Shown here piece after piece: positions 1 through 64,000 of a DNA stretch of 64,000 bases. The position numbers and the translations under genes were made by a program. Position 1 is the stretch's first letter, and every line of letters begins with the position of its first letter. The stretch comes from Spinacia oleracea. Its lineage: Eukaryota > Streptophyta > Magnoliopsida > Caryophyllales > Amaranthaceae. The notes below the pieces were generated by a model. The model was not told where the DNA came from. It worked only from the letters and a program-made list of their open reading frames with translations, and searched no databases. Where the stretch lies: positions 109,340,141 to 109,404,140 of the forward strand of contig NC_079487.1 in NCBI RefSeq assembly GCF_020520425.1. The letters are read 5' to 3'.

Positions 1-1430
1 ATTTAGATTATGAAAATAATAAGGGGCTCGTGATACCACTGTTAGGTTATGATACATATGACAATTCATAAATCATGCGGAAAAACCATAAAGCCAGGAA
101 AACATATTATTTACACATAATCATTTAGCATAGTTTAGATGCATACTCTTTGTTGCGTGCCTTCCCTAGCTGCGCCCGAACCGAACAAGAACAAGTCTTT
201 AGGACTCCAAGTGTCGTCCCTCCGTAGATAGTCCACAGCACGTCCGGATCCGCCTTAAGATTGACCAACTAGAATCGCCCTTAAGGTACTATTATTTTCG
301 GCACTTTATAGGCAAATGTGTGACTGAATTTTTCTCTCAAAAACTCACTTTGAATACTTTGAAAACTTGTTATAAATTGTGAGCCCTAGCCTCATATTTA
401 TAGGGGTATGGAAAGGGAATCGAAATCCTACTCAGATACAAATTAATTAAACCTAGAATCCTACAAGAACTCTAATTTAATTAATTTATCAAATAGAATT
501 AGGAATTTAATCATTAACCGAACTCTGCATGTTTTAGGAAACGTGCACGAACACAAACACTTGCACACACACGCACGGCAGCCACGATGGGCCCCCATGC
601 GTGCGCGCGAGCAGCAGCCCACGCAGCGCCCGCGCGCGCTGCGCGCTGCGCGTGTTGTGCGCGCTGTGCGCGCTGCGCAGCCTGCTGGGCCTGGCCTTGC
701 GCTGGGCCTGGCGAGGCTGTTTGTGCGGCGCGCTTGGCTTGCTGGGCGATGGCCTGGCTTCGTGCTGGGCCTCGTCCGGCAGGCCTCGTCCGATGCTTAT
801 TCGTACGATGCGCTTCCGATTAAATTTTCCGATTCCGGAATTCATTTCCGATACGAACAATATTTAATATTTCCGATTCCGGAATTAATTTCCGTTTCGA
901 ACAAATATTTAATATTTCCGTTTCCGGAATTATTTTCCGATTCCGGTAATATTTCCGATTCTGACAATATTTCCGTTTCCGGCAATATTTCCGATTCTGG
1001 CAATATTTCCATTTCCGATAATATTTTCCGATACGTACCATGTTTCCGTTTCCGGCAACATCTACGACTTGGATAATATTTATATTTCCGATACGATCCA
1101 TATTTCCGTTTCCGGCAATATCATCGTTTCCGGAGTATTCATTTCTTGCCTGTGACGATCTTAGCTCCCACTGAAACCAAGATCCGTCGGTTCCGAATAT
1201 TCATAGATGGAGTATTTAATGCCATTAAATACTTGATCCGTTTACGTACTATTTGTGTGACCCTACGGGTTCAGTCAAGAGTAAGCTGTGGATTAATATC
1301 ATTAATTCCACTTGAACTGAAGCGGCCTCTAGCTAGGCATTCAGCTCACTTGATCTCACTGAATTATTAACTTGTTAATTAATACTGAACCGCATTTATT
1401 AGACTTATCATAGAATGCATACTTGGACCA
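1..1430 (-). mobile_element. LTR retrotransposon end (probably Copia), minus orientation
   Basis: On the minus strand a primer-binding-like stretch TGGTATCACGAGCC (complement of about 25-38) sits one base from an LTR edge whose plus-strand end begins TGTTAGG at 40. The LTR then runs to about 1430. The internal region lies off the left edge, so the element is partial. The LTR has a GC-rich, GCGC-rich block at 590-800 followed by about 300 bp of diverged TTCCGATTCC/TTCCGTTTCC micro-repeats (820-1140). Open frames across this block are by-products of base composition and repeats. The other LTR edge is not clean, and the junction near 1430 looks like a truncation. The superfamily is inferred from the PBS and LTR style only; no pol domain is in view. 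Confidence 0.6.
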
Positions 1431-1498
1431 AGGACCACTGTGGGTCTGAAAATGTCCTCGATGGGTCTGAAAGAATGAGCCACTATGGGTCACAAAAC

Positions 1499-1617
1499 AG
1501 ACCTGATTTTACAGGTTTTGATTCTCCAGATCTGTTGCTGGGAAAAATGCACAAAATTGACCTGATTTTACAGGTATTGATTCTCCAGATCTGTTGCTGG
1601 GAAAAATGTTGAATCGT
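1499..1617. repeat. 59-bp direct duplication
   Basis: A unit starting ACCTGATTTTACAGGT at 1501 recurs at 1560 with few changes; both copies contain CCAGATCTGTTGCTGGGAAA. The period is 59 bp, in two copies. It lies between retroelement remnants and has no visible coding role. Confidence 0.75.
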
Positions 1618-1619
1618 GC

Positions 1620-2986
1620 CAACATTCAAAAGAAAAAAAACTTCAAACCAAAAAAAAACTTGGCAACAAATCATGCCAACAGCCAACAATCAACCTTCTT
1701 TGTCTGCAATACTAGTGCTGAATTCCCATGTTGTTCCCACCATTCTCCAAGAACTTGTTCTAACTCATATATAACTTGTCCAAACATCGATTTATCTAAC
1801 AAGTGCACTATTAAATGCTAGCTTTAGAAGCCCAGGTTTAACTATCCTATTAGCCAGGCACCACCAACTATGCCCTTATGAATCAATCCAATCTTGCAAA
1901 CACCAAACTTCAAGAATTACAAATTTGAAGATTATGAATCAATCCAACCTTGCAAACACCAAACTTCAAGAATTACATCAACTGATTACCCAACAACATC
2001 CAAGAAATCAGTCAACACACACAGCAATCAAAACAAATGCAAGAAAAATACTCCAATATGAACACTCTGATATTATCAACCATTTCACAGAATTATCAAG
2101 AACTCGCCAAACTCACTGACTCAAGATTATCCGAGTCAACACCAATTAGAAAAGACCAAAAGTCAACCCAAAGCTATCAACCCACAAATCGAAAACTCAT
2201 AAATCGGAGAATAATTTGGGTAAATCGAACCTTGAAGTGGCAGAATAAGAAGCAGACAGCCGACAGAAGAACAGTCCCCGCCATTAATTTGAGCTTCGAA
2301 ATTGAAGAACAGCAAAACTTGAAGTATCAGAAGCAGACGTCGAAGAAGACGACGACGGAAGAGCACGGTCAGAAATCGCAACCAAATCGATCATAGATCA
2401 AACCTCCGATCAAAAAGTCCGGTCAATCCTTCGATTAAAAACACCGAAGAACGTAGAATCACAAATTGCTTCAAGAATCTACCATCAATACCAGATTCTT
2501 GCAAATATTTCAAAAAAATTTCAAGAACCCTAGAATTTGGGGGAAAACTCAAGAATCAAAATCGTTTGATTCAAGGTTGGAAATAAGATTTCTGAGCTGA
2601 ATTAAGAGATATTAGGGCGAATTACATCCTAATTCATCGAATTTTGACTCAATTCGTCCCAAAAATAAATTCGAAGCAGAAAAAAAAATTGGGGAAAAAT
2701 TGATGAGTTGAACCGAACGGAAATTTTATGCGGAATTGTAGAGCCGGGATCGTTCCCGCTCTGATACCATGTTGAATTTGTGAGTGAAGGAGGAAAGAAG
2801 AAGAAAGAAGGAAGGAAAACTAAGGAAGCCATTGATGAGCTTGAGGAGCTCGTGGCTGAGAGTAAAGAACAAGAGACTACATTTTTATTAATTGTGTAAC
2901 TAATTGAGATGGTACAAATCTAGAGTATTTATACTAAGTAACAAACTAATTACAAGCTAATGTTCTATACTATGTTATATACTCCA
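1620..2986 (-). mobile_element. Truncated LTR retroelement: 217-bp LTR, PBS and leader
   Basis: GCTCTGATACCA at 2758-2769 is the reverse complement of TGGTATCAGAGC, the usual plant initiator-Met tRNA primer-binding site. It directly abuts a putative LTR that starts TGTTGAATTTG at 2770 and ends ATACTCCA at 2986 (TG...CA, about 217 bp). The element therefore reads leftwards and 1620-2757 would be its leader and gag region. I see no intact gag there. A 57-bp tandem duplication occurs at 1876-1975 (ATGAATCAATCCAA... twice). The left LTR is missing. Confidence 0.55.
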
Positions 2987-3014
2987 ATAGCTTTAAACCC
3001 GCCATACACAACAC

Positions 3015-3160
3015 CAAAGGGATACTTGAATACATCCATTCGGATTTGTGGGGCCCCTCTAGAGTTCTTTCGATTGGTAGTTGTAACTATTTGCTCACTA
3101 TAATTGATGGATTCTCTAGGAAGGTTTGGGTGTTCTTTATGAAGCATAAAGATGAAAAAC
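3015..3160 (+). pseudogene. Copia integrase core fragment
   Basis: The plus-strand frame reads LEYIHSDLWGPSR followed by YLLTIIDGFSRKVWVFF. This is the Ty1-copia integrase catalytic core, where the first Asp of the DDE triad sits in HSDLWGP and the second in the IDDxSR-like segment. Here that segment is IDGFSR, so the second acidic position appears changed to Gly. Only about 48 residues survive and no flanking gag, RT or RNase H is present. It lies just outside the opposite-strand LTR at 2770-2986, so it comes from a different insertion. Confidence 0.7.
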
Positions 3161-3230
3161 TATGGCTGTACAATATGGCAACAAAGCAAATGAAGATAAG
3201 GAGGGTAAAGACTAATTGAGTTAGTCGGGT

Positions 3231-3665
3231 CAGGGGCGGAGCCAAGGGGGGGCTAGGGTAGGCCATGGCCCCCCCTATGGCTAGAATAAGTATTAAATTC
3301 TGCTATCATTAACACAAGCCAGCAGTAGCAGAGATGGTAATCCTTAACTCCTAACATAATATGTGAGCATATCACAGGTTCGAGACCTAGCAAATGCAAT
3401 TTTAGTTTGCCTATTCTTTGCTTTTTGTTTCTACTTTCATTTATTGTTATTTGTTATGTTTTTTTTGTTCCAATTCTTTGCTTTGACAACTTCATTTTAA
3501 TGGCCAACTTTAACAAAGTATTTTAAATGTCAAAAAAGGATTAAGGAGTATATTTTGAAACCGCGCTATTATTTTTTATTCTCGAAGGGATATGAATAAA
3601 TTTTGTATATCATACACCGCAGTATATTTGGCCCCCCCAATTAAAATTTTCTGGCTCCGCCCCTG
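3231..3665. mobile_element. hAT-like nonautonomous element, CAGGGGCGGAGCCA ends
   Basis: The element begins CAGGGGCGGAGCCA and ends with the exact inverse TGGCTCCGCCCCTG. It is flanked by 8-bp near-identical duplications, AGTCGGGT (3223-3230) and AGTCTGGT (3666-3673), as expected for hAT. It is 435 bp long with no transposase. Inside it a pol III type A box TAGCAGAGATGG (3326-3337) and B box GGTTCGAGACC (3377-3387) lie at tRNA-like spacing. Related ends occur at 4380-4451, 14012-14060 and 53664-54645. Confidence 0.75.
3326..3387 (+). promoter_or_regulatory. tRNA-like internal pol III promoter (A and B boxes)
   Basis: TAGCAGAGATGG fits the A-box consensus TRGYNNANNNGG, and GGTTCGAGACC fits the B box GGTTCGANNCC 39 bp further on. 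No cloverleaf could be drawn convincingly, so it is a tRNA-derived (SINE-like) segment rather than a tRNA gene. It lies inside a hAT-like element. Transcription is untested. Confidence 0.5.
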
Positions 3666-3673
3666 AGTCTGGT

Positions 3674-5222
3674 TATCCTCACCGTCAAATTCATGAGGAA
3701 AGAGGATGGCAGAACCGCAGAACTTTCCCCTTCTTTTGTTTGGTCTTATATTTTGGAAGGAGAAAATCTAACTTGCTTAGATATACAAGGTATGTAGCCC
3801 CCTTTTATTGATGTTTGACTTATAGCCTTAAAAATGAATGTAGTTTGATACAGGGTTATCCTTAACGTATGCATGGCTAAGAAAAAGTTCTTGTACGACT
3901 GAGAATTTTTATGTATTTTTGTTGAAAACAATGGGTCGTGGGACAGAGAAAGAAATCATAGTATCTTATTAGTAGATGATGGTTAAATATAACTTCCGAT
4001 CACTGTCATTAGAGATAAATTAACAAATTTTGGTACAGTCTGTTGTTGGTTTGACTCAGGATTTTAGCATCAGAAAATATATATGTTTCCAAGTTGGTTG
4101 GATAATCACTTGGAAGTTTATACAAAGTAGACAGGTTACTAGAAAAATTGGCTATGATAAGTTGTTGCCTCCTCCTTTGTAAGTTGGATATGTGACTTTA
4201 TTTATAAGGAATGAGTATTGTAATACCAAAACTACCAGTAGTTATCGATCATGTGCTGATATGCATTCTTCATCTGAGATGTTGCATGACATTCTGGGTG
4301 TCTGTGGTCCTCATTTGACATCATCGTGATTCTGAGGTTCTGTTAATTCTTCCTTTACATTTCTAATGTAATGTAGCACCAGGGGTAAACCTACATAGCC
4401 AGGGTGGTGAGAATCCGCGTTTTCTTTCTAAAATTTCTAGGTCCGTCACTGATTAGCACCCCATTTCACTATTACATGTAGGCTTTCACTGTATCTGATC
4501 TTTTCTTCTTTGGACATGATTTCTTGAGTTTCTTAGTTAAGGGATATAAATTACGCCCTCTAATCTTTCAATTTCCTGAACTTTTGTGCAGTAGTTCTGC
4601 AAAATACATTGTAGAATGTAATGATATTAGATCAAAGTGTTGAGATTTTTATTTCTGTTTATCTTTCAATAGGTTGTCATACGATGGAGTTTGTTTTTAT
4701 AAATAGAAACGAGTATTACTAATTTGGTATGTATTCCCCTCCTTTCCAGCTGAATGAAAGATGTGAAGTCTGAACTTAATTAAGTTACACTTCAGTTTAC
4801 CGGACCATTATTTGCGGCATTGCAACTGTTTTTTCTGAATGTTTATTTCATTAGTGACTAGTGAGTGACCTCTAAGATGTGAGAATAGAGCATGGAACTG
4901 CATTACTTGAAAAAAGTTGAGAAATTTCATATCTGTAATCATTTTCTGCAGTATTCTTTCATTTCTGTAATAATTTTTCTGCAGTACTCTGCATTACATG
5001 ACTTCTCATGTACAAAGAATTAATCCAATTAATTTGAATCACTCATATTTCTTTACAAACATATTCATCGTAATTTGTACACAAAACTTGTTCATTCTTG
5101 GTTCCTGGATTCATCTTCTTTCCAAAATCAAGTCAGGCACCAGGATGCTTTCATCTATATTAGCCAATCTCAGAGAAGGCAAATCACATAAGCACTAGAT
5201 ATACACCAGGCCCTCTTGCATG
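3674..5222. other. Intergenic, no gene seen
   Basis: AT-rich sequence downstream of the TBL gene. A small hAT-like relic (4380-4451) is listed separately. I see no conserved coding segment; the longest open frames are short and low in content. Confidence 0.6.
4380..4451. mobile_element. 72-bp degenerate hAT MITE of the CAGGGG family
   Basis: It begins CAGGGGTAAACCTAC and ends GGTCCGTCACTG, echoing the ends of the elements at 3231-3665 and 53664-54645. The flanks TGTAGCAC and ATTAGCAC share 6 of 8 positions and may be a decayed 8-bp target duplication. Confidence 0.5.
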
Positions 5223-8200
5223 TTAAGGATAGAAAAGTTTTGCAAATAGTAGTTCATTCCATGTATCTTGCAATCCTGGTAAACACCAGTGGACACAGTC
5301 AGCATAGCTCTTAGGGTCTGCTTGCTGTTCTGGAGTCAGAGGACCCCATTGCTTCTTATAAATTTCTGTGTGTGCATCCTTCCGGTAGCTGGATAATTGG
5401 GTGATGTTAAGAAATGTTACAGGGGCCTTAGATCTGCTAAACTCTTCTCCAATAACTTTCATTATGCTTTTACGAGAATCTGAACCCCAGTATTCAGGAT
5501 CCTCTATCAAAGTTGTTTCGTTATAACAGTTGCCGCCTTCCTCGCCTCCCCAATCTATGCTCCTGCAACAATGAAAAAATGTTTAATACTTCCTTTTTGT
5601 AAGCTACCAAACTGGTAGTTTTTCCTAATAAAGATCACCATGGGCGAGGCCCGGTCGGGTTTCAGGCCAGGCCCACTCTCCGTGATGAGAAGTTCAAAAC
5701 CAGGCCCGCCCCAGGCCTACTGGCTGTCGTGCCTAATTTTACTACATTTAGCGTGCTGGGTTGAGTCATGTTGTGGCTTGTCATGCTTTTTCCAAAAAAA
5801 AATGCGGCCCAGGCCCGGCACGACTTCGTACACGTCACGCTTGCCGCTTTTTTCATGCTCGGGCCGGGCCTGCCTATTTAGTGTCCGGGTGGGTTGGGCC
5901 TCGGCCCGCCCCACAGCCATCTTTAGTACCACTTCTTCCTCTTTTTGATGTTTAGGACCCAAATGATTGCTGTGTTAAATTGGAATTATAGATTTTACTG
6001 CATCCTGTACTACTGTGGGTGACCTATGTGACTGTATTTTATCTTAAACAAATGAAAATTTGAAAAAAAAGAGGAGCTAATTTTACAGGCAACTTACTTT
6101 GCATGAGTAGGTGACATGCTAGTGAAGAAGACTCTGGTTTTCTTTGGGTCCATATTTCTCTCAACCCATTTCAACATGCTCTTCATTCCCATCCGATAAG
6201 CATCCTCAGTGGAGAGCTCTTCAATTTCCTGCACTTCATCTTTGAAAGACCCTTTCCTGAAGGCAGGAAATAGTAAGCTTAGTCAGCAAAAAAGATTGGA
6301 CAGCAACAACAACAACAGAGAAAAGGGACCGGGTTGCGGACATTACAAGATCTTGAACTGAAGACCAGTCATCCACCAGAGGTATGTATTAAACACCACA
6401 ATATCAGCACCTTTCCAGTGTTTTCCATGTGTAGCTATTGATCCCTTGCGAACTACTCTATCTGCTATTCTGTGTACAACAGCATCATCAGAGTTTGACT
6501 CTAGCAGGAAAGGTGCCCAGTAGAATTCAACTGTTGCATTGTAATCCTGTATTTATAACAATTAAAAGCTCATTTTCGTGCTTATAAAATTAAAACTATG
6601 CAGAAATCGAATTTACAGTATGATCTAACCTTTAATCTGAAAACTGTCAATGAAGAGTAAGAGCTTTCCATCACTTTGCCTTGTTCAGGTACAAGTCTGT
6701 GCAGAAGACAGATCATGGAAACATACTGACCCCTGTTCAAGGAATCGCCTACAAACAGCATTCTCTTGCCTCGAAGAGCCTCCAGCATTAAGGTTGCATT
6801 GAATCTGCATGTCAAAGCTTTTGTTCAGTACTCCTATATGCATATCAATTTGCATGAACTGCAAATAATGCATAATTATAATGGAGGTATGCATCACACT
6901 TGATAACTGATCCCCTAGCTAGCCTTTTGAGGTTAATTTGGATGAATAAAATCCTGGAAATATTTATCGATTATGGAGTACCTTTTTTACCTTCAAAGTT
7001 TTGCTCTTTCATCAGTTTCATGATGTGAATGAGGATTTAATTTGAAGCATACAACATACACAATGTATGATGGAGGATTTGAAGATTGAGTCTAAATTAA
7101 TTATTATCGAACACAAATCACATTTGTTATATGTGAAAAGGATCTAGCATATCATCACAACAACAAAAATGAGGTGTTTTGCGTGCAACACTCAGAAATA
7201 TACCCTCGTAGTGCATTTTCTACCAAAAACATCTTGTATAAAGCCTGTTTGACAATTGGTCGTTGGTTGTTTACTTGGCTTGTTTGACTGACTCTTTGTA
7301 TTGGCTTTTTAAGTTTGTTATTTGATTGTATACTTTCTAAAAATGTGTTTGGTAAAGTTGGTTCTAGCTGTTTCATACAAAATGTAATTAGTAAATTGAA
7401 AAGCCAACAACTAATGTAAAAAAGATACTCTTACTAGCTTTTGAGTTTTGGCGAAAAAGCTGCTTTTTAGCCAAGGAAAAAAAGTCACTTACCAAACATG
7501 TATATTGGTTGTTTGATCACTTTGAAAAAGCCCAAAAAAAAACCTATTACCAAACAGGCCCATAATTTCAAGGCATGTTGAAAATGTCCCTTTGTATCCC
7601 AAAAACTACTTGAAAATGCCCTAAATAGTGGATTATAGGTACATGCATCAGTGCAACACCAACATTAATTTACCAGAGGAAAACCAATCCATATTAGAGT
7701 CGCATTATTTCACATTATAATAAGGATGCTCATGTGCTGATGCTTTATGCTTACACTTTAAAAACATTCCTTACTTTACAGTTAACATTGTCTTTTTTAA
7801 CTCTAGTTTTTTGTTAAGAATTGCACTAATTCCTAATCTAATCTAATCACTTTAATCCCGTCAAACACCACCCTTTAGACAACATTCTCGTTCTCTATAA
7901 AACGCCAGCTGCCTTCCCAACTTCCAATCCAAACACAAAACATTCACTTTTATAATACATCTTTAGGCAAAAGTGTTGTAATTGTTCGATTTGGATCGGA
8001 ATAACATTCTTTTTAGTGAATTTATTTATAGTCCCTTGATCTGGAACTGATAATAGTCGTGTTGATAGTACATATAGTCATAACACTCAAAAGTCAAAAC
8101 TGATTATGTGGCGATTAAATTCAGACGAAGGAGTACGTACATTATGTCTATCAAGTTGTCAAGGATAAATTGTAAAATTCCCAATAACTATTATTGAATA

Positions 8201-9233
8201 ATCATGACCCTACACCACCTATTACCTATATAAGTGCAAACTCAAGTTTATGAAGATTGTACACCACATATATACATAATCCGTTTTGTCCCTACTTGGC
8301 TAGCTATACTTGTACATTAATCAAGCAAGTAAAGTAACCTGTACGTAGTAGTATACCCTATCTCAGAGAGTGGACATTTTTATTCGACTCACACATTTTT
8401 TTCGTTATAGAATACCAAAATGGGCATACCTAAAATTATCTATATATCGACTCAAAAAAGATACACGAAATACAGAGTATCTCTTTGTAACAGGAATGTC
8501 AACTAAGTTAAATATTACTCTCACCAAAGTTTGCTTATTCAGTATTTATTCTCAGAGTCAAAAATAGGTACGTGTGTGATAAGGTGTATACTGTGTAATG
8601 TAAATGTCAACTGACTTAATTGATAAAATCGCGGTAAGAGAACTTACGAGGGAAGATCACAACCGCGAGGCTGCCAACGCCAGTGTTGGTAGTCCTTATC
8701 TGGACGACCATGTTCTTGACAAGTCAACTGAGGCTGAATGTAAGGGCATTCCCATTCTTCGTACATTGGTTTTCTCTCCATGTCCCGAACCCATTCTCCG
8801 TCGAATATATCACAACTCTCCGCCGTACTCCCCACCGCGAACGGAAGCTTTTTCTCTCTCCTCCCCTTCTTCTTATCCTTCCTCTCAACTGCAACAACCA
8901 CCCAACAAGGGGGAAAAAATCAATTTAGAAATTCTTTAGTTACATGCAAAAACTACACTGAAAGAACAAAAATGAAAACAAGAAGTCAGAGGAGAGAGAT
9001 TTGCGTTTTGACTGACCGAAGTTGGAGTGAAGTTTGGGATTGCGAGGGGAATTATCGAGTGTTTGCGGTTGTTGATGATTGTCGAAGCTTGAGAAAGTGC
9101 AGGCGAAATCCTGGCCGTACAAAATGGCGACGAAGATAATGAAAGCAAGAACGGTGAAGATGAACGGCGTTGATATTCGAGCTTTTCTGACCATCTGATT
9201 TACCGGCGACAATGATGAAAGAGGTGCCTTCAT
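5223..9233 (-). CDS. Trichome birefringence-like (DUF231/PMR5) O-acetyltransferase
   Basis: Six exons (descending: 9233-9017, 8888-8648, 6804-6630, 6546-6347, 6256-6098, 5562-5223) give 443 residues with all phases consistent and GT-AG introns. Residues about 22-40 are one membrane anchor after a short basic N-terminus, as in Golgi type II proteins. The PMR5N segment starts CDIFDGEWV (98-106). The catalytic GDS motif is at 172-174 in [11 protein letters not shown], and the C-terminal DxxH is D419/H422 in DCVHWCLPG. Family members transfer acetyl groups to wall polysaccharides in the Golgi; sequence feel is closest to the TBL3/TBL31/TBL33 xylan O-acetyltransferase group, which is inference. 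Length and motifs indicate an intact gene. Introns 2 and 5 carry MITEs. The start is the first ATG before the anchor. Confidence 0.92.
5634..5935. mobile_element. GC-rich hAT-like MITE in TBL intron 5
   Basis: A block rich in GGCCCGG and GGGCCGGGCC lies in the 535-bp last intron. It is bounded by roughly inverted AAAGATCACCATGGGC and the reverse complement of GCCCCACAGCCATCTTT. Such GGCAATGGGGCGGG-like ends are common in plant hAT MITEs. The overlapping open frames on both strands are composition artefacts. It lies inside the intron and leaves both splice sites intact. Confidence 0.5.
7242..7562. mobile_element. hAT-like MITE in TBL intron 2
   Basis: AGCCTGTTTGACAAT at 7242 and ATTACCAAACAGGCC ending near 7560 are imperfect inverted ends of the well-known GGGCCTGTTTGG type. 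The interior is AT-rich with alternating TTGACT and CAAA stretches and no ORF. No target duplication was clear. It accounts for part of the unusually long 1843-bp intron 2. The rest (7563-8647) is AT-rich and featureless to me. Confidence 0.5.
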
Positions 9234-9340
9234 TTTTATTTTTATTTTTTGTTATGACGTCATTTGGGTGGGGATGGTTTGGGTTATTGGGTGGGGGTTT
9301 GGAGAAGAGAAGAGGAAGTTAGTTGGTTGGATGGATGGAA

Positions 9341-9351
9341 TATATAGATTT
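9341..9351 (-). promoter_or_regulatory. Candidate TATA box of the TBL gene
   Basis: The minus strand reads AATCTATATATTCC about 107 bp upstream of the ATG at 9233. It is followed by a pyrimidine-rich stretch (complement of 9234-9340) suitable as a 5' leader. The placement is plausible for a plant TATA box, but no transcript data are available. Confidence 0.4.
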
Positions 9352-9643
9352 CAGAAAATTAAATTAAATTAAATTTGGTGAGAAAATTAATTGCTTTTAA
9401 TTTTGATTTAGGTGGATCATCATAAAAATTAGGAACTTTTTGAGGTTTTTTATTTCATTCATTTGTTTCCTTTTCCAAAGGTTTTTTATTTCATTGATTT
9501 TACTGATTTCATTGATATCACTGATTTTATTGATGCAATATTTAGTTTTGGTCAAAAATGTTTTAATATTATTCGCTCCTTTTTTAGATGTGAAAGTAGT
9601 AAATAGAACAGAATCTAATGCTTGTACATGGTTATCGCGATTA

Positions 9644-9892
9644 TAAACTTTTATAAGACGGTCTTACATAAAAGATCACATTGGTGTCATATAAGTTAAG
9701 TAATGGAATTAATTAGTTAAGCATTGTAACTAATTAGGTAAGCACCGAAACCAATTTGTTAATCAATTAAACTAATTAGTTAAGCATTATAACTAATTAG
9801 TAAACCAATAAAATTAATTAGTTAAGCAGTAAAGGTGGTCTTTCGATAAGATAGTCTTACACAAAAGTTATCGGCGATTACAAACTTTTATA
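9644..9892. mobile_element. MITE with GACGGTCTTAC ends and TTAGTTAAGCA repeats
   Basis: CTTTTATAAGACGGTCTTACATAAAAG near 9648 and the inverted AAGATAGTCTTACACAAAAG near 9850 bracket about 150 bp made of diverged AATTAGTTAAGCA / TAACTAATTAG repeats. The left-end motif ACTTTTATAAG reappears at 9885. No TSD was resolved. It lies in the TBL upstream region. The remaining 9234-9640 sequence has no other feature I can support. Confidence 0.5.
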
Positions 9893-10116
9893 AGGAGTGA
9901 CTTTTATCATTTGTATATGAAAATATTTACACTTAAATATTGCACTGAAAATTGTAAAAAAAAAAATAAAAAAAAAAAAAAAGTAAGATATAACAAATAT
10001 TAAGAAATGGATGGATTAATATGAATACCTAACAATGTTTTTATTAGCATATACGTAGTACGTATATTTTAAGTCAAAACTAGTGCCAGTTCTATAATAA
10101 AGAATGAGTTGATGAC

Positions 10117-10422
10117 TTAAGGTGTGCAATTTCGGATACCGAATCTAATCCGATTCAAAATTTTGGATCGGAAAAATATGGTCTGGATCCAATACAAAAA
10201 CTTCGGATTGGATCATCTGATTTTCTATTCTATAAAAAAACATGAAATACTCTGGATATTCGAAATGGAAAAAATGTTGATATATCCGATATGAAAATCC
10301 GAATATTTTTGCGGATATTAAATATCTGAAACCTTAAAATCGAATCGGATATTGAAATTTTGAATCAGGTCATCGGATTTTCGGATAGGATCAAACAGAT
10401 CGGCTATTTTTGCACACCCTAA
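10117..10422. mobile_element. hAT MITE with GGTGTGCAA ends
   Basis: The left end TTAAGGTGTGCAA and the right end TGCACACCCTAA are inverted. The flanks TTGATGAC and TTGATGTA agree at 6 of 8 positions, consistent with an old 8-bp hAT duplication. The interior is made of short CGGAT/ATCCGA alternations, so it can fold strongly. A related fragment is at 54747-54900. Confidence 0.6.
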
Positions 10423-11476
10423 TTGATGTAGAGCTTGGTTAAATTATTTCATTCGAAAATTAATATGAATACTCCGTAACAGGATTCTAAATTTCTATTA
10501 GACCGGAATCTCTCACGAGTTAACTCAAACCAGCTACAGAGATATGCCTTTGGAAGAGGGTGGAGAAGGAGATTAGCTTATTAATTAACTTAAGAAAAAT
10601 AGTACAAAGTCATCAAGTCCTTTTGAGTAGAGGAGTTGAAACTTGGAAGTATAGTAGAGAGCAAGACAGGCTAGCTATTCTCAAAAGGTTGATTCCTTTA
10701 AGAGTAAGATAACTAGATTTGTGTACCTTACCTTAATGAATAAAGGTACTAAAATGATGTTCAACTATTTTATGGTATTATTTTTGCTTGACTTTGAAGT
10801 GAAGATTTGAGAGGTAATCAAATGAATTAATAAACATTATTGTAGGGTATGTCACCTTAAAGTTTTGGGTTTGGGTAGCTTAACATCCCTTTTTAGTTTG
10901 AAATTAGGTAAGTGTGTGAATCTCTTTTGGTTGAGATTTTAACATCATTTTATTTTATTTTATTTTATTTGTCTTGCATTCTTTGAAATTAGGTATATAA
11001 TATTCTTTATTCCCTACTTTATTTATATATAAGGTCCAAGAGAACACGTCGTGATCAACTTTGCAATAATGATAGTGGCTGATTACAGCTTCTTACAAAC
11101 CAAGTTTACAAGAACAACGAAATCATTATCGAACTTAGATTTCAGAAAATGTTATTACTGAAGAGTAACAAAAAAATGTGTTAAAAATTGATCAGTGAAC
11201 ATTCTACAGACACTACACATAAATAATAAATTGCATTTGATAAAAACATTAGATGTTATACAAATGAATCGAATGTTAAAGGAAGACAAATTTTGCGACC
11301 TGCTCTACAACAAAATAGAGATTGTCAACAGTATATAATGTTATCGTTCAACAAAAAATATATTCCTCACTTGATAAAACCTTCTTGTGCAAATGGAACT
11401 TGTTGTATTCTAAAATGCACAATTGTCAACCGTCTAGAAGTTGACAATCCCATCCGCCGGAAGACACGATATGAGC
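10423..11476. other. Intergenic between TBL promoter side and ATG27-like 3' end
   Basis: AT-rich, with a short (TTTTA)n run at about 10950-10970. The segment near 11060-11476 probably includes the 3' UTR of the minus-strand ATG27-like gene. No further gene is visible. Confidence 0.5.
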
Positions 11477-14400
11477 TCAGAAGTTAACTGAGGAATAAGA
11501 ACTTGTGTGATGGTAAGTAGGTCCTCTAAACCTTTGCACCAAGGACATGAAAACACTCTGCAACATGAATGAGCACAGTAACAAGATGTGAGATGTTGAT
11601 ATTCTACAACACCATCCTTTACACCTAGATGGTCAAAAACAATCTTAAGAGGAAATAACATCCTCAGAGTTTAAACTCTAAATGCCGTCCAGATTGTCAG
11701 AAGCATGCAGCGTTCTGCGTTACCCCTAGATAGTAAAAAAAAACAATCTAAGAGGCAAGGCTTTGTTTGGTTTGGTGTAAAACGTTTTCAGTGTAAAATG
11801 ATTTTCCATGGAAAACATTTTTCAAGGGAAAACACAATTCCAAACTAAATTTTCCTTTGTTTGGTTCCTTAAAGGAAATTTGGAGAAGATGGAGAAGATT
11901 GAGGGGAAGAAGAGAGAGGGAGGTAAGGAGGAAAGGTGGAAAAGTTGTTTGCCTCCCTTTTAAATGGAAAAAGTTTTTCCACCTTTGAGGAAGTTATGAA
12001 ATATTATTTTCCATCCTTTGCCAAACCAAACAACGTAAAATGATTAAAAAGGGGGAAATCGTTACACCCTACCAAACGGACCCTAAGTGGCAAGGGATTG
12101 GGGCGTGAACTAGGACACTGCGATGGATGTGTTTAGAATTTGCAGGATGAGATCACACCCACTCGCAAAAACAAAATTAGCCCACCATAAAATTTACTTT
12201 ACGTTCATTAGTCTCATAATACAGATGAAAGGCACAAGTTATAACACTATTAGAGGGTAACTGCTTACCTTTATGCTATATGGTAAGCTGATCCAAAAAT
12301 CTAAGTTAGGGATTACCTGGAAAAAGAAAAGGCAACAAAATAAGCCACGGAGATAAGGGAACTAACTTTAAAAAGCAGCAATAAGAACTTCAACACAGAT
12401 ATGTCAAATGTGGAACACTTGAGCGCACAGGGAAACACATAATAGGTACACAGCATATTATCAAAACTGTGGCATGTCATAACAAACTAAGTAACAAGCA
12501 GACATACATCTAAGCCACGGATTCCAAGGTGGAAAAACCGATAGACTCCACCAATGAGCAGGTAGGCTCCAACACTGCATATCAATCTGAGATTCAAGAG
12601 AAACAGACGTTAAGTCTAACAAGAAGTCCGCAGAAGAAAGGCAAAACGCGCACATATATGATTCTTAAGAGCCTCTGAAGCAGATACACACACAATCTTC
12701 CTACTCACATTGTCAAAAGGAGACGAAACCACCCCCATCCGGTCGCATGAACTGCAATCTTTGGACAGCCTGAGGGATGTCTTAGCTCAGTTGCCTGTCA
12801 AAAAGACATATTAAAGCATATCATTTTACATTTCAACTCGAATACGTTTACCATCCATGAAACTGTGAAAAATACAGTATCATTGTTCCTCCAAAGCTGT
12901 CAGCACATGAGAGTAAAGCTACCCAATATGTTGATCTGTATCAAGGGCATCCAAAATCCAATATTGCCAATTCCATACATAACAAAACCAAGTCTCTATG
13001 ACACCTTTAAAAGGAGTAACATGTACTTAAAGTCAGAATTCAGTAATTAAGCATTTCATAGAATCTGTTTCACACCATGTAAACCACAGCACTACAAATG
13101 AATTATGAGACAAATTACAAAACTTAAGTCTTGTCTGCGTCTCATTTTTTTTTTTGGGGGGGAGGAAAGACATCCAAATGAAAAGGCAACCATCAGCATA
13201 TTATGAGATCCCAGGTCTTCCAAGACACTAACTCCAACACATACTGACATGCTATGTCATTTTCATATCTCTTGGGATGTGAAACTTTTACATTAGTAGC
13301 ATAACTCAGACCAGATACGATGTCCGAATAATCACATGTTTTACGCAGATCTTTTATGTAAAACATAATCTAAAATTCGACACTGCAGATTAAAAATTTT
13401 AAGTTCATACACACTTACATAATGACAGGCTCCTAGTTTTTTTAATGACTCTGGCTCCTGCACACAAGGAAGACATCGGGCAATTGGCAGTCAGCATTTC
13501 AACAACCAATTGGTAGATCATCAGTCTCTTTAATCAAGTCACATAATCTTACCTTAATTCCCTTTGAGTCACAAATAACAGAAACAGAAAGTGAACAGTT
13601 AACTCCGTCAGTATAGCTTGACATTGTAATAGTGACGCCCTTATCTGGAGTCTTCCTATCTGGTGTCCAACCAACACAAAATATCATAATTAACAAATAA
13701 TGATGCCGAATAAGGGCTTTCAAATTCTAAAATATTAAAAAGAAGGTGATAAACATGCACAAACGAAAAATTTGTGGCAGTGAAGAGACTAATGTCTATC
13801 TCACTAAGTAACAGAAGTCACGAAAAACACGACTATAAGTAATGGGGCCAAAATTTTGTTAAGATGTATGCCTTTCAGATATAATTGCAGCTACATGACA
13901 GATGGCTTGAAATCTTAAACTCATGATGTTTTTTATTAAGTTTGATAAATTAACCAAGCTATTAATAAGTCATGGTCTATATGAGCATAATAGTATATAG
14001 AGAACTTCAAAACCCTGGGAGAGGCCATGGCCACCTATGCCTAGCTTCACCCCTGCCAGCAAAAGCACTGAGATGAAGAAATATGGTTGTGACAATCTTA
14101 TTTCCTTAACTGAGAGAACAGATAAACAAGAATGAATAGTATTACCTGTAAGATTGATGTCAAAGTTCATTTCACGTCCAATAGTTGTGCATGCATAATA
14201 GCCTGCACAGGTATTGGATCAAACCATCAGAATGCATAATTGAATTATAACAAGGAAAATGCAGACATCTTCAAAACAACATGCAACACCTCTAGCTCGG
14301 ACTTTTACACAATTGGCATACCATGATTGCAATCTTAATATAAAGAATCAAGGATACTGTATCAGCAGGAAGCAGAGTAGCAGACAAGTTGTGGCTACAA

Positions 14401-17400
14401 TTGAATAACACGGAATATGGAACAGGACCAAACATGCAAGATGATATATTTAACAAAGGCAGTTCTACACTTCTGAAGTTCTACTCTTACATAGTTATAG
14501 ATGGATGATAGAAATCTTGGAACATGCACAGATGAACCATGTAGGCAACGAGAAAAGGTGGCTCATTGAGTACCAAAGCCATGTCAAGATTTTTTCTATA
14601 AGAATCCACATCGAACAATAGCAATCAGTTTTCTATTGGTAAAGAACTAGGATTCTTGTAAGTGATGAAATCTTATCCATGATAAAGGAATGGAGAAGAA
14701 AAGGTTGAAGTGCAACTGTGCAAGAAAAACAGCAAAACAAAAATGTGTTCAGCAAATAGTAGCAAAAGCTATACACCAGAATGTTCAGCAGTATTTTCAT
14801 TGTTTAAATACATCTCCATCGTTATGGTTTGGCTTGCTGAGAACACAAAAATACAATCAGGACCTTTTCTAAAATAGACAGAGGTCAACAGCACACGGCG
14901 ATATACAACATCTAACAGTATAACAGAAGCTTTTTTGTTGTCCTTTATATTTTCAAAATTTGTGACTGTACTACTGCTGTCAGTGAACTAAAGCCAAATT
15001 CAGAGACATTGGAAAAGATCTTTGCAAACTTTTCTGTGTCACCCAGGGCGTTAACCGCTAAAGAATACTACAGCATTATCACGGCTGGTTGATAAGGAAG
15101 TTCAAATCCCTCAGCTCTAATCATCCAGCTGAGGGAGAAATAAGAAAATATTTATAATAGGCAAACAGGAAAAATAAATAAAAGGAACTCTGCGAAAAGA
15201 GATCTCACCTCCAGTGTATTTAGCCACAAGAGCACTGCAACCCATTCCGCACCGTGATGGGCCTCCACAATCCTACCAAATGAAATAGTAGAAGAATAAA
15301 TCACGTAACACAAGAACAGTCTAAAATATTTTGAGGTTTCCGAATATGTATTGTGTAAAGCTATTCGGAGAAAGGTTCCATGCTTAATCATCGATAGGAT
15401 TATACCTTCAACGGTTTATACAACTACTTATCTTTCTCCTACTGCCTGCCTTATTCATTGTCCGAAGTCAGAATATAAACTAACTATAAAGGAGAGTAGA
15501 AATGATTTAGGCAAACTCTAGAGTATCTAGACAAAAGGAGGATGTAAAAAAGAATGGTCTTAGATGTGAGAAATACGCAAATGCAATCAAAGTTACTCAT
15601 AAGGCTGATGTGAAAGATGGAAAGGGGAACAAATTTCTTTGCTCAACAGCAATGCTTTACAAGAACTCATAATAAAATCTTAAATTTATATATTTGTAGC
15701 TAATGGTTCTTGTTGCGTACTCTGAGGAATACAACAATCAAACAGTTTTTCTGTAAATGCAGCAAACACAAACCAGAAAAGGCTTGCTTTTTGTAATACA
15801 ATATGTATCTAATACATCTCCACTTCTTCAGAGTACAAATCTAGAGATTTTGCAGCAAGTTGAACTTGAACCAACACAAGGAATGAATTATCTTCCCCTG
15901 GTAAATATACATTTCGCAAGCTAAACAGTCCAAATATTTAATTCCTATGTTGTCTTAAAAAAAATTCGGCTCACAGCATTTAGCTGTCACAAAAACAATG
16001 CAGAATTTCCACCTTCAAAAGACTGGCTTAAAAGAAAGTTAGAATGTATTATATAGGCAATTAATATTAGGAGCTTCTAAAATATTTAGTCAACCAACGA
16101 GATTTTATGCCTATAAGTCTTTAGATTGTTTTTAGATTGATAAGGAGCAAGGAGACTCCACAAGCTCAACCTCAGAGAGGGACTTGGATGTAAAATAGTC
16201 CTGGGGGAAAGAGAGACTCAGACAAGCAGCCTAGACAGCAGGATGCACCCTTGGCTAAAAGAAAGGTTGACAAGAATCACACTCCTTCGATTAACTGAGG
16301 TACTGAGAACTTAAGAAGTACACTAGTTGAGCTTCAAGATCCTTGACTAATAGGTATCTCACCTTAGTTTAAATGCCAAAAAATAAGAAACATAAATAAA
16401 ATACTGAATCATATTACAAGGAAAACCTACCCAACAATCAGCGCATCTTGGAGGATCGTGATTGAAGATCATTCCATCACAAAGCTACAGCAGAAAGCCA
16501 GAAACACACAGAAAAAGAAACCTCAGAAAAATACAAGGTTGATTGTCAGATAAATAACGAAAGCAAGCATAGGGTATGAAGTCTAAGTCGTAAACAACTC
16601 AGTAGTAAAGAGTAAAGAGTCAATAGTCTCAACACTAGACAATTAGTCCCTGCTGGAAAATCAACTCTAGAACCTTTTTTTGTTTTGAATAATCACAATT
16701 ATATTTCATCAGTAATGAGGGTCATGCAATAAGCAAAAATTAAGCCACTTCAAAAAATTAAAAGTAGCACCACTGTAATTCAAAGAATGTAACCTGGTAA
16801 AGCAAACCTGAAACCAGATAATAGTATCATTTGCAGCTACTTTGTAAAACCTGATGATCATAAAGGACAAAAAATTTATCAAAGACCCAGTTGATTTGAG
16901 CATAATAGCCAAACACAATACAAAACATATGTATGCGGTGTATATATGGAAGTCCACCTATTAGTGAAGAAATGCTTAAAGGGGTCTGTTGTTTTGTCTG
17001 TTGTCAGGAAGAGCAAATACAACTGTGGAACTGCAAGAATAGTGTTGCTATAACCCATCCATGAGTAATTTGGTAATCAAATAACCCATGATTATCTAAT
17101 CTTTGATAGTCCATACAGTGGCAGAGAATCAACCCAACACCAACAGTCAAGGGGCCACAAAGAAAGCCCTCTCACCTTTTGGATGATAGTCGAATTATGT
17201 TGCTTGGTGTGTTTTGCATAGTTGTATATACAGCATTGCTACCAACAGTTCCTTGGTGTGATCCAGAGGCAATTGCATGGTTTTTCACCCGAGGAGTCCC
17301 CTACTTCTACCTAATATTCATTGCACTTCTCTCATTGTGCTTGATTGATACTCCATACTTGATATGTTATTAGACCCCTCGAATTCAGTGCATAATGGTT

Positions 17401-18057
17401 AAAACGAAGCTAACCGCGCCCTCATTCATCTGCTTCTCTATGCCTTAGTGGCAAAACCTAGGTCCCTTGTGCTACTTTCTAGTAAAATGCTCTTACGCGG
17501 TATGCAAAAACTATTCAGACAAACAATCCAGCAAAAAGAACATTGACAAAGGAAACAAGTTCAAAAATACTAACCCTAGGTCCCTAACTCAAAATGTCTT
17601 CTCCTAATTAGAATGAATAACAACTTAACTTGAAAATCCAAAAACATCCCAACATAAAACCATTCAAAACCCAATTAAATTCGTAAAGAACAATTGTAAT
17701 AATTAACAAAAACATCAGTCGAATTAATTCCACAATCAAACAAAACCCAAATACTGAAATGTGGCTAAAACTACAATAACAACTATAACAAGCAATTCAA
17801 GTTGATAAATGATAATCAATCACAGTCAACAAAACCCACAACCAAAATCAGCAAAGAAATCAATCGAAAAAGTACCCATCTTCGCTGAGAACGCCATGGC
17901 GGAAATTCTTAACAGGGGAAGTTAAGCTATAGCTGTACAATTTGTTGCGCTCGCGAGTACCATATTCGCAAGTAGCAGCGAAGACTGAGCTGAAGTTGAC
18001 TCCGACCAAAATTGATAATAGAAAGAGAGTAAGCTTTGAAGAGTAATGGGAACCCAT
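11477..18057 (-). CDS. ATG27-like (MRH-domain) single-pass membrane protein
   Basis: Eleven exons (descending: 18057-17876, 16850-16808, 16484-16431, 15272-15209, 14202-14146, 13659-13553, 13457-13419, 12794-12709, 12574-12508, 12316-12269, 11557-11477) join in consistent phase to 275 residues. Residues 1-28 are a signal peptide (ends SSVFAA), then a lumenal cysteine-rich domain with CDGMIFNHDPPRCADC and CGGPSRCGMGCSAL. One membrane helix lies at about 204-222 (WFRLLLTIVGAYLLIGGVY), followed by a short cytosolic tail ending SSYSSVNF. This is the plant relative of yeast Atg27, a type I receptor-like protein of Golgi, endosomes and vacuole linked to Atg9 traffic; its plant function is inferred. 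The gene looks intact. Intron 1 is 1025 bp and intron 10 holds a MITE. Confidence 0.9.
11761..12087. mobile_element. hAT-like MITE in ATG27-like intron 10
   Basis: The element runs from CTTTGTTTGGTTTGG to CCAAACGGACCCTAAG. It is flanked by AGGCAAGG (11753-11760) and TGGCAAGG (12088-12095), 7 of 8 identical, an 8-bp target duplication. The interior has opposed GTAAAACG/CGTAAAATG stretches (foldable) and no ORF. Confidence 0.6.
14012..14060 (-). mobile_element. Fragment of the CAGGGGC hAT family in ATG27-like intron 5
   Basis: On the minus strand GCAGGGGTGAAGCTAGGCATA and GGCCATGGCC match the left-end region of the element at 3231 (CAGGGGCGGAGCCAAGG, GGCCATGGCC). Only about 50 bp remain, with no second end. 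Confidence 0.5.
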
Positions 18058-18239
18058 GATCTTAGGTGTTTCAAAATCTTACAGTAGTATTACAAAGCCA
18101 GATGATATATTTCATGGTTTTCATGTTATAAATCTGGAATTATTTGGCCTTCTCTCTTTGATGAGATATCAGCTGGATTCTTAGCTCACGCCTGGAGATA
18201 GATCGAACCAAGTAGATTATGGTCTATGATACTCCTACA

Positions 18240-18330
18240 AGGGTATGAACCAAGAAGTCTTTGGTCTAGTTGGTTGAGCCGACGGGGTTCAATTCATACT
18301 ACTGTGTATCCCGGTGACCGAGACTTCTCT
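18240..18330 (+). mobile_element. Possible tRNA-derived SINE fragment
   Basis: GGTCTAGTTGGTTGAGCC resembles a tRNA A-box region and GGGTTCAATTC a B box 15-20 bp later, followed by CCCGGTGACC. The spacing is shorter than in a tRNA, so this is a tRNA-like relic at best. It lies about 200 bp upstream of the ATG27-like start codon. A following TTTTTTTTTCTTTTTCTTTT run at 18472 could be a tail. Confidence 0.3.
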
Positions 18331-18934
18331 CCTCACTTTAGTGAACATCTTTTGTCATTTTATTCTCAAATTTGGATCGACTAACATAAATCGTCATAAG
18401 AGCATTCCCAAAGAAACTTTTTTCTTTTCCCACCTACTTTCTCCTTCCTCCATGCCAACTCTCGTCGTGAGTTTTTTTTTTCTTTTTCTTTTGGTTAATC
18501 CAGAAAAAGTCTTATCTCTATTCGATAAGGGAACTCCTGAAGTCAATTTAGTATTTGCATTATTGGTGTCCCCTGTGGAATAGACTTAAGTACCCTGGAC
18601 AATTTTACAATTTAACTCAATTAAAAGGCTGATTATTTATTGATTCATAAAGATGATTATTTATTGATTTTAAAAATTGATTGCAATAACAAATCAGGAA
18701 AGTCAGACGTCTGATAATTTAGTCTGGCATAGCCGCTCTCGGCTCTCCCATCTTCTCTCCCTCTCTTATTTTCTAGGGTTTATTTTCTTGGCCGCCGTAC
18801 GCCGGAAATAGTCTAATTTCTTCGGAAATTAGACCATTTCCGACCCTTTTCCTTCATTTAATTCAGTTATTTTCTCTTAAATTCAATAAGTTTTCACCAT
18901 ATGGGCGGAGTTCGTCCTTGTTCGTTAGTCTCCT
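18331..18934. other. Intergenic, 5'-UTR-like pyrimidine-rich stretch
   Basis: 18720-18860 holds CTCTC-rich, CCGCCGTACGCCGG-containing sequence that resembles a plant 5' leader. It precedes the small open frame at 18935. No splice or domain evidence ties it to a known gene. Confidence 0.35.
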
Positions 18935-19273
18935 ATGGTGGAGTTAGTATTAGTATGTTTGGTTTTTCGTTCAGTTGATTTATGTAGAATTGGTTCGTTG
19001 GTAAAGTTTTATGCGGGATTGCAAAAGATATCAATTTTTCGACTACATTCAGATGAATCAAGTGGAAATCATCCTCGCGGCTACAACAAATTGTTAGACC
19101 CTCTCTCTGAAAAGGCTGCATGTTCCAGCGTTATATACGGGAGACGTTCTACAGTGCAAGATTCATTCAACGACCGTAGTTTTGATGAAAGAAACCTTTA
19201 TTTGATTCAATTTGTCATGTATTTGTTAGATCTATATTTCTCTTGTAGATGTCGTATGACTCTTTATGAATGA
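18935..19273 (+). CDS. Hypothetical 112-aa open frame
   Basis: An ATG-initiated frame of 112 residues, basic and moderately hydrophobic, with a central IFRLHSDESSGNHPRGYN segment. I do not recognise a family. It follows a UTR-like GC-richer stretch and precedes Helitron-like repeats, so it may be a captured or decayed gene piece carried by the element that ends at 20495. It could equally be noncoding. Confidence 0.2.
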   Translation: MVELVLVCLVFRSVDLCRIGSLVKFYAGLQKISIFRLHSDESSGNHPRGYNKLLDPLSEKAACSSVIYGRRSTVQDSFNDRSFDERNLYLIQFVMYLLDLYFSCRCRMTLYE

Positions 19274-19299
19274 ATTAATTTTCCTTTAAAAAAAACATA

Positions 19300-20495
19300 T
19301 CAGGAAAGTCAACAATCAATTAACTCCACCAAACCTAAAATCAACGTTATAGGCTGCATAGAGGGCAACAATCAATTAAAATTCGATATTAATTTGTTAA
19401 ACCCAAAAATAATCTTTGATGATTATTTGATTTTGTTACTAAATTAACAAAGATATTTAGTCGTATTTACTAAATTATTTGAATAACTTGGCAATACGTA
19501 CTCCATGTATTTTTGTGAATAGATATTATTTGAATAATCCGTAACTTGGTAAAACGTACTCCATATTTGCTGAATTATTAGAGCGCCACATAGGATTCCT
19601 AATGGTTTCGGCCAATGAAAAATAAGATTTCAAATTTATTTTGGAATTAAAAAAATCGATTGCCACGTAGATAATTAATTAGGTGCCACATAGATATTTT
19701 AATTAATTAATTACTAATATATACAATTTCATCTAAAATCAAATACTATAATAATTAAAAAAATAAATCTAAAATAAAATTCATCCAAAATTAAACACTA
19801 ATCTAAAATAAAATAAATAAAATTCAATTTAAAAATCAAACATTAATCCAATAAGCATATTTGCTGAATTATTAGAGCGCCACATAGGATTACTAATGGT
19901 TTTGGCCAATGAAAAATAAGTTCTACTTTATTCTTGAATTAAAAAAAATCGATTGTCGCGTAGATAATTAAATAGGTGCCACATAAATATTTTAATTAAT
20001 TAATTACTAATATATACAACTCCATCAAACACTCTAATAATTAAAAAGTAAATCTAAAATAAAATTCGTCAAAAATCAAACACTAATCAGAAATAAAAAA
20101 CAATTTAAAATCAAACATTAATCCAATATTAGAGCGCCACGTAGGAAATCTAATGGGTTCGATCAATGAAAAATAAAATTTCAAAATTAATTTTGAATTA
20201 AAAAAGTCGAGTTCCACGTAGATAAATAATTAAGTGCCACGTAGATATTTTAATTAATTAATTATTAATATTATGCATATACAATTTCATCCAAAAACAA
20301 ACACTCTCATAATTAAAAAAATAAATCTAAAATAAAATTCAATGCAAAATCAAAAACTATTCTAATCTAATACCAAATATATAAAATTGGTTTTACCAAA
20401 AAAAAAAAAAATATATAAAATTGGTATATACATAAGAGTTTTATTTAAACTTAACCATTTAATAGAAACCGTGCATCGCACGGGCTAAAATCTAG
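19300..20495 (+). mobile_element. Helitron 3' end with upstream repeats
   Basis: CCGTGCATCGCACGG at 20469-20483 is a perfect 6-bp stem hairpin. It is followed 8 bases later by CTAG (20492-20495) and a T, which is the classic plant Helitron 3' terminus (hairpin, then CTRR, inserted before T). No Rep/helicase coding is present, so it is nonautonomous. I could not fix the 5' TC end; the start given is the beginning of the AT-rich block and is a guess. Confidence 0.6.
19578..20390. repeat. Three tandem ~257-294-bp repeats
   Basis: Units begin TTAGAGCGCCACATAGGATT at 19578 and 19872 and TTAGAGCGCCACGTAGGA at 20129. Each continues with GGCCAATGAAAAATAAG (or CGATCAATGAAAAATAA), a GCCAC.TAGATA motif, and an AATTAATTAATTA run. 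They sit upstream of the Helitron terminus, where internal tandem repeats are common. Confidence 0.8.
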
Positions 20496-20629
20496 TTGAT
20501 TATATATTAGGAAGGTTGACAATCAATAAAAAAGTTCGATTAAGAATTTCGCAAACTTGACATTTTAGTGTCAAATTACACTCGCATATGTTTGTAATTG
20601 ATTTTAAATTGTATTTTATTTCTTTATTT

Positions 20630-21474
20630 CTTATGTTCTTTTTTTTTAGAAGGTTAGATAGAGACCTTATGCGTTTTCTTATAGAATAGAGATTAATATT
20701 TCTCTCCCTCCTTTGATCACCACACTTACTCACATACTCTTTTTCTTCAACAAATAATTCACCCACTGTCAATTTATTACAATAAATAATAACTCAACTA
20801 GTTTGTGCCCGTGCGATTGTACAGATTCTATCAAAAGTATAAAAAACGCTTAAACGATGTTGTTAATTAACTACAATGTTTATTGTGTAGCAATACCCAA
20901 ACGTATCTAAATATTGTATGTGTCTTAAGCACATAAAACCCGAAGTAAGTAGCTAAACGTATCAAAAATTATGTTTTGTTTACATGATGGTCTCAAAACC
21001 TTTGAAACTGCAAAATTGACTAAGAAATATATATATATACTTTAATTTTGTTGATATCTTCTCGTAAATAATGAAATTCTTCTTCCCATTTCACTTGAAA
21101 AATTATAGCGACCCAATTAATTGGGAGATTAAATTTGAAAGTGAATAATTGGTTTAAATTGTTTCCTTATTCTTTCATGTCCAATACTCTTAATTATTCT
21201 TATTTCCATTTTAGTTACCAATTAGTTATGCGGGTAGACTTTAAGTGATTTGTTTCTTCTTTTTATTTTATTTTTTATTTTTTAAGTTGTCTGAATTTCC
21301 TAAAATAACGAAGAATGAGAGATGAAGATTTGGGTTTTGAAGCCCTCATATTTCTCATCACTCTTCCTTAATAATATAGATATCTCACTTTTATCTTATT
21401 GTAATAAATTTAACCCACCCTCCTAAAATTATGTGTCGGTCAAACTGTATCTTTTAATCAAAATACGGAGGGAG
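20630..21474. mobile_element. Stowaway MITE (right part) split by a Helitron
   Basis: The right end CAAAATACGGAGGGAG (to 21474) is followed by TA. The sequences on the two sides of 20798-21380 line up with the continuous Stowaway at 54202-54473 (CCACACTTACTCACAT..., AATAAATTTAACCCACCCTCCTAAAA). The left terminus is not recognisable. Confidence 0.6.
20798..21380 (-). mobile_element. Complete 583-bp nonautonomous Helitron
   Basis: Read on the minus strand it begins TCTATATTATTAAGGAAGAG (a typical plant Helitron 5' end) and ends with an imperfect hairpin ACAATCGCACGGGC plus CTAG. The flanking bases are A and T: removing the element restores ...ACTCAA-TATCTC... of the host Stowaway, as expected for A/T-targeted Helitron insertion. 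There is no coding sequence. Confidence 0.75.
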
Positions 21475-21719
21475 TATATTGTTTGATATTAAATGAAAAT
21501 GCAACAATTGGAAAAAAATATTATTTTATTGCTGGTACTGTAGTGTCCAAGAGGATAAAAAAAATGTATTTTTAATCACTCTTTCCTCAAAATAAAAGCA
21601 TAAAAGAGTTAATTTAAAATATATTCAAAATAGCAAATTGGTTTCGTAGATGAAGAAAAAATTTGAAGGTTGATGTTTTTATTTTCTTGGAGTAAATAAA
21701 GTCACTAGTAGAAAAAACC

Positions 21720-21935
21720 CCTGTTGCAGCCCCCTTGTTGCAGCGTACATGTATAAATACGCTTCAACAACCAGTCGGTCAACGCGGGTCAAACCCTTTA
21801 AAGGGTTATCGCAGCGTACATTTTAGTTGTTCGCAGCAAATGTGTTTGTTGCAGCGTACAAAATAAAAGCCCGCAGCAACAACCCGACTTTATTGCAGCG
21901 TACATGTTATTGCCCGCTGCAACAAGTCCGCGTTT
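21720..21935. repeat. CACTA 1 left subterminal repeats
   Basis: Repeated TTGCAGCG(T)ACA units in direct and inverted order (GTACGCTGCAACA on the other strand) lie within about 230 bp of the left end. Such clusters bind the TNPA-like protein in known CACTA elements; that role here is inferred. Confidence 0.75.
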
Positions 21936-22436
21936 CAAAATTTTTTACTTTCCTAGGTTGCAACAAACCGCGCTCAAACGAGCGGGCTCAAACGTACGTT
22001 GTTCCTTCTCTTATAGCTCCAAGCTTTTTCCCTTAAACAAATATCCAAGAAGCCGTCGAACTCAGCCCTGCGTCGCCGTCGAACTCAGCCCTGCGTCGCC
22101 GTCGAACCCAAGCGTTGCTCAGCCCTGCGTCGCTGTCTTCGCCGGTGTGTGGTGTTCTCGCCTCATCTCCCCCATCCCGTTCAATTCTCGCGCAGCCTGT
22201 CACTGAAAGATATATTCTTGGTCGGCCGGGGTTTCAGCATCTCCCCGTCGCGTCGTGGTTCCGGTGGTTGCTCGGCGTCGTGGTTCCGGTGGTTTCTGTA
22301 TGGTGTGTTCAATTTCTATTTTCGTTTTTTATTTTCGTTTTCAGATTAGGGTTCAATTTTAGTTTTTGATTTTCGTTTTCAGATTAGGGTTCAATTTTAG
22401 GTTTATGATTGACAAAATCACATAGTTTTGAGTTCG

Positions 22437-23086
22437 ATGATTTATGGGTTTCTTAGGGTTTGTTCAAATGATGTTTATGGGGATAAAGTCATAGCAACCA
22501 GTGCAGTGTTTGGCACAGAAATCTGGCCGGCTGCTGAGTATGGTAGAACCATGTATACCATCCGTCAGAGGATTGGTCCTCTCTTCATGAAAATGCAGAA
22601 GCGCTTTGGAAACCTTGATTATGCTGGTGAGTTGTCTGAGAAGGATATTATTCGCGCTGAAAGGAATTCTGGTTTTATCAGTGACCGTGTCAGAGAGATT
22701 CAAGTAAGCCAACCCAACCTCTCACCACACTACTTAGTACCTATATCATCTATTCATCTGTAAACTTATATTACAGTTTTTATTTCTTTGCAGCGCCAAA
22801 ATTACCAGAGAAAGATGGAGACTAAAGAAAGTAGGGAAAAGGACCTCCGGGAAGGCCTCCAACTTTACAAGTATTTATCAATCCATTCTTCTGTTTGCTG
22901 TTACTCAGCTGTTTAATTATGTTATTTCATCTTCTTTAATTTTCTTGTTTTTTATAACATCAAAGGAGCGGAAAATACGAGGAAGCACGAGAAAAGTTTG
23001 AATCTGTTCTAGGTTCTAGGCCTACTCCAAATGAAGCTTCAGTGGCTAGTTACAATGTTTCTTGTTGCTATTCTAAGCTTAATCAG
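22437..23086 (+). pseudogene. Captured MET1-like thylakoid TPR protein fragment
   Basis: Three exons (22437-22703, 22794-22870, 22966-23086) with GT-AG introns encode a stretch that includes VIATSAVFGTEIWPAAEYG, then NSGFISDRVREIQ, a charged helix, and a TPR segment SGKYEEAREKFESVLGSRPT ending CCYSKLNQ. I recognise this as the central/C-terminal part of MET1 (PDZ-TPR protein of photosystem II assembly in thylakoids), recalled from Arabidopsis. The N-terminal transit peptide and PDZ part and the last TPRs are missing. An in-frame ATG at 22437 comes from CACTA-side sequence. Introns are retained, so the capture was from genomic DNA. It joins the VDAC piece in the same phase. Confidence 0.75.
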
Positions 23087-23451
23087 GTATTACTCGTCTC
23101 CCTCAATCCTCTTCTTCCTCAGTTATTTTCTACTTTGGTTATTATGGGATATCCAATTATGAGTACCCTGGTTGATGTGCTGACAATTATTTTTGTAACA
23201 CAATCGAGCCTGAAATAATTAATACCCTGTATTCCGTGGGTTTAGTCGAGATAACAATGTAATTTGATTAGCAACTGCATTGTGTCCTGAAGATTTAGGG
23301 TTGTGAGTCACGATTAAAGAAATTAAGTTAAGATGTATGTTTGCATTAAAGGTTGTTGTTGACTTCTTAATTTATATGTAGAGAATAAGTCAATCAGACA
23401 TGTATGGCATGATTAATTTTCTAAAGTTAATGTAAACTTGTTTTCTTGCAG

Positions 23452-24161
23452 GCTATCACTTCTACTGGGACAAAGAAGGGCGAGTTGTTTTTGGCTGATG
23501 TCAGCACTAAGTTGACAAACAAGAATATTACCACCGATGTGAAAGTTGATACCAACTCCAATGTGAGTTTGTTTATTTGTATTACTACGAATTGATTCTA
23601 TGATACATTACGGTTTCATTGGTTTATAGGTTTTTATAATTGGTAATTGTGTAAAATTTGGTGACAGATAGCATTGCTTTCTATGAACATCTTGTTTTAC
23701 ATAATTGGAATCTATTGTAATCTGATTCCAACTTCTTTGCTGTTTCCGTCTTCCGCTCCTAGCTTTTCACCACCATTACGTTGATGAACCTGCCCCTGGC
23801 TTGAAGGCTATTTTTAGTTTCCGTGTTCCTGATCAGAGATCTGGCAAGGTACCATACAATTATCTTTCTAGTATTTTCTTACCTAAAGAGGCATGGTTCA
23901 AAATACTACGGGATAATGGTTCTAATTTGTGGAGTATAAATTATGTTAACAGGTTGAGCTTCAGTATTTGCATGAGTATGCTGGCATCAGCACAAGCCTT
24001 GGTTTGACAGCAAACCCCATTGTCAACTTTTCTGGTGTTTTTGGAAACAGTACTCTTGCTTTGGGTACTGACCTCTCATTTGACACTGCTTCTGGAAACT
24101 TCACCAAATGCAATGCTGGGCTGAGCTTTACTAATGATGATCTCATTGCATCTGTGAATGT
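23452..24161 (+). pseudogene. Captured VDAC (mitochondrial porin) fragment
   Basis: Three exons (23452-23562, 23763-23848, 23953-24161) encode AITSTGTKKGELFLADVSTK, then the LFTTIT...RVPDQRSGK exon and [20 protein letters not shown] onward to NDDLIASVN. This is the central barrel of plant VDAC, the outer mitochondrial membrane anion channel. One base is missing after ATTACG near 23780: the frame shifts and meets TGA at 23802-23804, so the porin part is broken. The N-terminal start and final strands are absent. Retained introns show a DNA-level capture. The first VDAC exon is in phase 0 with the end of the MET1 exon. Confidence 0.88.
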
Positions 24162-24479
24162 GTAAGTAGTTTTTGTTATACTAATCAGCAGATTATCACT
24201 TTGGTATATCCATGTGCAACATTTAATTGCTGTTCAGAAATTAAAGAAAGAGAATCACTCCTATTCTCATTTAACAATTTTCATATTGGTAATTCATATT
24301 ATCTCTATATGCGTGTATCCTAGAAATAAATTTGGATTCTGCTTGTCGAAAACTACTTAATAATGTTCTAATCTTTCACCTTTGGCTGTTGTTGAGTGTA
24401 TCATTTGAAAGCTGGATACTGGATATACATTTCTGATACACTTGTGATTTTGTTTACTTTTGGGTACTGCAGGAACGAC

Positions 24480-26870
24480 AAACTGGACATCTTTATACTC
24501 ATTTCAATCTATTTATTCACATTTAAGGCTTATTGGGTCGTTATAGGTCATATTAAGGCTAAAATGAAGCATTTTCCCTCCCAACTTTGAACTAAAGAAC
24601 CTAAGGACTCATTTTATACTTATTACATGTTTAATATGAATAGTTTTAACTTTCTAACACTCATTCCAATCTACTTATGCAAATTTAAGGCTTGTTTGGT
24701 CGTTATAGGTCATATTAGGCTAAAATGAGGCTTTTTTGCTCCCAAATATAAAATAAAGAACCTTAGGACTCATTTTAAACATATTAAATGTTTTATATGA
24801 TTAGTTTTAACTTTACAAGACTTAATCCAATCTATTTATGCACATTCATGACTTCTTTGGCCGTTATAGGTCATATTTAGGCTAAAATGACATTTTCGCT
24901 CCCAACTTTGATCTAACGAACTTAAAAACTAATTTCAAACTTATTACATGATTCATATGATTATTTTTAACTTTCTAGGACTCATTCCAATCCATTTATG
25001 CACATTTAAGGCTCATTGTGTCGTTATAGGTCATATTTAGGCTAAAATGACATTTTCGCTCCCAACTTTGAACTTAAGAACCTAATGACTCATTTTAAAC
25101 TTATTATATGATAAATATGCTTAGTTTTAAGTTTCTAAGACTTATTATAATCTATTTATGCACATTTAATGCTTGTTTTATCGTTATAGGTCATATTTAG
25201 GATAAAATAAGGCATTTTCGATCCCAACTTTAAAATAAAGAACCTAAGGACTTATTTTAAACATATTACATGATTAATATGCTTAGTTTTAAGTTTCTAA
25301 GACTTAATCTAACTACTTATACACATTTAAGGCTTGTTTGGTCGTTATAGGACATATTTAGGCTAAAATGACATTTTCGCTCCCAACTATGAACCAAAGA
25401 ACCTAAGGACTCATTTTAAACTTACTAAATGTTTTATATGCTTATTTTTAACTTTCTAGGACTCATTCCAATCCATTTATGCACATTTAAGGCTCATTGT
25501 GTCGTTATAGGTCATATTTAGGCTAAAATGACATTTTCGCTCCCAACTATGAACCAAAGAACCTAAGGACTCATTTTAAACTTACTAAATGTTTTATATG
25601 CTTATTTTTAACTTTCTAGGACTCATTCCAATCCATTTATGCACATTTAAGGCTCATTGTGTCGTTATAGGTCATATTTAGGCTAAAATGACATTTTCGC
25701 TCCCAACTTTGAACTTAAGAACCTAATGACTCATTTTAAACTTATTATATGATAAATATGCTTAGTTTTAAGTTTCTAAGACTTATTCTAATCTACTTAT
25801 ACCCATTTAATGCTTGTTTGATAGTTATAGGTCATATTTAGGCTAAAATGAGGCATTTTCGCTCCTAACTTTAAAATAAAGAACCTAAGCACTCATTTTA
25901 AACTTAATACATGTTTAATATGCATAATTTTAACTTTATAAGACTCGTTCCAATCTATTTATGCACCTTTAAGGCTCATTAGGTCGTTGTAGGTCATATT
26001 TAGGCTAAAATGACATTTTCGCTCCCAACTATGAACTAAAGAACCTAAGGACTCATTTTAAACCTACTAAATGTTTTATATTCTAGTTTTAACTTTCTAG
26101 GACTTATTCCAATCCATTTATGCACATTTAAGGCTCATTGTGTCGTTATAGGTCATATTTAGGCTAAAATGACATTTTCGCTCCCAACTTTGAACTTAAG
26201 AACCTAATGACTCATTTTAAACTTATTATATGATAAATATGCTTAGTTTAAGTTTCTAAGACTTATTCTAATCTGTTTATGCACATTTAATGCTTGTTTG
26301 ATAGTTATAGGTCATATTTAGGCTAAAATGAGGCATTTTCGCTCCTAACTTTAAAATAAAGAACCTAAGCACGCATTTTAAACTTAATACATGTTTAATA
26401 TGCATAATTTTAACTTTATACGACAAGTTCCAATCCATTTATGCATATTTAAGGCTTATTGTGTCGTTTTAGGTCATATTTAGGCTAAAATGACATTTTC
26501 GCTCCCAACTTTGAACTTAAGAACCTAAGGACTCATTTTTAAATTATTATATGATTAATAAGCTTAGTTTTGAGTTTCTAGGACTTATTCTAATCTACTT
26601 ATACCCATTTAATGCTTGTTTGATCGTTATAGGTCATATCTAGGCTAAAATAAGGCATTTTCGCTCCCAACTTTAAAATAAAGAACCTAAGGACTCATTT
26701 AAAACTTATTACATGTTTAATATGCATAATTTTAACGATCTAAGACTCGTTCCAATCTATTTATGCACCTATAGGCTCATTGGGTCGTTATAGGTCATAT
26801 TTAGGCTAAAATGACATTTTCGCTCCTAACTTTGAACTAAAGAACCTAAGGACTCATTTTAGACTATTAG
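24480..26870 (+). repeat. Array of ~15 repeats of ~160 bp in CACTA copy 1
   Basis: The marker GGCTAAAATGACATTTTCGC recurs about every 160 bp, at about 24565, 24725, 24890, 25051, 25213, 25372, 25532, 25692, 25853, 26013, 26172, 26333, 26493, 26656 and 26814. The units starting at 25372 and 25532 are almost identical, showing recent duplication. There is no ORF. The same family is in copy 2, inverted. Confidence 0.93.
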
Positions 26871-26958
26871 GACATTGTCATTAGTTTCTTGAATGTTAAA
26901 ATGTGATATTTAATTTGTATTTAATCTAATGTTTAATTTAAATTTCTGTTTTTGTAAA

Positions 26959-27081
26959 GGTCTACACTCCGAGGATTGCGCCTTATGCGAGGAATTTGAT
27001 GTGGTTCGTGAGCAATGGGCTAAGTTTTTTACCAACAAGTATTTATTATTGGCTTTAGCGCGCTTGATCGAGTTGGTTTAG
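26959..27081 (+). other. 41-codon exon-like frame conserved in both CACTA copies
   Basis: After a possible acceptor (TTTTTGTAAAG) the frame reads GLHSEDCALCEEFDVVREQW and ends ALARLIELV then TAG. The same frame with one change (N to S) lies in copy 2 at 28882-29004. It is Cys/Glu-rich at the start and hydrophobic at the end. I do not recognise it. It could be the last exon of a captured gene or of a degenerate transposon protein. Confidence 0.4.
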
Positions 27082-27319
27082 TTGTTATAGAATAAATTTT
27101 ATATTAAAATGTATGTTTATGTTGAAATTGGAACATATATTTAAATGTAATATGTGCACTTTGGTTTTGGGATATATAGTATACAAAACTCCAGTTGTTG
27201 TTTTTATATTTGTTTTACAGGTTGCGTTATTCTATTATTGTTTTGACAGGTTTCTATATTTGGTGCAAGGCACTCTACGTATCCCTAAACAAAATTAGAA
27301 TTTTCCCCCCAAAAGTGCT

Positions 27320-27645
27320 TTTTTGCAGCGTACATATATGTTGTACGCTGCAACAAGGGAAAAAAATTTCGCAAAAATTCAGACTTGTTGCAGCGTACAA
27401 ATAAATGTACGCTGCAAAAAGTTGAGTCTGTTGCAGCGGGCTTTTATATGTACGCTGCAACAAGTCCAAAATTTTGCCAATTTTTTGGCACTTGTTGCAG
27501 CGTACATATAAAAGCCCGCTGCAACAAATCACTTTTTGCAGCGAACTTGTACGCTGCAACAAGTTCAGACTTGTTGCAGGCCCCCCAGTTGCAGCATACG
27601 ATGTACGCTGCAACAGGGGTCTAAAAGCCCGCTGCAATAAGGGTT
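27320..27645. repeat. CACTA 1 right subterminal repeats
   Basis: At least five pairs of TTGCAGCGTACAT(A) and GTACGCTGCAACAAG face each other, giving short hairpins with AT-rich loops. Several small open frames here on both strands are only translations of this motif. Confidence 0.8.
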
Positions 27646-27661
27646 TTTTCTACTAGTGAGT

Positions 27662-28303
27662 AAATATTTATTTTTCTTTCTCCTAAAATTTTGGGTCAAG
27701 TGACATGATCTGATTAGAGCATCTCAATGACAAGCTAATTGTCATACTAGCTTGTCATGTCACATAAAATTTTAAGCTAATTAACTTACTGGTTAGTTTA
27801 TATTTCAATGGTAAACTAATTTACTAAACTAGATCGATTGATATTTAAATAGGTCCACTTTTATATTAACCATTTGATTTTAATTTTATTTTCAATATTA
27901 CTTAAATTTCTATTGGGTTACTTTTTTCGACGCAAATTTGCTTGGCCAAGATAATTTATAAAATATTATTTTGAAAAATATATATACTTCGTATTAGGAA
28001 GAAGCCAACAATATATTATATACTATCATTTGTTTTTATATAATAGAAATAAAATAGATAGGGTCAAAGTGAATTATTTGAATAGTGCAAAAAGTCAAAA
28101 CGGTGAGAGTATTTTGGGATGGGAGAATACATATATAAGAGTAACTTTTAAGCATTTAAAATTAACTTTTACTCATGTAACAATATTTATTGTACTAAAT
28201 CAGAATTTGTGCTAACCTTATACATGTTCAAATATATTTGTTTACTATCAAGTAAATTTTATCCCATTAAACCTTTTAATTATTTCTCTCTCCTACCCAT
28301 ATA
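27662..28303. other. Spacer between the two CACTA elements
   Basis: AT-rich. 28060-28130 (AAAAAGTCAAAACGGTGAGAG...) looks like the right half of a Stowaway similar to 57799-58053. 27717-27760 has AGAGCATCTCAATGACAAGC, reminiscent of a Tourist-type end. No gene is seen. Confidence 0.5.
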
Positions 28304-28881
28304 CACTAGTAGAAAAAATCCTTATTGCAGCGGGCTTTTAGACCCCTGTTGCAGCGTACATCGTATGCTGCAACTGGGGGGCCTGCAACAAGTCTGAACT
28401 TGTTGCAGCGTACAATGTTCGCTGCTAAAAGGGGTTTTTTGCAGCGTACATATGTATGTACGCTGCAACAAGTGCCAAAAAATTGGCAAAAATTTGGACT
28501 TGTTGCAGCGTACATATATATGTACGCTGCAAAAGACTCAACTTTTTGCAGCGTACATTTATTTGTACGCTGCAACAAGTCTGGAATTTTGCGAAATTTT
28601 TTTCCCTTGTTGCAGCGTACAATATATATGTACGCTGCAACAAAGCACTTTTGGCGGGAAAATTCTAATTTTGTTTAGGGATACCTAGAGTGCCTTGCAC
28701 CAAATATAGAAACCTGTCAAAACAATAATAGAATAACGCAACCTGTATAACAAATATAAAAACAACAACTGGAGTTTTGTATACTATATATCCCAAAACC
28801 AAAGTGCACATATTACATTTAAATATATGTTCCAATTTCAACATAAACATACATTTTAATATAAAATTTATTCTATAACAA

Positions 28882-29004
28882 CTAAACCAACTCGATCAAG
28901 CGCGCTAAAGCCAATAATAAATACTTGCTGGTAAAAAACTTAGCCCATTGCTCACGAACCACATCAAATTCCTCGCATAAGGCGCAATCCTCGGAGTGTA
29001 GACC
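28882..29004 (-). other. 41-codon exon-like frame, CACTA copy 2
   Basis: Same length and reading as 26959-27081 (SEDCALCEEFDVVREQW...), stop TAG at 28884-28882, one visible substitution. Its retention in both copies may reflect shared recent ancestry rather than selection. Confidence 0.4.
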
Positions 29005-29104
29005 TTTACAAAAACAGAAATTTAAATTAAACATTAGATTAAATACAAATTAAATATCACATTTTAACATTCAAGAAACTAATGACAATGTCCTAATAGT
29101 CTAA

Positions 29105-32100
29105 AATGAGTCCTTAGGTTCTTTAGTTCAAAGTTGGGAGCGAAAATGTCATTTTAGCCTAAATATGACCTATAACGACCCAATGAGCCTATAGGTGCAT
29201 AAATAGATTGGAACGAGTCTTAGATCGTTAAAATTATGCATATTAAACATGTCATAAGTTTTAAATGAGTCCTTAGGTTCTTTATTTTAAAGTTGGGAGC
29301 GAAAATGCCTTATTTTAGCCTAGATATGACCTATAACGATCAAACAAGCATTAAATGGGTATAAGTAGATTAGAATAAGTCCTAGAAACTCAAAACTAAG
29401 CTTATTAATCATATAATAATTTAAAAATGAGTCCTTAGGTTCTTAAGTTCAAAGTTGGGAGCGAAAATGTCATTTTAGCCTAAATATGACCTAAAACGAT
29501 ACAATGAGCCTTAAATGGGCATAAATGGATTGGAATGAGTCCTAGAAAGTTAAAACTAGAATATAAAACATTTAGTAGGTTTAAAATGAGTCCTTAGGTT
29601 CTTTAGTTCATAGTTGGGAGCGAAAATGTCATTTTAGCCTAAATATGACCTACAACGACCTAATGAGCCTTAAAGGTGCATAAATAGATTGGAACGAGTC
29701 TTATAAAGTTTAACTTATGCATATTAAACATGTATTAAGTTTAAAATGAGTGCTTAGGTTCTTTATTTTAAAGTTAGGAGCGAAAATGCCTCATTTTAGC
29801 CTAAATATGACCTATAACTATCAAACAAGCATTAAATGTGCATAAATAGATTAGAATATGTCTTAGAAACTTAAAACTAAGCATATTAATCATATAATAA
29901 GTTTAAAATGAGTCATTAGGTTCTTAAGTTCAAAGTTGGGAGCGAAAATGGCACTTTAGCCTAAATATGACCTATAACGACACAATGAGCCTTAAATATG
30001 CATAAATGGATTGGAATGAGTTCTAGAAATTCAAAACTAAGCATATAAAACATTTAGTAAGTTTAAAATGAGTCATTAGGTTCTTTAGTTCATAGTTTGG
30101 AGCGAAAATGTCATTTTAGCCTAAATATGTCCTATAATGACCAAACAAGCCTTAAATGTGTATAAGTAGTTAGAATAAGTCTTAGAAACTTAAAACTAAG
30201 CATATTAATCATGTAATAAGTTTAAAATGAGTCCTTAGGTTCTTTGGTTCAAAGTTAGGAGCGCAAATGCCTCATTTTAGCCTAAATATGACCTATAACG
30301 ATAAAACAAACATTAAATGTGCATAAATAGATTAGAATAAGTCTTAGAAACTTAAAACTAAGCATATTTATCATATAATAAGTTTAAAATGAGTCATTAG
30401 ATTCTTAAGTTCAAAGTTGGGAGCGAAAATGTCATTTTAGCCTAAATATGACCTATAACGACACAATGAGCCTTAAATGTGCATAAATGGATTGGAATGA
30501 GTCCTAGAAAGTTAAAAATAAGCATATAAAACATTTAGTAAGTTTAAAATGAGTCCTTAGGTTCTTTGGTTCATAGTTGGGAGCGAAAATGTCATTTTAG
30601 CCTAAATATGTCCTATAACGACCAAACAAGCCTTAAATGTGTATAAGTAGTTAGAATAAGTCTTAGAAACTTAAAAATAAGCATATTAAACATGTAATAA
30701 GTTTAAAATAAGTCCTTAGGTTCTTTATTTTAAAGTTGGGAGCGAAAATGCCTTATTTTATCCTAAATATGACCTATAACGATAAAACAAGCATTAAATG
30801 TGCATAAATAGATTAGAATAAGTCTTAGAAACTTAAAACTAAGCATATTTATCATATAATAAGTTTAAAATGAGTCATTAGGTTCTTAAGTTCAAAGTTG
30901 GGAGCGAAAATGTCATTTTAGCCTAAATATGACCTACAACGACCTAATGAGCCTTAAAGGTGCATAAATAGATTGGAACGAATCTTATAAAGTTTAACTT
31001 ATGCATATTAAACATGTATTAAGTTTAAAATGAGTGCTTAGGTTCTTTATTTTAAAGTTAGGAGCGAAAATGCCTCATTTTAGCCTAAATATGACCTATA
31101 ACTATCAAACAAGCATTAAATGTGCATAAATAGATTAGAATAAGTCTTAGAAACTTAAAACTAAGCATATTTATCATATAATAAGTTTAAAATGAGTCAT
31201 TAGGTTCTTAAGTTCAAAGTTGGGAGCGAAAATGTCATTTTAGCCTAAATATGACCTACAACGACCTAATGAGCCTTAAAGGTGCATAAATAGATTGGAA
31301 CGAATCTTATAAAGTTTAACTTATGCATATTAAACATGTATTAAGTTTAAAATGAGTGCTTAGGTTCTTTATTTTAAAGTTAGGAGCGAAAATGCCTCAT
31401 TTTAGCCTAAATATGACCTATAACTATCAAACAAGCATTAAATGTGCATAAATAGATTAGAATAAGTCTTAGAAACTTAAAACTAAGCATATTAATCATA
31501 TAATAAGTTTAAAATGAGTCATTAGGTTCTTAAGTTCAAAGTTGGGAGCGAAAATGGCACTTTAGCCTAAATATGACCTATAACGACACAATGAGCCTTA
31601 AATATGCATAAATGGATTGGAATGAGTTCTAGAAAGTCAAAACTAAGCATATAAAACATTTAGTAAGTTTAAAATGAGTCCTTAGGTTCTTTAGTTCATA
31701 GTTTGGAGCGAAAATGTCATTTTAGCCTAAATATGTCCTATAACGACCAAACAAGCCTTAAATGTGTATAAGTAGTTAGAATAAGTCTTAGAAACTTAAA
31801 ACTAAGCATATTAATCATGTAATAAGTTTAAAATGAGTCCTTAGGTTCTTTAGTTCAAAGTTAGGAGCGCAAATGCCTCATTTTAGCCTAAATATGACCT
31901 ATAACGATAAAACAAACATTAAATGTGCATAAATAGATTAGAATAAGTCTTAGAAACTTAAAACTAAGCATATTTATCATATAATAAGTTTAAAATGAGT
32001 CATTAGGTTCTTAAGTTCAAAGTTGGGAGCGAAAATGTCATTTTAGCCTAAATATGACCTATAACGACACAATGAGCCTTAAATGTGCATAAATGGATTG

Positions 32101-32790
32101 GAATGAGTCCTAGAAAGTTAAAAATAAGCATATAAAACATTTAGTAAGTTTAAAATGAGTCCTTAGGTTCTTTGGTTCATAGTTGGGAGCGAAAATGTCA
32201 TTTTAGCCTAAATATGTCCTATAACGACCAAACAAGCCTTAAATGTGTATAAGTAGTTAGAATAAGTCTTAGAAACTTAAAAATAAGCATATTAAACATG
32301 TAATAAGTTTAAAATAAGTCCTTAGGTTCTTTATTTTAAAGTTGGGAGCGAAAATGCCTTATTTTATCCTAAATATGACCTATAACGATAAAACAAGCAT
32401 TAAATGTGCATAAATAGATTAGAATAAGTCTTAGAAACTTGAAACTAAGCATATTTATCATATAATAAGTTTAAAATGAGTCATTAGGTTCTTAAGTTCA
32501 AAGTTGGGAGCGAAAATGTCATTTTAGCCTAAATATGACCTATAACGACACAATGTGCCTTAAATGTGCATAAATGGATTGGAATGAGTCCTAGAAAGTT
32601 AAAAATAAGTATATAAAACATTTAGTAAGTTTAAAATGAGTCCTTAGGTTCTTTGGTTCTTAGTTGGGAGCGAAAATGTCATTTTAGCCTAAATATGTCC
32701 TATAACGACCAAACAAGCCTTAAATGTGTATAAGTAGTTAGAATAAGTCTTAGAAACTTAAAACTAAGCATATTAAACATGTAATAAGTT
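29105..32790 (-). repeat. Array of ~23 repeats of ~160 bp in CACTA copy 2
   Basis: The marker GGGAGCGAAAATG recurs about every 160 bp from 29138 to 32667. The array contains a higher-order duplication: the unusual variant AAAATGGCACTTTAGCC occurs at 29945 and again at 31551, 1606 bp apart (ten units), and neighbouring variants repeat in the same order. A two-unit block is also doubled at about 30930 and 31250. It is longer than the copy 1 array, so the array has expanded or contracted since the copies split. Confidence 0.93.
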
Positions 32791-32829
32791 TAAAATTAAG
32801 CATTTTAGCATATTAACTAAGCATATCCT

Positions 32830-34390
32830 GTTAGGTGAATACCAGGCATTAGTTATTAATGAATATCAGCAGTCGAGTTATAGGATTTGTTATGCCTAAT
32901 CCAAGAAAAAAAAACCAGAATTTTATTTAGAAAAACATCTAAAAGTTGAATAAGATTGGCAGAAAATTAAGAAGTTGAGAAATTTAGAGGAAAACCTTAC
33001 ATCAGATAGGCTGAAACGAGATGAAGTAGTAACCAATTACAAGCACAACCCAAGATCCAAATACAAACTTAAAGCACTCAAAATTGTATTAAAAAGCCCC
33101 ATTATTAATCTTAGTCTTTTTTTTAATCAAATCAAGCAAAATCGGATGTAAAAAGGTGAAAATTCTAAAAAATGAAGCAAAACTCTTAATAAAGTACGAA
33201 CTACGAAGTGACTTTAACTCAGCCCCACTAATGAGTTTATTTTTCAAATCAACTAAATGTCTAGAAACACATAAAACTAAAAAGATGCAAAGTATAGCCG
33301 GCTAGCTCCTTGGAGTTCCTTAAAGCACTAGATAGAACGAGGATTCAAAAGATGAAACTCTCCTATAGCTCTTTAAATATTTATTGAATAAAACCATTTC
33401 AACACACTTTTTTGCTCTTTCTCAACATGGATCAAAATGAACTCTTCAGTGAATCACAATCATGTAAAAGAAGATACTAATTACTACTATAAACAAGAGA
33501 TACTAATTGTGCTTAAAATCCCAAGAAATTCCTCAAGGCCAACTTGTTACCTGAATTAACGTTAGGATAGCAGCAACATCATATATGGGACTCCATTGGT
33601 TTTATAGAATGTCAAGACAGATCTTCCATCTGCATAAACTAATAAATTCCCACCCAAAAAAAACACACATATAGATAAGGTTAGAACAGGAAATTGGCAG
33701 GTTGATTCACTTATATAAACCACAGGTAAAGACAACCAAGTACATGCAGAACAAAGTCAAAAGCAGCTAAAGAACCAAGTTACAGATGGATTTACTCCTT
33801 TCGGATCAAGAAATCAGCTTCTGTATCATGGTGATTTTTTAAGACACGTGAGCATCAGCAAGTTGTTTATTTGGATAAGAAGAATGGGAAAATTGCAGCA
33901 AAAACCTTAAAATACATAAATTTTAGTAAGCTGAAGCCAACAAACTAAAATAAGAAATAAGTATGAAGTTCTCAATCATCACATACTCCATGCAAGATCA
34001 TCTTGAAACAATCATCATAAAACAAGCTAGTCGAAGTACAATGAAGCAACACAATGCAGGTATTTTTATAGGTATTAGGTTACTTCCATGAATTATGATA
34101 TAATCACATAAGGGGGTCAATTGCTAGCTAATACACAACGGGAATGCACCAATATCTCACAGATCCACTAGTAGAAAAAACTATTGATTTGCACTTACTG
34201 TACTATTGATTTCAACTTTCAAAAGAGGAAAAGAGAAATTTTATGAAGATAATTAGATATATCAATACCTTATGCAATTGTTGAAATTCGAACAAGCACG
34301 ATGATAGATTATGCTGGCAGTACGATCATCGCCCCTCTCTTCAACCATATGCGTATATACCCATCTTCACAATTAACTGCAAATTAAAGA
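32830..34390. other. Copy-specific middle of CACTA copy 2
   Basis: AT-rich sequence unrelated to the MET1/VDAC segment of copy 1. At 34166 a second CACTAGTAGAAAAAACT terminus occurs in plus orientation without a partner, possibly a relic of another CACTA end. On the minus strand, 34364-34269 has an exon-like open stretch (THMVEERGDDRTASIIYH) ending at AAG|GTATTG. No family is recognised. A low-complexity AAAATCAAAACGA run lies at 34400-34530. Confidence 0.4.
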
Positions 34391-35410
34391 AATAATTGAA
34401 AAACAGCCAAAAAAATCAAAATAAAAACGAAAATCAAAACGAAAATCAAAAACGAAAACCAAAACGAAAATCAAAACGAAAATCAAAAACGAAAATCAAA
34501 AACAATAATCAAAACGAAAATCAAAAACTAAAATTGAACCCTAATCTGAAAACGAAAATAAAAAACGAAAATAAAAATTGAACACACCATACCGAAACCA
34601 CCGGAACCACGACGCCGAGCAACCACCGGAACCACGACGCGACGGGGAGATGCTGAACCCCCGGCCGACCAAGAATATATCTTTCAGTGACAGGCCGCGC
34701 GAGAATTGAACGGGATAGGGGAGATGAGGCGAGAACACCACACACCGGCGAAGACAGCGACGCAGGGCTGAGCAACGCTTGGGTTCGACGGCGACACAGG
34801 GCTGAGTTCGACGGCGACGCAGGGCTGAGTTCGACGGCTGAGTTCGACGGCTTGCTTGGATATTTGTTTAAGGGAAAAAGCTTGGAGCTAGCAGAGAAGG
34901 AACAACGTACGTTTGAGCCCGCTCGTTTGAGCGCGGTTTGTTGCAACCTAGGAAAGTAAAAGTTTTTGAAACGCGGACTTGTTGCAGCGGGCAATAACAT
35001 GTACGCTGCAATAAAGTCGGGTTGTTGCTGCGGGCTTTTATTTTGTACGCTGCAACAAACACATTTGCTGCAAACAACTAAAATGTACGTTGCGATAACC
35101 CTTTAAAGGGTTTGACCCGCGTTGACCGACTGGTTGTTGAAGCGTATTTATACATGTACGCTGCAACAAGGGGGCTGCAACAGGGGTTTTTTCTACTATA
35201 CGTTATATTCTATTGAAATCTACGACATTTTTTCATTTTTTTTGTTAAGGACGGAAGGAATATTACGGAGCATATGTTAATCGGGAAATTTCGTAGTTTT
35301 AGCTTCCTCTTTGGGTTTATTCTGTTCACCTTAAAAAAATAAGTTTCAGTTCCAATAAGTTCTGATAAGTATCAATAATTTTCAGTAAGTTCAGATAAGT
35401 TCCAATGAGT

Positions 35411-35690
35411 TTTAATAATAATAATAATAATAATAATTAATAGGTTTACTTCGTATTATTCTTATTATTATTTGTTATTATTAATTTATTATTATTATTA
35501 TTATTATTTATTTGTTTTTATTATTTTTTACTACTCCATTATTATATTATTTATTTTTATTATATTACTCCATATATTTTTATTTTTATATTATTTTATT
35601 TATTTATTAATTAATAATAATAATAATAATTATTATTTATTTATTATTATTATTTTTATTAATTATTAATATTAATATCAATACGGAGTA
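35411..35690. repeat. ATT/AAT trinucleotide-rich microsatellite
   Basis: Runs of (AAT)n and (ATT)n in both orders with TTTATT interruptions. The Tyr/Leu/Ile-rich open frame across it is a low-complexity artefact. Confidence 0.9.
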
Positions 35691-35754
35691 ATAAGTTCAA
35701 ATAAGTTTAAATAAATCCCAATAAGTTCATATAAGTTTCAATAAATTCCAATAA

Positions 35755-36023
35755 GAGTAACTCTAATGGTTAAAAAATAGACATGCTCACCAAAATAATG
35801 AACATGTGAGCATGTAGCCCACCATTGGTGCAACAATGACATATGCAGCTGTTAAAACCTTGTAGCTGTATTGGGCATGTAGCTCAAATAAATAAATTAA
35901 ATATTATAGGGAGCTACAAGTTATTGTAGCCCACCAATGTAAAATTATGTAGCTTAAATTAGCTAAAAATCTAATGTGGCAAAATTAACCACAACACCTT
36001 GTAACTTACCAATGGAGTTGCTC
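35755..36023. mobile_element. Tourist-like (PIF/Harbinger) MITE
   Basis: Ends GAGTAACTCTAATGG and CCAATGGAGTTGCTC (inverted, 13 of 15 matching), with TAA on both sides (35752-35754 and 36024-36026). Length is 269 bp. The TAA duplication and GC-starting ends fit PIF/Harbinger Tourist elements. It is inserted within 35313-36060. Confidence 0.8.
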
Positions 36024-36230
36024 TAAGTTCAGGTTAAATAAGTCGAATAGAACGCACCCCTTGTTAGAATAATCAACAACCGTCTCCTTTTACCAATCAA
36101 CCACCAAAATGTATAGCCATATCCGTTCATTCCACCACCGTTGTGACCGGAAAAGATTCCTCAAACCATCCCAAAGTGTGGGAGATTCATTGCCCTGAAC
36201 CTTATACGAAGTGTATATTTTTATTTTATT

Positions 36231-36642
36231 TTGGAAAATTTGTCAAATACAACCTAATAAAGTTCTCTATTTGTCAATTACACCCTCAAATTTTTATTTT
36301 TGCCAATTACAACCCGAAATTATTTACCGGAAAAAGTCACCGGAAGATGATGTCATAATGTTATTAAAAAAAATAGTTACATATTTTCTATAAAAAAATT
36401 AAATCGATAAATAAGAATTAAAACAAAAAATAAAATAAAATAATCGATTTTTTTATACATATATTATGTGCTTCATGATTTTCTTTAATAACGTTATGAC
36501 ATCATTTTCCGGTGATTCTTGCCAGAAAATGGTTTCGGGTTGTATAGATGTACAAGTTTAAGGTTGTAATTGACAAAATTAGAAATTTGAGTTTGTAATT
36601 GGCAAATAGAGAACTTTATTAGGTTGTATTTGGCAAATTTGC
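36231..36642. mobile_element. Long-TIR (foldback/MULE-like) element, 412 bp
   Basis: The left arm (TTTGTCAAATACAACC..., CACCGGAAGATGATGTCATAA) and the right arm (TTATGACATCATTTTCCGGTG..., GGTTGTATTTGGCAAATTTGC) are inverted copies over most of the length. Both sides are bordered by TTTTATTTTATT (36219-36230, 36643-36654), a target duplication of 9-12 bp in AT-rich DNA. There is no ORF. Confidence 0.75.
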
Positions 36643-36654
36643 TTTTATTTTATT

Positions 36655-36897
36655 AGTTGTGATTTGATCTTCTGGCATATTATCTCTCCTCTATTTTTCA
36701 GCCACCTAGTGGTGTCATCAGAAGAAGGCAAATCGATGGGAGTTTCCCGGCATTGAGGTGGCCGGTGATGGAGGGTAGGACTTAGGAGAAAGTGACTAGG
36801 TACAACTCTTTTCTTTTAGGTAGGATAGAGAGTCTTTTATAATTATATCAGGGATATTTTTGTCCATATAAAGTTTCATTTAACCACCCCAAACGAA
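36655..36897. other. Host sequence left of the large inverted-repeat element
   Basis: Probably the original upstream region of the helicase gene: it ends CAAACGAA, which recurs at 42779-42786 just before the RH18 leader. No gene is seen. Confidence 0.5.
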
Positions 36898-38080
36898 GAG
36901 GTTGTCTAAACCACAAGTGGCTTGTGTCCATATGGTCACAAGCGGGGGTAAAATAGTAATTTCGTATGCATTTTCTAACTGTCCTCATGTTGCTGACTTG
37001 GACTCCGTTAACGGGATTTCAAGATGTAAAAAAAAGCTTTTGAAAATCAAAAGGCAATTGATTCTTCTTTTTTGTGAAACATCCAACTTCAGGGATTTCT
37101 CTCTCCACCCCAAGTCCTCACCATTGTTGACTCCTCTACTGAGCTCTCATCTCCCACAACACTTCTCCTCTCAACCGTCCAAAATTATGTGCACAAGAAC
37201 TCATCTTTATTAACAATTGTAAGTTTATCTCTATTTTGTAAACAATTTCATGATTTTACTCTAATTCCACTTTTTTATGAAAATAGTTAAATTTTTTGTT
37301 TATAGGTATTTTTCTTTACAACTCATCTACATTAACCATTGTTGATAGCTCGAAAATTCTAGGTATGGATCTTTTCAAGGTTAGGTTTAGGTTTAGGGTT
37401 TTCAATTTGTGAATTTAGGGCTAAAAGAACTATGATTGTTTTGAATTTATGGGTAATTTTGAATTTTGGTTGTGTGATTAAGATCTCCCTCATTGTTGAT
37501 TATGAATTGTAGTTCATTTAGGGATAAATTCACCAGTCAGAATTTAAGAATTTAGGGCTAAAAGAACCACAATTATTGTGAATTTAGGGGTATTTATTTT
37601 GTTGTGTGATTAAGAATAAGAATGTTGCAAGTACAACAGGAAGAGGAGAGATAAATTTGTGTAGTAATTTGGGGGAATTTTTATTATTATTTTACACTCA
37701 ATTTTCTACATGTTTAACTCTGCTCTGCTCTGCTCTGCTCCACTTTGATTTGCTTATGTATTGGTACTGAAACGTTATGTATTAGTTCTATATAATGTTG
37801 TATTGGTATTCAAATTATGTGAAAAAACATGGATTTGATTTTGTAAAATATTGCTAATGGTTGCTTTGCTTATGTATTGGTATTGAAATGTTACTATATA
37901 ATGTTGTATTGGTATTGAATATGTGCGGAAAAGATGGACTTGATTTTGTAAAATATTGGTAATGGTTGCTTCGCTTATGTATTGGTATTGAAATGTTATA
38001 TATCAGTACTATATAATGTTGTATTGGTATTGAATATGAGCGAAAAACATGGACTTGATTTTGTAAAATATTGCTAATGA

Positions 38081-38326
38081 TTGTTTTTACAGCATTATGC
38101 AATAATGAGTAATTATCTTCTAAGGATGAGAGTGACGGTTCCTTCTACTCCCCGGATGCCCTTGATGACACTTCTTGTGGTGGTGATTTATTATTTCGTC
38201 CTAAGCTACATCGGATTTGGACATTTTGGTGTTTATGCCATTTTATATTATTATCATGGTGTATGGTTGAATTCTCCTTTTTGGGCACTTAAGTTGTATT
38301 CTCACTTTTGGATTCTCCCTTTTTAG
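38081..38326 (+). other. 81-aa open frame in the left arm
   Basis: Hydrophobic frame (MSNYLLRMRVTVPSTPRMPL then TLLVVVIYYFVLSYIGFG). The right arm contains the diverged inverse without an intact frame. The stretch TCTACTCCCCGGATGCCCTTGATGA is among the best conserved between arms. No family is recognised and coding is doubtful. Confidence 0.2.
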
Positions 38327-39039
38327 GCACTTTTATATTGTATTCTTATTAATTATTATGACGTTTTAAAAAAAAAAATTAGGGAATATGACGTTTAATA
38401 TAGTTAGTCTTGAATTTAACGGTAATCAATGTCGTATTCTTGCTTTTAAATTCTCCCTTTTATGGACTAATGAGGTCAGATAACTATAGGAGTAATGATA
38501 TAATGTTGTATTCTTGCTTTTAGATTCTCCCTTTTATATCGTTTGTCGCTTCCTTGCCAATAGTGCTTTTCCTAAATTGAATTACACTTAATTAGCTACA
38601 TTGAATCACTAATTAGAAAAATTTGAAAGAACGTCAAAATATAGGGATGGGTTATTACCTTGTAGAATTTGTTCTGCAGAAACTTGGTAAGGAGTGTTCA
38701 TGACGATTCTTGCGATGTGTTGAGTTAGGGATTTGTTGATTCTCTCTCTTCATTTGCTGATGGGACTAGGTTTTTTGATTAAGTTCCCTCTTTGATTTTC
38801 CCACCAAAACCCCCTTCACGTTTTCCCTCTTTTTCACCTTTTTCCCTCTTTTTCACCTTTTCCCTCTTTTTTACAATATAAATATTTAGTTTCTTTTACC
38901 CTCTATTTTATAAATGTAGTACATATGTTTTGTTTAATGAAATAATAAGTTGTAAAAGTCAAAAAATTATACAAATATTAATGTAATACGGATGTGTAAA
39001 CTTCTTATCCAAGATAAATATATTTTCATGTTAATTATA

Positions 39040-40750
39040 TTTAAGGGAGTTCGAACTCGAGAACGAGACTTACCTAAAACGGAGGTTGTGTAACTACAAA
39101 CAACACTAAACGGAATGGGGTTATAACTTTTTATTATTACATTCTTCTACAATATTAGCCTTTTCAAATGCAAGATTAATTTCGGCTAAGTCTTTGAACT
39201 ATAAACTAAGTTCTAATACATTAACGATTGATACCTTTATAATAGTAAAGGGTACCAACCTAGAGTGCAAGGGTAGCTTTTTGAAATGTAAATGTATTAT
39301 ATTCTGTAAACCTTGTACTAATACAAAAAGCGTGTTCCAACTTCAATGACCAATGGGTCAAATCACATGATTAAAGGACAAATGATTGCGATTAATCGTA
39401 ATACTTATCTAATACGAAATATGTGAAGTAAATCGTTTCATAAAATTCATACGAGGATTGAACAAAGAAATTCAAATAATTATACATAACATATTGCTAT
39501 CAACATAACGAGGATTGGAAAAGGAAATTCAAATGAATAATTACGAGAATCAACTATCAAGTTAATTAACAACATCACAATGTTCATACTCAATTCCTTA
39601 TCTATTTTAAGCATCAAGAACACAGTCAATTCTTAAAATACACATGAGACTTAAGGAATATACTATTGACAACACAAATAAAAATAAATTTATTATAGTA
39701 TGTTCCATATATATATGTACTGGGCTAATGCGAGATTCAAAAGTATAGATATTTCGTTTTATTTAAGACGAAAGTTGTGTAACTACAAACAAAACTAAAC
39801 GGAATGGGGTTATAACTTTTTATTATTATTATTATTATATTCTTATCTAATATTAGCCTTTTTCTAATGCGGGATTTAACTTTATTAGAGTTTCAAAAAA
39901 AAAAAGACATTCAACCTTATCAGTATTTATTTTAAGCTCGGCTAAGCCTTAAATGGTACCAACACTAAGTGCAAGGGTACCAACGCTAAGTCCAAGTGTC
40001 CCAATACAAAAAGGGTATTCAAACTTCAATGGCCAATGGGTCAAATCACATAATTAAAGGGCATACGATTGCGATTAATAAGAAATTATATGAAGTGAAT
40101 CATTTTATAAAATTCATATGAAGACTAAAGAAGAAAATTCAAATAAATTATACATAACCTATTGCTACATAACAATGTTATTATACTATTTATTAAACCA
40201 AAATTCACAAACATCAATACTTTATCTATTTCAAGAATCTAAGAATCAAACACATTATTATTCATAAAATACAAATGAAAATTAAGGAATGTATTATGTG
40301 ACAAACCAACCATTAACTAATTTGTGAGATTCAAAAGTTTCAATAGTCCGTCTTATTGATTTGAGTAACTAGTTAACTACAACCATGCCTAAATGGAACA
40401 ATTATGAGTTACGAATATTGAGTATTAACGTTCTTCCTTTTCTAATGCGATATTCAATGTTATCAATATTTATTTGATTGTTACTAAGATAAGCCTTTGA
40501 ATAAAAAAATTAAATGCAAATAAGACAAGCCTTTATAAAAAAAAAATTGCAAATACAACAAAAGAGGGTACATTTCCCGTCCCAAAGGGTTCCAACTCAG
40601 TTTTCAAGGGTTCATTTTCCTATGTAAATGTATCACTTGCTACAAAAACAAGTACCAACACAATAGGTGTTCAATGGCCAATGGGTCTAGAGGTAAAGTT
40701 GTTCGGTTCAATTGCCAATGGGTCAAATTCACATAGAAACATATGACTAT
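39040..40750. repeat. ~650-bp direct repeats in the centre of the large element
   Basis: GGCCAATGGGTCAAAT(C/T)CACAT recurs with variants near 39350, 40030 and 40715, each with matching upstream GGGTACCAAC and ACTACAA(C)CA..AAC(T)AAACGGAA and downstream ATGATTGCGATTAAT-type sequence. This gives about three diverged units of roughly 650-690 bp. There is no ORF. Confidence 0.6.
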
Positions 40751-42850
40751 ATGAGTGTGAATAATAGTAATAATTATCTAAAAATAAATTATAATAAGTG
40801 AATCATTTTATAAAACACATATATGATTTTATAAAATTCATATGAGATTGAACCATGTGTGCCAAATAAATTAAATGTAACATATGGTTATCAAATAAAT
40901 TACACATGAGATACAATTAAGATATTGAATGTCAAACCAAATTGAACATAAGCTAATAAATTAATGTAACCTATGATCATACAAGAATATAAAATGTTAG
41001 TAGTTCAATACGGGATTATCTTATTGAAGGAGGAGGATGTTATGACTTTTAATTATTATCGTGTTTTATTGTTATATTCTTATATCAATATTAACCTTTT
41101 CTAATGTCACACATTTAATATTACCAATATTTATTTCCAAATGTGTGATAAGCCCTTAACAATACGTACCAATACAACAAAATTTGGTACTATTATGATT
41201 CTCAAATGTACTGATTGATCTCCTTTTATTCATGTAAATGTATTATTTCCTTTATAATAATTATCAACACAATATAGTATACCAACTTGAATGAGTTAAA
41301 GAGTCACGTTCAGATGTTTTGACAACATCGTGAGGGAGAATTGACAACATTATGTGATTACTCCTATTGTTATTTGAATAATTCGTCCATAATAGGGAGA
41401 ATCCGAAACCAATAATTTAGAGAATACAATATTGATTACTGTTAAATTCAAGGCTTATTATATCAAACGTCATAACACTTAATAAAAATACAATAATATC
41501 AAACGTCATAACACTTAATAAAAATACAATATAAAGTTCCCAAAAATGGAGAATCCAAAAGCGAGAATAACATAAGGGTACCAAAAAGGAGAATCCAACC
41601 ATACAACATGGTAATAAACGTCACAAACACCACAATGTCCACTCCGATGGAGGACGAGATAATAAACCATGAACAAGAAATGTCACCATGTCAATTCGGG
41701 GAGTATAAGAAACCGTCTCTCTTTTCCTGGTTCCAAAAAAATGACAAGTTAAAGAAGAAACATATTCAAACAAACAATATGTATAAACATAATCACATGT
41801 ATAAACTCAAGGTAAACAATCATTAGCAATATTTTACAAAATCAAGTCCATGTTTTTTCGCATATATTGAATGCCAATCCACCATTATATAGTACTAATG
41901 CATAACGTTTCAGTACCAATACAAAAGCAAAGCAGAACAAAGCCGAGTTGCAATAATTTACCAAATCAAATCCATGTTTTTTCGCATATATATAATACCA
42001 ATACACCATTTGCTAGTACTAATGCACAACGTTTCAGTACAACACAAAAGCAAAGCAGAACAGAGCCGAGTTGCAATAATTTACCAAATCAAATCCATGT
42101 TTTTTCGCATATACTAATATACCATTTGCTAGTACTAATGCATAACGTTTCAGTACCAAACATTAACAGAGCAGAGCCTAGATAATAACAATTATCTATG
42201 ATATGGTGGATTATCTTTCTGAATTCTTATTTAAAACAAATTAAAAGTAACATATCCAATCTACAAAAATCTAAGCCAAAATTTCAATAAAAAGCCCCCA
42301 TTTGCCACCATTTTCAACACCAAATAAGCTTAAACGTGCAAATGGTCATACTTAAGCATAAATTATGATTCTAATTTCAATAATCAATAACAATAAATTA
42401 CGAATGTTCACAATTCTCATCCCAATTTCAACAATTATGATTCCAATTTTTGTTTGCCCTAAATGTTAACACCTAACTAAATTTGTAAAAACAACAAAAA
42501 TTAATAGGGATGAGACCTTACCTTGAAGAATTGATTTTCTGCAGAAATGGTGAGGAGATAAGAAATTCGGAACTGTTGAGATGATGAGGCATTTTTCTAT
42601 CTTGTTCTTCAGAAATATTGAGGAAGGAGGTGTTTCTCTCTCTTCAATTTGTTATGCCCCCTTTTCTTTCCCTCCTTTTCCCTAACGGACTCCGTTACTA
42701 GTTATTTACTTTTCCTTTTTTTATTTTTCATTTTAAATTATTTTAATCCCACAAGTCACTTGTGACTTATACTTCCTCCAAACGAAATTGAGGAAAGCAA
42801 AAACCCAAACCCTCTGCGAACGTGATTTCATCAGCAGCCAAACGGAAACA

Positions 42851-45800
42851 ATGGAGACGACGGCGGCGGCGGAAGAGTTAGCGACCACCTCAAATCAAAA
42901 CAATGCCCTAACCATTACCTCATTCTCCGACCTGAAACCGGCGCTCTCAGAACCGGTTATCGAAGCCTTACATCGAGGCGGTTTCCACTATTGTACGCCG
43001 GTTCAAGCCGCCACTATCCCCTTACTTTGCAGCTATAAAGACGTCGCCGTTGACGCCGCCACCGGTTCAGGGAAAACCCTAGCTTTTGTGGTTCCACTTG
43101 TTGAAATTCTCCGCCGGTCCTCCCCTTCTCCTAAACCGCATCAGGTTTGCTCTCCTTTTGTAATTCATTTTATATTTGTTGCTGTAATTAATGTAGTATA
43201 ATTGCGCATTTTGATTCAGTACAGTTAAATGTGAATGTTTTTTAGGATTAGTTGTAAATTCAAATTTGTTCAACCAAGGTTACTTTGTTGCTGTATTGTT
43301 TAAATAGTGAGTGATGAACTGATGATTGGTGCTGAATGATAAGAACAATTTACGGGTTTTGATAGATTTCCCATTACCATTACCACCTTTACTAGTTGTA
43401 TTGTATTGAGAGGTATTGGAATATTATGAAGATAACATCTGTTTCGGGAATGAAGGTTTCATTACCATGGGCACTGGTTTTGGACTTCCTTACTGATTTA
43501 TTAAACGGGGTGTTAATGCAATATGTGATTGAGGGCTCGATGCTTTTCATGATGGTTTTTAACAAGTAGGGTGGTTGGTGACTTGGTGTAAATACTTAGC
43601 TAGAGGCTTCTAGCATATGATTTTGTCAAATGAATCCATGTATTCGGTGTATTGTTGATTGTGGTGAATTGGATTTTGTTCGTGCCTTGGGGGAGAAAAT
43701 GTACTGTTGTTGATAGGCTGATAGCTACTGCCTTACATGATTTAGGGAGAAGTTGCACTCTTGTTGAATCTGCTTGTTCATATTACCTCAGAAAAAAGAA
43801 AATAAATTATGTTTGTTGTTTAATCATAGAAGTAATTAAACAATGTCCTTGACCCTCACTATCATTTGTGGATGCTGAAGAAATTTTTGATGGGTGAAGA
43901 TAACACTTGTGTTCCTTTTGGTACAAACTCATAAGTTTATCTGTAACTTTCTGTGTGCCATGTAAATGCCTATAATAATGCACCTGCAACCTGATGTATG
44001 TGTTCTTCTTCCTATTTTTGTTTTATAAAAAACTCTCATTAGTTACTACCTAGTACCTATTAGGCTACTTAGTGAGAAAGGGACATACTTCAGGATGTGA
44101 TTGCCTTGCCGTGAAATTTTACACGGGACATTCTGCCTCATATATTTGAACAATCAGAACAATACTTGTTTTGACTTTTGAGCTTCCTCGCAATAATTTT
44201 TAGCTATTGGGACGCTTGGTGCAAAATTAGTTGAACTTTTAGAATATGGTGCATGCTAAATGACTCCATATGCCTGATGCCAACTCATGGGTTGAGGCCT
44301 GGTTACTGAATTTCTTCTAAGTCTTTGTTCTATCCACCTTATTCCCGCTTATTATGGAAAAATAAGTTCAGATAAGAGAATTTCAGGAAAAATACTGTGT
44401 TATCCAAACACAATTTATAACTAAAATAAGTTCTGATAAGTTTTAATAAATTCAGATAAGTTCAGATACGATAAGTTCAGGAAAAATAGTGAAAATTAGG
44501 TGAATAGAACGCACCCTAAGTTATGAGCATATGCCTTTGTTCTGTTGTAATTATGTGGAATAAGCTATTGTTGCCAAGGTTTTACTGAACACTTGCTAAA
44601 TTATCTGTTATCGTTAGTTCGTTACTATACATTATCACAAAGGTTTCTGTATTTGTCTTTTTGTTGATATATTTTTCTCATGCTGCTTATATCAGATATT
44701 TGTCTCAATTTGAAACAGAAGGTAATGGGGAAATTTGATCTCTATTAAAAATGGGCAGCTGAAACTTGAAAATTTAGGCTTGCTAATAGGCCTGTGAACA
44801 AGTTGTAATTTCGTATTGGTGATAACAACACCAAAATCTTCTGGTAATGAAGTGTTGACCTTTTAATCTACTAGTTGTTAGCTCAAAGAAATGATGTATT
44901 TTAGGCTCTCTCTTCCTGCATTAGTGTGATAATTCTTAATTTCTTATCAATGAACAAAATATGCTTGTTCTTGCGCTTAGCATTTACTGTCCTGCAGGTG
45001 CTTGGGATAATTATTTCACCAACAAGGGAGTTGTCATCACAAATATATAATGTTGCACTGCCTTTTATATCGACACTTTCAAATGTCAAGCCAATGCTTC
45101 TTGTTGGAGGAGGGGAAGTTAAAGCAGATTTGAAGAAGATAGAGGAGGATGGGGCAAATGTTTTGATTGGGACACCAGGAAGGTTATTTGACATCATGGA
45201 TCGGGTAGATGTGTTGGAATTTCGTGACCTTGAGGTATATTTAATATTATACACATATCAAATTTGAACTTCCTCGTATATCTCATGGTTCAAAGTCGAT
45301 TTTCAATTGTCGTACATTTGTTTTGGTTTGGGGGGCTGCTGTGCAAATAGGGTTTCTGTTAATTTTGCTTAACTGATTTAATTCCATATTGTATTGGTTT
45401 CTTGTACAGGTTTTGATTTTGGATGAAGCTGACAGGCTTTTGGATATGGGGTTTCAGAAGCAGATTAATAACATCATATCACGCTTACCAAAGATCCGTA
45501 GAACTGGTCTGTTTTCTGCTACTCAGACTGAAGCAGTTGAGGAGCTTTCTAAAGCTGGGTTACGGAATCCTGTGAGGGTTGAAGTTCGCGCAGAAACGAA
45601 ATCATCAGATGATAAATCTGCAATTACGAACACTTCCAAAACGCCTTCAGGACTCCATATTGAGGTACTTTGATTCATAGAGATCATCATACTTTTGTTA
45701 GATGTGTGAAGCCTTCCCGTGGATCTTGCTTCACGCAGAGAGCTAAACTTTTTCCTCTTTGGTCTATTGTTTTTGTTCTTGAGACCTCAGAATTCACGGA

Positions 45801-48800
45801 GAGCTAGTTTCTAATTGGAGTGGCTGTCTTTGCTTGATCATTGTTCTGATTGGTTAGCTATGTAATAAGGGTCCTTCTAACTTGCCTAAACGATTAAGCT
45901 TGAGTTTTCTTCTTTGTATTGTCTATCTGGTCTTGATGAGGGCCTGATGGGTCTACTCATTACAGTAACTTCTTCTCAGGTGAGAATTGGAACGCACTTG
46001 CAGCTAAAGTATTAGTTATTGAATGAGGAGCTTGTCCTTTTAGCAGTGTTGACGGTTAAAGACTTAGTTTTAAAAAGCGCGCCTTGGCCGCGCCTAGGCT
46101 CAAGGCGCAGTTCCTGACGCCTAGCCATGACAGGCTCAGGCACCCTCCAAGAGGCGCACCCCTTTGTGCCTTTTTTACAGGCTCAAGGCGCAGCGCCTTA
46201 CGTGCCTTATAGTATACGGCTCCAGTTGTTAGCAAGTAATAATTTTTTTGAAAAAAAGGCCAAAACTAAAATTTTCCATTTTTTCCTTCGTCTCTTCCGT
46301 AACAGGTCATGTCAACTCCTTTTTCTATTTTAAATTAACTGTTTTATATAAGATGTGGCGCACTTCTTTTTAGAATCTAAATGAATAACCAGTGACCAAA
46401 AAGTTACTTGAACCTTCCTTAGTCCCCTTGTTTGTTTTTTCCCCTCAAAAATGCTTTTGATTTTACTGTAATTACTATTTTATCCCTTTGTGACAACAAG
46501 TAATACTATTTTGCTTATTTTTTTTATTTTTTCATAAAACAAGTACCACTAAAAATTAATTAAAATTGTGCGCCCCTTGCGTACGAAAGGCGCGCGGCTT
46601 CGCCTTGCGCCTAAGCATCAGGGACCTTTGCGCCTTGGTGCGCCTCACGCCTTTTAAAACTAAGGTTGGAGATCAGTGAGCTATCACTGAATTTGGCGAC
46701 CCCGGAAACAATTTTCCAGTATATCATTTATGTGTGCATATTCACTATGCAAATGTTGTTCATTAGTTTCCTCGCTAAGCAGGAAATAGGCTTTTGCTGT
46801 TTCAAACATTATATTGAACATGTATAACTGAACTTGATCCTGTGACTCGAACTCATTAAATGTTAAGGTTAAATGTTGACCACCTATGATTGGTCATTAA
46901 TGGCTCTTTCAAATGTGCGTACAGTTTGGCTACTACGTGAATCATGTTTAAATCTCATTCATATCACTGTGCATGTTTCCCGTTCTCAAATAGTTTGCCT
47001 ATTATGCTATGTTTTTAATGGTTCCTTTCCCAACTTAAGGCTACTTTTGTTTATTTATTTTTGCTAATGCCGACCAGAATATACCCGCTAGCTAAGATAG
47101 ATGCTATTTTTATTCCCCTTATATTCTTTTGACATTTTACTTATTACCTCGTAATCTATCTTTCTTAACATGTAGTATATGGAGTGTGAAGCAGACAAGA
47201 AATCTTCAGAGCTTGTTGACCTTTTAGTCAAATACAAATCCAAAAAGATTATCATGTAAGTTACAAAAAGTGTCTTTGTGTATTACTGTTTTTATGGACA
47301 TCTTTAAAGATGATAAATGGTTTGATGTATTTACATTCTTACACTCTGTGCAGCTACTTTATGACTTGCGCTTGTGTTGATTACTGGGGAGTTGTTCTTC
47401 CACAGCTTGCTGTTCTGAAGGGTCATCCACTGATCCCTCTTCATGGGAAAATGAAACAAGTACGATTTCATGTCTTTTACTCTTGGGTTAATAAAGACAT
47501 TCGGGGTTATATTTTTCAAGTTGAAATTTTATGCGTTTTTAGATTCTTACCAATTCATATGTCCTCAGAACGCTAGAGAGAAAGCTTTAGCTTCATTTAC
47601 GAGTCTTTCAAATGGGGTTCTTCTATGTACTGATGTTGCTGCTCGTGGATTGGACATACCAGGCGTTGACTGCATTTTGCAGGTAACACTAATCATTGTG
47701 ATATTAATATCATTTGAAAATTGATATCTTCCTTGATTTGATGTGGACATAAAAAGATTAGCTCCTGTTCTGAGGTTAAACACAGAATTTATTGTCAGGC
47801 AGGGTTTTATATTGGGTTCTATCTGACAGAATTTGGGTGGCAATAGTAGGTTCGTATGTTGTTGTAAGGCAAGTTATACTTCACTGAAGCATCTTGTATT
47901 CACTCTCTGATATTACTATTATGTGCTGGACGTTCTTTCACTGCGTTGAAATTCTGATATATCGATTTTGTGCTGAAATTTCTTTCTGTGTGTTAAAATT
48001 TGGTTATTACAATTTGTGCTGAATTTCCTATCACTGCAATGAAATAAAAGGTGGGCTTGGATAAAAATTTGATCTTGTAATGCCTGCTACAGTTCTACTG
48101 GAAGCAGTGAGGGGAAAGTAAGGCTAAATTAGTCTTAGGTGCTAATACTTTCTACTCCGTATCATTTAATTAGATCATGTAAAATGCCAATTATGTTGTT
48201 CTGTTATTGCAGTATGATCCCCCACAAGATCCAAATGTATTTATTCACAGAGTTGGACGAACTGCTCGCATGGGGAGTCAGGGAACTGCAGTTGTCTTTC
48301 TTTTACCCAAGGTAGTTTCTTGAATTTCCACATGATGGTTAAGACTTTGGAGTTGGAATTTCAATGTTCAAATGTTGCTGATTCTTGTGATGTACTGATT
48401 GTTATACCGTTGTAAAATGTACAGGAGGAAGCATATGTTGAATTTCTGCGGATTAGGAGGGTTCCTCTTCAGGAACGTGAGTGCTCAAATAATGCTCCTG
48501 ATATTATTCCCCAGGTGGGTGATTTGGCAGTTTGGAGTACTGTCTGGATGACTTGATATTTTGATTTTATTTTTTGGGGGATGATTTTTTCAATATAAAA
48601 TGCTCTGGAATTGTAGATATAGTTAGTTGCAAACTTGCATGTGTGATTGTGTGGTCTTGTTAAACAGGAAACTGTGGATACGAAACTAATTTCTCCTCCG
48701 TTGTCTTTTTTGAAATCTTATTTCAGATAAGATCTATCTCACAAAAGGACCGTGATGTTATGCAGAAAGGACAAAAAGCCTTTGTCTCTTTCGTCCGTGC

Positions 48801-49480
48801 ATATAAGGAGCATCATTGTTCTTTCATTTTCAGGTCATATGGAGTACCAAAATTTGATGCTCTGTGATATGTATTTATACAATTACATTTATATTTACAT
48901 ATTGAGGTGCTGATAAATGGGAAATTGGCGTTGATTATATATAGGTGGAAAGAACTGGAGGTTGGAAAGTTGGGGATGGGATATGGTTTACTGCAGCTAC
49001 CTTTAATGTCAGAAGTGAAGCTGAATGGACTGTCAACTGATGGTTTTATTCGAGTTGAGGGTGTGAAGTTGCAGGAGATCAAATTCAAGTAAGAAAACAA
49101 TCCTAGAAAATATGTCGTCTTTCTGGTTAAAGTGTTGAATTAAAAGTAGTGATATTCTTCTTATTTCTGCAAATTATTATACAAACCCGTCTTTTATGTT
49201 TTGTTTTAGGGACAAATCTCGTGAGAAACAAAGGAAGAGGAATTTGGTGGAGAAACAATCGGAAGAAAAACAAAAGGGCAAATTACAGAAACGCAAACCT
49301 GTACCAAATAATAAGACTGCTGAAATGAAGAAGACAACAGCAAAGAAAAGACGTGCTGTTCAAACTAAGGAAGATGTAGATGACTTAACCCGGGAATACC
49401 GGCTTCTGAAGAAGTTGAAAAAAGGAGTTATTGGTGAAGACGAATATGCAAGGTTAATGGGAGCCGATGATTTGCTTTAA
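42851..49480 (+). CDS. RH18: DEAD-box ATP-dependent RNA helicase 18-like
   Basis: Eleven exons (42851-43144, 44998-45234, 45410-45664, 47176-47255, 47354-47459, 47569-47682, 48213-48311, 48425-48514, 48727-48833, 48945-49088, 49210-49480), phases consistent, give 598 residues; Arabidopsis RH18 is of similar length from memory. Motifs: ATGSGKT 70-76 (I), PTREL 106-110 (Ia), TPGR 157-160 (Ib), DEAD 182-185 (II), SAT 213-215 (III), [11 protein letters not shown] from 345 (V), HRVGRTAR 374-381 (VI). After the core come a DUF4217-like region ([14 protein letters not shown]) and a Lys/Arg-rich tail. Relatives (yeast Spb4, human DDX55) act in nucleolar 60S ribosome assembly; this role is inferred. 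All motifs are intact. A large transposon ends 72 bp before the ATG. Confidence 0.95.
44330..44520. mobile_element. MITE fragment in RH18 intron 1
   Basis: AAATAAGTTCAGATAAG-type repeats ending GTGAATAGAACGCACCCTAAG match the right part of the element at 35313-36060. It lies in the 1853-bp intron 1, whose remainder (43145-44330 and 44521-44997) has no other feature I can support. Confidence 0.5.
46063..46664. mobile_element. GC-rich hAT-like MITE in RH18 intron 3
   Basis: Ends CTTAGTTTTAAAAAGCGCGCC and the inverse of GCCTCACGCCTTTTAAAACTAAG; flanks GTTAAAGA (46055-46062) and GTTGGAGA (46665-46672) match at 6 of 8 bases. The interior alternates AAGGCGC/GCGCCTT and is strongly foldable. It lies wholly within the 1511-bp intron 3; splice sites are intact. 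Confidence 0.65.
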
Positions 49481-49856
49481 CGAATCAGGACACTCTGCAG
49501 AAGGTATCCCGTACCCCTAGGGCCCACGACCGTTGATGTTGAGAAGGATTCATTCCTCAAATGTTCCATGTTCGTAATCTGACAAATGTTATAGGCAAGT
49601 AAAACAAACACAGAGTATGTTTTTTTGAGTGACATAAGAAACACGGTGACTGACTGACTATATGAGTTGAGCTGCCAAATGCCAATGCGATTGAGGATTT
49701 CAACATCATGGAGCTTCAGAAAAAAAACAGAAACAACGGAAATCTGAGTCACAAAATTTTGATCCCTTTTGATTTTGTAATTTGATGATCTGGTACTGAT
49801 TCTGTAGTCAGAGGTGTATTAAGCTTTAGAAAGTACCAACTCTATTGTTACTAAAT
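49481..49856 (+). other. Probable RH18 3' UTR and downstream flank
   Basis: It follows the TAA at 49478-49480 and is AT-rich toward 49850, with no further coding. It ends at the putative edge of the Gypsy LTR. Confidence 0.5.
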
Positions 49857-50674
49857 TGTTATAGAAATGGGGGGAATGAATATATATAAAGGGAATTTTC
49901 AAGGATTTTAATCAATAGTAATATAGAGAGTATTTTAAGAAAGAGAAGGAAATGAGAAGGGAAGATTTTTATTAATTCAGCATAACTGCTTCATACATTT
50001 TCAGTGGCTATATATAGAGCTGGCAAAAATTGACCCAACCCACCAACCCAACCCGAACCCAACCCAATAATAAAAGGTTGGGTCAAGATTTTCAACCCGT
50101 TTAATTAAATGGGTCAACCCAACCCAACCCGTTTAATTAAATGGGTTGGGTCAGGTTGAAATTTTCAACCCGAAAACAACCCGCCTAACCCGTTTAAGTT
50201 CAAGCAAGTATGTAATATAGATCTGTAGAATGTGATTTGAAAGATTTTATTTCTCATTTTCTCTTCAACATTGAATAATTATTTGACGTTTTGATTCATG
50301 TCAAATACATATTGGAGTATTACTTTTTGCTATGAGATATGCCATAACAAAATCACCTCGCAATTCTATAGTCAAATCAATTTACACTTAAAAGTGGGGA
50401 AAAAATTAAGCGGGTCAACTTCAGGTCAACCCGTTTATAGTTGGGTTGGGTTGGGTTGAAAATCTCAACCCGTTTAATTAAACAGGTCGGGTTGGGTTGG
50501 GAAAATCTCAACCCGTTTATAAATGGGTCGACCTGATTTCGACCCAACCCAACCCATTGCCAGCTCTAGCTATATATATATATATATATAGCCTTTCATG
50601 CATAACAGAATCTGAATAACAAAATGACTAAAAACATAGAATAAGAAATGAGAATTGATCAGATACATCTCACA
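49857..50674 (-). mobile_element. Putative 3' LTR of Gypsy element, with nested hAT MITE
   Basis: On the minus strand a purine tract AGCAAGGGGTGAGAA is followed by TGTGAGATGTATCTG, a plausible PPT/LTR junction at 50674. The other edge is set at TGTTATAG (49857), giving ...CTATAACA on the minus strand. Removing the 554-bp MITE and one TSD copy leaves an LTR of about 256 bp. The 5' LTR is not found, so the edges cannot be confirmed. Confidence 0.4.
50015..50568. mobile_element. hAT MITE with TAGAGCTGGCAA ends
   Basis: Perfect 12-bp inverted ends TAGAGCTGGCAA / TTGCCAGCTCTA and a perfect 8-bp target duplication GCTATATA (50007-50014, 50569-50576). The interior consists of CCCAACCC repeats on both arms (AACCCGTTTAATTAAA inverted), able to fold. 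It is inserted in the Gypsy LTR. Confidence 0.92.
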
Positions 50675-50879
50675 TTCTCACCCCTTGCTTTGTTTGGATT
50701 CATCCTCCCTGTAATATTCTCTTACAATGGATTTGCACAAAATGAGGAAATCAGTTGTTGCTCTGCTAGCTCTGTCAATTTAGCTTCTTTTGTCATTTTC
50801 TTGTCCATTTCTTCTGACATCAACACACCAGTTTCTAGAAGGTTGGTGCTTGCATCAATGCCTTCCCCTTGAGATGATC

Positions 50880-53249
50880 CTTGACCCCAAGGATCAAAAG
50901 TAGGATATAGACTCTCAATATCAATTGCATCTTCCGGGGTAGAATTTGACCATTGTACAAGCCACTGTACTACAACATGGTTATACTTCTTTTGTCAATC
51001 ACCGATATGGGATATTTTGAGACATTAGGGTCAGGAATAAGAAGGGAGGAAGGGTCAATTGTTGGAGGTACAAAACCATGGTGCCTCTTAAGTTGGGAGA
51101 CATGAAAGGTGGGATGGACTTTTGATGAGCTAGGAAGTTGCAGAGTGTATGCCACCTTCCCTAGCTTCTTAATTATCAAATACGCCCCAAAATACTTAGC
51201 TGCAAGTTTCGGGTTTGGTCTGTGTTCTACTGACTGTTGTCTGTAAGGTTGACCCAATCTCCCACTTCAAACTCCCTTTCACTCCTTTGTCTATCTGCTT
51301 GCTGCTTCATTCTATTTTGTGCCTTAGCTAAGTGCTATTTCAACATAGCTATAGTGACTTCCCTTTGCTGTAAGCTTCTGTCCACACTCTCTACTGCACT
51401 AGATCCAGCTAAGTAAGGAATATGATAAGGAGGTGGTTGTCCATATAACACTTCATAAGGGGTCATTCTGATTGCTGAATGAAAATTAGCGTTGTACCAA
51501 AACTCGGCCAAGGATATCCATCTTGCCCATTCCTGTGGTGTGTCACTGCACATACACCTGAGATATGATTCCAAGCACCTATTCAACACCTGCGATTGCC
51601 CATCAGTTTGAGCACTTCTTGAGGTTGGCATGCAAGGAATGAGATCTCATGATCTCCAAAACCACTTGTAAATGGTTAAAGTGTTCTTCCCAAGTGGGAC
51701 TGTACACTAGAATATCATCAAAAGAAAATTGTACCTTGTAGTTCATCGAGCAGTTCCTCTATTACAGGTATAGGGAATTTATCTTTGACAGTAGCTTTAT
51801 TGAGTGCTCTGTAATCTACACACATCCTCCACCCCCATCTTTTATCTTCACCAACACCACAGGTGCTGCAAATGAACTATTACTATCTATGATAAAGCCT
51901 TGATCAGTCAGTTCTTGTACTAACTCAATCAGTCTTTTGTGTAGATGGGTACCTGTATGGTCTAATATTGATTGCCTTCTTTCAGTGGAATTTGGTGATC
52001 AAACTTTTCTCTTGCAGGCGGTAACCCTTCTATTATCGTCAATACATTAGAGAAGCTTTCAAGAAATGTCTTGATATCAGGATGTACCCCTTCATCATCA
52101 TGTGCTTGTGCTGACCTCAACTGAGGATACCAATCTGTGGTGGGTTGTACTAGCTGCAACCTGGACAATTCACCTTCTTTTTGTATTAATTTTGTGAGTT
52201 GATTGGACTGGATACCTTTCAATGTCTTGTTGAACTTCACCTTCTTCCCACCTTGCTTGAATTCCATGGTCAGGTTCTTAAAATCCCATAAAATAGGCCC
52301 CAAGGTGGAAAACCACTGAATTCCCATCACCACATCACTCCCACTCAAGGGTAGAAGCAACAGGTCAACCACAAAAGTATACCCCTGCATTCTCCATTCG
52401 AAGTTCTTAATCATAGCATCACATCCGAGATGTCCTCCATTAACAACCTTCACCCACATAGGTGGTACACTCTCTACTTTACAATTCATTTTCAATGGCG
52501 TGGGAGTGTCGATAAAATTATGGGTGCTTCCACTGTCAAGAAGCATGTGCAGTGGCTTCTTCCCATGTTGTCCCATCATTCTCATGGTATGAAAGGTACA
52601 ATTCCCATTCAATGCATGTAATGAGATTTGTGCACATAGAACCTCGGCTTGATCCCCTACCTCTCCTTTTGTTTCTACCTCTTCATCATCTTCTACTTCA
52701 ATGTGATACAGTTGAGGTCTCTTTCCTTTACACATGTGTCCCAACTCAAACTTCTCATCACACCAAAAACATAGGCCCTTAGCTCTCTTATCACTCATTT
52801 CTGCAGCTGTTAGTGTTTTTTCTGTTGGTGTTTGGTACGGTTGTTCCCCTCCAATTTGAAGTAGAACTAATATTGGTGAAAAATGGTTTTGGTATAGGTA
52901 AAAGAGGTGGTAAGGGTTTAGATTGTGTTTTGGGTTTTCTGGCTTTGTGTGTTGCATCCTGTAGCTTAGCTAGGCAGTGTGTCTGCTGTAAAGTGGTGGG
53001 TGTAAACATTCTAACAGATAGTTGTATTTCATACTCCAAGCCGCCCAGATAACAACTTAATAAGTGTTCCTGAGACAGATTCAACCTACTTGCAAGAGCA
53101 TCGAATGCATCATGACATTCAAGTACGGACTCCGAATGCACAAGGCAGGGGACACATGTCCTCTCCTCCAAGCTCAACCAAACATATTGTAGGGATTTTA
53201 GGTCATTCCTTGGATAACCTAGAACTATATATATAACTCCAGCTCCCAA
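50880..53249 (-). pseudogene. Internally deleted Ty3/Gypsy gag-pol
   Basis: Minus strand, 5' to 3': Gag remnant (ending HCLAKLQDATHKARK, 53249-52795), zinc knuckle CFWCDEKFELGHMC (about 52775-52730), aspartic protease LLDSGSTHNFID (about 52540), then reverse-transcriptase start with [17 protein letters not shown] (about 51835). RT is cut short: after a DDILVYSPTWEEHFNHLQV-like piece near 51690 the sequence jumps to integrase SAQTDGQSQVLNRCLE (51610). Integrase C-terminal [30 protein letters not shown] and a chromodomain-like QWLVQW...PEDA tail follow to about 50880. RNase H and most of integrase are lost, with several frameshifts. It is a dead copy, truncated at its 5' side near 53220. Confidence 0.88.
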
Positions 53250-53470
53250 GGGACAGGGACATTCAATTACACAACAATCACCAAATATTTTATTGTCTAC
53301 CTTCTCTCTACTTTCTCTTTCTAAAAACCCTTACTTACTTAAGCATCGAAGGGAAGGAATATTCTTGTTTTGCAGGTCGGACCAGAGATCGTGCCGTGAC
53401 AGACCGGATACCTCCTTGTCATCAGCTCATTGGAAAAACCTCACAATATCTATATGTACCATAAACAACA
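53225..53470 (+). mobile_element. LTR fragment of another Gypsy element
   Basis: CTTTCTAAAAACCCTTACTTACTTAAGCATCG...TTTTGCAGGTCGGACCAGAGATCG resembles the R/U5 part of plant Gypsy LTRs (CTTAAGCATCGGAGGG type), in plus orientation. It abuts the truncated 5' side of the minus-strand Gypsy. Evidence is by resemblance only. Confidence 0.4.
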
Positions 53471-53603
53471 CAAACAAACATATAGTAAGTTTAATAGCAT
53501 TCTGATACTAGATTGGGGTAATTGTCATCATAGCAGCACAAAGACAAACCCAATTTATAAATATGGGAGAGTGAGGGTATGTCTTCAACTATACGCAAAC
53601 ATA

Positions 53604-53655
53604 CATATATTCATACATATATACATACATACATACATACTGCATACACATATAC
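53604..53655. repeat. ATAC/ACAT microsatellite
   Basis: ACATACATAT and (ATAC)n tracts just left of a hAT insertion. Confidence 0.85.
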
Positions 53656-53663
53656 AATACACA

Positions 53664-54645
53664 CAGGGGCTGACCTACATGGTCCTTGAGGGGACTAAAG
53701 GGACCCCCATTTTCTAGAAAAAAAAAAAAAAAAAAACTCCACATTTATATATTAATAATTAATGTCTGTTTAAAGAAACAACAAACCTCTGTAGCTCAAC
53801 GATTAGCACATAACCCTTGCAGCGCAAGACTCTTCAATGCTGGATTATTTCATTTTTTTTTCTCTTTACCACTGACCATTCAGTCTTCATGGTTCATGTA
53901 CTCTAAAATGTTTTTATCTTTATATTTTGATATCTTCATGATTTCTTCCTTGTACTTTTTCGTTTTTGTGTGTGCAAAGATGTTAGTACTGTGCTTTATA
54001 TTTTATTGAATTTTTTAGGGGTTTAATTATATAATAACACAATGCCCATAAACATTAAAAAATATGCAACTTTTTTTAAAAACAATATTCATAGTGTAGT
54101 TTTGTCATTGTTTTTGGTAAGTATGGCTACTTATCAAGTGTAATTGTAATGAATCAAATTTCTTTTACCGTATGAAAACTCGTTGTGTATGTACACTCGT
54201 ATTTCCTCCGTATTTTAAAAAGAGATACACTTTTCTTGAACGACCATATTTTAAAAAGAGATACACTTCCTCTTTGACATGTTTTGGTCCCCACTTACCA
54301 TTATATTAATATTTCTCTCTTTCTTGTGGTCCCCACACTTACTCACATCATCTTTCTACTATAATAAATAATTCACTCACTACCTCACTTTCATCTTATT
54401 TTAATAAATTCAATCCACTCTCCTAAAACTACGTGCCGGTCACAGTGTATCTCTTTTTAAAATACGGAGGAAGTAAAAAAAATTCTTTTAAACGAGTCGA
54501 TGTAAACTATGGTTGTAATTTGGACTCATATATTGATTTTTATTGCTATTTTCCTTTAATAAAAAAAAGTAAAATAGAAGGATCGCATAAAGCAAATAAA
54601 TAAAAAAGTTAGCCCGCCATTTCTAAATTTCTGGGTCCGCCACTG
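53664..54645. mobile_element. hAT element of the CAGGGGC family with nested Stowaway
   Basis: Ends CAGGGGCTGACCTAC and GGGTCCGCCACTG with a perfect 8-bp target duplication AATACACA (53656-53663, 54646-54653). A tRNA-like A-box stretch TAGCTCAACGATTAGCAC at 53793 with a weak B box parallels the element at 3231. 982 bp including the Stowaway; no transposase. Confidence 0.85.
54202..54473. mobile_element. Stowaway MITE, complete
   Basis: Inverted ends CCTCCGTATTTTAAAAAGAG / CTCTTTTTAAAATACGGAGG with TA at both sides (54200-54201, 54474-54475). 272 bp, inside the hAT at 53664-54645. Continuous reference for the split copy at 20630-21474. Confidence 0.88.
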
Positions 54646-54653
54646 AATACACA

Positions 54654-54972
54654 CACGACATGTAGATATCTATGTTCAGCATTGTGGTGGCACTTAGACC
54701 AAAAATATGTTGAAAATATTGCTAAAAATTAGAGTACAATAAGTAGGGCTGAGCAAAACTATTTGAAAAAAAACCCGATCCGTCTCCGATCTGTGATTGG
54801 ATGTCCGATCCAGAACAATAATTCATATCGGATATCATTCGAATATTGATATTAAAATATCGTGATATCGGATCTCAGAAACATTATCCGAAATGTTGGC
54901 CTCTTCCCCACTGGCCTGTTAGCCCAAATTACCTATTTCCCACGCATCAATTCATTCACCTCCGTACTCCTT
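54654..54972. other. Intergenic with MITE fragment
   Basis: 54747-54900 (GTAGGGCTGAGCAAAAC..., CGATCCGTCTCCGATC, TCGGATATCATTCG) resembles part of the 10117-10422 family. No gene. Confidence 0.45.
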
Positions 54973-55339
54973 GGATCTTTTACCAAACTAGCTACTTTTA
55001 CAATTTTATTTACCAAAATAGTTACTTTAAAAATCTATTTCCCAAACTAGCTAAAGTATATTTACCAAAATGACTATTTTAATTTTTTGGCAAAAAAAAT
55101 TAAACCGGTTTGGTTATGTTCATTTTTTTATATAGTGAGCCGGTCTTTTTTCCATTTTTTTTATTAATCTTTTATTTTTGTCTATTTTATACTCCGAATT
55201 GATTTTTCTTTTGAAATTGCCCACAATCAATTCAAATGTTGCTCATGATGTTATAATTTCGATACATACACGATACACCACAAAAATAATTTAAGTTCGT
55301 TTATTTACCGATTTTAATATTTTAATCACGTTTACTTTT

Positions 55340-56709
55340 GGAAAAATTACTTTAAATAATCCAACCTTTCGACGATTTTCCATTAATAATCCAACCTTTC
55401 GATTATTATCTAATAATCCAACCTTTGTACCCCATTAACTTTTATTGCACCCAACCGGTCACCAACCTGATACAACAGGTAACTAATACACGTGTCATCT
55501 AACCATTCGTTATATAAAAAGTTAAATTTATTTTTTCTTTTTTTTCCCCTTTCATTCATCCTTCATTCCTTCCTCCCTCTTTCATCCCTCCTGCCCCTTT
55601 CATTCAACCTCATCTCCTCTTTACGGAATTCGTAGCCATGGCAAGGAGACGGAAGGCACCGGCGAAGGGTGGTAAGAAGGCGAAGAGTAAAGAGACTCCT
55701 GTAGAATCAGTGCGAAGCAAGGCTGTTCGACGGCGGCCGGAGCTGATAATCCGCTTGTGACCAAACGACTTAGTGGTTCGATCGAACCAATTCCGGAGCT
55801 TGATTTTTCTGATTCGGATGATAATATTCTGTCACTAGATGAATCTGAAAGAGTTTTGGTTGAGCAATCAGCAGCGAGGGTACAATTGACGCAGTGGTTG
55901 ACCGTGATTAACACGCCGAGTGTCGCGCGATTTGGGTGGTGCTAGTGGTTCTACTCATGGCGGAAGTGGTTTCCGGCAACAATCAGGTACTCAATTTCAG
56001 GCTTTCCTAAGCCTAGTGTTAGAATTGAGTTTGATGATTTTGCTGAAGAAGTAGACGATGATCCACCAGTGGCGCCGCCGGAGGTGCGGGGTTGATTGGC
56101 GGTAGCAACGATGATGCTCGGCGATGTAAGAAATTCATCTTGGAATTCCGACAACGGTAGTGAAAGCTCCAAATTGTAAAAAATAAATATAAATTTGATC
56201 GAAATTAAACAAGAGATACTCAAATTCATGTGCAATCCCGATAGAATTGCTCAAACATTTGCCTGAAATTATATTTGAACAAGAATCAGAATTTTTTCCC
56301 CCAATTTGATTTTTGGGACTTCTATAAATCTGGTGTTGGCTTGTGCGAATATGGGCTTCAAGTATTTGAAACAATGATGACAATTCGAAACTCGAAGGTG
56401 GTGAATGGCATGGATGATTGACGAACTGGTGAAAATTCATACGGGAAAGACAAAGGAAAGAGACGGAGAAACGAGAGGGGAGGAGTTATTTTTTATTTTT
56501 TAAAATAAAAAATAATTATACTGTATTTCCTAAAGTTTTTTAGTTTTTTTTTTATTAAAAATAAGAGTGACCTTATTAGCAGGTAAACGGTCATATGGGT
56601 GTAATAAAAGTTAATGGGGTGTAAAGGTTAGATTATTCGAAAATAATCGAAAGGTTGGATTATTAATGGAAAATCGTCGAAAGGTTGGATTATTTAAAGT
56701 AATTTTTCC
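55340..56709. mobile_element. Inner MULE with perfect 9-bp TSD
   Basis: Near-perfect TIRs of over 100 bp starting GGAAAAATTACTTTAAATAA and carrying the motif AATAATCCAACCTTTCGA twice per arm. Perfect 9-bp TSD TTTACTTTT (55331-55339, 56710-56718). The interior (55600-56450) is CTTTCATTCC-rich then coding-like and GC-richer, suggesting captured sequence (Pack-MULE type). No mudrA transposase. Confidence 0.9.
55638..55945 (+). pseudogene. Coding-like fragment inside inner MULE
   Basis: ATG at 55638 opens a basic 40-residue frame (MARRRKAPAKGGKKAKSK...) to TGA 55758. The neighbouring frame continues with PIPELDFSDSDDNILSLDES to about 55945. A single frameshift would link them. Basic N-terminus then acidic stretch; I do not recognise the family with confidence (a LINE ORF1-like N-terminus is one possibility). 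Likely a captured, decayed piece. Confidence 0.4.
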
Positions 56710-57465
56710 TTTACTTTTTGTCAACCTAAACTCCAATGGTGGGCAAGTTTGTATTATGCTTATTATGACACATCATCTTCTCAAGTTACACCATTGCTTG
56801 CTATTTCTTACTCCAATGATAAGTTATTTATTAATTTATTATTTTAATTAATTTTTAATCAATGGTTTCATATTTAATAATGAGATTTCAGTAATTTATT
56901 TTTATAAAAGAAAAATACAATTGGCTATAGTATAATAGTGACGTGGTCAGACTTTTAGGGATAAAAGACGCAAAAAATTGCACCGTTAGGCGCCTTTATT
57001 ACACGCGCTACTCTTCTCCTTCACGTCACTTTCACGCACATGGTTTTAGAGTATGTTAAATTCTAATTAATTGGTTGATCAAGTTTGACAAGCAAATACG
57101 TTTAACACAACGAATCTGCTTATCTAATCGAATTAACAATATCCACGACAACAATTCAACAAATTTCTTTATATTTGTAATATTTGTGAGCAAGTCCCTA
57201 CAAAAAAACTTGTGAAGTTGCTAGGCGGCTAAAAGTTCAAGCAAAACGTCAATTGTTTCAGTACTTTATAAAAATAAATTCAAACGGTTCACTATTTAGA
57301 AAAATTAAATTGGTTCATTGTTTTTATTAAAAAAAAACTCAAAGTTAATTGGTTTTTAATTTAAAGTCAAAAGAGTAGCTACTTTGGGAAATACAATTTA
57401 AAAATAGACATTTTGATAAATAAAATTTTAAAAGTAGCTAATTTGGTAAAAGATCCGTTCTCGTT

Positions 57466-57798
57466 GGCCTTTCTTCATTGATCCCCGGCCACCTTCTCTT
57501 TCACTGGTTCTCTCTCCTTGATTCCCAATACCTACCCATTTTCCTCTTCCCCGTCTAGGATATCTCTTTAATCCACAAGACATTAACCACCCTCCTCAGC
57601 CCTAACTTTATTAATTTAAGCCATGGTTAACGACAAGAAGCTTTGTGTTTCCATCCAAGTACAAATGCAAATGCGTCGCATAAAGTAATGTTCCTAAAAT
57701 TAAGACCACTTAAATTGAGCAATATTTTAACACGCCATTTTGCTTCGAACTAGTAGGAATAATGAAACACTTCTTTCCAATATCAAATTTGTGATATA
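57466..57798. other. Intergenic
   Basis: CT-rich 57470-57560, then AT-rich. No gene or repeat end recognised. Confidence 0.5.
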
Positions 57799-58053
57799 CT
57801 CCCTATGTCCCTTAATACTCGCACCGTTTTAACTTTTTGCACTATTCACACAATTTACTTTGACCCTATTTTATTTCTAGTATATGAATACAAATATTAG
57901 TACATAATATATTGTTGGCTTCATCTTAATATATATTTTCAAAATATTAATATTTTTATAAGTTTTTATAATATGTAGTTAAAGATATTGGTGGTCTGTG
58001 CATTGGCAAGCGTGTCCAGTCAAAACGGTGTGAGTATTAAGGGACGGAGGGAG
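57799..58053. mobile_element. Stowaway MITE, 255 bp
   Basis: Ends CTCCCTATGTCCCTTAATAC / GTATTAAGGGACGGAGGGAG inverted, TA on each side (57797-57798, 58054-58055). AT-rich interior, no ORF. Confidence 0.88.
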
Positions 58054-58402
58054 TATACAACTTTGTTAATGCACATTGTCACCAACACCATATCTTAAGA
58101 CTCCAATCTCTATGCTTGATGCATTTTTCTACAAGACGGTTTTTTTACCCACGATTATGCACTTCTCATCACCATCATCATCAATAAATATCTATCACTC
58201 TTACCATGGTGGTTTGCTCTTCAATTTCTTTTATGCGCAACTCTTTTTTTTTGGAACAAATATTTATCACTCACATTTATGTATTTGGATGATCTTTGAA
58301 CCCCAAAAGATCATTTGACTCTTGATATCAATTTGTTGGAGAAAGACTAATAAAGTAGAAAACAAAGTGCATGTGCAAAAAGATAAATCTCATTAAAATA
58401 TA

Positions 58403-58663
58403 CTCATTCGTTTTTTTAGTTGCAATACTTTATTTTTCACACTTGCCAATGTATAACTTGAACAATTAATATCTTTAATTACCGATAAGTAAATTTATAA
58501 AAATTGATATTCACAAAATATTCATTAAGATGAATCTAACAAGATCCCTCATGAATATGTTTTTTATAAAATATAGATCGTCAAAAATAAACAAAGTAGA
58601 TTATCAGATTATGTGAATAGTGCTAAAAAACAAAGTGTTGTAACTATTTTGAAACGGAGAAAG
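58403..58663. mobile_element. Stowaway-like MITE, 261 bp
   Basis: Ends CTCATTCGTTTTTTTAGTTG and the inverse of AACTATTTTGAAACGGAGAAAG, with TA on each side. More decayed than 57799-58053; interior shares CACTTGCCAATG and TTATAAAA features in inverse order. Confidence 0.7.
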
Positions 58664-59348
58664 TATAAGAAAGAAACTCCTCACATTTTTTACATAATAA
58701 ATTAAAAAAGTCTAGATGTGCCCTTCCACACTAAGAGCTAGACCAAAGTTAGTCTCTTGTGAGATATGAGGCTTTGACATACATAGTAATACCTTGAATC
58801 TTATTGTTCAAGAGGGGGGATAGCCATGTCATGTTCTAAACCAATGCTCATTGAGCAATATACACAACTAGGATGCTGGCAATAAAAAAAACATAGAACA
58901 CAAATACGTCTCAAACAACGGCAAATTATGTTATAAAGAATATAAACTGTACGCTTCAAAATACTTTGCGCAAAAAGAGTATAATGTAACAACATTAAAA
59001 CGTTAGTCACTATTCAAGTATGTAGACAAGGAGAAACCATGTCAGAAACACGACGCCCTACTAGCCACAAGGTGTATCAACACATCCTAGGAACACAATT
59101 TAAGTCTGATATAAACTTATACCAAACAAAGGGCTTAATCCGGAGCCAGCAGCTGACTGAGGTGAAAACAAAGCATGAGGGCAGCAGCAGCAGCAGATGA
59201 TTGCAGGAATCAAGGATACAAATGTAACAGTAACAGCTATAAAAGCAATATCTTCATGTTTGAAGGAAAGAGACGATCACATTTCAAACTAATTCAACTT
59301 GTAAAACGAATCACTTCTGTAAACCTACCAAACCCAGCTCAGCAGAAG
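58664..59348. other. Intergenic, 3' flank of MED18
   Basis: The part nearest 59349 is probably MED18 3' UTR on the minus strand and has a second short (GCA)n run at about 59179-59198. No other gene. Confidence 0.5.
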
Positions 59349-60043
59349 CTACACAGTTGTGCCTCCACCATCAGACATCAGAGATGCAGCAGCAGCAGCA
59401 GCAGTTGGGACTACCCCGGTAGATATACCAGGTTTAGATAGATGCAGCAACCTGCAATTGTTCCACAACATAAAACAGGGAATTTCCCATTCAGCTTCAA
59501 ACTACAACTCATATTTTATCAAGCAAGCTAAAATTGCATATCAAGTTCTTACGGGGCAAGGTATTCACAGAAGGAAGAGACAGCTGTTACAACTTCACCA
59601 TAGTTATCAGATGTAGCAGGAGCTGTTACTTCAACTAATTGTATGCCTGGGGTGACTGGCTCAGCCTCATCGACCGCATGCAACTTTGGCAACTTATTAA
59701 CTGAAGAAACAGTAACAGTGATCTGTGCACCCCTATAGAAATGGAAGGAAAAACCCACGCGTAATAGTTCATGATCCAATTTATAGCCAAGTGCATAGAA
59801 TAAGCGGAGGGCATTCTTGCTAGCTTTGCTTTCTACCATGGTCCGGACCAGAACAGAGATCAGGTCAGCACCAGCACCTCTCATTGCACCACCAATATGA
59901 CGAACTATCCTGCTTATTACACGTCCTTTGTAACTTAGGATAAACCATAAAGTAAAAATGTTATAGAAGAAATATTTTTGCATACCAAGTAGGTTCAGTC
60001 TGCTCAAGATCACATATAAGTCGAACCTCGGAGGATACAAATC
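59349..60043 (-). CDS. MED18: Mediator subunit 18 (MED18), C-terminal exons
   Basis: Three phase-consistent exons (60043-59986, 59909-59553, 59451-59349; stop TAG at 59351-59349) encode VSSEVRLICDLEQTEPTW, then HIGGAMRGAGADLISVLVRT, KNALRLFYALGYKLDHELL, NYGEVVTAVSSFCEYLAP, and LLHLSKPGISTGVVPT with a six-Ala run and SLMSDGGGTTV. This matches plant MED18 (recalled from Arabidopsis), a Mediator head subunit bridging transcription factors and RNA polymerase II. The first visible exon starts mid-codon after an acceptor TTTTGCAG, so at least one 5' exon is missing. I found no candidate up to 64000, so it lies beyond a large intron or the window edge. The polyalanine is encoded by a GCT/GCA repeat. 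Confidence 0.9.
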
Positions 60044-62390
60044 CTGCAAAAGAATTGCAGTAGCTGTTTCAGTAATATCTAATTCATTGAAGCACAGCAA
60101 ACATAAATTCCAGTGAAACACTTGGCAGATTCATGTCACTGTAATTATAAGATATTAAGAAATAAAAATCAATAAAGGGGTGTTGATAAACTGATGAATC
60201 CACAAAAGAAACTAAATCTAATAAGCGTGGGAGACGGTCGGATTTGACACCCTCGATTAGCTATAGAAAAGTTGAGTGAACGTCCTACTGGAAGGATTAA
60301 TGTGCAGAAATAAAAATAACACAGATCGAAGCCTGGAGATTATATAGCAATTAGTGCCATCTGCAACACGCACGCAGCAGGTAGCAACAGTTGTTCTAGA
60401 GGTAATTTAGATAGAGTTGACGTCCTGAATGAAGGCAGCAAATAAATGGTTGGAAGAGGAAAGTAATTGTGTTACAGTAACAATGGAGGATATAGATGAT
60501 GCTCTTGATAAAGTCTCTAGTCAAGAAAAGGCATTGGTATTTCTTTTGATTCCATCCGAATTATTATGGATGATTATTCTTGTAATTAATTTAAAATTGG
60601 AGGAGTAAATGAGTAATAAGACAGTATTCCCTCTTACGTCAATCATGGTGGGACATGAAGTCAAGCTGGCTTGTTGAAAACTGGGTTTGTTGGTGAGCAG
60701 AAGCATATCTTCTGATGCTGTGCAAGAACTTATGTTGCTATTAGGAACTCTATCATTGTGGGTAGATTTTGGCTTAAGCACTGATTCAGTCTCACACATA
60801 ATGACTATTGTGGTGACTGGTGAGGTTAAATCTCTTGCTGGCAAATGAGTTTTTCTCCTACTCGTATCAGGAATACGTTAGTTATTGCAGTAGTTTTATG
60901 AGGCCGTTAATATAGCTCTCAAATATATTGGACACTTGAATAGATGCAATCAGAAATATTGTCTTTGCAGGATGGTGGAGAAAGGGATGAAAGTCGTACT
61001 AGCTGGGGTCTGACAGTTGAAGGAATCAAGTTTAACCTTGGTACAGGTAAAATTTCAATTACTAATGGCATTCAGGAAGAGCTGAATTTTGCTCAAAAGA
61101 GGAATACTATCCTGCTCTAAGGACAGAATCCTATGTCTTCAAATCAACACATCTGACAAAAGGATCGAGCAGGTGCTTATTGGAGACATAGAGCCACCTA
61201 CTTGTTGCAGAAATGCGAAGATCCAAATATATTTTACTAGTTTTCATTGTCCAACTAATTTACATACTTCCCTTCATTGCAGGTCAAAATATATAACCTT
61301 GAAAAAAATTCCCTTGTGTTGAGTTATAAACTCAATCTAAGAACTTTTGACTAGGCCTTGGAGGCCAAGACAAGGTTACTTGCCAAATCGAAACCTAGGG
61401 CGAGTGAAGCCATTACATAGTGAGAGAATAACAACTTAGAGAATGTTTTTAAGGAACTACATTTTGTGTAGCAATACGCATCAAATTGATTCCTCTAAAA
61501 AATAAAAGATTCTCTAACTGTGAACGAAGGTAAAAGGGCATCAAAAACACCATAGTGGATGCCTGTAAATGGATTCGAAACCCTTCTGATACCAAACCGC
61601 TGAATAACATTTCCAATCAAAATTCGACATTCAATTCTTTCCAAATTTCTCAAAAATAACAAAGCACGTTGTGATATTTACATCAAGAACACTACTTGGA
61701 GAACATGAAAACAATCTACCCAAACATAACAAAAATGCCAGTATCCTGGCCATCATAATCGCATACCGATTCACTAACCAATATATAACCCTTTAAACCA
61801 ATGTGATAATAGAAAAGACATTCAAAATAGTACACGTATTCTTCAACTAAAAATATTTATATATGATTCAAACTTTCTTCTTCCTTTCTTGCCTTCTGTG
61901 TCATTTGATTGAAAAGCAGGGCTCAACTTCAGATTTATGAATACAACTCAGACAAAATTTAATAGGAAGGTCGCAGAGGCAAGAAGGGAGCAGATGCAGG
62001 ACTTCTTATGTACAGGTTTTGCTGCAATTGAAAAGAGTTCTATTGAGGAGCATAAATAAAAACCGGAAGCAAAGGTCACTGGACAAAGAAGGTCAACAGA
62101 AGGAGCAAAATGCTATATCATCTCCGATTGATCTAGAAATAGGCTTACTCAACCATGAAAAAAATGTAGTTTTGCATCTTTGGAAAGGTTATCTTAGATC
62201 AAGTGCTAGTGATTTTCCCAGCATATGCCCAACTATAATGAGGAGCTTAGTCTGTCAACCTATCAACGGGAAACAATATATGCACAAAAGATGAGATTTA
62301 CAAAGCAGTCTAATAAGGCTCCAAGTACTGGTAGACCCCAACAGCTGGTTCCTTAGGATGACTAAGTCAACTATTTGGCTCTTAGAACTA
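60044..62390. other. No recognised gene; possibly long MED18 intron
   Basis: Mixed AT-rich sequence. Small open frames on both strands lack recognised domains. 60965-61045 has an open WGLTVEGIKFNLGTG stretch followed by GTAA, which is exon-like but unassigned. If MED18 exon 1 is further right, this is intronic on the minus strand. Confidence 0.35.
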
Positions 62391-62394
62391 GGCG

Positions 62395-63317
62395 CCTAGG
62401 CTTGATAAGAAATTTCCTAGCTCGAGCTCGAGGCGAGCTTAACCGAGCTTTCATTTCCCCTGTTCGAGCTTGACTCGTTTAAGTTTTCATTTTTCGAGCT
62501 TAGCTCACGAGTGGCTCATTTAAATTAAAGCTCGGGTTGAGCCGAGCTATATCAATATAAACGAGCCTTGATAAATGAGGAAGATCAAATTTTAACGAAC
62601 ATACTAATAAACGTAATACTCCCTCCGTCCCGGAATACTCGAAACGCTTTCCTTATAAAATCGTCCCGGATTACTTGCAACGTTTCTAAAAATGAAAACT
62701 TTTATTAATATATCAATTTCTCACTTACCCAAGAACCCGCCTACATCCCTACTCCCTAAAAAAACATTAGAAGTGGTCTCATGCACCCCCCACCCTCCTA
62801 CCCCTTTAAAAGTTTGACACACATCCAACTATCTATATTAAAAAATACCCCACTACCAACTACCCTCTAATTAAATAATAAGTCAATTACAATACATTAA
62901 ACTCTATGCCGGTCAAACCGTTTCGAGTATTCCATGACAGAAGGAGTATTATTATAAAATTTAAAACATTACCAATTCAAATAATTTTTTGGCATAATAT
63001 ACTTTAATACTATTTTATAATATCGTAAAACGAAAAACATTCTTAAAATTGAAGTCTTAACAAAATAATTGCAACTTGGTTCTAAATTAAAATTCGAGCT
63101 TGAACGAGCTTATAAACGAGCGCAGACGAGCTTATAAACGAACATGAATGAGCTATTCGCGAGCCTAAACGAGCCAAATACTAAGGTGTTCGAGCTAGTA
63201 TCATTTATTAAACGAGCTTCAAAATTTTATTAGAACTCGTTTATTTATAAATGAACGAGCTTCGACCGAGTTTGTTCACGAGTTGTTCACGGGCGTATTA
63301 GCTCATTGACATCCCTA
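62395..63317. mobile_element. hAT-like element with GAGCT-rich interior
   Basis: The right end on the minus strand reads TAGGGATGTCAATGAGC, a common plant hAT end. The left end is decayed near CTAGGCGCCTAGGCTTGA. Both flanks of the interior consist of ACGAGCTT/AAGCTCG repeats (62420-62570, 63090-63290) in opposite sense. Contains a Stowaway at 62619-62946. Confidence 0.55.
62619..62946. mobile_element. Stowaway MITE, 328 bp, nested in hAT-like element
   Basis: Ends CTCCCTCCGTCCCGGAATAC / GTATTCCATGACAGAAGGAG inverted with TA on each side (62617-62618, 62947-62948). ACTCGAAACG and CGTTTCGAGT pair further in. Confidence 0.85.
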
Positions 63318-64000
63318 ATTGAAATTGAATTAGTGAAATTATGGTTATAGACAGGGCTCACTTCTAGAGGTAGAGAATACAAGGTTGTTGCATGTGTACG
63401 CCTGTACTGCTACTCAATACACGGCTACACGCTGATCTCCATGGAGACTACAGCTAGTTAAGTAAGATCTAGCAGGAAACTCAACTGTCTGTTTTTTTTG
63501 GGTAAAATACTGCCTAGTTGCGGTGAAACTGATCAACAAGGAAATTATGGGTGCGGATTTGTGCAGAGAGTTGCAGCAGGGCCTACACACAAGTAGAATT
63601 ATGTCAATTATCCACGCCCCAAAATAAGACAATGGCCTGGCAGATCAATTAGCGATGAAATCTACAGCTGTAGTTTTAGAAATTAATGTAACTAGGCATT
63701 TTCCCATTTCCATAATTACTGTCTTACACACTTATCTATTGGATTGCATAAGCTCTATGCCTAAAACATGGTTTATTTATCATATGCATCCCTTTTCACC
63801 AAAAAAGGAAAAAAGGAAACGCAACTGGCACTTGCCTGAAGAGGCTAACTTTGGATAATGCTGTCTTCATCCCACTGAAGTAATCAAAGGTTACAAAATC
63901 AAAATCCCCTTAGCTTTGAGGTAGATTAACTTACAAATTAAAGCCCCCTCACGTGGCTTTTGATTCTTTCAAATGGGCCTTCTCCAGTAGGTTATGAGTA
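63318..64000. other. No feature recognised
   Basis: No domain, RNA gene or repeat end could be supported here. Confidence 0.5.

Follow-up and report, generated by a model that had tools for sequence, protein, structure and literature searches.

Tgm-Express1, a CACTA element of soybean (5.7 kb), holds fragments of five unrelated host genes together with their introns; its transcripts come from the host gene F3H that harbours the element, as shown by RT-PCR, and cDNAs show the captured fragments spliced as exons and joined into chimeras (PMC1947982, accessible parts). Pack-TYPE work, as far as its accessible text goes, describes elements that combine DNA of several loci, in maize above all among Pack-CACTA, and proposes that neighbouring insertions fuse (PMC8903248); the maize and rice cases presented are either small elements that have fused or short insertions within an element (PMC8903248, PMC13317346). 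The Tpn1 family of Ipomoea nil is non-autonomous, has 3-bp TSDs and internal parts replaced by host genic sequence, yields chimeric transcripts and is a known mutagen with phenotypes (PMC5105172, in its accessible sections). Captured gene fragments and tandem arrays are likewise found in CACTA elements of Chenopodium, whose species are related to spinach, but there the fragments are short (an 80-bp AP2 piece and two Neprosin pieces), the elements have transposase-associated domains, and the accessible part of the report describes no multi-exon fusion (PMC8978399).

Here we describe element A, a non-autonomous CACTA element that carries exons of a chloroplast-protein gene, MET1, fused to exons of a mitochondrial porin gene, VDAC. 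It lies in the window, by which we mean the whole 64,000-nucleotide stretch of spinach DNA that was analysed (C1:109340141-109404140). The carrier is a Pack-CACTA with serial capture. Very probably it is a recently amplified one that took up its cargo in two steps, its chimeric product being a by-product without selected function.

With the Pack-CACTA and Pack-TYPE elements, as the accessible texts present them, element A shares conserved ends, internal host coding DNA, several loci per element and recent mobilisation (PMC8903248, PMC13317346), and it fits the Pack-TYPE class of multi-locus elements. Fragments of unrelated host genes with introns are what it has in common with Tgm-Express1; unlike that element, as described in the accessible parts of its report, it has one capture inside an intron of the other, the order of events is visible from sister elements, and it is known here from DNA alone (PMC1947982). 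The Tpn1 family, which resembles it in being non-autonomous and in its replaced internal parts, has other ends and another host (PMC5105172, same sections). Unlike the Pack-TYPE cases set out in the accessible texts, one spinach genome shows both parents, both microhomology junctions and alternative fusions on a VDAC core. Together with VDAC-only intermediates and the amplified product, this makes stepwise exon shuffling by a DNA transposon visible within one genome, with parallel fusions built on the same core. A partial literature search found no earlier report of gene capture by CACTA elements in spinach, which is not proof of absence.

Element A occupies positions 21703-27658 of the window on the plus strand (5956 bp), as delimited by its TIRs, its TSD and the copies elsewhere. 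The TIRs are of the CACTA type: the left one (21703-21730, plus strand) starts with CACTAGTAG, the right one lies at 27631-27658 on the minus strand, and the TIR search gave 0 and 2 mismatches for the two ends. At its 5' side the element begins with CACTAGTAGAAAAAACCCC; its 3' end is the inverse of this with 2 mismatches, and reading of the flanks gives the TSD AGT on both sides (21700-21702 and 27659-27661). Short subterminal repeats with GTTGCAGCGTAC-like units (families D10/D13/D15) are found at both ends. From left to right the element consists of its left end, 80 bp of VDAC intron 2, the MET1 piece, the remaining VDAC piece, a tandem array with a 160-bp period (24497-26869, plus strand, 14.8 copies by repeat search) and its right end. 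The ORF list for 21703-27658 shows no transposase frame, its longest stop-to-stop frame having 134 aa. The cargo is host coding DNA with parents elsewhere in the genome (the MET1 gene L021 and the VDAC gene L026), and it has moved along with the element, as seen from 13 places, TSDs and identical copies. A single larger element spanning 21703-35201 was also considered and is ruled out: inner TIRs and the TSD AGT close element A at 27658.

The full fused stretch is present, near-identical, at 13 genomic places (14 of 14 candidates scored in one search; another search, with 40 of 56 candidates scored, gave the same 13). As expected, a comparison with a plasmid collection gave no match. Both CACTA ends (at most 2 mismatches) accompany all 13 copies, and a perfect 3-bp TSD is seen in 12 of them, with differing flanks; L020 is without a matching TSD. 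An assembly error as the source of the MET1/VDAC join is ruled out, its probability being close to nil: the same junctions recur in 13 places with different flanks, all of which would have to share one artefact. The junction of the two genes is genuine. Per copy, the fused stretch differs from the window at 0-5 sites, and six of the 13 copies, the window among them, are letter-identical across all 5956 bp. Under assumed substitution rates, one substitution among six copies of this length is expected about every 2-6 thousand years. The identity suggests very recent movement, so insertions may differ between cultivars, and recent movement makes CACTA gene capture directly testable. The right end by itself (26880-27330) matches at least 40 places (40 of 40 scored; 1350 first-look candidates).

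Both parental genes were located in the same genome. A search with the MET1 piece found it at 14 places (14 of 14 candidates scored), namely the 13 fusion elements and one intact gene, L021, with the match at C6:101169080-101169844. This gene has five exons (borders set by eye) and an open frame of 361 aa, and we take it to be MET1 from its resemblance to Arabidopsis At1g55480. Matches to the VDAC piece are found at 35 places: the 13 fusion elements, four with the full piece without MET1, and one intact gene; two of the remaining matches are exons of a 70-74% paralogue and the others are partial. The intact gene, L026 (C1:124714715-124723246), encodes a 276-aa porin (Pfam Porin_3, 296 bits), and no CACTA ends were found in the 8.5 kb examined there. 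The reading frames of both genes are intact. Captured MET1 differs from L021 by five substitutions in 753 bp (two of them in exons) and two small indels, and the captured VDAC exons differ from their parent by one substitution and one deletion. Relative to the captured piece, intron 3 of L021 is longer by two short stretches, of 5 and 7 bp (at window positions 23115 and 23153).

The fused cargo, all of it on the plus strand, is made up of three captured blocks. The first (22402-22481) is the 5' piece of VDAC intron 2, identical to L026 1466-1545 in 80 of 80 bases; the second (22479-23231) is the MET1 piece with the end of exon 1, exons 2 and 3 and part of intron 3 (97.8% to L021); the third (23228-24493) picks up the remainder of VDAC intron 2 and reaches 21 nt into exon 6 (two blocks matching L026 at 95-96%). 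Between 22437 and 23804 there are three MET1-like and two VDAC exons in one orientation. By reading of splice sites, the predicted first coding exon (22437-22703) combines VDAC intron sequence with the MET1 exon 1 remnant; MET1 exon 2 (22794-22870), MET1 exon 3 (22966-23086), VDAC exon 3 (23452-23562) and VDAC exon 4 (23763-23848) follow from splice sites and comparison with the parental genes. The gt dinucleotides stand after 22703, 22870, 23086 and 23562, and ag before 22794, 22966, 23452 and 23763. The intron between the two genes (23087-23451) is itself chimeric, with its donor from MET1 intron 3 and its acceptor from VDAC intron 2.

Phase 0 is shared by the two sides of the junction: MET1 exon 3 closes with SKLNQ and VDAC exon 3 opens with AITSTG, each in the phase that it has in the parental gene. 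Joining the exons in silico gives an ORF of 205 codons from the ATG at 22437 to a TGA at 23802-23804, which follows a one-base deletion near 23779 in VDAC exon 4; VDAC exon 5 (23953-24161, from exon reading) is out of frame past this deletion. The first-pass annotation had proposed that a CACTA element captured pieces of both genes with their introns, that the exon junction is in frame, and that a chimera of about 205 residues ends at a TGA created by a deletion in VDAC; with both parents in hand, all of this holds. Its view that the two genes were placed next to each other in the same orientation is right for the orientation but not for the adjacency: the MET1 exons sit inside the captured VDAC intron 2, of which about 400 bp has been replaced. 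Nor does the ATG come from element sequence, as had been thought. The stretch 22402-22481 equals L026 1466-1545 base for base, so the ATG is VDAC intron sequence, and the same intron stretch is present in eight elements compared.

The predicted protein holds little of either parent. It begins at parental MET1 residue 157, inside MET1 exon 1, and thus lacks the MET1 N-terminus and most of a weak PDZ match (residues 121-161); its VDAC part is limited to exon 3 plus six codons from exon 4. A Pfam search with the 205-aa frame gave two matches: part of a eukaryotic porin domain (E 2e-6, 27.7 bits with the cut-off at 28.4) and, below cut-off, a weak TPR (E 0.004).

Sister elements allow the captures to be ordered. 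Among the elements read, L022, L023 and part of L029 are VDAC-only, with MET1 absent. The exon-4 deletion is found in 13/13 fusion copies and in 7/7 MET1-less elements that keep the site (L022-L025 and L029-L031; L027 and L028 are without the site and stand outside this count), and it is absent from the parent. Because VDAC-only elements exist and share this deletion with the fusion copies, VDAC was captured before MET1. A stop codon younger than the fusion is ruled out, the frameshift being already present in MET1-less elements. The stretch of VDAC intron 2 that MET1 replaced is retained in L022 (396 bp, compared with 406 bp in the gene), and the window's VDAC piece differs from that of L022 by five substitutions. 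Among the VDAC carriers compared, substitutions do not resolve which VDAC-only element was the recipient. Microhomology at the MET1 junctions amounts to 3 bp on the left and 4 bp on the right (a random junction would show 3 bp or more in 6% of cases and 4 bp or more in 2%); sequences assembled from L022 and the MET1 gene reproduce the window exactly at both junctions. A CACTA element first captured VDAC, the piece beginning in intron 2 and stopping at the start of exon 6, and one base of exon 4 was lost from it. In one such element MET1 sequence, 753 bp long in the window, later took the place of about 400 bp within VDAC intron 2. The MET1 sequence may have been brought in through microhomology-mediated break repair or through a fusion between neighbouring elements.

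The VDAC core has also received other neighbours. In L030 (C4:107701600, with a twin at C5:87936186) exons of another TPR gene (L030 1-1045) precede VDAC exon 3; by our own reading the last TPR exon ends in phase 0, giving an in-frame TPR-gene::VDAC combination, and the junction shows 4 bp of microhomology (at least 4 bp is expected in 2.4%). The TPR piece occurs at 22 places with 99-100% identity, two of them joined to VDAC. As L032 carries the TPR piece with a CACTAGTAGAAAAAACC end, and with subterminal sequence that is 88% similar, yet without the VDAC join, L030 is a hybrid of two CACTA lineages. The region C6:145270591-145271635 holds the entire TPR stretch of L030, with no VDAC match there. 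In L031 a different exon lies upstream of VDAC and ends in phase 1 (own reading), so that it is out of frame. Since besides MET1 one upstream fusion is in frame and one is not, the phase matching looks like chance. Downstream, VDAC exon 4 is followed in L024 and L025 by some 2.2 kb of other sequence containing a 114-aa frame (the L024 peptide gave no Pfam match), and L027 (2280-6270) has armadillo-repeat exons (Pfam Arm) after VDAC exon 3. An LRR-like stretch was also seen by eye after VDAC exon 3 in L027; a Pfam search of the peptide gave no match.

These sisters bear on how MET1 was acquired. Instead of repair within a single element, two neighbouring VDAC-carrying elements flanking MET1 may have fused, as in the neighbour model for Pack-TYPE elements, which in the accessible text predicts new internal DNA between family ends (PMC8903248). 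L030 combines a TPR-gene-carrying CACTA element with a VDAC element, and there are two left-end types: the left ends of L025, L027 and L028 stand apart from those of the fusion, L022 and L023 by 63-71 differences over about 780 bp (a comparison that took in no L024 sequence), although in their VDAC parts L025 and L027 match the window at 99.7%. Both L030 and the two left-end types fit fusion between elements. For MET1, however, both breakpoints lie in one VDAC intron, 396 bp apart in L022, and no VDAC sequence is duplicated, which makes repair in a single element the simpler account. Local break repair suits the MET1 step no less than element fusion does, and we hold acquisition by neighbour fusion to be a tentative alternative, somewhat less probable than not.

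The VDAC piece shows an unexpected contrast between exons and introns. Five captures (window, L017, L022, L023 and L029) share 50 differences from the VDAC gene in 832 intron positions (~6%), against 0 in 427 exon positions, the one-base deletion apart (Fisher p about 1e-9; window 23228-24493 compared with L026 1948-3243). Some of the intron differences adjoin gaps; away from gaps 37-38 per copy remain. Under neutral drift on the capture branch about 13 exon changes would be expected, and no shared one is seen. Capture followed by plain neutral decay thus misfits the VDAC piece, its exons being almost unchanged while its introns diverged. An age of 2-6 My for the VDAC capture, calculated from intron divergence with assumed substitution rates, was withdrawn, as the exons contradict it. 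The simplest account is that the donor was a diverged allele or copy outside this assembly, its exons held by selection until a recent capture; if so, the VDAC gene of the assembly is a close relative of the donor and not the donor itself. Alternatively, the exons were kept similar by another route, such as exon-specific homogenisation. In the MET1 piece exons and introns do not contrast in this way, and the age of its capture is roughly 0.3-0.7 My at most, again with assumed rates.

It might be argued from these patterns that the CACTA lineage is an exon-shuffling platform. A VDAC core with phase-0 splice sites would repeatedly be given new neighbours (in this reading MET1, the second TPR gene, the armadillo-repeat exons and at least two further stretches), the combinations would be multiplied, some in-frame chimeric mRNAs would be made and have effects, and the exons of the cargo rather than its introns would be kept host-like. 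We regard this as improbable.

The first-pass annotation had also seen in the fusion a possible new gene in the making. For the 205-aa MET1::VDAC protein to be made and active in some way, the locus offers natural splice sites with matching phase 0, a frame that is open in 13/13 copies, and VDAC exons that are unusually parent-like; captured exons of a CACTA element are moreover spliced into chimeric mRNAs in soybean, according to the accessible parts of that report (PMC1947982). The open frame, however, reflects youth and not selection: with only 0-5 sites separating copies from the window, they are too alike for intactness to speak of selection. As proof of a gene it is further ruled out by a junction control in VDAC intron 2: of 2001 combinations of junction and frame, 757 would have an open upstream ATG. 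The element also has five ATGs ahead of the one at 22437. Coding changes at 22827, 23060 and 23764 (relative to the parent or between copies) are all non-synonymous by our own reading, though too few for a selection test. The likeness of the VDAC exons could be taken to favour a function, but the shared frameshift argues against selection on the porin piece encoded by the element, and it excludes selection on an element-made VDAC protein as the cause of the likeness of exons 4 and 5. The reduced share of both parents also counts against a function.

The position of the stop points in the same direction. Exon junctions lie 44 and 253 nt 3' of the TGA, and a transcript becomes a target of NMD when an exon junction lies more than 50-55 nt past its stop. 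The second junction is beyond this limit, and the chimeric transcript is a predicted NMD target. With a near-chance frame, copies that are too alike, non-synonymous changes and a stop placed for NMD, the idea of a new gene gains no positive support, and we consider a functional chimeric gene very improbable. On the preferred by-product reading, any transcript of the element would be spliced at the natural sites from MET1 exon 3 to VDAC exon 3, and the outcome would be a truncated protein, its transcript probably subject to NMD, with no selected function.

Close to element A lies a second element of the same family, element B (28304-35201, minus strand), found by repeat and TIR searches. It is inverted relative to element A, from which it is separated by 645 bp, has the left flank ATA, carries its own 160-bp array (29094-32796) and has a cargo unlike that of A at about 32800-34400. 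By eye, its right end is apparently short of the last four bases, with ATA apparently kept. Parts of the two elements form inverted arms of 1142 bp with 97% identity (26405-27546 and 28417-29558, 870 bp between them). Such a pair, in a multi-copy element, could give rise to siRNA by which the family is methylated, with possible effects on the MET1 and VDAC genes as well, the more so as the cargo exons are near-parental (two sites in MET1; one substitution and one deletion in VDAC). The arms, however, contain the array and the right end and not the MET1/VDAC cargo, and both parental reading frames are intact. A role as small-RNA source is therefore doubtful in our view, though better placed than a functional protein.

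Transposase would be supplied in trans by coding CACTA elements of the same genome. Matches to the CACTA transposase domain PF02992 above the cut-off number at least 150 (150 of 150 scored; 1375 first-look candidates), and many of them share a 1092-aa open frame and score. The TIR of element A (at most 2 mismatches) is absent from five PF02992 loci (L033-L037), four of them read over only 3.6 kb. The fifth, L037 (C1:12618000-12627900), contains in its region 4099-8638 a 1092-aa frame with the CACTA transposase domain followed by an array that is ~78% similar to the array of element A and in opposite orientation, with no matching TIR in the 9.9 kb read. If the native gene direction can be told from the orientation of the array, element A would carry its cargo antisense to that direction, judging from this one locus. 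Elsewhere in the window, at 51335-53330, long open frames on the minus strand look by eye like retrotransposon gag-pol.
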